Below are positions 1 to 45,270 of a stretch of DNA of 45,270 nt, in pieces. The translations under genes and the position numbers were made by a program. The number at the start of each line of letters is the position of its first letter. Positions within the stretch are counted from its first letter, which is position 1. Origin of the DNA: Lachnospiraceae bacterium (lineage in GTDB: Bacteria > Bacillota > Clostridia > Lachnospirales > Lachnospiraceae). The stretch covers positions 1 through 45,270 of the forward strand of contig JAGAJL010000025.1 of NCBI GenBank assembly GCA_017626095.1. Direction: 5' to 3'. The notes below the pieces were generated by a model. The model was not told the origin of the DNA. It searched no databases and saw only the letters and a list, made by a program, of their open reading frames with translations.

Positions 1-180
1 ACAAAAATAATGCCCGGTTTCAACTGTCTGAAGACGAAGTCTGAGTTTTGAAACCGGGCATTTAATAAATACTTTGTGAGCATGCCGCTTAGAAATGCCG
101 AAAACCGAAGTATGAAGCGGCAAAGATATATATTTTTGTAAAGGTGACTGCCATCCCGCAAAGATTGCGAACTTTGTGAG
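1..180. repeat. Family-A palindromic element, right half (window start)
   Basis: This is the core and right half of a large nested palindrome that recurs at about 12981, 21628, 27105 and 45096. The core stem has CCCGGTTT (from 13) facing AAACCGGG (51-58), with an AGAC-GAA-GTCT tip. The right half then carries the conserved CATGCCGCTTAG, GAAATGCC and CAAAGATATATA blocks. The left half is missing because the window begins inside the element. Bases 1-67 are identical to 45204-45270. No ORF lies in it. Confidence 0.8.
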
Positions 181-452
181 AAACGTGGCAGAGCGTCTGC
201 ATAATCGGTCTGCAAGCTCCATATATCGCGCTTTTCTGACTATGCATCGTGGAAACAAATCCGAAATTGAATAAAATTTTTCTAAAATGTCTAATATTAC
301 TCTTAATTTCATAGACATATTTCTAATAAAACATATATAATAATAATGCTGTTGGAGAATGATTAATCCCAACAGCATTTCCTAGTTATATCAAATAGAA
401 TATGGTATTTGTAATAGTTTCAAATATGCATATAATGATGGAAGGTGAAAAA
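181..452. other. Intergenic leader upstream of the histidine kinase
   Basis: No gene is visible here. The stretch after the repeat is AT-rich and holds a sigma-A-like promoter (312-341). It also holds an 11-bp stem-loop, AATGCTGTTGG (345-355) with CCAACAGCATT (369-379) and a 13-nt loop. No T-run follows the stem, so it is not an obvious terminator. It sits in the predicted 5' leader of the kinase mRNA and could be a regulator site or RNA structure. Confidence 0.6.
312..341 (+). promoter_or_regulatory. Putative sigma-A promoter of the two-component operon
   Basis: TAGACA (312-317, five of six against TTGACA), an 18-bp spacer and TATAAT (336-341). It lies 112 bp upstream of the kinase start, with the 345-379 stem-loop just downstream of the expected transcription start. 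Confidence 0.55.
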
Positions 453-1601
453 ATGAAGAAAGAAAAAAAGCAGCTTTCCTTAAATGCAAAAATTATTATT
501 GCCTGTTTTTTTATGGTCATTGTTCCGAATATTTTAATCTTTTGCTCCTTAATGGGAATTAAAGGCTATTTCGAAGCCACCATGGGTTCGGCATTTCGGG
601 ACAAAGTGGACCCATCGATTTTACGATTTTTTATCATGGATACTCTGATATCCGTAATTGTTATTTTGCTAATCTGCGTGGTTATTGTCAGAAGATATGT
701 GTACAAAGAAATTGTCCGGCCGATTTCCGAATTGAATGTTGCGATGAAAAAAATAGCCGAAGGTAATCTGGATTACCGGATGGAAAACAAATACGACAGT
801 GAAATGGGAGAAGTCTTTAACAACTATGAAGAGATGCGCTTAAAATTAAAGGAATCGACCACCGAAATGATGGAAAATGAAGAGCACAATCGAGAGCTTG
901 TCAGCAACATTTCCCATGATTTAAAGACGCCGATTACTTCCATTAAGGGGTATGTGGAAGGTATCATGGATGGAGTTGCAGATACTCCGGAAAAGATGGA
1001 TCGGTATATTAAGACGATCTACAACAAAGCAAATGATATGGATCGATTGATCAATGAGCTGACAATCTATTCCAAAATCGACAACAATCGGATTCTTTAC
1101 AACTTTCAGAGAATTAATGTCAGTGATTATTTTGGAGATTGTGTTGATGAGGTTGGATTGGATTTGGAATCCAAAAATATTAAACTCAACTTTGACAATC
1201 TCATTCCGGATGATACGATGGTCATTGCCGATCCGGAGCAGATGAAGCGGGTAATCAATAATATTATCGGAAACAGTATCAAATATATGGATAAAGACCT
1301 GACAAAAGAGCAGGGAATGATTGAAATACGTCTGTTGGATGATATCGATTCCATCCGAATTGAAATAGAAGACAACGGACGTGGCATTGCTGCGAGGGAT
1401 TTAGGACGTATATTTGAGCGTTTTTACCGAACGGATGCCTCCCGTAACTCTTCCCGTGGTGGAAGCGGTATCGGTTTGTCAATTGTGAAGAAAATTATTG
1501 AAGATCATGGTGGATATATATGGGCAACCAGCAAGGAAGGCGAAGGAACCTGTATGCACTTTGTTTTAAGAAAGTATAAAGAGGTGGATGACGATGAGTA
1601 A
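453..1601 (+). CDS. Membrane sensor histidine kinase (HAMP-HisKA-HATPase_c)
   Basis: A transmembrane sensor kinase of 382 aa that should autophosphorylate on a histidine and pass the phosphate to the regulator encoded next. Two membrane segments (about residues 14-36 and 59-80) bracket a very short outer loop of about 20 aa. A HAMP linker follows (to about 132), then HisKA with NISHDLKTP (His about 155). The ATP-binding domain shows NNIIGNSIKY, DNGRGI and a GGSGIGLSIVKKI lid. The short external loop suggests it senses a membrane or intramembrane cue; this is inferred. I start at 453 because GGAAGGTG lies just upstream, whereas the upstream ATG at 402 has no ribosome site. It overlaps the regulator gene by 8 bases. 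The order kinase then regulator is the reverse of the common one. The signal and target genes are unknown. Confidence 0.9.
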   Translation: MKKEKKQLSLNAKIIIACFFMVIVPNILIFCSLMGIKGYFEATMGSAFRDKVDPSILRFFIMDTLISVIVILLICVVIVRRYVYKEIVRPISELNVAMKKIAEGNLDYRMENKYDSEMGEVFNNYEEMRLKLKESTTEMMENEEHNRELVSNISHDLKTPITSIKGYVEGIMDGVADTPEKMDRYIKTIYNKANDMDRLINELTIYSKIDNNRILYNFQRINVSDYFGDCVDEVGLDLESKNIKLNFDNLIPDDTMVIADPEQMKRVINNIIGNSIKYMDKDLTKEQGMIEIRLLDDIDSIRIEIEDNGRGIAARDLGRIFERFYRTDASRNSSRGGSGIGLSIVKKIIEDHGGYIWATSKEGEGTCMHFVLRKYKEVDDDE

Positions 1602-2283
1602 AATTTTGATTATTGAAGATGAAGAAGCAATTGCAGAATTGGAAAAGGATTATCTGGAAATGAGCGGATATGAAGTGCTCATTGAAAATGACGGAACCAA
1701 AGGTTTACAGGTAGCACTAAAGGAAAGCATTGATCTTTTGGTATTGGATTTAATGTTGCCCGGTGTAGATGGATATGAGATTTGTAAGCAGGTTCGTGAA
1801 GAAAAGAATATTCCTATTTTGATGGTTTCTGCAAAAAAAGATGACATTGATAAAATACGAGGTCTGGGATTAGGAGCGGATGACTATATGACCAAACCTT
1901 TCAGTCCCAGCGAGCTGGTTGCAAGAGTCAAAGCACACTTATCCAGATATGAACGTCTGGTAGGTTCTACACAAAAAAGCAATGACATCGTGGAAATCCG
2001 TGGAATCAAGATTGATAAAACAGCACGACGGGTATTTATTAATGGTGAGGAGAAGATTTTTACAACCAAGGAATTTGATTTGCTGACATTTTTAGCAGAA
2101 AATCCGAATCATGTATTTACAAAGGATGAGTTGTTCCGTGAAATCTGGGATATGGAATCCATTGGTGATATTGCAACGGTTACTGTTCATATCAAAAAAA
2201 TCCGTGAAAAAATTGAGTTCGATACTTCCAAGCCGCAATATATTGAAACCATCTGGGGTGTTGGATATAGATTTAAAGCTTAA
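1594..2283 (+). CDS. OmpR/PhoB-family response regulator
   Basis: A DNA-binding response regulator (229 aa), the expected partner of the kinase just upstream. The receiver domain (about 1-118) has the acidic pocket IIEDEE, the phosphoacceptor aspartate in LVLDLMLPG (about D52) and the conserved lysine in TKPFSP (about K101). The C-terminal winged helix (about 130-229) has TTKEFDLL, a recognition-helix region TVTVHIKKIREKI and the closing WGVGYRF of the OmpR class. ATGs lie at 1588 and 1594. The GAGGTGG at 1581-1587 leaves only about 3 nt to the first and 9 to the second, so I use 1594. Its coding region overlaps the kinase end, which implies translational coupling. Regulated genes cannot be told from the window. 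Confidence 0.92.
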   Translation: MSKILIIEDEEAIAELEKDYLEMSGYEVLIENDGTKGLQVALKESIDLLVLDLMLPGVDGYEICKQVREEKNIPILMVSAKKDDIDKIRGLGLGADDYMTKPFSPSELVARVKAHLSRYERLVGSTQKSNDIVEIRGIKIDKTARRVFINGEEKIFTTKEFDLLTFLAENPNHVFTKDELFREIWDMESIGDIATVTVHIKKIREKIEFDTSKPQYIETIWGVGYRFKA

Positions 2284-2297
2284 AAAGGAAAAAGATT

Positions 2298-3053
2298 ATG
2301 CAGACACAGATCCTATATGAAGATAACGATATTCTGGTTTGTTACAAGCCTGCGGGAATTGCAACACAAACAGGTGGGTTTGCAAAAATGGATGTAGTTT
2401 CCGAATTGAAGAATTATCTGGTAAAGGAAGGGAAAAAAGAGCTCTATCTTGGTCTGATACAACGTTTAGATCAGCCGGTTGAAGGTGTTTTGGTATTTGG
2501 TAAAAATCCCAAAGCGACAGCTGCACTAAATCAGCAGGTTACAGATAAAACAATGAAAAAGCAATATTTGGCTGCGATTTTTTTAGAAGATACATTGGAT
2601 TCGGATAATACCTTTTGGAAAGAAAAGGAATTACATCCGGTTGGAGAGCAGATAACACTTACCGATTATTTACAAAAAGATTCCAAAACAAATTTGTCAA
2701 AAGTTGTATCGGCAGACAACAAAGAAGCTGTAAAAGATGCAAAAAAAGCAGAATTGACATATACTATTTTTAGAAAGGAAAAAATAGATCAGGGATATAT
2801 TTTATATGTTAAAATAGATCTTCATACCGGCAGACATCATCAGATCCGGGTGCAGCTTTCCCATGCGGGAATACCGCTTTTAGGAGATTTAAAATACGGA
2901 ACAGACCTGTCAAAACAGGTAAGCCAAAAACTTTGTGTGCCTGACGTGGCACTATGTGCTCAGACGATACAACTTCGGCATCCTTCAAGCAAAAAACCAT
3001 TGGCTTTTACCATAAAACCCCAAAAAACAATTTTACAAAATGTAACAGAATAA
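2298..3053 (+). CDS. RluA-family RNA pseudouridine synthase
   Basis: A pseudouridine synthase (251 aa) of the RluA/RluC/RluD superfamily that isomerises uridines in rRNA or tRNA; the exact site cannot be predicted. The catalytic aspartate lies in LIQRLDQPVEGVLVFGKN (about D58), a divergent form of the usual HRLDxxTSGL motif. The C-terminal part has the family signature LHTGRHHQIRVQLSHAGIPLLGD. No S4 domain precedes the catalytic domain, as in short RluA types. It begins 15 bases after the response regulator with AAAGGA as ribosome site, so it is probably co-transcribed with the two-component genes. A strong hairpin with a T-run follows the stop codon (3067-3103). Confidence 0.88.
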   Translation: MQTQILYEDNDILVCYKPAGIATQTGGFAKMDVVSELKNYLVKEGKKELYLGLIQRLDQPVEGVLVFGKNPKATAALNQQVTDKTMKKQYLAAIFLEDTLDSDNTFWKEKELHPVGEQITLTDYLQKDSKTNLSKVVSADNKEAVKDAKKAELTYTIFRKEKIDQGYILYVKIDLHTGRHHQIRVQLSHAGIPLLGDLKYGTDLSKQVSQKLCVPDVALCAQTIQLRHPSSKKPLAFTIKPQKTILQNVTE

Positions 3054-3066
3054 AAGAAAACGGATT

Positions 3067-3103
3067 TCCCATACTATCAAAAGGTGATAGTATGGGATCT
3101 TTT
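3067..3103 (+). terminator. Terminator-like hairpin enclosing the next gene's RBS and start codon
   Basis: A perfect 13-bp stem, TCCCATACTATCA (3067-3079) with TGATAGTATGGGA (3085-3097), closed by the 5-nt loop AAAGG and followed by TC and five T residues. It has the form of a Rho-independent terminator for the pseudouridine synthase. The loop is the Shine-Dalgarno sequence and the stem contains the ATG (3092-3094) of the AI-2E-family gene. Confidence 0.75.
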
Positions 3104-4135
3104 TATGATGATATCAAAAAACATCAAAAGGAAATTTATTTTATTCTGGCAGCAGTCGGTATTTTTCTTTTAATCAAATATATTGTCGTATTTATTCTGC
3201 CTTTTGTAATAGCGGGGATCTATGTCTATATTATACGAAGCCCCCTTTTGTTTCTTCATAAAAAGACCAAAATCAATAAAGGCTTTTTATCGGGGCTGTT
3301 CCTGTTTTTGTTTCTTTCCATCGTTATTGTGCTGACCTGGTACATCGGAATGAAAGGATTTTTTCGTTTTAAAGAATTTGTTCTGCATCTGGGAATATAT
3401 GAAAAAAGTATATCAGGTTTTATACATGAAAGCTGTTGTTCCATAGAAAAAAATTTGGGAATTAATTCTGTTTATGTAGAAAATCTGATTATCGACAGAG
3501 TGGATATTCTGATGGAAAATATAGAGAAGGATTTATTGCCCGGAATTGTCGGACAGACATTTTCATATGGAAAAACACTGTTTTCCGGCTTTATGTTTTT
3601 GATCGTAACTATCATTGCCGCAGTTCTGTTTGCACAGGATTATGACCGGATTCTGGAAAAAACCAAAAAAATTCCCTTTCTGGGAGAAATGACTTTGATG
3701 GTGGGAAAACTGATCCGGACTGTCGGTAAATATCTTTTGGCACAGATAAAAATCATGTTAATTATCAGCTTGATTTGTTTTGTGGGATTTTTAATTTGTG
3801 ATTATAACTTTCCGTATCTGTGGGCACTGGTGACCGGATTTTTGGATATGCTTCCATTCATCGGAACGGCCATGGTTTTATTGCCGCTTGCAGTATTTCA
3901 GTTGCTCATGGGAAATGAAATGGCAACGCTTATTTTACTTATAACCTTTGTGGTTTCCGCCATAGCCAGAGAGTTGCTTGAGCCAAAACTTATCGGAAAA
4001 AGCATGGGGATTTGGCCAATCGGAATATTAGCATCTGTCTATATCGGGATGAAAGCATTCGGAACAGCAGGTGTGTTGTGGGGACCCTTGTATTTATTGA
4101 CTTTATTCGAGTTGTACAAACGGCTTTATCATTGA
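3092..4135 (+). CDS. AI-2E family (UPF0118/PerM-like) integral membrane protein
   Basis: A polytopic membrane protein (347 aa) of the AI-2E transporter family. Members have been linked to autoinducer-2 export, Na+/H+ exchange or other roles, so the substrate is open. Hydrophobic segments lie at about residues 15-55 and 70-95, with several more in the second half. The second half carries the family's LWALVTGFLDMLPFIGT and VSAIARELLEPKLIGKSMG motifs. The central soluble stretch (about 95-165) is typical. The reading frame is open back to 2954 inside the preceding gene, but the only sensible start is 3092, with AAGG 8 bases upstream. Both lie inside a terminator-like hairpin, so translation may depend on read-through and on opening that structure. 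Confidence 0.87.
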   Translation: MGSFYDDIKKHQKEIYFILAAVGIFLLIKYIVVFILPFVIAGIYVYIIRSPLLFLHKKTKINKGFLSGLFLFLFLSIVIVLTWYIGMKGFFRFKEFVLHLGIYEKSISGFIHESCCSIEKNLGINSVYVENLIIDRVDILMENIEKDLLPGIVGQTFSYGKTLFSGFMFLIVTIIAAVLFAQDYDRILEKTKKIPFLGEMTLMVGKLIRTVGKYLLAQIKIMLIISLICFVGFLICDYNFPYLWALVTGFLDMLPFIGTAMVLLPLAVFQLLMGNEMATLILLITFVVSAIARELLEPKLIGKSMGIWPIGILASVYIGMKAFGTAGVLWGPLYLLTLFELYKRLYH

Positions 4136-4160
4136 CAAATACATGTATAGTGCATAAAAT
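4132..4160 (+). promoter_or_regulatory. Strong sigma-A promoter for proS
   Basis: TTGACA (4132-4137), a 17-bp spacer and TAAAAT (4155-4160), overlapping the stop codon of the preceding gene. It predicts a 5' leader of about 200 nt before the proS start. Confidence 0.75.
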
Positions 4161-4166
4161 GGAACT

Positions 4167-4366
4167 GATTAGGCTGTAAAAGGAAAATAGCAGGACTATG
4201 CCTATTTTTAGAAAAATTTTTGCATGCGTATTTAGTACATTTGCATTGTCATCCAGGTGAGATCGTGCCTGTAATAGAATATGCAAATTTCGTAAAAACA
4301 CAATTGTAAATAGAGAAAGAATACAGTCTATAAAATTTATAGATAAAAACAGAAAGGGAAAGAAAA
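4167..4366 (+). promoter_or_regulatory. Long structured 5' leader of proS
   Basis: About 200 nt lie between the predicted start of transcription and the proS ATG. The first part folds as AAAATAG...CTATTTTT followed by an AT-rich run, like a weak attenuator. The second part (about 4218-4275) is a diverged half-copy of the family-B palindrome between proS and ackA, and holds ATTTGCAT...ATGCAAAT and CAGG...CCTG pairings. No T-box consensus (AGGGTGGNACCGCG) is present, so this is not a recognisable tRNA-sensing leader. Confidence 0.5.
4218..4275 (-). repeat. Diverged half-copy of the family-B palindrome
   Basis: Aligned by eye over about 56 bases, this matches the reverse complement of part of the element at 5825-5987 at roughly 80% identity. 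Shared blocks are ATTTAGTAC, TTGTCATCCA, GTGAGA and ATAGAATA. The opposite arm is not recognisable. It lies in the proS leader, so proS is flanked by two related sequences in opposite orientation. Confidence 0.6.
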
Positions 4367-5812
4367 ATGGCTGAGAAGAAACTAGTAGAAGCGATAACAG
4401 CTATGGAAGACGATTTTGCACAATGGTATACAGACGTTGTAAAAAAGGCAGAATTGATCGATTATACAAGTGTAAAAGGATGTATGGTTTTTAAACCCGC
4501 CGGATACGCAATTTGGGAATTAATCCAAAAGCAGTTAGATGCTCGCTTTAAAGAGACGGGAGTCGAAAATGTTTATCTGCCGATGTTCATTCCGGAAAGT
4601 CTTTTACAAAAAGAAAAAGATCATGTTGAAGGATTTGCACCGGAAGTAGCATGGGTTACACATGGAGGACTTCAGCCATTACAGGAGAGAATGTGTGTAA
4701 GACCGACATCCGAAACCTTATTCTGTGATTTTTATAAAAATGATATCCAGTCTTACAGAGATCTTCCAAAGGTATACAATCAGTGGTGTTCGGTTGTCCG
4801 TTGGGAAAAAGAGACCAGACCGTTTTTAAGAAGCCGCGAATTCTTATGGCAGGAAGGTCATACGGCACATGCGACAGCAAAGGAAGCAGAAGAAAGAACC
4901 ATTCAGATGCTCAATGTCTATGCAAAATTCTGCGAAGAGGTTTTAGCGATTCCTGTTATTAAAGGAAAGAAAACAGATAAAGAAAAATTTGCCGGAGCGG
5001 AATCTACATACACGATTGAAGCGTTAATGCATGATGGTAAAGCATTACAATCCGGTACCAGTCACAACTTCGGCGACGGATTTGCAAAGGCATTTGGTAT
5101 TCAGTTTACAGATAAAGACAATACATTAAAATATGTTCATCAGACTTCTTGGGGTATGACAACCAGATTGATCGGTGCTGTTATCATGGTTCATGGTGAC
5201 AATTCAGGACTTGTTCTTCCGCCCCGTGTAGCTCCGACTCAGGTTATGATCGTTCCGATTCAGCAGAAAAAAGAAGGTGTGTTGGATAAAGCATATGAAT
5301 TAAAAGAGCGTTTAAGCAAAGCACATGACAGCAACCTTCGCGTAAAAGTAGACGATTCTGATAAATCACCCGGATGGAAATTCTCAGAATGTGAGATGAG
5401 AGGTGTTCCGGTTCGTGTCGAAATTGGACCGAAAGATATCGAAGCAGGCAAATGTGTCCTGGTTCGCCGTGATACCAGAGAAAAAATCGAATGTGCACTC
5501 GATGACGTGGAAACCGAAGTACTTAAGTTACTCGATATAATGCAGGTTGAAATGTTAGAAAGAGCAAGAGAGCACAGAGATCAACATACCTACGTTGCAA
5601 AAACAATGGATGAATTTGAAAAGATCTTCAATGAAAAATCCGGATTTGTAAAAGCAATGTGGTGCGGAAACCGTGAATGTGAAGATATCATAAAAGAAAA
5701 ACTGGCAGTAACCAGTCGTTGTATGCCGTTTGAACAGGAAAATCTTGCAGACACCTGTGTTTGCTGTGGCAAACCGGCAACCAAGATGGTTTACTGGGGC
5801 AGAGCATACTAA
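4367..5812 (+). CDS. proS: Prolyl-tRNA synthetase, type 3
   Basis: A class II aminoacyl-tRNA synthetase (481 aa) that charges tRNA-Pro. Length and motifs fit the short archaeal/eukaryote-like ProS type 3, which lacks the internal editing domain of the long bacterial form. Visible are motif 2 around [26 protein letters not shown] (within about 140-170), the [13 protein letters not shown] motif 3 region (about 262-275), the anticodon-binding domain from about 285 and a C-terminal zinc-type segment with CxxC (CVCCG) ending in the typical Y. It has its own promoter and a long leader. It is followed by a large palindrome, then ackA. The assignment is firm; leader control is only inferred. Confidence 0.96.
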
Positions 5813-5824
5813 GAAATATAATAA

Positions 5825-5987
5825 TTTCATTTTGTATATGATGAATTTACTATTCTATCACAGACGCGTTCTCACTTGGATGACAACGTAACAGTACTAA
5901 ATTCGCAATAAATTGCTCATTAAGTGCTGACGTTGTCATACAGTCTGTGAGTAGAATAGTAAATTTCATCAATTATACAAAATGAAA
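5825..5987. repeat. Family-B large nested palindrome between proS and ackA
   Basis: The 163-bp stretch folds on itself almost end to end. The outer arms start TTTCATTTTGTATA and end TACAAAATGAAA; with three small indels about 41 of 45 positions pair. An inner stem ATGACAACGT/ACGTTGTCAT is perfect and encloses CAGTACT/AGTGCTG and a GCAAT-AA-ATTGC tip. One 14-base insertion (GCGTTCTCACTTGG) makes the left side longer. Its sequence is unrelated to family A, but the architecture is alike. It could stop transcription of proS in both directions. Confidence 0.8.
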
Positions 5988-6020
5988 ATAAATATAAGAT
6001 TAAGAAAAGAGGCTGTAAAA

Positions 6021-7229
6021 ATGAATATTTTGGTAATCAACTGCGGTAGCTCTTCTTTAAAATATCAGCTTATCGACAGCGAAAGTGAAAAAGTACTTGC
6101 AAAAGGATTATGTGAAAGAATCGGGATTGACGGTAGTGCCATTACGCATCAGCCGGCAGGTGGTGACAAGGTAACAACTGAGGTTCCCATGCCTGACCAT
6201 ACCGAAGCGGTAAAATATGTGATCGAAAAATTAACTGACCCCGAAGTCGGTGTTGTAAAATCATTGGACGAAATCGGCGCAGTCGGACACAGAATTGTTC
6301 ATGGTGGCGAAAAATTTGCCAGCAGCGTTGTCATCGATGATGAGGTATTAAAAGCAGTAGAGGAATGCAATGATCTTGCACCTTTACACAATCCGGCCAA
6401 TCTGATTGGTATCAATTCCTGCAAAAAAATTATGCCCGGTGTTCCTATGGTTGCTGTATTTGATACTGCATTCCATCAGACCATGCCAAAAAAGGCGTAT
6501 TTATACGGACTGCCTTATGAATATTATGAAAATTACAAAATCCGTCGTTATGGTTTCCATGGTACCAGCCATGATTTTGTAAGCAACCGTGTGGCTGAGA
6601 TTTTAGGAAAAAAACGCGAAGATATAAAAATCATTGTATGCCATCTTGGAAACGGTGCTTCCGTATCAGCCGTTAAAAACGGACAGTGTGTGGATACTTC
6701 CATGGGTCTTACTCCTTTAGAGGGATTAATTATGGGAACAAGATCCGGAGATTTGGATCCTGCTATTATCAGTTTTATTGCGCAGAAAGAGAATCTTTCT
6801 GCGGAAGAAGTAATCAATATCTGTAATAAAAAATCCGGTGTACTGGGATTATCCGGTGGACTTTCCAGTGATTTCCGTGATCTTGGAAATGCAGCAGAAG
6901 AAGGAAATGAAAAAGCTAGAACTGCTTTAGAAACCTGGAGTTATCGAGTAGCAAAATATATCGGAGCTTATGTTGCAGCCATGAATGGTGTAGATGTGAT
7001 TGCCTTTACAGCCGGTGTCGGTGAAAACAATTTTATGGCAAGAGAAATGATTTGCGAATATTTAGGTTACCTTGGGGTAACGATTGATAAAGAAGCAAAT
7101 AAAATTCGCGGGGAGGAAATCACTATTTCCACACCGGATAGTAAGACAACCGTTATGGTGGTTCCCACCAACGAAGAGCTGGCCATTGCCAGAGAAACAC
7201 TGCGTCTGGTAAACTGCGAAAATAAATAA
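6021..7229 (+). CDS. ackA: Acetate kinase
   Basis: Acetate kinase (402 aa) interconverts acetyl phosphate + ADP and acetate + ATP, the last step of fermentative acetate production. It shows the family start MNILVINCGSSSLKY, the GHRIVHGG segment, VAVFDTAFHQTMP, RRYGFHGTSH, CHLGNGAS, MGTRSGDLDP and the ending FTAGVGEN...R. Length matches the family. I start at 6021 because GAGGCTG lies just upstream and the conserved N-terminus begins there; the frame is open a further 39 bases upstream. The usual partner gene pta is not beside it. The large palindrome at 5825-5987 separates it from proS. A long stem-loop (about 7247-7290, ATCTG...CTTTCTATA with TATAGAGAG...CAGAT) follows the stop. Confidence 0.97.
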   Translation: MNILVINCGSSSLKYQLIDSESEKVLAKGLCERIGIDGSAITHQPAGGDKVTTEVPMPDHTEAVKYVIEKLTDPEVGVVKSLDEIGAVGHRIVHGGEKFASSVVIDDEVLKAVEECNDLAPLHNPANLIGINSCKKIMPGVPMVAVFDTAFHQTMPKKAYLYGLPYEYYENYKIRRYGFHGTSHDFVSNRVAEILGKKREDIKIIVCHLGNGASVSAVKNGQCVDTSMGLTPLEGLIMGTRSGDLDPAIISFIAQKENLSAEEVINICNKKSGVLGLSGGLSSDFRDLGNAAEEGNEKARTALETWSYRVAKYIGAYVAAMNGVDVIAFTAGVGENNFMAREMICEYLGYLGVTIDKEANKIRGEEITISTPDSKTTVMVVPTNEELAIARETLRLVNCENK

Positions 7230-7302
7230 TTTGCAAAGCTATCTGTGCTTTCTATATAGAATAATGCCTATCACGTATAGAGAGTCAGATAAATGAAAGA
7301 TT

Positions 7303-7340
7303 TTGTTGGGATCAAGGGGTAAACCTAATGAACCCAACAA
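7303..7340 (+). repeat. Family-C stem-loop, single inverted example
   Basis: TGTTGGG (7304-7310) pairs with CCCAACA (7333-7339). The loop begins ATCAAGGGGTAAACC. On this strand the GTTGGGATCAA block matches the reverse complement of the motifs at 38663 and 44457. It lies in the leader of the GT-C gene, ending about 20 nt before its start. Confidence 0.5.
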
Positions 7341-7362
7341 TATAAAATTAATCGGAGAATAT

Positions 7363-8580
7363 ATGGTAGATCAATTTTTAAGAGGACTGGTAACTAAAAA
7401 ATTTAAAATCAAAAACTTTGAGATAGGGTTTCTTGATATCCTGCTTTTGATTTTTGCAACCGTTTTTGGTTGTTATATCCGTTATGCACTTCGTGATGTT
7501 GTTGCCGGAGATTACAAGATGTTTTTTGAGCCCTGGGTTGCAACACTACGAGAAGCCGGAGGCGGATTTAAGGGTCTGAGTGCGGAGTTTGAGTACGTGG
7601 ATTATACAACTCCTTACCTTTTGATTCTGTCTTTTATCAGTATCTGTCCGTTTTTTAATACTCTGATTTTGATGAAAATGGTTTCCATTTTCTTTGATTT
7701 TGTAGCAGCCATTGCTGTTGGTTTTATTGTATATGACATGACAGGCAAAAAGCAAAGCGGCTATATGGCATATGCGGTTATGCTTTTTGTTCCTACGATT
7801 GTGGCAAACAGCGCCATGTGGGCACAATGTGATATCATTTTTACAAGCTTTGTAATGTTATCTTTGTTGTATATGCTAAGGGACAAGCCCCGCATCTCTC
7901 TGATTTTTTATGGAGTTGCATTTGCCTTCAAGCTTCAGACGCTGTTTATCGCACCGCTTTATCTTTTATTGTGGGTCAAAAAGAAAATGAAGATTCAGCA
8001 ATTCTTATGGCTTCCGATTGTATATTTTATCGGTATTATTCCATCCTGGATTGCCGGCAAAAATTTATGGGAATTGTTAACGGTATACTTGTTTCAGGCA
8101 AATGGGGAAATGGATATTTATAAGTTGTCCCACAAATTCCCCAATGTATATCAGATTATCGGAACTGACAGCTTTTTAAGAGAATATGCGGAGGCCGGTA
8201 TTTATTTTACATTGGCTGTTCTGATGGTTTTATTGTATTATATTGCACAGAAAAACTTTGTATTTACCAAAGATTTAATCATACGTATGGGAATGTTCTT
8301 TGTTATGGTAGTTGTATTTTTCCTGCCTCATATGCATGAAAGATACGGAATTTTAGCAGATGTATTATCTGTTATTGTCGCTTTTTCCAATCCGAAAAAG
8401 TTTTATATTCCGTTAATTGCTATCGGATGCTCCTTTGCCGGTTATACTCTGTATCTGGCACAACAGACGGTAATTCCTTTGTCCGTTTATGCAATTTTAT
8501 ATGCCGGACTGATCATAGATCTAGGTATCGGTATTTATAAAGAGATCAACCAAAAAGGAGAGGTAGCAGATGCTGTTTAA
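7363..8580 (+). CDS. GT-C-type polytopic membrane glycosyltransferase (Gpi18-like)
   Basis: A multi-spanning membrane protein (405 aa, about 10 hydrophobic segments) resembling the bacterial 'mannosyltransferase related to Gpi18' group. Such proteins use a lipid-linked sugar donor on the outer face. The extracytoplasmic loop after the first membrane segment has the acidic motif GDYKMFFEPWVATLREAGG, as expected of GT-C enzymes, and DYTTPYLLIL follows. MWAQCDIIFT and HMHERYG are further conserved-looking segments. Start 7363 is set by CGGAGA just upstream; the frame is open back to 7303, inside a stem-loop. Its end overlaps the MBOAT gene by 11 bases, so the two are coupled. The substrate is not known; the neighbours point to a cell-surface glycan. 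Confidence 0.75.
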   Translation: MVDQFLRGLVTKKFKIKNFEIGFLDILLLIFATVFGCYIRYALRDVVAGDYKMFFEPWVATLREAGGGFKGLSAEFEYVDYTTPYLLILSFISICPFFNTLILMKMVSIFFDFVAAIAVGFIVYDMTGKKQSGYMAYAVMLFVPTIVANSAMWAQCDIIFTSFVMLSLLYMLRDKPRISLIFYGVAFAFKLQTLFIAPLYLLLWVKKKMKIQQFLWLPIVYFIGIIPSWIAGKNLWELLTVYLFQANGEMDIYKLSHKFPNVYQIIGTDSFLREYAEAGIYFTLAVLMVLLYYIAQKNFVFTKDLIIRMGMFFVMVVVFFLPHMHERYGILADVLSVIVAFSNPKKFYIPLIAIGCSFAGYTLYLAQQTVIPLSVYAILYAGLIIDLGIGIYKEINQKGEVADAV

Positions 8581-10048
8581 TTCCTATAGCTTTATGTTAT
8601 TTTTTCCAATCGTTTTATGTATTTATTTTGTGATTCCGAAAAAGGCTCGCCACGTATGGCTTTTAGTGGCGAGCTACTATTTTTATATGGGATGGAATGC
8701 AAAATATGCAATACTGATTGCGATATCGACTATTGTTACATATTTAGGCGGACTTTGCATTGAAAAAAGGAAAGAAAAGAGAAAATGGATTGTTGCCGGA
8801 GTTGTTTTAATTAATTTATCTATATTGTTCTTCTTTAAGTATTTTGATTTTTTTCTCGGCAATGTTAATCGTATTTTATCTTTATTCGGAGCAAATTCTT
8901 TGCAAAAAGGCTTTGATATCCTGCTGCCTGTCGGCATTTCTTTTTATACCTTTCAAGCATTGGGTTACACCATTGATGTATATAGAGGTACTATTAAAGC
9001 TGAAAAAAATTTCTTAAAGTATGCGCTTTTTGTTTCTTTTTTCCCACAGTTAGTGGCAGGTCCTATTGAACGATCCGGTAATTTGCTGCGTCAGATTAAC
9101 CGGGTGGAACAAATCAAACTATGGAATTACAGACGCATTACGGAAGGTGCGGTCTTAATGCTGTGGGGATACTTTTTAAAAATGGTCATTGCGGACCGGG
9201 TATCCATTGTTGTAGACCAGGTATATGATTCTTATTGGATGTATGGCAGTGTTGAAATTATCATTGCTTCTGTCTTATTTGCCATTCAGATTTATTGTGA
9301 TTTTGCAAGCTATTCCCAGATTGCAATCGGTGCGGCAAAAATCATGGGATTTGAGTTAATGGAAAACTTTAATACGCCATACTTTGCATCATCTATCCGG
9401 GATTTCTGGCGCAGATGGCATATTTCATTAAGTACCTGGTTAAGAGACTATGTTTATATTCCGCTTGGAGGAAGCAGATGCTCCAAAGTCAGAAAATATC
9501 TCAATTTGCTCCTTACCTTTTTGATCAGTGGTTTATGGCATGGAGCCAATTGGACTTATGTAGTATGGGGAATGATTCATGGAATCTATCAGATTGTGGA
9601 AGATGCTACCGAGTCGGTAAGAGATAAACTGGTTTTGAAGTTACATATTATGACAAATAATTTCAGTTACCGTTTCGGACAAATTCTGGTAACCTTTGTT
9701 TTAACGGATTTTGCCTGGATTTTCTTCCGTGCCAACTATCTTTCGGATGCATGTCAGATGATTGGAAGAATTGTAACGAAATGGAACCCCTGGGTTTTGT
9801 TTGACGGTTCTGTATATAATCTGGGACTGAATATAACAGAGGTACATATTTTGTTAGTTGCTCTCATCGTGCTTTTCCTGGTGGATTTGGTGCGATACAA
9901 AAAACAGGTTACATTAGATATGTTTTTATCGACACAGAATCTGTGGTTCCGATTTGCCGTGATTTTTGGATTGCTATTCTTTATTTTGATTTACGGTGAA
10001 TATGGACCCGGATTTTCGGCTAAGCAGTTTATCTATTTCCAGTTTTAA
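8570..10048 (+). CDS. MBOAT-family membrane O-acyltransferase (AlgI/DltB/PatA-like)
   Basis: A membrane-bound O-acyltransferase (492 aa), the type that moves acyl groups, usually acetyl, across the membrane to exported polysaccharides. Family marks are LVAGPIERSGNLLRQI, the conserved DFWRRWHISLSTWLRDYVYIPLGG block (about residues 280-305) and the probable active-site histidine in SGLWHGANWTYVVWG (about H324). Roughly ten or more hydrophobic segments are visible. AGGAGAGG precedes the start, which overlaps the preceding gene's stop. An SGNH-type protein follows, as in alginate (AlgI with AlgJ/AlgX) and peptidoglycan (PatA/PatB) O-acetylation pairs. D-alanine transfer (DltB) is less likely because no dltA, dltC or dltD neighbour is present. 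Confidence 0.9.
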   Translation: MLFNSYSFMLFFPIVLCIYFVIPKKARHVWLLVASYYFYMGWNAKYAILIAISTIVTYLGGLCIEKRKEKRKWIVAGVVLINLSILFFFKYFDFFLGNVNRILSLFGANSLQKGFDILLPVGISFYTFQALGYTIDVYRGTIKAEKNFLKYALFVSFFPQLVAGPIERSGNLLRQINRVEQIKLWNYRRITEGAVLMLWGYFLKMVIADRVSIVVDQVYDSYWMYGSVEIIIASVLFAIQIYCDFASYSQIAIGAAKIMGFELMENFNTPYFASSIRDFWRRWHISLSTWLRDYVYIPLGGSRCSKVRKYLNLLLTFLISGLWHGANWTYVVWGMIHGIYQIVEDATESVRDKLVLKLHIMTNNFSYRFGQILVTFVLTDFAWIFFRANYLSDACQMIGRIVTKWNPWVLFDGSVYNLGLNITEVHILLVALIVLFLVDLVRYKKQVTLDMFLSTQNLWFRFAVIFGLLFFILIYGEYGPGFSAKQFIYFQF

Positions 10049-10209
10049 TTTTTTAGATAATTAGAGTTGTTCATTTTATTTTCTAAAAATCAAATTCTAT
10101 TTTACAGTCGTGTTGCCTCGAAATATTTTGCTATTATAGACGCGAACTGTTAAAGGGAAGAAAGAGTTGAGACGCGTCAATTAAGAACAGTCAGTAAAAG
10201 GATTATTCT

Positions 10210-11733
10210 ATGAAAAAAAATGCTTTAAAAATAATCAGTTTCTTTCTTGTATTTGCCATACTTTTCAGTGGTTTTTACAATGTGCTGCAATATCGGTTTG
10301 AAGATGAAGACGGCATTGAAGGAATGAAACAGTTTTACAAACTAAAAGAGAATAGCGTAGATGTGATGTGTTTTGGCAGCAGTCATATGTTTGTTGATAT
10401 CAACACAGCCGTATTGTGGGATGAATATGGAATTGCGGCTTATAATCTTGGCGGAACCATACAGCCACTCTGGAATACCTATTTTTATATGAAAGAGGCT
10501 TTAAAAACACAGAATCCAAAGCTTTTAGTCGTAGATTGTTTTTCGGCTTCCCTGACAGAGGAATATCAGGAAGAAAGCGGGATGATCAAAAACACCTTTG
10601 GAATGAAGTTTTCCAAAAATAAAATCGATGCAATCTACGTCAGTGTTCCGGACAATCATCTTGCCTATTTGTTGGGATATCCCGGTTTTCACAGCCGTTA
10701 TTCGGTTTTAGAAAGAGAAGATTTCGTAGAAGGAAAAGGTATTGCACATTATGACTGTTGGAAGGGACAACATCTTTTGACACAGACCAATGAAGAGGTT
10801 GCCGGTTTGCGAATGGAGAATATCAAAGAGATATCCGATACGGAAGAAATTGCGGATAAGCAAAGCGAATATCTGCAAAAGATTATCGATTTGGCAAAAA
10901 AAGAAAACATTCCGCTTTTGTTGATAAATACCCCCTATTTTCCAACAGAGCGGGAAGAAAAAATCTATAACCGCGTTGCAGAAATAGCAAAGGAAAATGA
11001 TGTCCCCTATATCAATTACAATTTATTTTATGATGAGATGGGACTTGATTTTTCATCTGATTTTGCGGATGGTCATCATTTAAATTATAAAGGAACCCCG
11101 AAGTTTACGCGTCTTTTGGCAGAAGATATGAAAGCTTTATTTGAAATCCCGGATCGCCGGAATGAAACCGATTACCGGGATTATGATATGATGTCAGCCT
11201 GCTACCATCAGAAAATAGCGAATCAGGAACTGATGGAAACAGAAGATTTAGAGGCTTATTTAGAAGGGCTGAGTTCGGAAAATTACCTGGTTGTCTTCGG
11301 TCTTAGCGGTGGCTTTGCTTATGCCGATCATTATGCAATCATTGGGAATGTACTGGCTGAATATGGGATCTATCCTAATGCAGAGGCCGGAAACCAGTTT
11401 TATGTCGTAAATCAAAAAGATGCTCAGGTTATTTACTCGTCTCCTGATGATATGAAACAAACGGATTCAACATCACCGGAAACTATGGAAAGAGGGCAGC
11501 CCGAGTGGGATTCTGAATTGGGTAGTTATGACGTGGTTTCTGTGCGATGTCCCACAGAGGAAGATTACAAAAATGGGTATTCTTCTGTGGTGGTGGAATA
11601 CAATCATCAGATTTATTGTCCCATTTATGAAGGCTTGACGGTCTTTGTTTATGATACCTTAAATGAGACAATGGTAGAAACGGTCGGATTCTATTTAGAG
11701 AACGGGTCTGTCTGTCTGAACAAGTGGAGATAA
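10210..11733 (+). CDS. Membrane-anchored SGNH-type acyl transfer protein with an extra C-terminal domain
   Basis: A protein of 507 aa with one N-terminal membrane anchor (about 7-27) and an extracytoplasmic SGNH/GDSL-like domain. The nucleophile block is CFGSSHMFVDINTAV (Ser about 57) and the catalytic Asp/His block is FADGHHLNYKG (about 285-295). Proteins of this kind accept acyl groups from an MBOAT partner and place them on a glycan. The part after about residue 340 is not recognised; it includes YLVVFGLSGGFAYADHYAI and looks like a separate globular domain. The gene follows the MBOAT gene after 161 bp that hold GACGCG and ACTGTT/AACAGT inverted repeats, so it may also have its own promoter. 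Its 3' end overlaps the convergent YgjP-like gene by 39 bases. Confidence 0.8.
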   Translation: MKKNALKIISFFLVFAILFSGFYNVLQYRFEDEDGIEGMKQFYKLKENSVDVMCFGSSHMFVDINTAVLWDEYGIAAYNLGGTIQPLWNTYFYMKEALKTQNPKLLVVDCFSASLTEEYQEESGMIKNTFGMKFSKNKIDAIYVSVPDNHLAYLLGYPGFHSRYSVLEREDFVEGKGIAHYDCWKGQHLLTQTNEEVAGLRMENIKEISDTEEIADKQSEYLQKIIDLAKKENIPLLLINTPYFPTEREEKIYNRVAEIAKENDVPYINYNLFYDEMGLDFSSDFADGHHLNYKGTPKFTRLLAEDMKALFEIPDRRNETDYRDYDMMSACYHQKIANQELMETEDLEAYLEGLSSENYLVVFGLSGGFAYADHYAIIGNVLAEYGIYPNAEAGNQFYVVNQKDAQVIYSSPDDMKQTDSTSPETMERGQPEWDSELGSYDVVSVRCPTEEDYKNGYSSVVVEYNHQIYCPIYEGLTVFVYDTLNETMVETVGFYLENGSVCLNKWR

Positions 11734-12303
11734 TTTACTGCCGTTTTCTTTGAGCCACTGGCGCTGGATGCGATAATCCGGCATAATACTTTCCACGCAT
11801 TTCCAGAATTTTGGGGAATGATTCATTTCGATGCGATGGCAAAGCTCGTGAATAACAACATAATCCAAAACCTTTGGAGGTGCTAACATAAGCCTATAGT
11901 TAAAATTCAGATTACCGGATGAGGAACAGCTTCCCCATCTGGTTTTTTGATCCCGAATCGAGATTCTGCCGTAGGTAACATCTAAAAGGTTTGCAAAATA
12001 TGCCACACGCTTCGGAATATAATCTGCGGCAGCTTTTCTGTATGGCGCCTCTAAGCGCTTTTCATATTCGGATTTATCCTTTTTGGGAGTTACCTTCGGA
12101 CAATCCTTCAGACGGATGTAATTTTTGTAAATCCAGTCTTTTTTTGATTCCACCATGGAACGTGCATAGGAAATACTGCCATACATTGGAATCCGCACGC
12201 TGACAGTACCGCCGGGTTTCATGGTTATTCCATAGGTTTTCCGTTTTGTCCGCTCAATTTCATAAGGAATATCCAAATCCTTAACCGTTACGTAATAAGT
12301 CAT
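11695..12303 (-). CDS. YgjP/DUF45-type zinc metallopeptidase-like protein
   Basis: A protein of 202 aa of the YgjP (DUF45, SprT/wooden-helical Zn-protease-like) family. The active-site motif is VIHELCHRIEMNHSPKFW, with HExxH at about 152-156 and a third ligand likely at His 162. The segments TRWGSCSSSGNLNFNYRL and KDWIYKNYIRL are also family-typical. Members are presumed cytosolic metal hydrolases; a substrate is not established. It is convergent with the SGNH gene and their coding ends overlap by 39 bp. The ribosome site is weak (AAAGGA-like, well upstream of the ATG). Confidence 0.88.
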   Translation of the reverse strand: MTYYVTVKDLDIPYEIERTKRKTYGITMKPGGTVSVRIPMYGSISYARSMVESKKDWIYKNYIRLKDCPKVTPKKDKSEYEKRLEAPYRKAAADYIPKRVAYFANLLDVTYGRISIRDQKTRWGSCSSSGNLNFNYRLMLAPPKVLDYVVIHELCHRIEMNHSPKFWKCVESIMPDYRIQRQWLKENGSKLSPLVQTDRPVL

Positions 12304-12450
12304 AGAAATAATTCTTTTGTCCTTTTCTTTTTTTGCTCTAAATCCGTTTAGTTTGTTCTCAATTTACAGTGTATTCTTAATGTATTACCACGAAATTTAC
12401 AGATTTCTCGTAGATGCGTTCCTAATCCATTGTAAAATGTGAGTTCCATA

Positions 12451-12822
12451 CTACTTTTTATCTTTGTCCATGATAAAGGAACTGGGATGAATAAACTGCT
12501 GCAGCCTATCATATTGCCGATACATATACTGCACGGAATTTTCCAAAAGATAATAGTGCATGATATAAGGAATAAGTAAAATCAGAAATGCAAAAAATAA
12601 AACAATCATTCCCATGGAAAAATTCATAACTGCCATAAAAAAGGTAACAAAAGCGAGAATGGCAAAGGTCAAGGTAACCAGTAAATGAACGAGCCTTTCA
12701 TGCATGAAATAAGCAAGCTGCTTCTCATGTTCAATGCATAATTCTTCATAACTAAGTCCGCTTTCATTGTGCTCTAACTGTTGATCCATGTATGCCATAT
12801 AGGATTGAATACGTTTTTTCAT
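12451..12822 (-). CDS. Small two-TM membrane protein of unknown function
   Basis: A hypothetical protein of 123 aa. Two hydrophobic helices lie at about 44-68 and 70-92, separated by a very short turn. They are flanked by charged, probably cytosolic N- and C-terminal tails rich in Tyr, Gln and Glu (YMAYMDQQLEHNESGLSYEEL; VQYMYRQYDRLQQF). I do not recognise a family. AAAGGAG lies at good spacing before the start, and an extended -10 promoter (TGCTATAAT, minus strand) lies at 12882-12889. It stands 147 bp upstream of the YgjP-like gene on the same strand, so the two may be co-transcribed. Confidence 0.75.
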   Translation of the reverse strand: MKKRIQSYMAYMDQQLEHNESGLSYEELCIEHEKQLAYFMHERLVHLLVTLTFAILAFVTFFMAVMNFSMGMIVLFFAFLILLIPYIMHYYLLENSVQYMYRQYDRLQQFIHPSSFIMDKDKK

Positions 12823-12881
12823 AGGTATCTCCTTTCATTTGCTTTTATTTGTTCGGATTTTTAGATACTTCAAGTTCTTAT

Positions 12882-12889
12882 ATTATAGC
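12882..12889 (-). promoter_or_regulatory. Extended -10 promoter, minus strand
   Basis: On the minus strand TGC directly precedes TATAAT (ATTATA on the plus strand at 12882-12887), about 60 bp upstream of the small membrane protein gene. The -35 region is T-rich without a clear TTGACA. Confidence 0.5.
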
Positions 12890-12980
12890 ACTGTTTATCC
12901 TTGAAAAAATAAAATTTAAATCATATTTTTATAAGGATATTTATTGATAAATAAGTACATGCTATTTCTCTGCTGGTTTT

Positions 12981-13260
12981 TTTATTATTCGCAAATTCGC
13001 AACTTTAGGGACATAAGAGGTCATTCTTACAGAAATAAATATCTTTGTTCGCCGACTTTTACGAGGTTTTGTGTCTTTCTTAGCGGCATGGCGAACAAAA
13101 TGAATACCCGGTTTCAACTGTTCGAAGACGAAGTCTGAGTTTTGAAACCGGGTATTTAATAATATTTTGTGAGCATGCCGCTTAGAAAGACTAAAAACCG
13201 AAGTATGAGGCGACAAAGATATTTATTTCTGTAAGGATGACCGGAATCTCGCAAACGCAA
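12981..13260. repeat. Family-A palindromic element, full-length copy
   Basis: A nested imperfect palindrome with self-pairing arms 13019-13242. The left arm runs GGTCATTCTTACAG...ATCTTTG and the right arm CAAAGAT...CTGTAAGGATGACC, pairing at about 28 of 29 positions. Inside lie ACGAGGTTTTGTG/CCGAAG, CTTAGCGGCATG/CATGCCGCTTAG and the core ATACCCGG/CCGGGTAT with an AGAC-GAA-GTCT tip. A left extension, TTATTATTCGCAA...ACTTTAGGGACATA, is shared with the copy at 45096. It fills most of the 533-bp divergent gap between the 12451-12822 gene and cca. It contains no believable ORF. Confidence 0.85.
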
Positions 13261-13267
13261 ATAAACG

Positions 13268-13303
13268 AACAACTCGAAATACCTTTTGACCACAACATCA
13301 TAA
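13268..13303 (+). repeat. Family-C short motif in the cca leader
   Basis: The stretch ATACCTTTTGACC then ACAACATCATAA matches the leaders of the DUF362 gene (38663) and the Nudix gene (44457) in the same orientation, just upstream of a start codon. An ATCAT/ATGAT hairpin follows it. Confidence 0.5.
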
Positions 13304-13355
13304 AATGTCATAATAATGATGTGCCAAACGATAATAAAACAGAAAGAGACAAATC

Positions 13356-14708
13356 ATGAGAATTCAACTTCCTGATGATGTTAAAAAAATAATACAGAAA
13401 ATCGAAGATGCCGGATTTGAAGCTTTTGCTGTAGGGGGCTGCATCAGGGACAGTCTGCTTAACCGCAATCCAAACGACTGGGATATTACAACCTCTGCAA
13501 AGCCTCAGGAAATCAAGGCACTGTTTCAAAGAACCATTGATACCGGAATAGAACATGGAACTGTGACCGTTATGATAAACCGTGTCGGATATGAAGTTAC
13601 GACATATCGGATTGATGGGGAATATGAAGATGCAAGACATCCGAAAAATGTGATTTTTACCTCCAATCTGGTGGAAGATTTAAAGCGTCGGGATTTTACA
13701 ATCAATGCCATGGCATATAATGACCGATGTGGTATTGTCGATGAGTTTGACGGCATGAAGGATTTGGAAAACAAAATTGTACGGGCGGTTGGCAATCCGA
13801 AAGAGCGTTTTACGGAAGATGCTCTTCGTATGATGCGGGCGGTCCGGTTTAGTGCGCAGTTGGGATATGAAATTGAAGATGGGACAAGAGCGGCGATTAC
13901 AGAACTTGCCCCAAATCTTTCCAAAATTAGTGCGGAGCGTATTCAGGTAGAATTGGTTAAACTACTTACTTCCGATCATCCCGAAAAAATGAGGGATTTA
14001 TATGAAACAGGCATTACAGCTGTGATTATGCCGGAGTTTGATATTGCCATGGAAACCGAACAAAATAATCCGCATCATTGTTATACGGTGGGAGAGCATA
14101 CCATTCAAAGCATGATGGCGGCAGAACCGGATAAAAATATCCGTCTGGCTTTGCTGTATCATGATATCGGAAAGCCTGCCTGTCTGATGGTGGATTCCGA
14201 TGGAATTGCTCATTTTCACGGACATCCTGCCGTTTCAAAGGAAATGTGTATCCGGTCACTACGGTCATTGAAATTTGATAATGATACCATTCATACCGTC
14301 AGCAGACTGGTAGAAAATCATGATTATGATATTCTTCCGGAAAGAAAATACGTCCGTCGTGCCATGAACCGGATCGGAAAAGAGATTTTTCCGCTTCTCT
14401 TAAAAGTAAAACAGGCGGATTTACTGGCTCAGAGCGATTATTTGCGAACTGAAAAGCAAATGCGTCTTGACGAGGTTTATGCAAGTTATCAGGATGTTTT
14501 GGAAAAAGAAGAGTGTGTGGATTTAAAAACCCTTGCCGTTACCGGAAAAGACTTGATTTCCTGGGGTATGAATCCCGGAAAAGAATTAGGTGATATGCTG
14601 CAAAAGCTGTTATCTGTAGTAATTGAAGAACCGCAGAAAAATCAAAAAGAGATTTTAAAAGAAATTTGTTTAACCGCATTATACAAACCGATGGATAATA
14701 AAGAATAA
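13356..14708 (+). CDS. cca: CCA-adding enzyme / tRNA nucleotidyltransferase with HD domain
   Basis: A class II nucleotidyltransferase (450 aa) that completes or repairs the CCA 3' end of tRNAs. The catalytic head has AVGGCIRDSLL and NDWDITTSA (DxD-type metal ligands, about residues 37-39), followed by GTVTV and LVEDLKRRDFTINAMAYN. Neck and body helices follow (RMMRAVRFSAQLG). The second half contains an HD phosphohydrolase domain (LLYHDIGKPAC at about 265-276), common in Firmicutes and Gram-negative versions. The ribosome site is AGAAAGAGA. The leader carries a family-C motif and, further upstream, a family-A palindrome. Whether it adds CCA or only A (polyA or split enzymes) cannot be told without a full family comparison. 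The two tRNA genes in this window do not encode CCA, so such activity is needed. Confidence 0.93.
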   Translation: MRIQLPDDVKKIIQKIEDAGFEAFAVGGCIRDSLLNRNPNDWDITTSAKPQEIKALFQRTIDTGIEHGTVTVMINRVGYEVTTYRIDGEYEDARHPKNVIFTSNLVEDLKRRDFTINAMAYNDRCGIVDEFDGMKDLENKIVRAVGNPKERFTEDALRMMRAVRFSAQLGYEIEDGTRAAITELAPNLSKISAERIQVELVKLLTSDHPEKMRDLYETGITAVIMPEFDIAMETEQNNPHHCYTVGEHTIQSMMAAEPDKNIRLALLYHDIGKPACLMVDSDGIAHFHGHPAVSKEMCIRSLRSLKFDNDTIHTVSRLVENHDYDILPERKYVRRAMNRIGKEIFPLLLKVKQADLLAQSDYLRTEKQMRLDEVYASYQDVLEKEECVDLKTLAVTGKDLISWGMNPGKELGDMLQKLLSVVIEEPQKNQKEILKEICLTALYKPMDNKE

Positions 14709-14743
14709 AGCGCACGATTGTTTTTGCTTTCAATGGTAATTGT

Positions 14744-14773
14744 GTCATATCTTTTTCATTTTTCACATAAGAT
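14744..14773 (+). promoter_or_regulatory. Sigma-E-like sporulation promoter upstream of the CotS-like gene
   Basis: GTCATATC (14744-14751), a 14-bp spacer and CATAAGAT (14766-14773) closely fit the mother-cell sigma-E pattern (ATATT-type -35, 14-15 bp, CATACAAT-type -10). CATAAGATA also fits the related sigma-K -10. A GTG start with a strong ribosome site follows. Confidence 0.6.
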
Positions 14774-14802
14774 AGTATGACCTATCAAGGGGGAATGGAT
14801 TA

Positions 14803-15783
14803 GTGAATGACAGAGCGGTTGCGGTATTTGAACAGTATGATTTTGAAATAGAGCAGACAAAGAAGGCCCGGGGGGCGATTGTCGCAATCACCGATATCGG
14901 TCCGGTGGCGTTGTGGGAGTATACCGGAAAAACAGAAAAGCTGCAAAATTACAAGGCAGTCTGTGATAAGCTTTGTGAGCTGGGCTTTCCATATGCAGAC
15001 AATCTCATTGAAAATACACAAGGACAATTATATGTTACCGATTATGACGGAAAAAGATATATTGTAAAAAAGCATTTTGATGGTAGAGAATGTGATGTTT
15101 ATAATGTCGAAGACTGCAGATTTATTGTGGGTGAACTGGCAAAACTTCACAAGCTGATGGAGTTTGGCGAGGACTTTACTTCGGAGGCGGCTACCGTCAG
15201 GGATTTTTCAAAAAGAGAAACCGAATTGCTGCGCGTGCGTTCTTTTATGCGAAGGGTGTCGCAAAAAGGCGAGTTTGAGATGTGTTTTCTAAAAGAATAT
15301 CCTTATTTCGAAGAGGTTGCCAAAGAAGCAACTGCGGTTTTAAATCCGGAATGTCTGATGCGCCTGACAAAGCTTGTACAAAAAAAGGGTATGTTTTGTC
15401 ATGGAGACTGTAATCAGCATAATATTCTGATTCAGGAAGGAAATATGGTTGTAACACATTTTGAAAAGTGTTGTAAAGATATTCAGGTCAGGGATTTATA
15501 TCTGTTTTTAAGAAAAATTCTGGAAAAAAATGAGTGGTCCTATGATTTTGGAATGAAAGTATTGGATGCATACCTATCGGAAAAAGAGCTCGATAAAGAT
15601 GAAAAACGTTATCTTTTTGCGAGATTATTGTATCCGGAGCGTTTCTGGAAGATTGCAAATGCATATTTAAATAAACGAAAGTCTCTTCCGCCACGAAGAC
15701 AGTCTGAAAAACTGCAGGCATTAAAAGAAATTGAACTCGCCCGCAGGGATTTTTTGAATAAATTGGAAAAGGAATTACTTTAG
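14803..15783 (+). CDS. CotS-family spore coat protein (protein kinase-like fold)
   Basis: A protein of 326 aa with the aminoglycoside-phosphotransferase/choline-kinase-like fold of CotS/CotI spore coat proteins. In that family the catalytic loop is HGDxxxxN; here HGDCNQHNILI (about 199-209) keeps Asp and Asn. A lysine in YIVKKHF (about 88) could bind ATP. The metal-binding DFG is replaced by THFEKC, so the activity may be reduced or altered. It starts with GTG behind CAAGGGGGA. The upstream sigma-E-like promoter fits expression in the mother cell during sporulation. In Bacillus and Clostridia such proteins are deposited in the coat. A vegetative promoter follows for the next gene. Confidence 0.8.
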   Translation: MNDRAVAVFEQYDFEIEQTKKARGAIVAITDIGPVALWEYTGKTEKLQNYKAVCDKLCELGFPYADNLIENTQGQLYVTDYDGKRYIVKKHFDGRECDVYNVEDCRFIVGELAKLHKLMEFGEDFTSEAATVRDFSKRETELLRVRSFMRRVSQKGEFEMCFLKEYPYFEEVAKEATAVLNPECLMRLTKLVQKKGMFCHGDCNQHNILIQEGNMVVTHFEKCCKDIQVRDLYLFLRKILEKNEWSYDFGMKVLDAYLSEKELDKDEKRYLFARLLYPERFWKIANAYLNKRKSLPPRRQSEKLQALKEIELARRDFLNKLEKELL

Positions 15784-15807
15784 AAAAAAGAAGGACTGTG
15801 GTATAAT
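15779..15807 (+). promoter_or_regulatory. Sigma-A promoter with extended -10 for the lipoprotein gene
   Basis: TTTAGA (15779-15784), a 17-bp spacer and TATAAT (15802-15807) preceded by TGG. It overlaps the stop codon of the CotS-like gene and predicts transcription from about 15814. Confidence 0.65.
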
Positions 15808-15839
15808 GTGCCCGAAGGAAAAGCGAGGATTTTGAAGGA

Positions 15840-17168
15840 TTGAAAAACGAAAGAAAAACCCCTTTTTTATGGATATTGTTTCTTTGCAGCCTTTTTCTTA
15901 CCGGTTGTGCCAATGGGCAGCCGACGGAAACGGCTTCGCCGCAGGAAGATTATTCTGTACAAAGTACTTATATTGAGCCGATGGCGGATTCCTATGATGA
16001 AAGTCTGATTGTACATGTGGATACGGAAGAGTCTGCCATTCAGTTTTATAATCTGGAAATGTGCAGGACTTACACCCTTCAATACAGTACATCAACCGGT
16101 ATGAAAAACCGTTATGGGGATGAACTGGTGGCAGGGCAGTTAGAATGTGGGGATATGGTCAGAATAACTTTTTTTAAAGATTCCAAACAATTGAAATCCC
16201 TTCAGATTCTTTCGGATGTCGATGTGTCGACAAATGTAACGGACTTTGAAATCAACAGTGTGGCAAGGACAATGACATTGGGAGCGGATTCATACAAGGT
16301 ATCTAAAAACGCCATGGTTTTATCCAAGGGAAATCTTTTGGAATTAAATGAAATCCATTCCTCGGATACCTTGAAAGTGGTTTCTAAAGATCATGAGATT
16401 TTGGGCATTACGGTTGAAAACGGACATGGCTATGTGCGCTTAAGCGGACAGGATAGTTTTATTGACGGATTTGTGGAAATCGGACAAGCCATCATCAAAA
16501 AAGTGACTCCCGAAATGTTACTTGTGGCTCCGGAAGGGGATTATACGCTTTATATCAGCAAAAACGGGCTCTTTGGAAGTGAAGAGATTACGGTTAAGGC
16601 CGGTGAAGAAACGCTGGTGGATGTTTCCAAATTCGAAGTAACCGATGAGAAAAAAATGGGAAAAATTATCTTTACCATTTCACCTTCCAAGGCAGAGCTT
16701 TATATTGATCAGGAAAAAACAGAATACGATGAGCCGGTGGAAATGACCTGTGGAATTCATCAGATTCGGGTAAAAGCCAATGGATATAAAACACTGACAC
16801 AATATATCAAGGTCGGACAAGCTACGGCCAATCTCAATATTGAATTAGAAGAAAGTGACGGAAAAGACGACGAGGAAGAAGAGGAGAATGAAAATGCATC
16901 GCCGGTTACCGATCCGTCTGTCAGCAGTAATACCATCGAAGTATCGGAAGCGGATGGTTATCGTGTTTATATCGATGCACCGGTATCGGCTGAATTATAT
17001 GTAGATGGAAATTATGTTGGGATCATACCGACAAATTTTGCTAAAAAAGAAGGAACCTATGTGGTATCTTTAAGAAGGGATGGTTATCAGACCAGGAGCT
17101 ATACACTTCAGATTGATACATCGGAAAAAGATGTACGGTATTCCTTTTCCGATTTGACACCCAAATAA
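15840..17168 (+). CDS. PEGA-domain surface lipoprotein
   Basis: A lipoprotein of 442 aa. The signal peptide ends in the lipobox FLTGC (Cys about 23), so it should be lipidated and held on the outer face of the membrane. The first half is beta-rich and unassigned. Two PEGA-type repeats follow. The first (about 275-340) reads ISPSKAELYIDQEKTEY...GIHQIRVKANGYKT. The second (about 378-440) reads DAPVSAELYVDGNYVG...GTYVVSLRRDGYQT. They are separated by an acidic, Glu/Asp/Ser-rich linker (about 340-365). PEGA domains occur in many cell-surface proteins, probably for binding. The start is TTG at 15840, with GAGGA about 10 bases upstream. It may not belong to the spore gene before it, because it has its own vegetative promoter. 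Confidence 0.82.
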   Translation: MKNERKTPFLWILFLCSLFLTGCANGQPTETASPQEDYSVQSTYIEPMADSYDESLIVHVDTEESAIQFYNLEMCRTYTLQYSTSTGMKNRYGDELVAGQLECGDMVRITFFKDSKQLKSLQILSDVDVSTNVTDFEINSVARTMTLGADSYKVSKNAMVLSKGNLLELNEIHSSDTLKVVSKDHEILGITVENGHGYVRLSGQDSFIDGFVEIGQAIIKKVTPEMLLVAPEGDYTLYISKNGLFGSEEITVKAGEETLVDVSKFEVTDEKKMGKIIFTISPSKAELYIDQEKTEYDEPVEMTCGIHQIRVKANGYKTLTQYIKVGQATANLNIELEESDGKDDEEEEENENASPVTDPSVSSNTIEVSEADGYRVYIDAPVSAELYVDGNYVGIIPTNFAKKEGTYVVSLRRDGYQTRSYTLQIDTSEKDVRYSFSDLTPK

Positions 17169-17268
17169 GAAAAGGTTATAGTCGCATAAAAGCAATCTGT
17201 ACATATTCATTGAGGCAGGAAGTGTTTGCCGCAATTGCATCATTATTTATCATAATAGGAGGAAAGGC

Positions 17269-19005
17269 ATGAGTTACAGAGAAATTTATGAAAGCTGGTT
17301 AGAAAATCCTTATTTTGATGAGGAGACAAAAAAGGAATTACGGGTGCTTAAGGATGATGAGAAAGAAATCGAAGACCGTTTTTACCGTGAGTTGGAGTTT
17401 GGAACGGCTGGATTACGAGGTGTCATCGGGGCAGGTACAAACCGTATGAATATTTACACTGTTCGCAAAGCAACACAGGGGCTTGCAAATTATATTATGA
17501 AACAGAATGGGCAGAACAAAGGTGTTGCCATTGCATTCGATTCTCGACGCATGAGTCCGGAGTTTGCGGATGAAGCTGCACTTTGTCTGAATGCAAACGG
17601 TATTAAGGCATATGTATTTGAATCCTTAAGACCGACACCGGAGCTTTCTTATGCGGTTCGCAAATTGGGATGTATTGCAGGTATCAATATTACAGCCAGC
17701 CATAATCCTCCGGAATATAACGGATATAAGGTATACTGGGAAGACGGTGCGCAGATTACTCCGCCTCATGATGGCGGCATTATGGCAGAAGTAGGTGCTA
17801 TTTCTGATTTTGCAGTGGTAAAGACCATGGACAAGTCTGAAGCTATGGCAGCAGGTTTGTATGTAACAATCGGTGCAGACATTGACGATGCTTATATTGA
17901 GGAATTAAAAAGTCAGGTTATCCATTGGGATTCGATTAAAGAAGCGCAGAAGGATATTAAAATCGTATATTCGCCTCTTCACGGAACCGGAAACATTCCG
18001 GCGCGCAGAGTTTTAAAAGAGCTCGGATTTGAAAATGTATACGTTGTTTCTGAGCAGGAATTACCGGACGGAAACTTCCCTACGGTTTCTTATCCCAATC
18101 CGGAAGCTGCGGAAGCATTTGAACTTGGCTTAAAGTTAGCAAAAGAAATTGATGCAGATCTGGTTCTTGCAACCGATCCGGATGCAGACCGTCTAGGTGT
18201 ATATGTAAAGGATGCAAAGAGCGGAGAATATATTACCTTAACGGGAAATATGTCAGGATGTCTGCTTGCAGATTATGAAATCGGTCAGAGACAGGCAACA
18301 AAAGGTCTTCCGGATGACGGAGCACTTATCAAAACGATTGTAACCACCAATATGGCTGATGCGATTGCAAAAGCTTATGGTGTGGAATTAATTGAAGTAT
18401 TGACCGGATTTAAATACATCGGACAGCAGATTTTGGGATTTGAACAAAAGAAAAAGGGTACTTATCTGTTTGGTTTTGAAGAAAGCTATGGCTGCTTAAT
18501 CGGAACACATGCAAGAGATAAAGATGCCATTGTTGCAACCATGGCACTTTGCGAAGCTGCAGCCTATTACAAAACACAGGGCAAGACTTTGTGGGATGCC
18601 ATGATCGATATGTATGAAAAATACGGATATTATAAAGATGACATCAAATCCATTACCTTAAAAGGAATTGAAGGCCTTGCCAAAATCCAGGAAATTCTCA
18701 ATACCTTACGTGAGGATACGCCCGAAAAATTTGGTGAATATACCGTTTTAAGTGCAAGAGATTACAAAACCGGCATTATCAAAGATGTAAAAACAGGAGA
18801 AGAAAAGCCTACAGGACTTCCTGCCTCAAATGTTTTATACTATGACCTTTCCGATGATGCATGGTTATGTGTACGTCCGTCCGGAACAGAACCGAAGGTA
18901 AAATTCTATTACGGCATCAAAGGCACTTCTTTAGAAGACGCCAATGCAAAATCCGAGGCATTGGGTAAAGAAGTTCTTTCCATGATTGAAGAAATGCTTG
19001 GCTGA
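17269..19005 (+). CDS. pgcA: Alpha-phosphoglucomutase / phosphohexomutase
   Basis: An alpha-D-phosphohexomutase (578 aa) very like Bacillus PgcA, converting glucose-6-phosphate to glucose-1-phosphate for glycolipid and polysaccharide synthesis; mannose phosphates may also be used. Visible are the phosphoserine loop ITASHNPPEYNGYK (Ser about 145), the Mg2+-binding loop ATDPDADRLGV (about 303-313), the sugar-specificity loop FGFEESYG and the phosphate-binding loop RPSGTEPKVKFYYG near the C-terminus. AGGAGGAAAG precedes the ATG. The mazG-like gene begins 9 bases after its stop, so the two share a transcript. Confidence 0.93.
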   Translation: MSYREIYESWLENPYFDEETKKELRVLKDDEKEIEDRFYRELEFGTAGLRGVIGAGTNRMNIYTVRKATQGLANYIMKQNGQNKGVAIAFDSRRMSPEFADEAALCLNANGIKAYVFESLRPTPELSYAVRKLGCIAGINITASHNPPEYNGYKVYWEDGAQITPPHDGGIMAEVGAISDFAVVKTMDKSEAMAAGLYVTIGADIDDAYIEELKSQVIHWDSIKEAQKDIKIVYSPLHGTGNIPARRVLKELGFENVYVVSEQELPDGNFPTVSYPNPEAAEAFELGLKLAKEIDADLVLATDPDADRLGVYVKDAKSGEYITLTGNMSGCLLADYEIGQRQATKGLPDDGALIKTIVTTNMADAIAKAYGVELIEVLTGFKYIGQQILGFEQKKKGTYLFGFEESYGCLIGTHARDKDAIVATMALCEAAAYYKTQGKTLWDAMIDMYEKYGYYKDDIKSITLKGIEGLAKIQEILNTLREDTPEKFGEYTVLSARDYKTGIIKDVKTGEEKPTGLPASNVLYYDLSDDAWLCVRPSGTEPKVKFYYGIKGTSLEDANAKSEALGKEVLSMIEEMLG

Positions 19006-19013
19006 ATAAAAAT

Positions 19014-19532
19014 ATGGAATTACAGGAAGAATATTTAAAAACGGAAAAAGAAGAAAAATTCTATACGTTTGAGGATTTGCGCACGATTATCAAAGAGCTT
19101 CGGGCAGAAACCGGATGTCCGTGGGACAGAAGGCAGACTCATGGTTCGTTAACTCTTTGTATGTTAGAGGAAGCTGCAGAATCCGTAAGTGGGATTAAGT
19201 TGTATGAAAAAACCAATAATCCGGACAATATGAAGGAAGAATTGGGAGATTTGTTGATGCAGGTCGTCATGCATGCCCAGATTGCAGAGGAGGAAGGACT
19301 TTTTACCTTAGATGATGTGATTTGTCAGATCAGTCAGAAAATGGTTCGCAGACATCCTCATGTATTTGAATTGGATGGCACGCCTCTTCATGGCAAAGAA
19401 CCCGATCCGGAGAACTTAAAAAGCTGGCAGGAGATTAAAGAAGAAGAAAAAAGACAGCAGACGTTTTCCGAATCTCCGCATAAGAAAAAGTTACGTAAAC
19501 TGCTTGTTAAAATATTTGAAAAAATGCTTTGA
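19014..19532 (+). CDS. mazG: MazG-family nucleotide pyrophosphohydrolase, single domain
   Basis: A MazG-type NTP pyrophosphohydrolase (172 aa), thought to remove noncanonical or excess nucleoside triphosphates. The family marks are CPWDRRQTHGSL, the metal-binding EEAAE (about 56-60) and EELGDLLMQVVMHA (about 77-90), and KMVRRHPHVF. E. coli MazG has two such domains (about 260 aa) and Bacillus YabN is longer still with a methylase domain. Here only one domain is kept, followed by a short basic tail. Position between pgcA and hup matches the yabN place in the conserved cluster. A recognisable ribosome site is missing, so translation may be coupled to pgcA. Confidence 0.88.
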   Translation: MELQEEYLKTEKEEKFYTFEDLRTIIKELRAETGCPWDRRQTHGSLTLCMLEEAAESVSGIKLYEKTNNPDNMKEELGDLLMQVVMHAQIAEEEGLFTLDDVICQISQKMVRRHPHVFELDGTPLHGKEPDPENLKSWQEIKEEEKRQQTFSESPHKKKLRKLLVKIFEKML

Positions 19533-19542
19533 AAAATTTGTT

Positions 19543-19573
19543 AAAAATAGCAAAAAAAGCCCTATTTTTCAAT
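19543..19573 (+). terminator. Weak terminator-like hairpin after mazG
   Basis: AAAAATAG (19543-19550) pairs with CTATTTTT (19562-19569) around an A-rich loop. The stem is nearly all AT, so strength is doubtful, but its place between mazG and the hup promoter fits a terminator. Confidence 0.4.
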
Positions 19574-19579
19574 ATTTTC

Positions 19580-19608
19580 TTGACAAAAACAAGAAAAGAT
19601 ATTATAAC
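19580..19608 (+). promoter_or_regulatory. Strong sigma-A promoter for hup
   Basis: TTGACA (19580-19585), 17-bp spacer, TATAAC (19603-19608). An AGGAGG ribosome site stands before the gene. It fits high expression of HU. Confidence 0.8.
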
Positions 19609-19672
19609 TAGTTGTAGGCGTCACACTTGACGTTAAAATTAAGAAAAAACTCAGTAATAGGAGGAGTTCAAA

Positions 19673-19948
19673 ATGAACAAAACAGAATTAGTAGCAGCTA
19701 TCGCTGATCAGGCAGAAATCTCAAAAAAAGACGCAGAAAAGGCATTAAAAGCTTTTACAGATGTTGTTGCAGCTGAATTAAAGAAAGGTGAAAAAATCCA
19801 GTTAGTTGGCTTTGGTACATTCGAAGTATCTGAAAGAGCAGCTAGAGAAGGAAGAAATCCTCAGACTGGCGCTACAATGAAGATTGCAGCTTCTAAAGCA
19901 CCTAAATTCAAAGCTGGTAAAGCATTAAAAGATCTGGTAAATGCTTAA
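19673..19948 (+). CDS. hup: HU-family DNA-binding protein
   Basis: A histone-like HU protein (91 aa), a dimeric nucleoid protein that bends DNA. It has the complete family layout: [25 protein letters not shown], the [22 protein letters not shown] beta-arm with the conserved RNPQTG intercalating tip (about 61-66), and the basic end [18 protein letters not shown]. Own promoter, optimal AGGAGG site and a strong terminator make it a separate, highly expressed unit. hup beside mazG/yabN and rqcP is the usual order in Clostridia. Confidence 0.97.
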
Positions 19949-19971
19949 TTCGATGATTTGAATTAAATTTT

Positions 19972-20002
19972 AAAGGGCCTTTGCAACGCAAGGGTCCTTT
20001 TT
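19972..20002 (+). terminator. Rho-independent terminator of hup
   Basis: AAAGGGCCTTTGC (19972-19984) pairs with GCAAGGGTCCTTT, allowing G-T pairs, around AAC. A T-run follows. Confidence 0.85.
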
Positions 20003-20068
20003 GTTATGGCAACGAGGAAAGTGCAATGTGCTTGCACAATTGCATTTGACGAACGAGGAGGTCCGCAT

Positions 20069-20308
20069 ATGCGATTAGACAAATATTTAAAAGTATCCCG
20101 CTTAATCAAAAGAAGAACCGTGGCAAATGAGGCCTGCGATGCCGGTCGTGTTTTGATCAATGACAAGGTTGCCAAAGCCGGAAGCGAAGTAAAGGTGGGC
20201 GATAAAATTACCATTAATTTTGGAAATAAGGATGTCAGTGTCCGGGTTTTGGAAGTCGTTGATACGGTAAAAAAAGAAGAAGCAAAAGAGATGTTTGAAT
20301 ATCTTTAG
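20069..20308 (+). CDS. rqcP: S4-domain RNA-binding protein RqcP (YabO)
   Basis: A protein of 79 aa that is almost entirely an S4 RNA-binding domain: MRLDKYLKVSRLIKRRTVANEACDAGRVLINDKVAKAGSEVKVGDKI. In Bacillus the homologue RqcP works with RqcH on stalled 50S subunits to add C-terminal alanine tails to incomplete proteins. Size and gene position (after hup, before yabP) support this over HslR or YlmH. The start at 20069 follows GAGGAGG; the frame is open upstream but without a better site. A hairpin, ATGACGG (20357-20363) with CCGTCAT (20385-20391) and a short T-run, lies between it and yabP and may lower read-through. Confidence 0.88.
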   Translation: MRLDKYLKVSRLIKRRTVANEACDAGRVLINDKVAKAGSEVKVGDKITINFGNKDVSVRVLEVVDTVKKEEAKEMFEYL

Positions 20309-20416
20309 GAATAATCTGTCCGGGATGAGAATATATATGAAATGGGGTATTTCGTCATGACGGCGAGGCAACAGACGAGTTTACCCGTCATTTTATATAC
20401 ACCGGGAGGATTGATT

Positions 20417-20701
20417 ATGGAAGAGACAACGAAGCAGAGAGCACACAAGCTGATGTTAAATAACCGCAATGTCTGTATGGTCAGCGGAGTCAGTGATGTG
20501 CTCTCTTTTGATTTGGCAGAAATTTTATTGGAAACCGATCAGGGAATGCTAATGATTAAGGGAAACAATCTGCATGTAAACCGCCTTTCTCTGGAAAAAG
20601 GAGAAGTGGATGTGGAAGGGCAGATTGACAGCCTGACCTATTCTGAATTATCCGGTATGGGTCAAAAAGGAGAATCTTTTTTCGGAAAGCTGTTTAAATA
20701 A
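20417..20701 (+). CDS. yabP: Sporulation protein YabP
   Basis: A protein of 94 aa of the YabP/YqfC family: MEETTKQRAHKLMLNNRNV, then VSDVLSFDLAEILLETDQGMLMIKGNNLHVNRLSLEKGEVDVEGQI. In Bacillus yabP is a mother-cell sporulation gene in an operon with yabQ; its biochemical role is not settled. The start at 20417 is set by GGGAGGA eight bases upstream. Its stop shares one base with the yabQ start (TAATG), so translation is probably coupled. Found only in endospore formers and their relatives. Confidence 0.9.
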   Translation: MEETTKQRAHKLMLNNRNVCMVSGVSDVLSFDLAEILLETDQGMLMIKGNNLHVNRLSLEKGEVDVEGQIDSLTYSELSGMGQKGESFFGKLFK

Positions 20702-21246
20702 TGAGCGAACAGATTGTGGAGGAGAGCCGGTTTTTATTATATTGCTTTTTGTCGGGTATTGTCATTACGATGGTATATGATGTATTTCGGATTTTTCGCA
20801 GGGTGTTCCGGCATGGGAATTTCTGGATTGCAGTGGAAGACATTTTTTTCTGGACCGGGGCCGGTATTTTTTTATTTTATATGCTTTATAAAACAAATAA
20901 CGGAATCATACGCTGGTTTTTAGTAGCGGGTGTTGCATTGGGAATGTTGGTGTATAAATATTCGATTGGGGAATATATAGTGGAAATTATGTCAACAATT
21001 CTCAAAAAAATACTAGATGTGGTGTTTCGATGTCTCCGGTTCCTTTTTAAACCCGTCAAAGTACTGATAAAACGCATGTTCGGTAAAGGAAAAAGGGAAC
21101 TAAAAAAATTTCGAAAAGTCTTAAAAAAGAAGTTGACGGGCAACATAAAAAAGTTTAAGATAACATTATGTAAACACAAAAAAGGGACTTGTAAGAGGGG
21201 TCAACATGAAACGAAAATCACGAAAAAAAGTCGCATTTCGCGGTAA
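20701..21246 (+). CDS. yabQ: Spore cortex biosynthesis membrane protein YabQ
   Basis: A membrane protein of 181 aa. In Bacillus YabQ is needed for spore cortex formation and sits in the forespore outer membrane. Three to four hydrophobic segments fill residues about 10-100, with the family's YDVFRIFRRVFRHGNFWIAVEDIFFW between the first two. The C-terminal third (about 110-181) is extremely basic, rich in Lys and Arg (FGKGKRELKKFRKVLKKKL), and longer than the hydrophobic core needs. The 3' end overlaps divIC by 41 bases in another frame, which may drive the basic composition because divIC also begins with MKRKSRKK. Confidence 0.88.
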   Translation: MSEQIVEESRFLLYCFLSGIVITMVYDVFRIFRRVFRHGNFWIAVEDIFFWTGAGIFLFYMLYKTNNGIIRWFLVAGVALGMLVYKYSIGEYIVEIMSTILKKILDVVFRCLRFLFKPVKVLIKRMFGKGKRELKKFRKVLKKKLTGNIKKFKITLCKHKKGTCKRGQHETKITKKSRISR

Positions 21247-21520
21247 GCGGCAAAATCGTTTCGGTATGTTTCTGGTTTCGGCGGTCGTATTGATGCTTTT
21301 AGCGGTTATTTCCGTAAACAGTTATACACTAAAGCAAAAGCAGCAGGAATATTTGTCAACAGAAGCAGCACTGGATGCACAGATTGCAGAAGAAGAAAAC
21401 AGATCTACGGAACTGGAAGAATTTAAAAAGTATACACAGACACAAGCCTATATCGAAGAGGTTGCAAAAGAAAAACTGGGACTGGTTCGGGAAGGCGAAA
21501 TCGTATTTAAGATGAAATAA
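21206..21520 (+). CDS. divIC: Septum formation initiator DivIC/FtsB
   Basis: A small bitopic division protein (104 aa) of the DivIC/FtsB family, acting with FtsL and DivIB/FtsQ at the septum. A basic cytosolic N-terminus (MKRKSRKKVAFRGKRQ) is followed by one membrane helix (about 20-40). A coiled-coil outer segment (LKQKQQEYLSTEAALDAQIAEEENRSTELEEFKKY) and the typical EVAKEKLGLVREGEIVF end complete it. GAGGGG precedes the start. The gene begins 41 bases inside yabQ. A strong terminator follows, so the yabP-yabQ-divIC unit ends here. Confidence 0.92.
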   Translation: MKRKSRKKVAFRGKRQNRFGMFLVSAVVLMLLAVISVNSYTLKQKQQEYLSTEAALDAQIAEEENRSTELEEFKKYTQTQAYIEEVAKEKLGLVREGEIVFKMK

Positions 21521-21566
21521 GACATGGATTGAGATGCTATTGGGCAACAGAATCCATGTCTTATTT
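21519..21566 (+). terminator. Rho-independent terminator after divIC
   Basis: AAGACATGGATT (21519-21530) pairs perfectly with AATCCATGTCTT (21551-21562), with a 20-nt loop and a T-rich tail. Confidence 0.85.
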
Positions 21567-21627
21567 ATTTTGCACTCTTTTTGGATTTGTGTTCATGGAA
21601 AGAATATAAATATAGCAAGTATTTTTA

Positions 21628-21761
21628 ACAGAAAATTATATATCTTTGTCGCCGTCTTTTACGAGGTTTTGTGCATTTCTTAGCGGCATAAGCGAACAAA
21701 ATAGAATGCTCGAAATGCTAAAAACCGAAGTACAAGGCGACAAAGATATATAATTTTCTGT
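21628..21761. repeat. Family-A palindromic element, short copy with deleted core
   Basis: The terminal arms (21628-21653 and 21736-21761) are perfect reverse complements over 26 bp, beginning ACAGAAAATTATATATCTTT. Inside are the ACGAGGTTTTGTG, GCATTTC and TTAGCGGCAT blocks of family A, with GCATTTC (21673) facing GAAATGC (21712). The CCGGTTTCAACTG core and its right-hand partner, including CATGCCGCTTAG, are missing, so this looks like an internal deletion. It lies between the divIC terminator and the spoIIE promoter. Confidence 0.85.
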
Positions 21762-21775
21762 CCACCCGCCCCAAA

Positions 21776-21808
21776 ATGACATTTTTTTCAGAGCTTGTCC
21801 ACTATAAT
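21776..21808 (+). promoter_or_regulatory. Candidate Spo0A-type promoter of spoIIE (21-bp spacing)
   Basis: ATGACA (21776-21781) and TATAAT (21803-21808) are separated by 21 bp, not 17. Bacillus spoIIE and spoIIG promoters have the same long spacing and need Spo0A. Two TGTCCAC sequences (21759-21765, 21796-21802) resemble the 0A box TGNCGAA at five of seven positions. This is a reading by eye. Confidence 0.45.
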
Positions 21809-21836
21809 AGCAAGAAAACGGAAAAGAGTGGTATTT

Positions 21837-23024
21837 ATGAAGCGGAGTGTTTTACAACAGGAAAAACATAATATTTTACCGGAATACGGAAAGAAACGTC
21901 TGATTCTTTATGCAGATACTCTTCAAGAAATAGCCGGAAGCTTTGAGGATGAAATACATTCTCAGGACACAGAGGCGGGAATGCAGCTTTATCTTTTAAA
22001 AACGCGGCAGGAACATAACAGTCTGCTCGCGGACCAGTTATCGGAAACGGCGGATGCATTAAAAGAACTGGCGAATGAAACCTATGCGACATCCGGTCTT
22101 TTAGAACGACTGAAGAGAAAAATCGAAAAGGGATTAACGGAAAATGACTTAATTATTGAAGAATTGTATGTCGTGGAAATAGAAGAACATTTAGAAATCG
22201 GGATGAAAATAAAAGCACGTGTTGATGAAATGTTTTATACCGATGAGCTGATGGAATATCTTTCGGAGCTTTGTCACCGAAAACTGCGGTCAAACGAAGC
22301 AAATCCAACCTTTGTCCATGAGGAAGCAAAGCTTTTGATTTTTGAGGAAGAGGTCAATTATTACATTCTGGATGGAGTTGCAAGGGCAAAAAAAGAAAAT
22401 GAATCCGAATCCGGAGACAGTTATTTAATTCGGGAATACGCCAGAGGAATGCAGTTAATTGCCATCTCTGACGGAATGGGCTCCGGAGTGGAAGCGGCAA
22501 AGGACAGCGAGAGACTATTGGATCTGCTCGACAAATTTATGGAGACCGGATTTCATGTAGACAAAGCAGGAACTTTGTTGAATTCTTTGATCTGTTTAAA
22601 TAATACGGAAGACCACACCGTTACCTTAGATACCTGTGAAATTGACTTATATCAGGGAACCTGCCGGTTTTTAAAATACGGAGCGGGAGCCTCCTTTATA
22701 AAAAGAGGAAAGCATATCTGGACAGTTTCCGGCGAATCTTTACCTCTTGGTGTGTTTTCAAAGGAAGAGCCGGACGAAAATGCCTATGGTTTAGAAGACG
22801 GAGATTATCTGATTATGATGACAGATGGGGTTGTGGATGCATTTTCATCGGATTATACTTTGGATGGTAACATAGGTTACCTGAAAGAATTTTTGGCAGA
22901 TTTGTCCTTTGAAAATCCAAGGCAGATGGCAGTGATGATCATTAATGCGGCCATTACCAAGGCAGGAGGCAGAATCCGGGATGATATGACGGTGATTGTT
23001 TTTGGTATCTTTGCCAACAGTTGA
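21837..23024 (+). CDS. spoIIE: SpoIIE-type PP2C serine phosphatase lacking the membrane domain
   Basis: A soluble protein of 395 aa with a C-terminal PP2C/SpoIIE phosphatase domain (about 190-395): ISDGMGSGVEAAKDSERLLDLLDKF with its metal-binding Asp, LDTCEIDLYQGTCRFLKYGAGASF, ESLPLGVF and the second metal site MMTDGVVDAF. In Bacillus SpoIIE is about 827 aa, with ten membrane helices and a central region; it dephosphorylates SpoIIAA to activate sigma-F. Here no hydrophobic segment is visible. The N-terminal about 190 aa are charged and helical, like part of the central regulatory region. Upstream of the ATG there is only promoter and repeat sequence. Position before tilS-hpt-ftsH is the usual spoIIE place. 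It is therefore a shortened orthologue or a replaced, soluble form. Confidence 0.82.
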   Translation: MKRSVLQQEKHNILPEYGKKRLILYADTLQEIAGSFEDEIHSQDTEAGMQLYLLKTRQEHNSLLADQLSETADALKELANETYATSGLLERLKRKIEKGLTENDLIIEELYVVEIEEHLEIGMKIKARVDEMFYTDELMEYLSELCHRKLRSNEANPTFVHEEAKLLIFEEEVNYYILDGVARAKKENESESGDSYLIREYARGMQLIAISDGMGSGVEAAKDSERLLDLLDKFMETGFHVDKAGTLLNSLICLNNTEDHTVTLDTCEIDLYQGTCRFLKYGAGASFIKRGKHIWTVSGESLPLGVFSKEEPDENAYGLEDGDYLIMMTDGVVDAFSSDYTLDGNIGYLKEFLADLSFENPRQMAVMIINAAITKAGGRIRDDMTVIVFGIFANS

Positions 23025-23038
23025 TTTTGCGGTATAAT
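23011..23038 (+). promoter_or_regulatory. Sigma-A promoter for tilS-hpt-ftsH
   Basis: TTGCCA (23011-23016), 16-bp spacer, TATAAT (23033-23038), overlapping the end of spoIIE. The predicted leader before tilS is about 145 nt, without a clear terminator structure. Confidence 0.6.
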
Positions 23039-23190
23039 GTGATGCAAGGGCAAAGAGAATAAAATTCTGTAATGTTAGTAAAATTTTAATTAGCAAATCC
23101 CAAATAAGCAAATTCCAAAAGGTTATTGAAGTATGAGGGTTTTGAGTAGTTCGAGAGCATCAGAATTCCGGTCAGATAGAGAATAACAAT

Positions 23191-24531
23191 ATGATTACAA
23201 AAGTGAAACAATTTATTAAGCAATTTCATATGATTTATCCCAATGACCATATCGTTGTCGGATTATCCGGAGGAGCCGATTCTGTCTGTCTGTTGTACTT
23301 ACTATGTCAGATAAAAAAAGAAATTCCGTTTACGCTTTCCGCCATTCATATTCACCACGGTTTGCGGAAAGAATCGGATAGAGAAGCGGCTTTTGTAAAA
23401 GAGCTTTGCGACACATGGAAGGTGCCCTGCCGCATCGAAAAAATCGATGTATATTCCTATCAGAAAGAGCACCATACTGGAATAGAGGAATCGGCCAGAA
23501 TTCTTCGCTATCAAATATTTGAACAAGAGGCTGTCAGTCAGAAAAAAATTGCACTGGCACACCATAAAAATGATCAGGCAGAAACCGTTCTTTTCCAGAT
23601 GTTTCGGGGAAGCGGTCTGCGCGGATTGAGAGGAATACAGCCGGTAAGGGATTGTTACATCCGTCCATTGCTTTGTGTAACACGCAGTCAGATTGAAGAA
23701 TTCCTTACAAAAAACGAGATTTTCTACGTGACGGATCAGAGTAATTTTGATACCACCTATGCCAGAAACTGTATCCGCCATGAGATTCTTCCGATTGCGG
23801 AAAGAGAAATCTGTACCGGAGTGACAGAGCATATATGTGCAAGTGCCGAAAGTGTCAACCTGGCATTGCAGTATTTGGATGAAGAGGCAGAAAGGCTTTT
23901 TGCCGAGTATATTGAACCAACTCAATCCGGGTGCCGGGTTGCCATCGATTGGTTGAAAAATCAGCATTCTTACATGAAGCAGGAACTGACATACCGTATG
24001 TATTCCTTCTGCTGCCAAAAAAAGAAAGACATTACCAGACAACATATACAGGCTGTTTTAGGTCTTTTGGAAGGGCAGAGTGGAAAGAAAATCAGTCTTT
24101 TGTATCAGACGAAGGCATATGTTGATCAGCATCATCTCTATCTTGAAAAGGAATGCGATATCCCAAATCCGGATATCAAAGAACCTATAGATCCGGTTGT
24201 GGAAATGAGAATTTTTTCCTATGAAAAAGATCAGAATGTGCCGAGAGGAAACTATACGAAGTGGTTTGATTATGATAAAATAAGAGAAACTGCCACATTG
24301 CGGTATCGGAAAAGCGGTGATTACTTTTTTTGTACGAAAACGGCAAGAAAAAAACTGCAGGATTATATGGTGGATGAAAAAATTCCCCTTGCAATGAGAG
24401 ACCGAATTCCCCTGATTGCGGACGGCGACCATATTATGTGGATTATCGGATACCGGATTAGTGAATATTATAAAGTTACGGATGAAACCAGACAAATTCT
24501 GGAGATTACAATGAAAGAGGAGAATACGTGA
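23191..24531 (+). CDS. tilS: tRNA(Ile)-lysidine synthase
   Basis: TilS (446 aa) puts lysine on C34 of the CAU-anticodon tRNA-Ile using ATP, so that AUA is read as isoleucine. The N-terminal PP-loop ATPase has VVGLSGGADSVCLLYLL (SGGxDS at about 25-30), HIHHGLR, LAHHKNDQAETVLFQMFRGSGLRGLRG and the RPLL motif. A TilS C-terminal domain is present (RYRKSGDYF...KKLQDYMVDEKIP, then DHIMWIIGYRISEYYKV). It starts the tilS-hpt-ftsH operon and overlaps hpt by one base (TGATG). Confidence 0.95.
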   Translation: MITKVKQFIKQFHMIYPNDHIVVGLSGGADSVCLLYLLCQIKKEIPFTLSAIHIHHGLRKESDREAAFVKELCDTWKVPCRIEKIDVYSYQKEHHTGIEESARILRYQIFEQEAVSQKKIALAHHKNDQAETVLFQMFRGSGLRGLRGIQPVRDCYIRPLLCVTRSQIEEFLTKNEIFYVTDQSNFDTTYARNCIRHEILPIAEREICTGVTEHICASAESVNLALQYLDEEAERLFAEYIEPTQSGCRVAIDWLKNQHSYMKQELTYRMYSFCCQKKKDITRQHIQAVLGLLEGQSGKKISLLYQTKAYVDQHHLYLEKECDIPNPDIKEPIDPVVEMRIFSYEKDQNVPRGNYTKWFDYDKIRETATLRYRKSGDYFFCTKTARKKLQDYMVDEKIPLAMRDRIPLIADGDHIMWIIGYRISEYYKVTDETRQILEITMKEENT

Positions 24532-25058
24532 TGAACAACAAGATCAGCGTTCTGTTGAGCGAAGAACAGATTGATGAGCGCATTGCCGAGTTGGGAGCTC
24601 AGATCAGCAAAGATTATGAAGGCGAAGAAGTATTTTTAGTATGTACTTTAAAAGGTGCCTGTTTTTTTGCTTGTGAACTGGCAAAGCGGATTACCGTCCC
24701 CGTGGCTTTGGATTTTATGTCCGTTTCAAGCTATGGGAACAGCTCCGTATCCAGCGGAAAAATTATTATGAAAAAAGATTTGGAAGAATCGATTGTCGGA
24801 AAGAACGTAATTGTGATTGAGGATATCGTGGATACCGGAAGAACGCTTAGTTATCTGTTGGACAACCTTAGACAACGCAATCCAAAATCTTTAAAGCTTT
24901 GTGCGCTTTTGGATAAGCCGGATCGCAGGGTTGTGGATATCAATGCGGATTATACCGGTTTTGAAATACCGGATTTGTTTGTTGTCGGCTATGGTCTAGA
25001 TTATGCACAAAGATATCGAAATTTACCTTATGTAGGTGTTTTGGAAGTAGAGGAGTAA
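24531..25058 (+). CDS. hpt: Hypoxanthine phosphoribosyltransferase
   Basis: A purine-salvage enzyme (175 aa) that joins hypoxanthine or guanine to PRPP. The PRPP-binding motif is VIVIEDIVDTGRTLSYL (about 97-113) and the pyrophosphate loop is CTLKGACFF (about 38-46). The C-terminal VVGYGLDYAQRYRNLPYVG is characteristic. Start at 24531 (ATG) shares a base with the tilS stop; a GTG three bases upstream is also possible. In Bacillus the same neighbours, tilS and ftsH, occur, and TilS and HprT are reported to act together on ftsH expression. Confidence 0.95.
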   Translation: MNNKISVLLSEEQIDERIAELGAQISKDYEGEEVFLVCTLKGACFFACELAKRITVPVALDFMSVSSYGNSSVSSGKIIMKKDLEESIVGKNVIVIEDIVDTGRTLSYLLDNLRQRNPKSLKLCALLDKPDRRVVDINADYTGFEIPDLFVVGYGLDYAQRYRNLPYVGVLEVEE

Positions 25059-25062
25059 GTCA

Positions 25063-26889
25063 TTGGAAAAGAAAAGACAAGGAATGGGATTTATTTTAAT
25101 CGCCATTGTAGTGCTATTGATTATTTCCGTTTTTATTGAAATGGGAAAGAGTTCGCCCCGTGAGTATACGAGGGCACAGTTTAAACAGGATATCAAGGAT
25201 GGTAAAATCAGTGAGGTTGAAATCATCCCCAATACGCAGACCCCCAGCGGTCGCCTGGAAATCCTTTTTCGCGACGGAACCACGGCGGTACTTTATGTAG
25301 CGGATGTGGAAGAGATGGAAGATTTGCTGGAAGAAAATGATATTTTCGTCATGCGTGATAACATTCCGCAGGATACCTGGTTTAAATCCATCGCTATGCC
25401 AATTCTGATTGCGGTTGTCTGCCTGATTATCTTTATGATGTTAATCAATGCATCTGCAGGTGGTGGTGCCGGTGGCAGCAAAATGATGAATTTTGGAAAA
25501 AGCCGGGCCCGTATGGTAATGGGAGATAGTAATAAAACGACTTTAAAAGATGTTGCCGGATTAAAAGAAGAAAAAGAAGAGCTTGAAGAAATCATCAGCT
25601 TTTTAAAAAATCCCGGACAGTATACGAAAGTCGGTGCCCGGATTCCCAAAGGTATTTTGTTAGAAGGACCTCCCGGTACCGGTAAAACGCTATTGGCCAA
25701 AGCCATTGCCGGAGAAGCAGGTGTTCCCTTCTTTTCGATCTCCGGTTCGGATTTTGTGGAAATGTTTGTCGGTGTCGGTGCATCCCGTGTCAGAGACCTG
25801 TTTGAAGATGCGCAGAAGAACCATCCCTGTATCGTATTTATTGATGAAATTGATGCCGTTGCCAGAAAACGTGGAACCGGTATGGGTGGCGGACATGATG
25901 AAAGAGAACAGACTTTAAACCAGTTATTGGTAGAAATGGACGGTTTTGAGGAAAATACCGGTATTATTGTGTTAGCAGCAACAAACCGTGTGGATATTTT
26001 GGATCCTGCCATTTTGCGTCCCGGCCGTTTTGACAGAAAGATTGTCATTGGACCTCCGGATGTCGGTGGGCGAGAAGAAATATTAAAGGTTCATGCCAAA
26101 AATAAACCGCTCTTAGATGATGTGGATTTAACACATATCGCGCGCACAACTGCCGGTTATACCGGTGCGGATCTGGAAAATCTCTTGAATGAATCGGCGA
26201 TTAACGCAGCAAAAGAAAGTCGCATTTTTATCAGCGCCGAAGATATCAAAAAGGCGTTTATCAAAACCGGAATCGGCACGGAAAAAAGAAGCCGCATCAT
26301 TTCTGATGAGGAAAAGAAAATTACAGCATACCATGAAGCCGGACATGCAATATTATTCCATGTACTTCCGGATGTTGGACCGGTTTATACGGTTTCCATT
26401 ATACCGACCGGTCTGGGTGCGGCAGGCTATACTATGCCCTTACCCGAAAAAGATGAAATGTTTTTAACCAAAGGAAAGATGCTCCATGAGATTATGGTTT
26501 CCCTTGGCGGGCGAATTGCCGAAGAAATCATTTTTGATGATATTACGACCGGTGCATCGAGTGATATTAAAAAGGCGACCGAGACGGCACGCCGTATGGT
26601 AACCCGTTATGGTATGTCGGAAAATATCGGAACGATCAATTACGATGAAAATGGTGATGATGTCTTTATCGGTCGTGACTTGGCCCATACCAAAGCGTAC
26701 AGTGAACAGGTTGCAGGTATGATTGATGCGGAAGTAAAAGCCATTGTGGATGACTGTTACCAAAAGGCAAAAGAGCTGATTTTGGAAAATGAAGACGTGC
26801 TTCATGCCTGTGCAGAGCTTCTACTTGAGAAAGAACGCATCACCATGGAAGAGTTTGCAGAGCTCTTTGAAGGGCGTGATGTAGAATAA
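25063..26889 (+). CDS. ftsH: ATP-dependent zinc metalloprotease FtsH
   Basis: A membrane-bound AAA+ protease (608 aa) that degrades membrane and regulatory proteins. Two membrane helices (about 8-25 and 108-130) enclose the outer domain. The AAA module has Walker A GPPGTGKT (about 203-210), Walker [12 protein letters not shown] and the second region of homology [11 protein letters not shown]. The protease zinc site is [12 protein letters not shown] (HExxH from about 424), with the third ligand in the [12 protein letters not shown] area. The start is TTG, seven bases after AGGAG; no better ATG precedes the first helix. A bidirectional terminator follows about 160 bases downstream. Confidence 0.96.
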
Positions 26890-27051
26890 AACGCACCGAA
26901 TTTGTGCAACATGTACAAAAAATAACCAAAACCTTTGTAATGTTTGTGAAACGTGAGAGTAGATTATTTTCAGATATTTGTTAGAATATACTTGTAACCC
27001 CCCAATACATTACATAGTTTTTTGCTATACCCCAAAAGAAATACCTTCTCG
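26890..27051 (+). other. Unassigned 3' region of ftsH
   Basis: These 160 bases carry no believable ORF. They hold an A/C-rich stretch, a run CCCCCC at about 26999-27004 and an AT-rich region, before the 27052 terminator. The distance from the ftsH stop to the terminator is longer than usual and leaves room for a small RNA, but no clear promoter pair was found. Confidence 0.3.
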
Positions 27052-27083
27052 AAAAAGACAGCTGTGCGACCGCTGTCTTTTTT
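27052..27083. terminator. Bidirectional terminator downstream of ftsH
   Basis: AAAAAGACAGC (27052-27062), a 9-nt loop and GCTGTCTTTTT (27072-27082) form an 11-bp stem with A and T runs on either side, active in form on both strands. Confidence 0.9.
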
Positions 27084-27104
27084 CCTTTTTATAAAGAAAT
27101 TTTC

Positions 27105-27335
27105 TTTTTGGATTTGTATTTTCAATATATATCTTTGCCGCCTCATACTTCGGTTTCTAGTCTTTCTAAGCGGCATGCTCACAAAATATTATGAAATGAC
27201 CGGTTTCAAAACCAGACTTCGTCTTCGGACAGTTGAAACCGGTCATTATTTTGTTCGCTCATGCCGCTAAGAAAGACACGAAACCTTGTAAAAGTCGGCG
27301 GGCAAAGATATATATTGAAAATACAAATCCAAAAA
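27105..27335. repeat. Family-A palindromic element, inverted full copy
   Basis: Perfect reverse-complement arms of 35 bp (27105-27139 and 27301-27335), starting TTTTTGGATTTGTATTTTCA. Inside, in reverse orientation to the 12981 copy, are CGGTTTCTAG/CTTAGCGGCATG blocks and the core ATGACCGG/CCGGTCAT with the GTCT-TC-AGAC-type tip. The outer arm sequence differs from other copies but is matched by its own partner arm. It fills the gap between the ftsH terminator and the GH13 promoter. Confidence 0.87.
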
Positions 27336-27360
27336 AGGAAAAATAAAACTATATAGTAGC

Positions 27361-27388
27361 ATGACAAGGGTAATTATGATATTATATA
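27361..27388 (+). promoter_or_regulatory. Promoter and direct repeats ahead of the GH13 gene
   Basis: ATGACA (27361-27366), 16-bp spacer, TATATA (27383-27388). The 11-mer GGGTAATTATG occurs in the spacer (27368-27378) and again 30 bp on, next to the ribosome site (27398-27408), so a regulator could bind both. Confidence 0.5.
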
Positions 27389-27421
27389 CAATATATGGGG
27401 TAATTATGGAGGGTGTTTTCA

Positions 27422-29521
27422 ATGCTATACAGCGATTTATCCAGAATCCAAAATAATCAGACTTATATGTCAGGCATGCGACCTGTTCTCAATAAAAGGG
27501 CTTTGTTTTCGGATATGTCATCCGAATTTGTCTGCCCCCCGGATCCAAATCCTTACAGCATCGTAACCATTAAATTCCGTGCAGCAAAAAATAATATTGA
27601 TAAAGTATACTTTGTCTGTAAAAATGAGAAACATTTGATGATGAAGTATAAAAGCGATGACCTTTTTGACTGGTATGAGTATGAGCTCGAACTGGATGAT
27701 GAAAAGGTTTCTTACTATTTCGAAGTAAGTGAGGGAAAGCTTACCTGTGTCTATGATTCTCGCGGAGTTGCCAAAAACGTGGAAGAGTATTATAAATTTG
27801 TGATTGTTCCGGGTAACCATGTGCCAAGATGGGCAAAAGGTGCCGTAATGTATCAGATTTACGTGGACCGGTTCTATAACGGAGATCCTTCCAATGACGT
27901 TCTGACAGATGAATACAATTACATTGGCGAACATGTAACCAGAGTGGAAGACTGGAATAAATATCCGGCAACGATGGGTGTCAGAGAGTTTTATGGCGGC
28001 GATTTACAGGGTGTCTTAGACAAGATGGACTATTTGCAGGATTTGGGAATCGATGTCATCTATTTCAATCCGTTATTCGTATCACCTTCCAATCATAAAT
28101 ATGATATTCAGGACTATGACTATATCGATCCCCATTTTGGAAAGATTGTGAATGATACGGGTAATTTACTCGAGCCATGGCAAAAAGAAAATAAGGATGC
28201 CACCCGGTATATTAATCGTATAGCCAACAAAGAAAACTTAGAAGCATCCAATGAACTGTTTGCAAAGGTTGTGGAAGAAGCTCATAAGCGGGGAATGAAA
28301 GTCATTTTGGACGGTGTGTTTAACCACTGCGGTTCCTTTAACAAATGGCTGGATCGCGAGCGTATTTATGAAAACTTTGAAGGATATGAAAAAGGCGCTT
28401 ATATTTCAGCCGACAGTCCTTACAGAGATTATTTTCATTTTTATGAACAAAACCGCTGGCCCTATAATCCTACTTATGATGGCTGGTGGGGACATGATAC
28501 ACTGCCAAAGCTCAATTACGAAGGTTCCAGACAGTTATATGATTATATTTTATATATCGGAAAAAAATGGGTATCCCCTCCGTACAACGCAGACGGATGG
28601 CGCCTTGACGTCGCAGCAGACTTAGGTCATTCGCCGGAGTTTAATCATCAGTTTTGGAAAGATTTTCATAAAGCGGTGCGCGAAGCCAACCCGGAAGCAA
28701 TTGTGTTGGCAGAGCACTATGGCAGTCCGAGAGAATGGATTGAAAATGGTGAATGGGATACCGTCATGAATTACGATGCTTTTATGGAACCGATCACCTG
28801 GTTTTTGACCGGAATGCAAAAGCACAGTGATGATTACAGAGAAGATTTGTATGGGAATGCCGATAGCTTCTGGGGTGCTATGCACTATCACGGAGCCGCA
28901 TTTTCCGGTGATTCGTTCCATATTGCCATGAACGAGCTTTCCAATCACGATCATTCCCGGTTTTTGACAAGAACCAACAAGCGGGTAGGTCGTGTTAATA
29001 CCATGGGACCGGAAGCCGCTAATGAGGGTGTCAATAAAGCAGTTATGCGTGAAGCTGTTACCATACAGATGACTTGGGCAGGAGCGCCGACGATATATTA
29101 TGGTGATGAAGCGGGTGTATGCGGCTTTACCGACCCGGATAACAGACGTACCTATCCCTGGGGAAATGAAGACCATGACCTGATAGAATTTCACAAGGCC
29201 ATGATTCGGATTCATAAAGAAAGCGATGCCTTTAAATTCGGAAGTTTAAAATATCTGCTTGGAGATTATAATCTGCTTGGATTTGTCCGTTTTTATGACA
29301 GAGATCATTATATTACATTAGTTAATAACAATGATTATGAATTAGAGCGTGAATACTCGGTATGGGAGTCCGGAATTCCCAGAGAATGCGAAATGGAGCG
29401 GATTATCCAGACGGATGAAAGCGGATTTACCACCGATGTTGTGAAATGTCCGGTTGTAGGTGGAAAATTGAGGATTTTGTTACCGAAAAAATCTGCGGTG
29501 GTACTACGTTACCGTCAGTAA
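27422..29521 (+). CDS. GH13 alpha-amylase-family enzyme (neopullulanase/cyclomaltodextrinase-like)
   Basis: A glycoside hydrolase of 699 aa. The N-terminal about 130 aa look like a beta-sandwich of the CBM34 type. The catalytic barrel has the four family-13 regions: DGVFNHCG, GWRLDVAADLG (nucleophile Asp), IVLAEHYG (acid/base Glu) and LSNHDHSRF (third Asp). YQIYVDRFYNGDPSNDV and the C-terminal beta-domain complete it. There is no signal peptide, so it likely acts in the cytoplasm on maltodextrins, cyclodextrins or branched oligosaccharides taken up from starch. Region IV reads NHDHSR where NHDTxR is usual. ATG 27422 lies eight bases after GGAGGG. Confidence 0.9.
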   Translation: MLYSDLSRIQNNQTYMSGMRPVLNKRALFSDMSSEFVCPPDPNPYSIVTIKFRAAKNNIDKVYFVCKNEKHLMMKYKSDDLFDWYEYELELDDEKVSYYFEVSEGKLTCVYDSRGVAKNVEEYYKFVIVPGNHVPRWAKGAVMYQIYVDRFYNGDPSNDVLTDEYNYIGEHVTRVEDWNKYPATMGVREFYGGDLQGVLDKMDYLQDLGIDVIYFNPLFVSPSNHKYDIQDYDYIDPHFGKIVNDTGNLLEPWQKENKDATRYINRIANKENLEASNELFAKVVEEAHKRGMKVILDGVFNHCGSFNKWLDRERIYENFEGYEKGAYISADSPYRDYFHFYEQNRWPYNPTYDGWWGHDTLPKLNYEGSRQLYDYILYIGKKWVSPPYNADGWRLDVAADLGHSPEFNHQFWKDFHKAVREANPEAIVLAEHYGSPREWIENGEWDTVMNYDAFMEPITWFLTGMQKHSDDYREDLYGNADSFWGAMHYHGAAFSGDSFHIAMNELSNHDHSRFLTRTNKRVGRVNTMGPEAANEGVNKAVMREAVTIQMTWAGAPTIYYGDEAGVCGFTDPDNRRTYPWGNEDHDLIEFHKAMIRIHKESDAFKFGSLKYLLGDYNLLGFVRFYDRDHYITLVNNNDYELEREYSVWESGIPRECEMERIIQTDESGFTTDVVKCPVVGGKLRILLPKKSAVVLRYRQ

Positions 29522-29584
29522 AGACATACGAAAAAGGCTTGAAAATAGGTGTCGGTTTATGGCGTTGTTTTATGTAAAAAAAAC

Positions 29585-29613
29585 TTGCATTTCCATATAA
29601 ACTGTGTTATAAA
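29585..29613 (+). promoter_or_regulatory. Promoter for the tRNA-Tyr/tRNA-Leu pair
   Basis: TTGCAT (29585-29590), 17-bp spacer, TATAAA (29608-29613). Transcription would begin about 30 bases before the first tRNA. Confidence 0.65.
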
Positions 29614-29650
29614 CTTATATTGTTAGGGCTTTGAAAAAAGTGCCTTAAAT

Positions 29651-29732
29651 GGATGGATTCCCGAGTGGCCAAAGGGGACAGACTGTAAATCTGCTGCAAC
29701 TTGCTTCGGTGGTTCGAATCCACCTCCATCCA
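29651..29732 (+). tRNA. tRNA-Tyr (GTA)
   Basis: Class II tRNA of 82 nt. The acceptor stem GGATGGA (29651-29657) pairs with TCCATCC (29725-29731), with A as discriminator. The anticodon GTA is at 29685-29687. There is a long variable arm, and the T-loop is GGTTCGAATCC. The 3' CCA is not encoded. Confidence 0.97.
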
Positions 29733-29738
29733 TTTCAT

Positions 29739-29822
29739 GCTGGTGTGGCGGAACTGGCAGACGCGCAGGACTTAAAATCCTGTGGTGGCGACATCGTACC
29801 GGTTCGATTCCGGTCACCAGCA
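29739..29822 (+). tRNA. tRNA-Leu (TAA)
   Basis: Class II tRNA of 84 nt. The acceptor stem GCTGGTG (29739-29745) pairs with CACCAGC (29815-29821), with A as discriminator. The anticodon TAA (29773-29775) lies in the loop CTTAAAA. There is a variable arm and a GGTTCGATTCC T-arm. CCA is not encoded. It lies six bases after tRNA-Tyr, in the same transcript. Confidence 0.97.
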
Positions 29823-29826
29823 TCTA

Positions 29827-29871
29827 AAAAAATGTCTCGGATTCTTTTTAAAAGGGTTCGGGGCATTTTTA
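29827..29871. terminator. Bidirectional terminator between tRNAs and the convergent regulator
   Basis: AATGTCTCGGAT pairs with GTTCGGGGCATT allowing G-T pairs, with A-run and T-run on the two sides. It can end the tRNA transcript (plus strand) and the regulator transcript (minus strand, stop at 29874). Confidence 0.75.
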
Positions 29872-29873
29872 TA

Positions 29874-31607
29874 TTATAAAAACACAGGTGCAATAAAGTT
29901 TTGCAGGGCATGAACCATTTTCGGATAATAAATTACAAAATGGATGACCGGCGTTTTGCTTTTAGAAATCAAAACACGGGAATCCGGTATAATCTGTATC
30001 TGGATATTACGAAATACCGGATTTTCATTTAGTTTTAAATGGTAATTCTCATGTTTTTGTGCAAATTCCTTTGAAAGGTTTATATGCTGTACATATTGAT
30101 CGTAAGTATAGGCGATTTCTTTTTCAAAAAACAGTCTCGAAAGAGGGAGGTTCAGGGGAGTTTTTGAAAATTCTTCACGGGATATTAACGGGATATCATC
30201 CGTAATCCTGTTTTGCTTTAAAGTTGTCATGGTATGTGCAACCTGTTGTTCATAAAAACGCAGAATGGAAGAAGTTTCTTCATCGGATAGGTTTTCATTT
30301 TGCATAATCTGCAACAAAAGCTCCTTTGATAATGTATAAATAGGAAGCGAAGACAAAATATTGTATTGATCGTTTTCTTCTTCTGCTGTTTTTTTCAAAA
30401 AAGTTTCAAAACGAAAGGCGTCATCTTTTGTATATATTTCCATTAAAGGTGATGCTTTTTGCAGCAAATGGTCGGCCTTTTTATGAAAATAAGCCAATTC
30501 TTCTTTGCCTGTACTCAGATGATACTTGCCATCTTCGTGATATCCGTCAATACATTCACCGGAAAGTGCGACCACGCCGGATACATAGGTAAAATGATGA
30601 TAAATCTCCGTGGAAATATTTTTGAAATGATAAGGTGAAATCTGCCCGGTCATATATAACGGAATCCATGCTTCAAGTCCTAACATCATTTCTTCAAAAG
30701 GTCTGTCAACATTGTGGATAATATTCAGGTGGAGTCCCTTTTTTAAAGCCATCGCAATGGCAAACATCCATTTTTTATTAAAGTCCATATCCTCTGCAAG
30801 CTTTGTCATTGGCATATCGGAACACATAAAAATCGGTTCATAAGACTTTGATAATACTGTTGCCTTAAAAAAATCCAGCTCTCCATGGCGCATCTGCTCA
30901 ATTCCGTAGTATGTTTTGGAAACGGGAAAATAAAAGGGAACATGGGGAACCTTGAGTTTATCAAAATGAATGGCACGGATATATTCATCCAGATTGAAAT
31001 CATCCAGCTTTTTTAAAAAGGTTTCCATCTGTTTGTCAGTAGTATCTGTATGATTTAAAAAGAGAGCATCTTTAATGCAGGATGCAAAGGCTGTCTCATT
31101 AGATAAGTCCGAAACGTCACAGCCTGTATAGTCGGAAAAAAAATCTTTTGCACTTTGATCCGCATGGTGTTTTACGATATAGTTACACAACAAGTCCGCA
31201 AAGGCATCCAAATTATTGGGATGTCTTTGACCGGAGCGAATGCGGTACAGATAAGAAAGATCAAAGTTAATAGCAGTTGCTAACTCTTTCATATTGATTT
31301 TGATAGAATCGGAAATCGTTGCAAAGTTTTTGGAAAAAGCATCATATTGGTCTGTCTGGTCCGTTAAAGCCTTTTTTAGTTCAAAATAAACTTCCTTTTC
31401 TTTGATATCAGGAATATTTTTATCTATAGCAATCTGCACAATGCCGTTTACCAGACTTTGTAATTGCTCGCTGTCGGCAAACGGTTTTCTCTCACCGGTC
31501 TTATAACGGCTGATGGTGGAGGCAGACAGCCCCGATGCATCGGCTAAATCCTTGATACTGCAGTCCAATCTGTCAATATACTTGTTAAACGAATCCTGAA
31601 AAGTCAT
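29874..31607 (-). CDS. Large XRE-type regulator with two HTH-like segments
   Basis: A protein of 577 aa. The N-terminal HTH is XRE-like: SIKDLADASGLSASTISRYKTGERKPFADSEQL (about 17-49). A second, similar HTH-like segment follows at about 115-150: NMKELATAINFDLSYLYRIRSGQRHPNNLDAFADLL. The remaining about 420 aa are not recognised; they are soluble and mixed helix/strand, with short motifs such as HNVDRPFEEMMLGLEAWIPLYMTGQI. The start at 31607 follows AAAGGGGATT on the minus strand; the upstream ATG at 31646 is less well placed. Promoter at 31693-31721. It is divergent from the secreted DUF4214 gene and may control it or itself; this is an inference from position. Confidence 0.78.
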   Translation of the reverse strand: MTFQDSFNKYIDRLDCSIKDLADASGLSASTISRYKTGERKPFADSEQLQSLVNGIVQIAIDKNIPDIKEKEVYFELKKALTDQTDQYDAFSKNFATISDSIKINMKELATAINFDLSYLYRIRSGQRHPNNLDAFADLLCNYIVKHHADQSAKDFFSDYTGCDVSDLSNETAFASCIKDALFLNHTDTTDKQMETFLKKLDDFNLDEYIRAIHFDKLKVPHVPFYFPVSKTYYGIEQMRHGELDFFKATVLSKSYEPIFMCSDMPMTKLAEDMDFNKKWMFAIAMALKKGLHLNIIHNVDRPFEEMMLGLEAWIPLYMTGQISPYHFKNISTEIYHHFTYVSGVVALSGECIDGYHEDGKYHLSTGKEELAYFHKKADHLLQKASPLMEIYTKDDAFRFETFLKKTAEEENDQYNILSSLPIYTLSKELLLQIMQNENLSDEETSSILRFYEQQVAHTMTTLKQNRITDDIPLISREEFSKTPLNLPLSRLFFEKEIAYTYDQYVQHINLSKEFAQKHENYHLKLNENPVFRNIQIQIIPDSRVLISKSKTPVIHFVIYYPKMVHALQNFIAPVFL

Positions 31608-31692
31608 AGAATAATCCCCTTTGTGGCAACCTTTATCCATATACATAATTCTGAGTTAGCTACTATTTAGATGATCTATACGATATAACTCT

Positions 31693-31721
31693 ATTATAAA
31701 AGATAGCATGCTGTATGAAAA
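31693..31721 (-). promoter_or_regulatory. Sigma-A promoter of the large regulator
   Basis: On the minus strand TTTTCA (31716-31721), a 17-bp spacer (31699-31715) and TATAAT (31693-31698), about 85 bp upstream of the start. Confidence 0.6.
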
Positions 31722-31875
31722 GTAAAATTGTCAAAACAGGCAAATGACAAAAGTGGGAATGTACTTTAAATTCATTTGCAAAAAATGATATATTTCTAAA
31801 TAAATAGAATTGCATATTTTGCAGAGCAATGATGTGATTCTGATACATACATTATAAACTGTAGGAGGGAAAAAG

Positions 31876-34638
31876 ATGAGAAACGGAATGAAAAAAAGCA
31901 TAGCCATGCTTTTATGTCTGGCTATGGTGCTTTCAATTTTGCCGGCGATATCGGTAAAAGCGGAAGGAACGAATAGTATTTACATCGCTACTTCTGAATT
32001 TGACAAGGCAGATGTTTATTATTCCATTGGTAATGATCCAGAAATTAGTTTTAATACTGTGTCTCAAAATGATACGAACAAAGTGATTACGGGCATTACG
32101 GTAGGAAGTACGGTTAAAATTAGAGTTGTTCCCAAAGATGGTCGTAACATTGAGGTTAGAGTGAAAGAAGGCTTATCGGGAGATGCCGGTGAGGCTCTTG
32201 GGGGAAATTGGGATTCTTCAAAAAAAACCTATACTTTTACTACTAGTGGAGATGCAGAGAATCCACGAGTTTATTCGATAAAACTGGAAGAAAACAATAC
32301 TTCGGGAGGTGAAATCGGTGGCGGATCCTGGGAAGATCAGTATACCCAGTATTTAGCACCCGGTATCAATATTCTTTCCCAGTGGGTTGGCAATTCCGTA
32401 GGAGATATCTCTTATTCGTTTTCTGCAGATAATAGTTCATATACCACTCCGGTTACACTTGACAGATCAACGGTAGAAAGTTGTCTGTCAAATGTTACAG
32501 ATGATAACAAAAATAAATTATTTGGTATCTCAACAACCGGATATCAATTTGTAAAATTGAAAACCGGAAGAGATCTCGGAGGCAATCATCTGGGATTTGA
32601 GATCTACGCTAAAGATAATCAGGAAAACTGGCAGAGAGATGATAATGCTCTTAGTCTACTGAAATACTGGAGTTATCATGATAAGAGCTGGAAAGATTTT
32701 AGTGATGATAGAAATCGCGAATGGGAAGACTATTTAAAAAATAGTGAAGCATATGATCCCAATGTCCAACAGGATGTTCCGATTGATGGTCTCATTTTGG
32801 ATGTATCCGGTCTGGATATGAACACGTGTGCAATTCGGTGCCTGCTTCCTTTTGACAGCCGGAAAAATGTATCCTGGTGGAATGCAAAATATAAAGGGGA
32901 AGTTGCAGCTGCCGGAGATCAGGTTTCAGATGACAGCTGGGTTGAGAATGGAACCGTAGAATTAGTAAAGGTAACCAGTGAGGACGGAAGTCAGGTTTAT
33001 TATTCGAGTGAGCCGGGATGGACAGTAGATCCAAATCTGGATGCAAATATGGTAGTTAAAATAGCCAAAGCCGGATATGATATGGGTAATGATCTATTGC
33101 GGCCCGGATACGATGGCCCTCATGGGGAATATACCGCAGAGCAGATGTTAGAAGCTGCGGAAAAAGCAAGTGGTCAGTGTAATATACCGGTAAATGCAAT
33201 CGCAACGGTAATGTTGACGCCGGATCCCGGATACCAGATTCTGGCAGCATCACTAAATGGTATGCTATTAACACCCGATGCAGGAACACAAAGTAGGTTT
33301 TCTTTTCAAATTACATCAAACATTCATTTTCAGGCATTGTTCGAAGAAGCAGCGGATGTTGTGGATGTAGGAGATGCACAAGAAGTTACATCTGCTACGA
33401 TTGGTGGTACAGCGGATGTTGTAGATTCCGGAAATCTGGCTTTAACGGTAAAGGATGATACCGGATATGATGATACAAAAGCGCTTGCAGTAGTCGATGG
33501 TGAAGCCGTTGCATCCTTAAATATTGAAGTTGATCAGATTGTGGCAAAGGCTGGAAACCTTTCAGAGGAAGAGCAGGCACAGGCAAAACGAGGAGAACTG
33601 GCAGTAACAGAAGAAAAATTCTGGAAAAATAATTTGACTGATTTAAATAATCCGGTTGATATTGAGTTGGTATTGAATGATATTACAGTAGAAGATAATG
33701 AAGAGCTTGCACTTGTTCGTGACCATAATGGGGAATGTCAAGAGATTCCGTTGAATATTAATGATCAGGGTGGACAGACTGTGGCATCTTTCTCAAGTGA
33801 GAAGTTTTCTACCTACACCATTATTAAAAAATCAGAAAGTAAGACATCCGATACTCCGACACAGGAACCGTCGGATAATGTGGATGACTATATCCAGACA
33901 GTTTCCAGAGATGATGCTGAAAATTTTGTTAGTCGTATGTATACCGTGGCTTTGGGCCGAGATTATGATGAATCCGGCTTAAATGATTGGAGCGATGAAT
34001 TAGTAGCTAACAAGAAAGATGCGGCAGGTATTGCTTATGGATTTTTCTTTAGTAAAGAATACAGAGAAAGAAATCGCACAAATGAAGAGTTTGTCGAAGA
34101 TTTGTATCAGACAATACTTGGAAGACCCGCCGATGAAACCGGAAAAGCAAATTGGATGAAAGCGTTAGAAAATGGAAAAACAAGAGAAGCTGTTTTGGCA
34201 GGCTTTGTAAACTCAGGCGAATTTACGGATATGTGTGATACATACAGCATTCCGAGAGGAACTATGGAAGAGGATGGCAGCAGTGTTTGCAATGTAAATG
34301 TAAGAAAATTCGTTTTGAGAAATTATGCAAAGGCACTTGATAGAAGAGGAGAGACGAATGGTGTTGAAACCTGGTGTTACGTTATCAACAGTAATAAAAT
34401 GACACCAGCACAGGTGGCAGAAAGTTTCATTCGTTCAGAAGAGTTCAAAAACAAAAACTTGTCTGATGAAGAATTTGTTGAAATTTTATATGAAACATTT
34501 TTAGGAAGATCTTCTGATCCTGCCGGAAAAACGACATGGCTGAACTGCTTGAAGAAAGGACAGAGTCGTGATGAAGTCATGAAAGGCTTTTCTAACTCTA
34601 CAGAATTTTCAAAGATTGTTGCTTCATTTGGATTATAA
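31876..34638 (+). CDS. Secreted protein with C-terminal DUF4214 repeats
   Basis: An exported protein of 920 aa. The signal peptide spans about 1-29 (KKSIAMLLCLAMVLSILPAIS, then VKAEG). The middle (about 30-650) is beta-rich and partly low in recognisable features; it may hold several Ig-like or carbohydrate-binding modules. A Thr/Pro/Ser linker follows (SKTSDTPTQEPSDN, about 655-668). The C-terminal about 245 aa are DUF4214 copies. The first part (from about 678) reads FVSRMYTVALGRDYDESGLNDWSDELVANK and FVEDLYQTILGRPADETGKANWMKAL. The second (from about 807) reads FVLRNYAKALDRRGETNGVETWCYVI and FVEILYETFLGRSSDPAGKTTWLNCL. DUF4214 resembles phycobilisome-linker-like domains in extracellular proteins; its function is not known. 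AGGAGGG precedes the start. No LPxTG anchor is seen. Confidence 0.85.
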   Translation: MRNGMKKSIAMLLCLAMVLSILPAISVKAEGTNSIYIATSEFDKADVYYSIGNDPEISFNTVSQNDTNKVITGITVGSTVKIRVVPKDGRNIEVRVKEGLSGDAGEALGGNWDSSKKTYTFTTSGDAENPRVYSIKLEENNTSGGEIGGGSWEDQYTQYLAPGINILSQWVGNSVGDISYSFSADNSSYTTPVTLDRSTVESCLSNVTDDNKNKLFGISTTGYQFVKLKTGRDLGGNHLGFEIYAKDNQENWQRDDNALSLLKYWSYHDKSWKDFSDDRNREWEDYLKNSEAYDPNVQQDVPIDGLILDVSGLDMNTCAIRCLLPFDSRKNVSWWNAKYKGEVAAAGDQVSDDSWVENGTVELVKVTSEDGSQVYYSSEPGWTVDPNLDANMVVKIAKAGYDMGNDLLRPGYDGPHGEYTAEQMLEAAEKASGQCNIPVNAIATVMLTPDPGYQILAASLNGMLLTPDAGTQSRFSFQITSNIHFQALFEEAADVVDVGDAQEVTSATIGGTADVVDSGNLALTVKDDTGYDDTKALAVVDGEAVASLNIEVDQIVAKAGNLSEEEQAQAKRGELAVTEEKFWKNNLTDLNNPVDIELVLNDITVEDNEELALVRDHNGECQEIPLNINDQGGQTVASFSSEKFSTYTIIKKSESKTSDTPTQEPSDNVDDYIQTVSRDDAENFVSRMYTVALGRDYDESGLNDWSDELVANKKDAAGIAYGFFFSKEYRERNRTNEEFVEDLYQTILGRPADETGKANWMKALENGKTREAVLAGFVNSGEFTDMCDTYSIPRGTMEEDGSSVCNVNVRKFVLRNYAKALDRRGETNGVETWCYVINSNKMTPAQVAESFIRSEEFKNKNLSDEEFVEILYETFLGRSSDPAGKTTWLNCLKKGQSRDEVMKGFSNSTEFSKIVASFGL

Positions 34639-34722
34639 GATATAGATATCCTGCAAAATGAATGGTATTGAGATTTTTGATTGTGTGAAAATATAAAATC
34701 CGAAAAGGGAAAATATAAAAGG

Positions 34723-34759
34723 ACTGTCGCGCTTATATGAGTAGGCTCGACAGTTTTTT
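34723..34759 (+). terminator. Rho-independent terminator after the DUF4214 gene
   Basis: ACTGTCG (34723-34729) pairs with CGACAGT (34748-34754), with an 18-nt loop and six T residues. Confidence 0.75.
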
Positions 34760-34842
34760 GTTCCGCAAATTCGTAAATGCGACAAAAAGCGACAGAGATA
34801 AAAAATGCTGAAAAAATTAAGAATAATATAATAAATAATAAA

Positions 34843-34871
34843 TTGAGAGTGCCTTTAAAATATGGTAATAT
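34843..34871 (+). promoter_or_regulatory. Promoter of the GT2-PAP2-FMN reductase operon
   Basis: TTGAGA (34843-34848), 17-bp spacer, TAATAT (34866-34871), with TGG directly before the -10. Confidence 0.6.
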
Positions 34872-34970
34872 GAATTTTAGTTTTAGTTATACTAGCCCGA
34901 ATAACCGACATCATTTGTAATGGATAAAAGAAACGGGTTTATATTAGTTTGTAAAAAGAGGGATAGAAGA

Positions 34971-35996
34971 TTGTTGGAAAAAAAGTTAATCACCATAGCC
35001 ATTCCCTGCTACAATTCGCAGGATTATATGAAGACGGCGGTTTTATCGGCAGTTTCCGGCGGCAATGACGTGGAAGTCTTAATTGTTGATGACGGATCAA
35101 CGGATAAAACAGGTGAAATAGGGAAAAATCTGGAAGCAGAATACCCCGGAATTGTTCATTACATATATAAAGAGAACGGTGGTCACGGTGATGCTGTGAT
35201 GTGCGGACTTCATCATGCACAAGGCGTTTATTTCAAAGTATTGGACAGTGATGATTATCTGGATGAAGATTCCTTAAAGCGTATGCTTGCAGCATTACAG
35301 TCATATAAGGAAGAAGGCGGCCGGTTAGACATGTTTATAGCAAATTACATGTATGATAAGGAAGGCGAACACCGAAAGGTGGTTATCGATTACAAAAGTG
35401 CCTTTCCCCAAAATGAAGTTTTTAGCTGGGAAGATGTCGGTCGTTTCAAAGTAGGACATAATCTGTTAATGCATGCGGTTGTATATCGTACGGCATTGTT
35501 AAAGGAATGTGGATTGCAATTGCCCAAGCATACTTTTTATGTGGATAACCTTTTTGTATATTATCCGCTCCCGTTTGTAAAAAAGATGTATTATATGGAT
35601 TTGGATCTGTATGACTACAAAATCGGAAGGGCAGACCAGTCTGTCAATGAAAAGGTTATGATTGGACGTATTGATCAGCAGTTGTATGTAAATCGCCTGA
35701 TGATAGAGATGCATGACTTATCAAAAATCGAGAATGAAAAGCTTCAGGATTACATGGCACAATATCTGGCAATGATTTTGTCTGTCAGCTCAGCCCTGCT
35801 GGTTCGGGAAGGAAGTCCCGAAAGCCTGGCAAAAAAGGAAGCCCTGTGGCAGGATTTACATGCACGCGGCGAAGAAATGTATGAAATTGTACATAAACAG
35901 ATTTTAACCAAAATCATAGAAAAAGACGGACGTGCAAGGCATAAGATTATTGAAAAAGGATATGATCTGGCACAGAAAATTTATCACTTTAATTAA
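34971..35996 (+). CDS. Family 2 glycosyltransferase
   Basis: A GT-A fold glycosyltransferase (341 aa) with inverting GT2 motifs: LITIAIPCYNSQDYMKTAVLSAVSG near the N-terminus, LIVDDGSTDKTGEI (nucleotide binding, about 42-55) and FKVLDSDDYLDEDSL (DxD-type metal site, about 95-109). The second half lacks membrane segments and has the WEDVGRFKVGHNLLMHAVVYRT region seen in related enzymes. The donor and acceptor are unknown. The start is TTG at 34971, seven bases after AGAGGGA; the ATG at 34920 has no ribosome site. It is followed closely by a PAP2-type gene and an FMN reductase gene on the same strand. Confidence 0.88.
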   Translation: MLEKKLITIAIPCYNSQDYMKTAVLSAVSGGNDVEVLIVDDGSTDKTGEIGKNLEAEYPGIVHYIYKENGGHGDAVMCGLHHAQGVYFKVLDSDDYLDEDSLKRMLAALQSYKEEGGRLDMFIANYMYDKEGEHRKVVIDYKSAFPQNEVFSWEDVGRFKVGHNLLMHAVVYRTALLKECGLQLPKHTFYVDNLFVYYPLPFVKKMYYMDLDLYDYKIGRADQSVNEKVMIGRIDQQLYVNRLMIEMHDLSKIENEKLQDYMAQYLAMILSVSSALLVREGSPESLAKKEALWQDLHARGEEMYEIVHKQILTKIIEKDGRARHKIIEKGYDLAQKIYHFN

Positions 35997-36018
35997 TAGT
36001 AAATATGGAGATGATTTC

Positions 36019-36678
36019 ATGAGCAACTCGTTGAAAGCAAAGATGAAATACTGGTGGACAGCCCTGTATTGTCCCTTATATATGCTTTGCTTTATGTTGA
36101 TTGAAAAAAGAAACCAACAGGTAACTATTGTTTCCATTGGGATAGACCATAAAATTCCGTTTCTTGAGATTTTTATCGTTCCCTATCTTATCTGGTTTCC
36201 TTATATTGTTGGAATGTTTCTGATTTTCTTTTTTAAAGATAAGGAAGAGTTTATTCGGATGATAAAGTATTTATATATGGGAATGACACTGTTTATAATC
36301 ATATCCTATTTATTCCCAAACGGTTTGGATATTCGTCCGGCTTATTTTGAAAGAGACAATATTTTTGTGCGGCTGGTTCAGATGATTTACCGCAGTGATA
36401 CATCCACCAATGTGGTACCGAGTATTCATGCGTATAATTCGATTGTTGTAATGATAGCAGCCTTAAAGAGTGAAAAGGTTCTTACAAAAAACTGGCAGAA
36501 ACAGACCTGTTGTGTGATTTCTGTTCTGATTGTCTTATCGACAGTCTTTGTAAAGCAGCACTCGGTTTTGGATGTATTTGCTGCAATGGCGCTGGCATGG
36601 GCCGGATATCAGCTGTTTTATAAAAAACCGGAAACCGTATCGGAGCGGATACAATTACGTATGAAAGGATCGACCTAA
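36019..36678 (+). CDS. PAP2-family membrane phosphatase-like protein
   Basis: A polytopic membrane protein (219 aa, about 5-6 hydrophobic segments) of the type-2 phosphatidic acid phosphatase superfamily. Two active-site blocks are visible: VVPSIHAYNSIVVMIAAL (PSxH, about 131-140) and the KQHSVLDVFAAMAL block (His about 180, Asp about 184). The first block (KxxxxxxRP) may be LFPNGLDIRPAYFE. The enzyme would dephosphorylate a lipid phosphate such as phosphatidate or undecaprenyl pyrophosphate on the outer membrane face. The start is 36019, after GGAGA. The frame is open upstream into the GT2 gene. Confidence 0.85.
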   Translation: MSNSLKAKMKYWWTALYCPLYMLCFMLIEKRNQQVTIVSIGIDHKIPFLEIFIVPYLIWFPYIVGMFLIFFFKDKEEFIRMIKYLYMGMTLFIIISYLFPNGLDIRPAYFERDNIFVRLVQMIYRSDTSTNVVPSIHAYNSIVVMIAALKSEKVLTKNWQKQTCCVISVLIVLSTVFVKQHSVLDVFAAMALAWAGYQLFYKKPETVSERIQLRMKGST

Positions 36679-36682
36679 TAAC

Positions 36683-37264
36683 ATGAAAGTAATAATGATT
36701 AACGGAAGCAGAAGAGAAAAAGGCTGTACCTATACAGCATTAACAGAAATTGCAAAGGAATTGCAAAATGAGGGAATCGAAACAGAAATCTTTCATATCG
36801 GTGTGAAGGCAGTCAACGGGGAAATGAATCAAATTGTCAGTGAAGTGGCAGAGGCTGTAAAAAGTGCAGACGGTCTGATTGTCGGAAGTCCTGTATATTA
36901 TGCATCTCCTTCCGGTGAAGTCATGGCATTTTTAGACCGCTTATTCGGTGTCGCAAAAGATGATTTGATGTACAAGCCGGCAGCAGCCATTGCATCTGCA
37001 AGACGTGCAGGAACAAGCACAACATTGGATGTACTGAATAAATACTTTTTATATAATCAGATGCCTCTGGTTTCTTCCTGCTATTGGAATATGGTGCACG
37101 GCTCGAATCCCGAAGATGTATTAAAGGATGAAGAAGGCATGCAGACCATGCGTACATTGGCAAAAAATATGGCATGGATCTTAAAGAGCATCGAAGCGGG
37201 AAAAGCATCCGGTGTGAAACAGCCGGTTGCGGAAGAAAAAGTGTTTACGAATTTCATTAGATAA
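36683..37264 (+). CDS. NADPH-dependent FMN reductase / flavodoxin-fold oxidoreductase
   Basis: A flavodoxin-like oxidoreductase of 193 aa. The FMN phosphate loop is MINGSRREKGCTYTAL (about 5-20). A second flavin-contact segment reads GLIVGSPVYYASPSGEVMAFLDRLFG (about 70-95). It resembles the multimeric flavodoxin/WrbA-like and iron-sulfur flavoprotein-related reductases; the physiological partner is unknown. It begins four bases after the PAP2 gene stop, so it is in the same operon though not functionally related in an obvious way. It is convergent with the K+ channel gene, leaving 27 bp between them. Confidence 0.87.
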   Translation: MKVIMINGSRREKGCTYTALTEIAKELQNEGIETEIFHIGVKAVNGEMNQIVSEVAEAVKSADGLIVGSPVYYASPSGEVMAFLDRLFGVAKDDLMYKPAAAIASARRAGTSTTLDVLNKYFLYNQMPLVSSCYWNMVHGSNPEDVLKDEEGMQTMRTLAKNMAWILKSIEAGKASGVKQPVAEEKVFTNFIR

Positions 37265-37291
37265 CTGCCTTCGTCCTAACAGAAATATATA

Positions 37292-38488
37292 TTATAAAGG
37301 ACTGTTTTTATCCTTTTGATATATAAGTATCCGGTCACCGCAATGGATCCTCACAGATCCATCCGGAATCAGATTTTGGTTGTCACGTTTAATCATCAGG
37401 ATCAATGTCTGTCGGGAAATCGGAAGATCACGAATCAAAGTATCTTTCCACTTGTGATTTTGATTGATATAAATTTCTTTTAAGGATATATTTACATCCT
37501 TCTTCTGTTTATGAGAACCGATGATCAAGTGGTCATTTTCGCAGATGGTTACATCCCCTTTGGGAATGATGATGTCATTATTCCGATAAATAACAGCAAG
37601 AATTACGCCGGGAATCAAAGAAAGATTTCTTACCTTGCGATTGACCCAGGGATGATTTTTGGTGATGTCCACACCGATAAATTGCAAATCAAATTCATGA
37701 TCACCATCCGGTGCATTCTGGACTTTTGTATAATGTTCGACAAAACCTGCGGAAATAATACCGGTTGGGATAGCTACGATACCGATCCCTAAAAAGGTAA
37801 TAAAAATTCCCAAAATCTGGCCGGCAGCAGTGATTGGGTAAATATCACCATATCCGACGGTGGTTAATGTGGATACCGTCCACCATAGACCGGAAAAAGC
37901 GTTTTTGAAAACATCCGGCTGGACGGGATGTTCAAGACCATACATACACAAAGAAGAAGCCATCATAATAACAAAGATGATAAAAACCGATGATGCCAAC
38001 TGATTCGCTTTAGATCGAAATACTTCTCCGATGACATGAAAGGCATCAGAACGCGAATTAACCTGAAAGAGACGGAATATACGGACAATTCGAAACATTC
38101 TGAATGCCACGGTTCCTGCCGGAAAAAAGAATGGCAGGTAAAAGGGCAGAAAGGATATTAAATCAATCAGGCCGGTTAAAGAAAACAGAAAGCAAAAGGC
38201 AGCATGTAACGGTTTTTTATCCGGATATAAATAATCAGAAGTCCAAAGGCGCAGAATGTATTCTACCGTAAAAAAGAGAACCGTGATAAGCTCAATCAGA
38301 TACAGAATCCCGGAATAGGGCTTTGAACTTTCAAAAGTTTCAAAAAAGATGGCAAACAGATTGAGCAGAATAGAAACCGTAATCAGAATATCAAAAAGCC
38401 GGCTCGGAACATCTTCTCTGTTTCCAATCTGAATAATATCAAAAATTCTTCTTTTCCATATTTTGTTTTTCTTTTTGCAATCATCCAT
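37292..38488 (-). CDS. Voltage-gated-type potassium channel with C-terminal RCK (TrkA-C) domain
   Basis: A six-segment ion channel (398 aa). S1-S4 lie at about 30-140; the S4 has spaced arginines, FRMFRIVRIFRLF (about 129-141), as in voltage sensors. The pore has the K+ selectivity filter TTVGYGD (about 209-215), after GLWWTVSTL, followed by S6. The cytosolic tail contains a TrkA-C/RCK-type domain (VITKNHPWVNRKVRNLSLIPGVILAVIYRN) and a second similar stretch near the end (RDLPISRQTLILMIKRDNQNLIPDG). The start at 38488 follows GGGGGATTAGGG. The upstream TTG at 38551 is the -35 element of the promoter, not a start. Confidence 0.92.
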   Translation of the reverse strand: MDDCKKKNKIWKRRIFDIIQIGNREDVPSRLFDILITVSILLNLFAIFFETFESSKPYSGILYLIELITVLFFTVEYILRLWTSDYLYPDKKPLHAAFCFLFSLTGLIDLISFLPFYLPFFFPAGTVAFRMFRIVRIFRLFQVNSRSDAFHVIGEVFRSKANQLASSVFIIFVIMMASSLCMYGLEHPVQPDVFKNAFSGLWWTVSTLTTVGYGDIYPITAAGQILGIFITFLGIGIVAIPTGIISAGFVEHYTKVQNAPDGDHEFDLQFIGVDITKNHPWVNRKVRNLSLIPGVILAVIYRNNDIIIPKGDVTICENDHLIIGSHKQKKDVNISLKEIYINQNHKWKDTLIRDLPISRQTLILMIKRDNQNLIPDGSVRIHCGDRILIYQKDKNSPL

Positions 38489-38522
38489 ATCTGCCCTAAT
38501 CCCCCTACATATACTTACGAAA

Positions 38523-38551
38523 ACTATAGCAGATTCTATAGTCTTTTTCAA
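38523..38551 (-). promoter_or_regulatory. Sigma-A promoter of the K+ channel gene
   Basis: On the minus strand TTGAAA (38546-38551), 17-bp spacer, TATAGT (38523-38528). Transcription from about 38515 fits the start at 38488. Confidence 0.7.
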
Positions 38552-38662
38552 ATTCTGCAGAACAAGAATGTTTTAAAAATTTTGTTTTAATTTGTGTTGA
38601 ATATATCCATTTTTTTCAATAATATAGAAATATAATACTTGGGTCAAAAGTGTGAAGCAACT

Positions 38663-38709
38663 TGTTGGTATCATGAGGACAAAATACCTTTAACCTCAGC
38701 ATCATAAAA
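38663..38709 (+). repeat. Family-C motif in the DUF362 gene leader
   Basis: GTTGGTATCATGAGGACAAA, then ATACCTTTAACCTCAGCATCATAA. The TGAGG/CCTCA pair makes a stem-loop. The block ATACCTTT...CATCATAA is shared with the cca and Nudix leaders. The 10-mer GGGTCAAAAG lies just upstream (38641-38650) and recurs at 40806. Confidence 0.5.
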
Positions 38710-38769
38710 ATAAAAGAAAAGTATATAAATCATGTGAAAAGTAACTACATAAACATAAAGGAGAATGAA

Positions 38770-39900
38770 ATGGAAAAATCAACAGTATATTTTACAACTT
38801 TTAAAACGACTTACAATGAAAATCTGATTCAGAAACTTCATCGTCTGATGAAACAGGCCGGATTTGAAAATATTGATTTTAAAGACAAGTTTGCCGCTAT
38901 CAAAATCCACTTTGGAGAGTACGGTAATTTGGCCTTTTTAAGACCCAACTATGCAAAAGTGGTTGCAGACTATGTAAAGGAACTGGGTGGAAAACCGTTT
39001 TTGACAGATTGTAATACGTTATATGTCGGCAGTCGGAAAAATGCTCTTGATCATCTGGATACTGCATATGTAAATGGCTTTTCGCCGCTTCAAACGGGAT
39101 GTCATGTGATTATCGGCGATGGTTTAAAAGGAACGGATGAAGCATTGGTTCCCATTAACGGCGAGTATGTAAAAGAAGCAAAAATCGGTCAGGCCATTAT
39201 GGATGCAGATATTTTTATTTCGCTTACACATTTTAAAGGGCATGAAATGGCAGGCTTTGGCGGAGCGATTAAAAATATCGGTATGGGATGCGGTTCCCGC
39301 GCCGGTAAGATGGAACAGCATTGTGACGGAAAACCGAGCGTAAATTCCGATGCTTGCGTCGGTTGTGGAGCCTGCTATCGGATCTGTGCACATCAGGCCC
39401 CTGAGATTCATGATAAAAAAGCTGTCATCAATCACGATAAATGTGTCGGCTGCGGACGTTGTCTGGCAGTCTGTCCCAAGGATGCCATTTCCGCAGATTT
39501 TTCCGATTCCATTGCCATGTTAAATTATAAAATGGCAGAATACAGTCTGGCAGTCTGCAAAGACAGACCTTGTTTTCATATATCACTGATTTGTGACGTA
39601 TCACCGAACTGTGACTGCCATGCGGAAAATGATATCCCTATTATTCCCAATGTCGGCATGCTGGCATCTTTTGATCCGGTTGCGTTAGACCAGGCTTGTG
39701 CAGATTTGTGTAATCAGATGCCCGTCACAAGCGGAAGTATCTTAGATGACAATTGCAAAAACTGTCATGATCACGACCACGAGCATGAACATCATGATCA
39801 TTTCCAAATGACACATCCCGATACCGAGTGGGAATCCTGCCTTGCACATGCGCAAAAGATTGGACTTGGCAGCAGGGAGTATGAATTGAAGACCATATAA
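38770..39900 (+). CDS. DUF362 protein with 2[4Fe-4S] ferredoxin domain and His-rich tail
   Basis: A protein of 376 aa. The first about 190 aa are DUF362 (AAIKIHFGEYGNLAFLRPNYAKVV, DADIFISLTHFKGHEMAGFGGAIKNIGMG). A bacterial ferredoxin module follows, with two clusters CVGCGACYRIC and CVGCGRCLAVCP (about 197-240). DUF362 ferredoxins are thought to take part in electron transfer or cofactor handling; no partner is established. The C-terminal part has more cysteines (CDVSPNCDCH, DDNCKNCHDH) and a His/Asp/Glu run HDHDHEHEHHDH (about 331-343), a likely metal-binding patch. Start 38770 follows AAAGGAGA. It stands alone with a family-C leader and is followed by tandem 14-bp repeats. Confidence 0.88.
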   Translation: MEKSTVYFTTFKTTYNENLIQKLHRLMKQAGFENIDFKDKFAAIKIHFGEYGNLAFLRPNYAKVVADYVKELGGKPFLTDCNTLYVGSRKNALDHLDTAYVNGFSPLQTGCHVIIGDGLKGTDEALVPINGEYVKEAKIGQAIMDADIFISLTHFKGHEMAGFGGAIKNIGMGCGSRAGKMEQHCDGKPSVNSDACVGCGACYRICAHQAPEIHDKKAVINHDKCVGCGRCLAVCPKDAISADFSDSIAMLNYKMAEYSLAVCKDRPCFHISLICDVSPNCDCHAENDIPIIPNVGMLASFDPVALDQACADLCNQMPVTSGSILDDNCKNCHDHDHEHEHHDHFQMTHPDTEWESCLAHAQKIGLGSREYELKTI

Positions 39901-39922
39901 AATTATGCTATACTGATTGTTG

Positions 39923-40006
39923 TATGAGCTTATATGTACGAGTTCGTATACATGAGTTCGTAAGTACGAGCTCATAAGTGTGAGAATATATGTGCGAGCA
40001 TATAAG
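39923..40006 (+). repeat. Six tandem 14-bp imperfect repeats
   Basis: Six contiguous 14-base units begin at 39923, 39937, 39951, 39965, 39979 and 39993, with consensus about TAYGAGYTYRTAAG. Unit 2 contains the near palindrome TACGA-GT-TCGTA and unit 4 contains GAGCTC. The period is not a multiple of three, so it is not a coding repeat. It lies 22 bases after the DUF362 stop codon and about 190 upstream of thrH. The remaining bases to 40192 hold nothing clear. Confidence 0.75.
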
Positions 40007-40192
40007 CCGGTAAAATCGTTTAGCCGGCAGCAGCTGATGAAATATTTGAGAGACCAGTACAATCGGTTAATGTCAACTAGAAAAGTTAATAAAAAATCAA
40101 ATAAAAAAACTCAAAAAGAAAAACTAAATAGCGGATGTATTGATTTATATAGACAGCAACAATAAAAGAACAGAAAGAGTGAGGATGAAAAA

Positions 40193-40795
40193 ATGGATAT
40201 TGTATGTTTGGATTTAGAAGGCGTTTTAGTACCGGAAATCTGGATTGCTTTTGCAAAAGAGAGTGGCATTCCGGAATTAACGAGAACAACCCGTGATGAG
40301 CCCGATTATGATAAACTGATGAAATGGCGTATCGGTATTTTAAAAGAGCATGGTCTTGGATTAAAGGAAATTCAGGATACCATTGCAAAGATTGATCCGA
40401 TTCCCGGGGCAAAAGAATTTTTAGATGAATTACGCTCCATTACGCAGGTTATCATTATCAGCGATACCTTTACCCAGTTTGCAACACCGCTTATGAAAAA
40501 GCTGGGCTGGCCTACTATTTTCTGCAATTCTTTAGAGGTAGCACAAGACGGTGAGATTACCGGATTTAAAATGCGTGTCGAAAATTCCAAATATACAACC
40601 GTAAAAGCATTGCAGTCCATTGGTTATGATACGATTGCAAGCGGTGACAGTCACAATGATCTGGGAATGATTAAAGCAAGTAAAGCCGGATTTTTATTTA
40701 AGAGTACGGAACAGATCAAAGCAGACAATCCGGACTTAAAAGCTTTTGAGACATACGATGAACTATTGGCGGCTATCAAGGAAGTATTGAACTAA
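40193..40795 (+). CDS. thrH: Bifunctional phosphoserine phosphatase / homoserine phosphotransferase ThrH
   Basis: A HAD-superfamily enzyme (200 aa) closely resembling Pseudomonas ThrH, which removes phosphate from phosphoserine and can transfer it to homoserine, linking serine and threonine synthesis. Family motifs: MDIVCLDLEGVLVPEIWIAFA (nucleophile Asp about 7), DPIPGAKEFLDELR, VIIISDTFTQFATPLMKKLGWPT (motif II), and SGDSHNDLGMIKASKAGF (motif IV acidic residues, about 151-168). The signature EGVLVPEIW and the conserved GWPTIFCNSLEV support ThrH over SerB. The ribosome site is GAGTGAGGA. No threonine or serine pathway gene is nearby. Confidence 0.93.
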   Translation: MDIVCLDLEGVLVPEIWIAFAKESGIPELTRTTRDEPDYDKLMKWRIGILKEHGLGLKEIQDTIAKIDPIPGAKEFLDELRSITQVIIISDTFTQFATPLMKKLGWPTIFCNSLEVAQDGEITGFKMRVENSKYTTVKALQSIGYDTIASGDSHNDLGMIKASKAGFLFKSTEQIKADNPDLKAFETYDELLAAIKEVLN

Positions 40796-40888
40796 TAAAA
40801 TGTCAGGGTCAAAAGACATGCTTTTCGTACTTGCATGGGAAAATGACTGTTGGCTTCATATTATAGTCTTTTCAGTAATGGAGTAGAT

Positions 40889-42268
40889 ATGGGAAAAGAT
40901 CTGAAACAATTAATGAATCAATGCTATGAAATGTGTGATTATATTGAGAAAAACGGCGTCATCAAGCAGGATATGCAGATGACTCTGCGTGAAAACCTGC
41001 GTCGGGAATTTCTCAATTTTGTCATTTATATTTCTACATTGTCCGGTCATCTGGAAAAAGAAGAAGAAACCTTTATCAACGATATGCTGGGTTTTTATAT
41101 TGATTCCAATACGGCCGATGAATTAAAAAAGAAACGCGATTTAAACGAAAACACCTATGGAACCAAAATTCCGATGGCTTTAAAATATTTTGTTCTGGCG
41201 GATGCCGGCAGAAAAATAAAAGGGGATATCTACCGCAATCAAAAAGCGAAATTTGTGGTGGATACTTTTCGTGAAATCGGACAAAGTTATATCGCCAGCA
41301 ATTCCTGTGCAGGTGAAAAAGAAGTCGAGATGTTGTCAAAGTATTGTCTGATGCTTGACAATTATCTGAAGGAATATGGATTACTGCGTCCCGATAAAAA
41401 GCCGATTACCGTAGCAAAACCTCCCAAAGAAGAGGAAATGGAAAAGTTAGATTCTAATGAGCTTTTAGCGCAGCTCAATTCCCTGACCGGATTAAAGAGT
41501 GTAAAAGAAGATGTCAATTCTTTAGTCAATCTGATGAAGGTTCAGAAGATGAGAGAAGAAAACGGTATGAAGACGACCAGTGTCAACAGACATATGGTTT
41601 TCATGGGAAATCCCGGTACCGGTAAAACGACGGTAGCAAGACTGCTGTCCAAAATCTATGCAAGCATCGGTGTCATTGAAAAAGGACATCTGGTGGAAGT
41701 GGACCGTTCGGGACTGGTATGCGGATATATCGGACAGACCGCTACCAAGGTTATGGAAGTGGTTGAAGAAGCGCTCGGGGGCATTTTATTTGTGGATGAA
41801 GCCTATACCCTGACCAACAATAAAGGACAGGGAGACTTTGGGCAGGAAGCGGTTGATACCTTGTTAAAGGCGATGGAAGACCATAGAGATGATTTAATCG
41901 TCATTGTTGCCGGTTATACGGATCTGATGCAGGAATTCATTGACTCCAACCCGGGTCTTCGTTCCCGTTTCAACAAATACATCTATTTTGACGATTATAC
42001 CGCCGATGAAGAGTTTGAGATTTTACTAAATCTCTGTAAAGGGCAGGACTACCAGCTTTCAGAAAAAGCGGCAGAGATTGCCAAAGAGTTTTTCAAAAAC
42101 CGTTGTGAAAACAAGCCCGATAACTACGCCAATGCCAGAGATGTACGAAACTATCTCGAGAAAGCCGTTTCCAATCAGGCTTCCCGTATCGTGTCTTTAA
42201 AAGATGTAAATAAAGATACATTGGCTGTTTTAGAAAAAGAAGATGTTGAGAATATTTCTTTAGGTTAA
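40889..42268 (+). CDS. CbbX/SpoVK-type AAA+ ATPase
   Basis: A AAA+ ATPase of 459 aa. The C-terminal AAA module (about 195-450) shows [22 protein letters not shown], Walker [16 protein letters not shown] (about 240-252), [17 protein letters not shown] (pore-loop region), Walker [13 protein letters not shown] (about 297-308), [24 protein letters not shown] with sensor and arginine fingers, and [20 protein letters not shown] (sensor 2 area). It belongs with CbbX, SpoVK and the ESX EccA ATPases. The N-terminal about 190 aa are helical and unassigned. A link to sporulation (SpoVK) is possible but not shown; no ESX or RuBisCO gene is near. The start at 40889 follows TGGAG; a TTG at 40850 is less likely. 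A very strong terminator follows. Confidence 0.88.
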
Positions 42269-42325
42269 TTTGGTGATGGCAAAATTTGCTATAGTCACTT
42301 GCAACATTTATATCATTTCATAAAC

Positions 42326-42357
42326 AAAGCCCTGCTCATGGTATGAGCAGGGCTTTT
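42326..42357 (+). terminator. Strong Rho-independent terminator after the AAA+ gene
   Basis: AAAGCCCTGCTCAT (42326-42339) pairs perfectly with ATGAGCAGGGCTTT (42343-42356) around GGT, with a T-run. A 14-bp GC-rich stem. Confidence 0.95.
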
Positions 42358-42420
42358 TGCATCAACATTCCGTAGATTTGCGGTTTGCAAAAAAGATGTC
42401 GAAAATGGCAAAAATAGTTT

Positions 42421-42449
42421 TTGTTTTGGATTTTAAAAAATGGTATAAT
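42421..42449 (+). promoter_or_regulatory. Promoter of the LacI-sensor/GGDEF gene
   Basis: TTGTTT (42421-42426), 17-bp spacer, TATAAT (42444-42449) with TGG before it. Confidence 0.65.
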
Positions 42450-42510
42450 TAAACAGATTATAGCTATAAATGTAAATGGGTTATTGAGACGTTTCTCGGA
42501 GGGCTCATAG

Positions 42511-44430
42511 ATGAAAAATAATAATATTGCAGTTTTCACTACCGGAAGGGATGGAGAAGCATGGAAAGTATTACTGGAAGGTATTCGAAATAAGGCGACA
42601 GAACAGGGATTTTCGCTTTCTATATTTAACTGTGCGGGTAGTCTGGATATATCCCGCAAATTTGATGTGGGAGAATTTAATATTTTCCGTCTTGCCAATT
42701 TGGATCATTTTGACGGAATTATTCTTATTTCCAGCACGATTATTTGTAAAGAAGTAGAACGCGAACTTTTTGAAGAAGTAAAAAGGCATTCTGTTCCGGC
42801 TGTTTCTATGGAAATCAAAGAAGAAGGACTGGATTTTGCCGGAATTGATAATTATGATGCGATGCGGGATATGATAGAGCATCTTTTGGATTTTCATAAA
42901 TATGAAAGCATTGGTTTTATTGCGGGACCAAAAGGAAATCAGGAAAGCTTACGCCGATTAAATGCTTATGAGGATGTATTGAAAGAGCATGGTATAAAAG
43001 TACATGCAGAAGATGTATTTTATGGCAATTATGGTTTTCAAAGCGGACTTAAGGCAGCGGAACATTTTATTGGCAGAGCCTCCGGTTTACCCAGAGCTAT
43101 TGCCAGCTCCAATGATGAGATGGCAATGGGTCTGATACGGGGCTTTGAAAAGCACGGAATAAAAGTTCCCAAGGATGTTGCCGTTACCGGATTTGATGAT
43201 ATTGCTGATGCAGTCAATTATGAGCCGCGTATTTCTTCCGTAGCACGCCCCCGGGTAGAATTGGGGTCTGTCATTTTTGAAAATCTGATTCACAAGATAC
43301 GTGGAGAAGAAGCCGACAATGATATCATCATGAAAACGGAACCGGTATTTCGTGAAAGCTGTGGCTGTTGGGTCAGATGTGGAAAAAGCTTTAAAGAGTT
43401 CCGCCATGATTATTTTGTGAACCGCGAAACTAATCTTTCCAACTCTGCAATTTTAAATGAAATGACGGAAAAATTGACCGATTGTGATACCTTTGATGAA
43501 ATGCTTAAAAGCTTAAAGGATTTTATTCCGTTTTTAAAATGTGAGGGTTTGTATTTATGTGTCAGCCCCGAAGTAAAAGGACATCCCAACAGTATTGATT
43601 CTCCGGATTTTATGGGCAGACTGAAACAATATGAAAAAGATGCAGTCTTAGCTTATCCCAAAAAGATGACGGTACTTGCCGCATACAAGGACGGAAACTA
43701 TTTTGAAGCAGACGATTTTGATACGGAACAGTTGTTGCCGGAATGCGAGCACACGGATGAAGCAAAGACCTATCTGTTTTCACCCATTCATTTTCAGGAT
43801 CGTTGTCTTGGATATGCCATTATTGTGAATCCGAATTTTGAAATGAATGGACAGTCTTTCTATCAGTGGTTGATGAATGTCAATATTTCCATTGAAAATA
43901 TCCGGCGCAAAAATGCCTTAAACGATGCATTACAGCGATTGGAAGAAATGTATATTCGTGACGGATTGACCAATTTATATAACCGTTTTGGTTTTGAACG
44001 GTTTTCGGTTAATCTTTATGATATGTGCAGATCCGAAGAAAGACCCCTGTTAATCCTGTTTGCGGATTTAAACAAATTAAAGCAGATTAATGATGTATAC
44101 GGTCATGAAAACGGAGATGTGGCGATTCGGACTGTTGCAAAGGCATTGGTAGAATCAAAAGCAGAAGAAGATATCTGTACCCGTTTCGGTGGCGATGAGT
44201 TTATCCTGATGGGTCCGGACTATACAGCTAAAAAAGCAGAAACTCTTATTAAAACAGTGGAAGCTACTTTGCAAAAAGCCAATGCCGATCATCAATATCC
44301 ATATAAAATCAGCGCTAGTATGGGGTATTATATCATTGAAAAGGACAGTGCGATTTCATTAGAAGAAGCTGTTGATAAAGCGGATCATCAAATGTATCAG
44401 GCGAAAAAACGGTATATGGAACAATTGTAA
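42511..44430 (+). CDS. Cytosolic LacI-type sugar-sensor fused to a GGDEF diguanylate cyclase
   Basis: A fusion of 639 aa. Residues about 1-285 form a LacI/GalR-type periplasmic-binding-like sensor domain without the HTH: NIAVFTTGRDGEAWKVLLEGIRNKA, FDGIILISSTI, GFIAGPKGNQESLRRLNAYEDVL, IASSNDEMAMGLIRGFEKHGIKVPKDVAVTGFDDIADAVNYEP. A middle region follows (about 290-460; CGCWVRC then a GAF-like stretch). The C-terminal GGDEF domain (about 470-639) has DGLTNLYNRFGFERF and an intact active site RFGGDEFILMG (about 557-567). An RxxD inhibitory site is not evident. With no signal peptide or membrane helix, the sensor would read a cytosolic ligand and set c-di-GMP synthesis. Start 42511 follows CGGAGGG. 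Confidence 0.88.
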   Translation: MKNNNIAVFTTGRDGEAWKVLLEGIRNKATEQGFSLSIFNCAGSLDISRKFDVGEFNIFRLANLDHFDGIILISSTIICKEVERELFEEVKRHSVPAVSMEIKEEGLDFAGIDNYDAMRDMIEHLLDFHKYESIGFIAGPKGNQESLRRLNAYEDVLKEHGIKVHAEDVFYGNYGFQSGLKAAEHFIGRASGLPRAIASSNDEMAMGLIRGFEKHGIKVPKDVAVTGFDDIADAVNYEPRISSVARPRVELGSVIFENLIHKIRGEEADNDIIMKTEPVFRESCGCWVRCGKSFKEFRHDYFVNRETNLSNSAILNEMTEKLTDCDTFDEMLKSLKDFIPFLKCEGLYLCVSPEVKGHPNSIDSPDFMGRLKQYEKDAVLAYPKKMTVLAAYKDGNYFEADDFDTEQLLPECEHTDEAKTYLFSPIHFQDRCLGYAIIVNPNFEMNGQSFYQWLMNVNISIENIRRKNALNDALQRLEEMYIRDGLTNLYNRFGFERFSVNLYDMCRSEERPLLILFADLNKLKQINDVYGHENGDVAIRTVAKALVESKAEEDICTRFGGDEFILMGPDYTAKKAETLIKTVEATLQKANADHQYPYKISASMGYYIIEKDSAISLEEAVDKADHQMYQAKKRYMEQL

Positions 44431-44456
44431 AGGTTAGAAAAATACGAGTAAATCGT

Positions 44457-44501
44457 TGGTGTCAACGGATCAAAGACCTTTTTGATACCAACATCATAAT
44501 T
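44457..44501 (+). repeat. Family-C stem-loop in the Nudix gene leader
   Basis: GTTGGT pairs with ACCAAC, and inside ATCAAA pairs with TTTGAT around GACC. The end CAACATCATAA is shared with the cca and DUF362 leaders. It ends about 20 bases before the Nudix start codon and could affect its translation. Confidence 0.55.
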
Positions 44502-44519
44502 AATTAAGAGGTTATACAC

Positions 44520-45020
44520 ATGGAATTATGGGATATTTATGATAAAGATAAAAAAAGAACCGGTCGTACGATGAAGCGGAATGACTGGATTTTAAAGGAT
44601 GGGGAGTATCATCTTACCGTACTAGGTGTTGTCTGCAGACCGGATGGTAAGTATTTGATTACAAAGAGAGTGATGACCAAAGCGTGGGCTCCCGGACATT
44701 GGGAAGTATCCGGTGGAGCTGCTCAGGCAGGAGAGGAATCGTTAGCAGCGGCTATCCGTGAGGTAAAAGAAGAAACCGGATTGGATGTTTCCGGATGCAG
44801 GGATGCATATGAATTTACCTATCACAGAGAAAATCCCGGTGAGGGCGATAATTATTTTGTAGATGTATATCGTTTTGAACTGGATTTTGATGAGGCAGAT
44901 GTAAAGCCCCAGGAAGCGGAAACAGACGGATTTATGCTTGCGACGGCAGAAGAAATTGCAGAGCTTGGCCGGCAGGGAATATTTTTACATTATGACAGCA
45001 TTAAGCAGGTGTTTCGATAA
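44520..45020 (+). CDS. Nudix hydrolase (YfcD/IPP-isomerase-like)
   Basis: A Nudix-superfamily protein of 166 aa. The Nudix box GGAAQAGEESLAAAIREVKEETG (about 65-87) has the complete Gx5Ex7REUxEExG pattern for Mg2+ binding and hydrolysis of a nucleoside diphosphate-linked substrate. The N-terminus MELWDIYDKDKKRTGRTMKR and the ITKRVMTKAWAPGHWEVSGG segment resemble the YfcD/isopentenyl-diphosphate-isomerase-like group. The substrate is not predictable. AAGAGG lies just upstream of the ATG. It is the last gene before the terminal repeat. Confidence 0.92.
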   Translation: MELWDIYDKDKKRTGRTMKRNDWILKDGEYHLTVLGVVCRPDGKYLITKRVMTKAWAPGHWEVSGGAAQAGEESLAAAIREVKEETGLDVSGCRDAYEFTYHRENPGEGDNYFVDVYRFELDFDEADVKPQEAETDGFMLATAEEIAELGRQGIFLHYDSIKQVFR

Positions 45021-45095
45021 ATATGCTGTTAGTACGATATATGGGGTTTTTGACCTTAGATGCAGACTTTTATCTCTGCCATCGTTTCTCACTTT

Positions 45096-45270
45096 TTATT
45101 ATTCGCAACTTTGGGGACATAGCCAGTCTCCCAAACAAAAATTATATATCTTTGCCCGCGGAATTTAGCGAGGTTTTCTGGCATTTCTTAGCGGCATAAG
45201 CGAACAAAAATAATGCCCGGTTTCAACTGTCTGAAGACGAAGTCTGAGTTTTGAAACCGGGCATTTAATA
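45096..45270. repeat. Family-A palindromic element, left half (window end)
   Basis: Shares TTATTATTCGCAA..ACTTTGGGGACATA with the copy at 12981. It then holds ATTATATATCTTTG, AGCGAGGTTTTC, TTAGCGGCATAAGCG and the core ATGCCCGG/CCGGGCAT. The window ends inside the element. The last 67 bases repeat the first 67 exactly. Its outer part pairs better with the half at the window start (about 21 of 26) than with the other copies, but less well than the full copies pair with themselves. Confidence 0.8.

Follow-up and report, generated by a model that had tools for sequence, protein, structure and literature searches.

The window, by which we mean the whole 45,270-nucleotide stretch of DNA that was analysed (contig C44 of G000, a 2.74-Mb draft genome), carries nested palindromes whose outer arms differ between copies, yet each arm pairs with its own partner. 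The question raised by these loci is how such pairing is kept. The initial annotation named selection for a long hairpin and repeated arm-to-arm correction by template switching as alternative explanations, and regarded the family as unlike a MITE. We consider it reasonably likely that the palindromes are copies of a non-autonomous, MITE-like transposable element, present in three related Lachnospiraceae genomes, whose arms template-switch or recombine and thereby become homogenised while the core is inverted.

Copies in the window and their dispersal

The nested palindromes and all three core stems described earlier are present where they had been placed: ATGCCCGG/CCGGGCAT at the window ends, ATACCCGG/CCGGGTAT in the copy at 12981 and ATGACCGG/CCGGTCAT in the copy at 27105. 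The near-perfect pairing claimed for the outer arms was likewise recovered, at 97% of 30 nt for the first of the three internal copies and at 100% for the other two (21628-21653 with 21736-21761, and 27105-27139 with 27301-27335). The features of the window are as follows.

1-272, plus strand: long-form copy of which the contig end leaves only the right half, with its right terminal repeat near 250-272
12995-13256, plus strand: what we read as a truncated long form, located in a divergent intergenic region, with no outer terminal repeats seen there
13019-13048, plus strand: left outer arm of this copy, 97% complementary to 13213-13242
13039-13222, plus strand: core of this copy, ATATCTTTG to CAAAGATAT, with blocks that match the 186-column core model
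13213-13242, plus strand: right outer arm of this copy, partner of 13019-13048
21577-21595, plus strand: terminal repeat CTTTTTGGATTTGTGTTCA, with 2 mismatches to CTTTTCGGATTTGTGTTCC, probably the left end of the copy at 21628
21628-21761, plus strand: copy minus the inner hairpin of the core, arms pairing at 26 of 26 nt
27105-27335, minus strand: short-form copy with terminal repeats and its core on the minus strand, arms pairing at 35 of 35 nt, read from alignment with G003 and G008
45010-45270, plus strand: left half of a different long-form copy, cut by the contig end and overlapping the start of contig C22

The segments 1-180 and 45096-45270 had been taken as one copy. However, a 67-nt sequence common to both window ends also opens contig C18, the starts of C44 and C18 are identical over 141 nt, and 103 nt at the right end of the window recur at the start of C22. 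These repeats and overlaps indicate repeat-induced contig breaks, and the window ends are therefore two half-copies of different elements. A single circular element spanning the ends is ruled out by the same overlaps with C18 and C22. Near the right end, at 45006-45020, the stop codon of a NUDIX-domain open reading frame (44520-45020) lies within terminal-repeat-like sequence (GTGTTTCGATAA), and insertion of the element may have set the C terminus of this protein.

The internal sites vary among relatives. At 12981, the sister genome G008 carries a short remnant in place of the copy, and the outgroup G001 matches one flank only. In G003 (C27:5798-8435), ~2.6 kb separate the sequences that match either side of the site, far more than in G000. 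At 21628, G003 has the whole core, G000 has lost its inner hairpin, and G008 has no element. The 27105 core has the opposite orientation to its orthologue in G008 and the same orientation as that in G003, the cores are reciprocal best matches, and two both-arm changes in G000 are absent from both sisters. The outgroup carries no element at the 21628 and 27105 sites, where the gaps are ~40 nt. Rfam models searched against the window at the gathering threshold matched two tRNAs only, with no match over the elements.

The palindromes are a dispersed family that occupies dozens of places per genome in three related bacteria. A 19-nt core motif, allowing at most 3 mismatches, has 66 matches in G000, compared to 0 for the reversed pattern; a first-look tally gave 111-114 candidates in this genome, unconfirmed copy by copy. 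The repeat was found in 3 of 61 genomes searched (G000, G003 and G008), which are all draft assemblies of one genus, and was absent from the 6 other members of the genus that were searched. Across a collection of 84,980 species, an exact 23-mer turned up in only two Lachnospiraceae MAGs, in 46 stretches altogether; one of the two MAGs comes from dairy-cattle colon.

Anatomy and traits of a probable transposable element

The family takes three forms: long (~480 nt), short (~240 nt) and hairpin-only (~35 nt). All share a terminal repeat of about ACCCTTTTCGGATTTGTGTTCCC, and the terminal repeat has 84 matches in G000 (reversed control, 1). In short copies, the terminal repeat CTTTTCGGATTTGTGTTCCC directly adjoins the core, while long copies hold an extra section and a linker between the two; most short copies measure 234-236 nt from outer end to outer end, and the fullest long copies 474-480 nt. 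The core, modelled in 186 columns, is itself a hairpin with internal mismatches that are conserved across a 43-copy alignment. Within this alignment (A1), the conserved mismatches lie in core columns 27-100, where one-sided changes lean toward G-U over A-C, unlike those of the outer arms. The innermost arm bases (ATATCTTTG/CAAAGATAT) are among the most conserved.

Stand-alone hairpins consist of the terminal repeat only and account for 13 of 25 matches (7 in G000, 3 in G003 and 3 in G008); none was found in the 6 other genomes of the genus. Such ~35-nt units occur at L304, L307, L310, L319 and other loci, and the repeat at 21577-21595 of the window was noted alongside them. In some cases an exact 9-nt direct repeat accompanies the unit, such as TTGAATAAA at L319, and the repeats look as if the hairpin itself had moved. 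Two further observations concern individual loci. At L061 (G000:C24:75700-77200), the linker GTATCCCCGCCGCCATGGGAACTGCGC appears in both arms in exact mirror form, in this copy alone, and the orthologous site in G003 holds the short form. L139 and L164 (contigs C56 and C67 of G003) are apparently the same site on two contigs, perhaps redundant contigs in the bin.

The terminal repeats are present as paired ends in both short and long copies, as in a MITE, and lie outside the coordinates first given for the palindromes. Direct repeats of 9 nt, matching at 7 or more positions and lying at fixed offsets, border 15 of 61 deduplicated copies, compared to a shuffled mean of 5.24 and maximum of 12 (0 of 500 shuffles as high); the offsets were picked after inspection of the end distances, and the long copies have no excess at offset 3/4. 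These counts point to a probable 9-nt target duplication. Together, shared ends and probable duplication leave the view that the family is unlike a MITE unsupported. Moreover, 2 of 10 sister-site comparisons (L042 and L072) gave precise empty sites in G008, with a polarity that fits insertion or excision alike. The L058 site is nearly precise, and the remaining comparisons show remnants or imprecise junctions; L055, L067, L088, L092 and L065 were set aside as empty sites on account of such junctions.

The element was presumably moved in trans by a transposase, and the length of the duplication prompted a guess that this might be of ISLre2 type. A PF06782 profile search of G000 gave no match, but the control was also silent. 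Among the 30 of 84 terminal-repeat matches that were fetched, no transposase-sized element bounded by two ends was seen. Solitary terminal repeats were also considered as ends of an autonomous element, and the 12 loci shown proved to be partial copies, hairpin-only units or single ends.

Both-arm changes and inverted cores at orthologous sites

Around the elements, sequence identity to G000 is ~94% for both G003 and G008. We fetched 60 loci in G000, 50 element loci in G003 and 48 of 51 in G008; 4 of the 66 G000 motif matches, 3 of the 51 G008 matches and the window copy at 12981 stand outside the orthologue analysis. The set holds 123 full copies (44, 40 and 39 in G000, G003 and G008, respectively), and clustering by flanks yielded 32 groups in which at least two of the three genomes have full copies, after one cluster of 17 loci had been dropped in which the compared flanks still lay inside long copies. 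Seven of the 32 groups lacked usable arms, leaving 25 sites for the arm count.

Over 565 arm positions in 25 independent orthologue pairs, 497 are unchanged, 43 differ in one arm, 19 carry identical changes in both arms, 3 are shared mismatches and 3 are complex. If the arms changed independently, only 0.97 both-arm changes would be expected. Positions were counted only where the arms pair in both species, so that one-arm changes are underestimated, yet even a per-arm rate twice as high would increase the expected number only about fourfold, to a value far short of 19. The ratio of transitions to transversions is 11:8 for both-arm and 28:15 for one-arm changes. At L187, both arms lack two bases that are present in L050 and L174, and L146 combines a short left arm with a long right arm, whereas both arms are short in the orthologous copies L060 and L138. 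Arms also match their own partners better than the partners in other copies (0.927 versus 0.789 for short-form arms, 0.780 versus 0.486 for long-type arms).

The core (~185 nt) is inverted between the same flanks in one genome in 13 of the 32 groups, each of the three genomes being the odd one out at some site. For 8 of these groups, comparison with all 39-44 full cores per genome returns the inverted cores as reciprocal best matches, which indicates that those cores turned in place. Of the other five, three have ranks of 1-6, and L131/L195 and L141/L171 rank like unrelated copies; exchange with other copies may explain these five. Mean core identity is 0.954 for same-orientation orthologues (40 pairs), 0.946 for inverted ones (17 pairs) and 0.894 for non-orthologous cores. 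In selected reciprocal-best pairs, where the choice of best matches inflates the value for the core, core and flank identities are 0.981 and 0.939 for the same orientation and 0.966 and 0.942 for inverted cores. Cores more alike than their flanks would fit either constraint or homogenisation between copies.

The covariation check proposed at the outset was also run. In 43 full G000 copies, with two window copies excluded, 296 cells have changed on both sides, compared to 97.5 (sd 9.2) in shuffles, and 40 pairs covary, compared to 20.9 (0 of 500 shuffles as high); covariation in the outer helix partly reflects the inherited difference between short and long forms. The arms are thus conserved within copies and covary far above shuffles, and the structural claim withstood its refuting test.

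Of the two explanations first offered for this pairing, correction by template switching is favoured by the orthologous sites, whereas hairpin selection is less favoured, although the core shows a weak excess of G-U over A-C. Selection for a long RNA hairpin, acting in stability of mRNA 3′ ends, in termination or as a small RNA, would keep arms complementary through compensatory substitutions, and could call on the strong covariation and on the fold predicted for the 27105 copy, which is very stable (-119.5 kcal/mol, z -17.0). Structural tests by themselves would point to such selection. Among rare one-sided cells of the core, read on one strand, G-U exceeds A-C by 30 to 14 (p=0.02, one of several tests), as expected under an RNA role; this refined count was used because the totals over all cells (168 versus 48) include subfamily differences. 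The outer arms, however, are home to most both-side changes and have no such bias: rare one-sided cells number 15 G-U and 13 A-C, and mismatches comprise 39 G-U, 35 A-C and 36 others when read in core orientation, or 16, 18 and 18 when read on the strand of co-directional flanking frames. Eight of the 19 both-arm changes are transversions, and inversion is not predicted by such selection. Copies lie between co-directional (51), convergent (46) or divergent (16) open frames, taken as a crude proxy for genes, and core orientation shows no preference relative to the co-directional frames (27 same, 24 opposite). We therefore consider RNA selection unlikely as the general account and not required to explain the elements, although some RNA constraint may act on the core.

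The remaining alternatives concern DNA. Ectopic exchange among the many copies, rather than between arms, could swap both arms or a core at once, and would suit those orthologous sites where one species has the long form and another the short, with unrelated cores (L076 or L155 against L167, and L046 or L107 against L142). It seems to us quite unlikely as the main cause, given the reciprocal best cores in 8 inverted groups, the 12 of 19 both-arm changes that by our own tally fall in 7 groups with reciprocal best cores, and the copy-specific mirrored arms of L097 and L061, for which no donor was seen. Still less probable is a site-specific recombinase, comparable to those of phase-variable switches, that flips the core at the conserved ATATCTTTG/CAAAGATAT bases and keeps the arms similar. 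It would suit the high conservation of these innermost bases and the commonness of inversion in any of the three genomes, but does not account for both-arm changes well beyond those bases or for hybrid arms, and core orientation lacks preference relative to genes. We give equally little weight to a broader view of dozens of dispersed, often-inverting DNA switches per genome, driven by the hairpin or by an enzyme, in which inversion would vary within populations and alter expression of neighbours, and transposition would rebuild both arms from one strand. Assembly error in short-read metagenome bins is the least probable source of the inverted cores. All the genomes are drafts and G000 contigs break within these elements, but in three of the 8 groups with reciprocal best cores (L049/L186, L056b/L163/L184 and L111/L148) no exact inverted repeat in the stretch made up of the element plus 60 nt on each side is longer than 21 nt, a length too short to mislead an assembler that uses larger words, and inverted cores keep orthologue-level identity.

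Proposed arm exchange and comparison with known systems

Template switching is thus favoured on the basis of the both-arm transversions, the two-base loss at L187, inversion in place and the hybrid arms of L146. We propose that the whole element, being one long imperfect palindrome, exposes every inserted copy to DNA-level exchange between the arms of that copy, through polymerase template switching or through arm-to-arm recombination; either route would leave the same traces. One arm would template the other, with identical both-arm changes at orthologous sites as the outcome seen; the core would be turned around between the arms, leaving inverted cores with unchanged flanks; and inner hairpins could be lost, as at 21628. 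The polymerase step is one that we infer from these outcomes. Both signs of a template-switch hotspot are found, namely arm homogenisation (19 versus 0.97) and spacer inversion (13 of 32). Conversely, internal core mismatches persist in 43 copies, though frequent arm correction should erase them.

Arms that appear to be selected for pairing may therefore be a mere by-product of DNA copying. Covariation is commonly taken as proof of a selected RNA structure, and because strong covariation occurs here alongside inversion in place and both-arm transversions, the family can serve as a natural control against over-reading such claims. Its orthologous sites, tens of which are comparable, would also allow the frequency of arm copying and core inversion in bacteria to be measured.

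These elements are intergenic long palindromes, as are ERIC-type repeats. They resemble bacterial MITEs in being short and dispersed, with a shared terminal inverted repeat, a probable target duplication, no coding capacity noted and precise empty sites. They differ in that the whole element is palindromic, covariation is found between the arms of a copy, the core inverts in place, and the ends are common to three nested sizes. Among the few papers listed for Lachnospiraceae and miniature inverted repeats, titles and the beginnings of abstracts show no such family. REPINs have as a hallmark a GTAG or CGTC tag at the foot of the hairpin, and neither tag was found, reading by eye, in the 13 stand-alone hairpins. 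The likeness to REPINs (PMC3116915) lies in hairpin-forming mobile repeats, reported compensatory changes between arms and hairpin-only units; the present elements are longer and have 9-nt direct repeats.

For the mechanism, two reports provide precedents. Template switching between inverted repeats in yeast genes leads to arm homogenisation and spacer inversion (PMC8604942), and in rRNA and microRNA hairpins it can likewise yield compensatory changes in RNA stems and, rarely, loop inversions (PMC8794818). Those cases involve mostly short spacers or loops, whereas here the core is ~185 nt and each genome holds dozens of comparable sites. The mechanism is thus known elsewhere, and a bacterial family in which both outcomes are frequent across dozens of sites is, within the literature searched, new to us.
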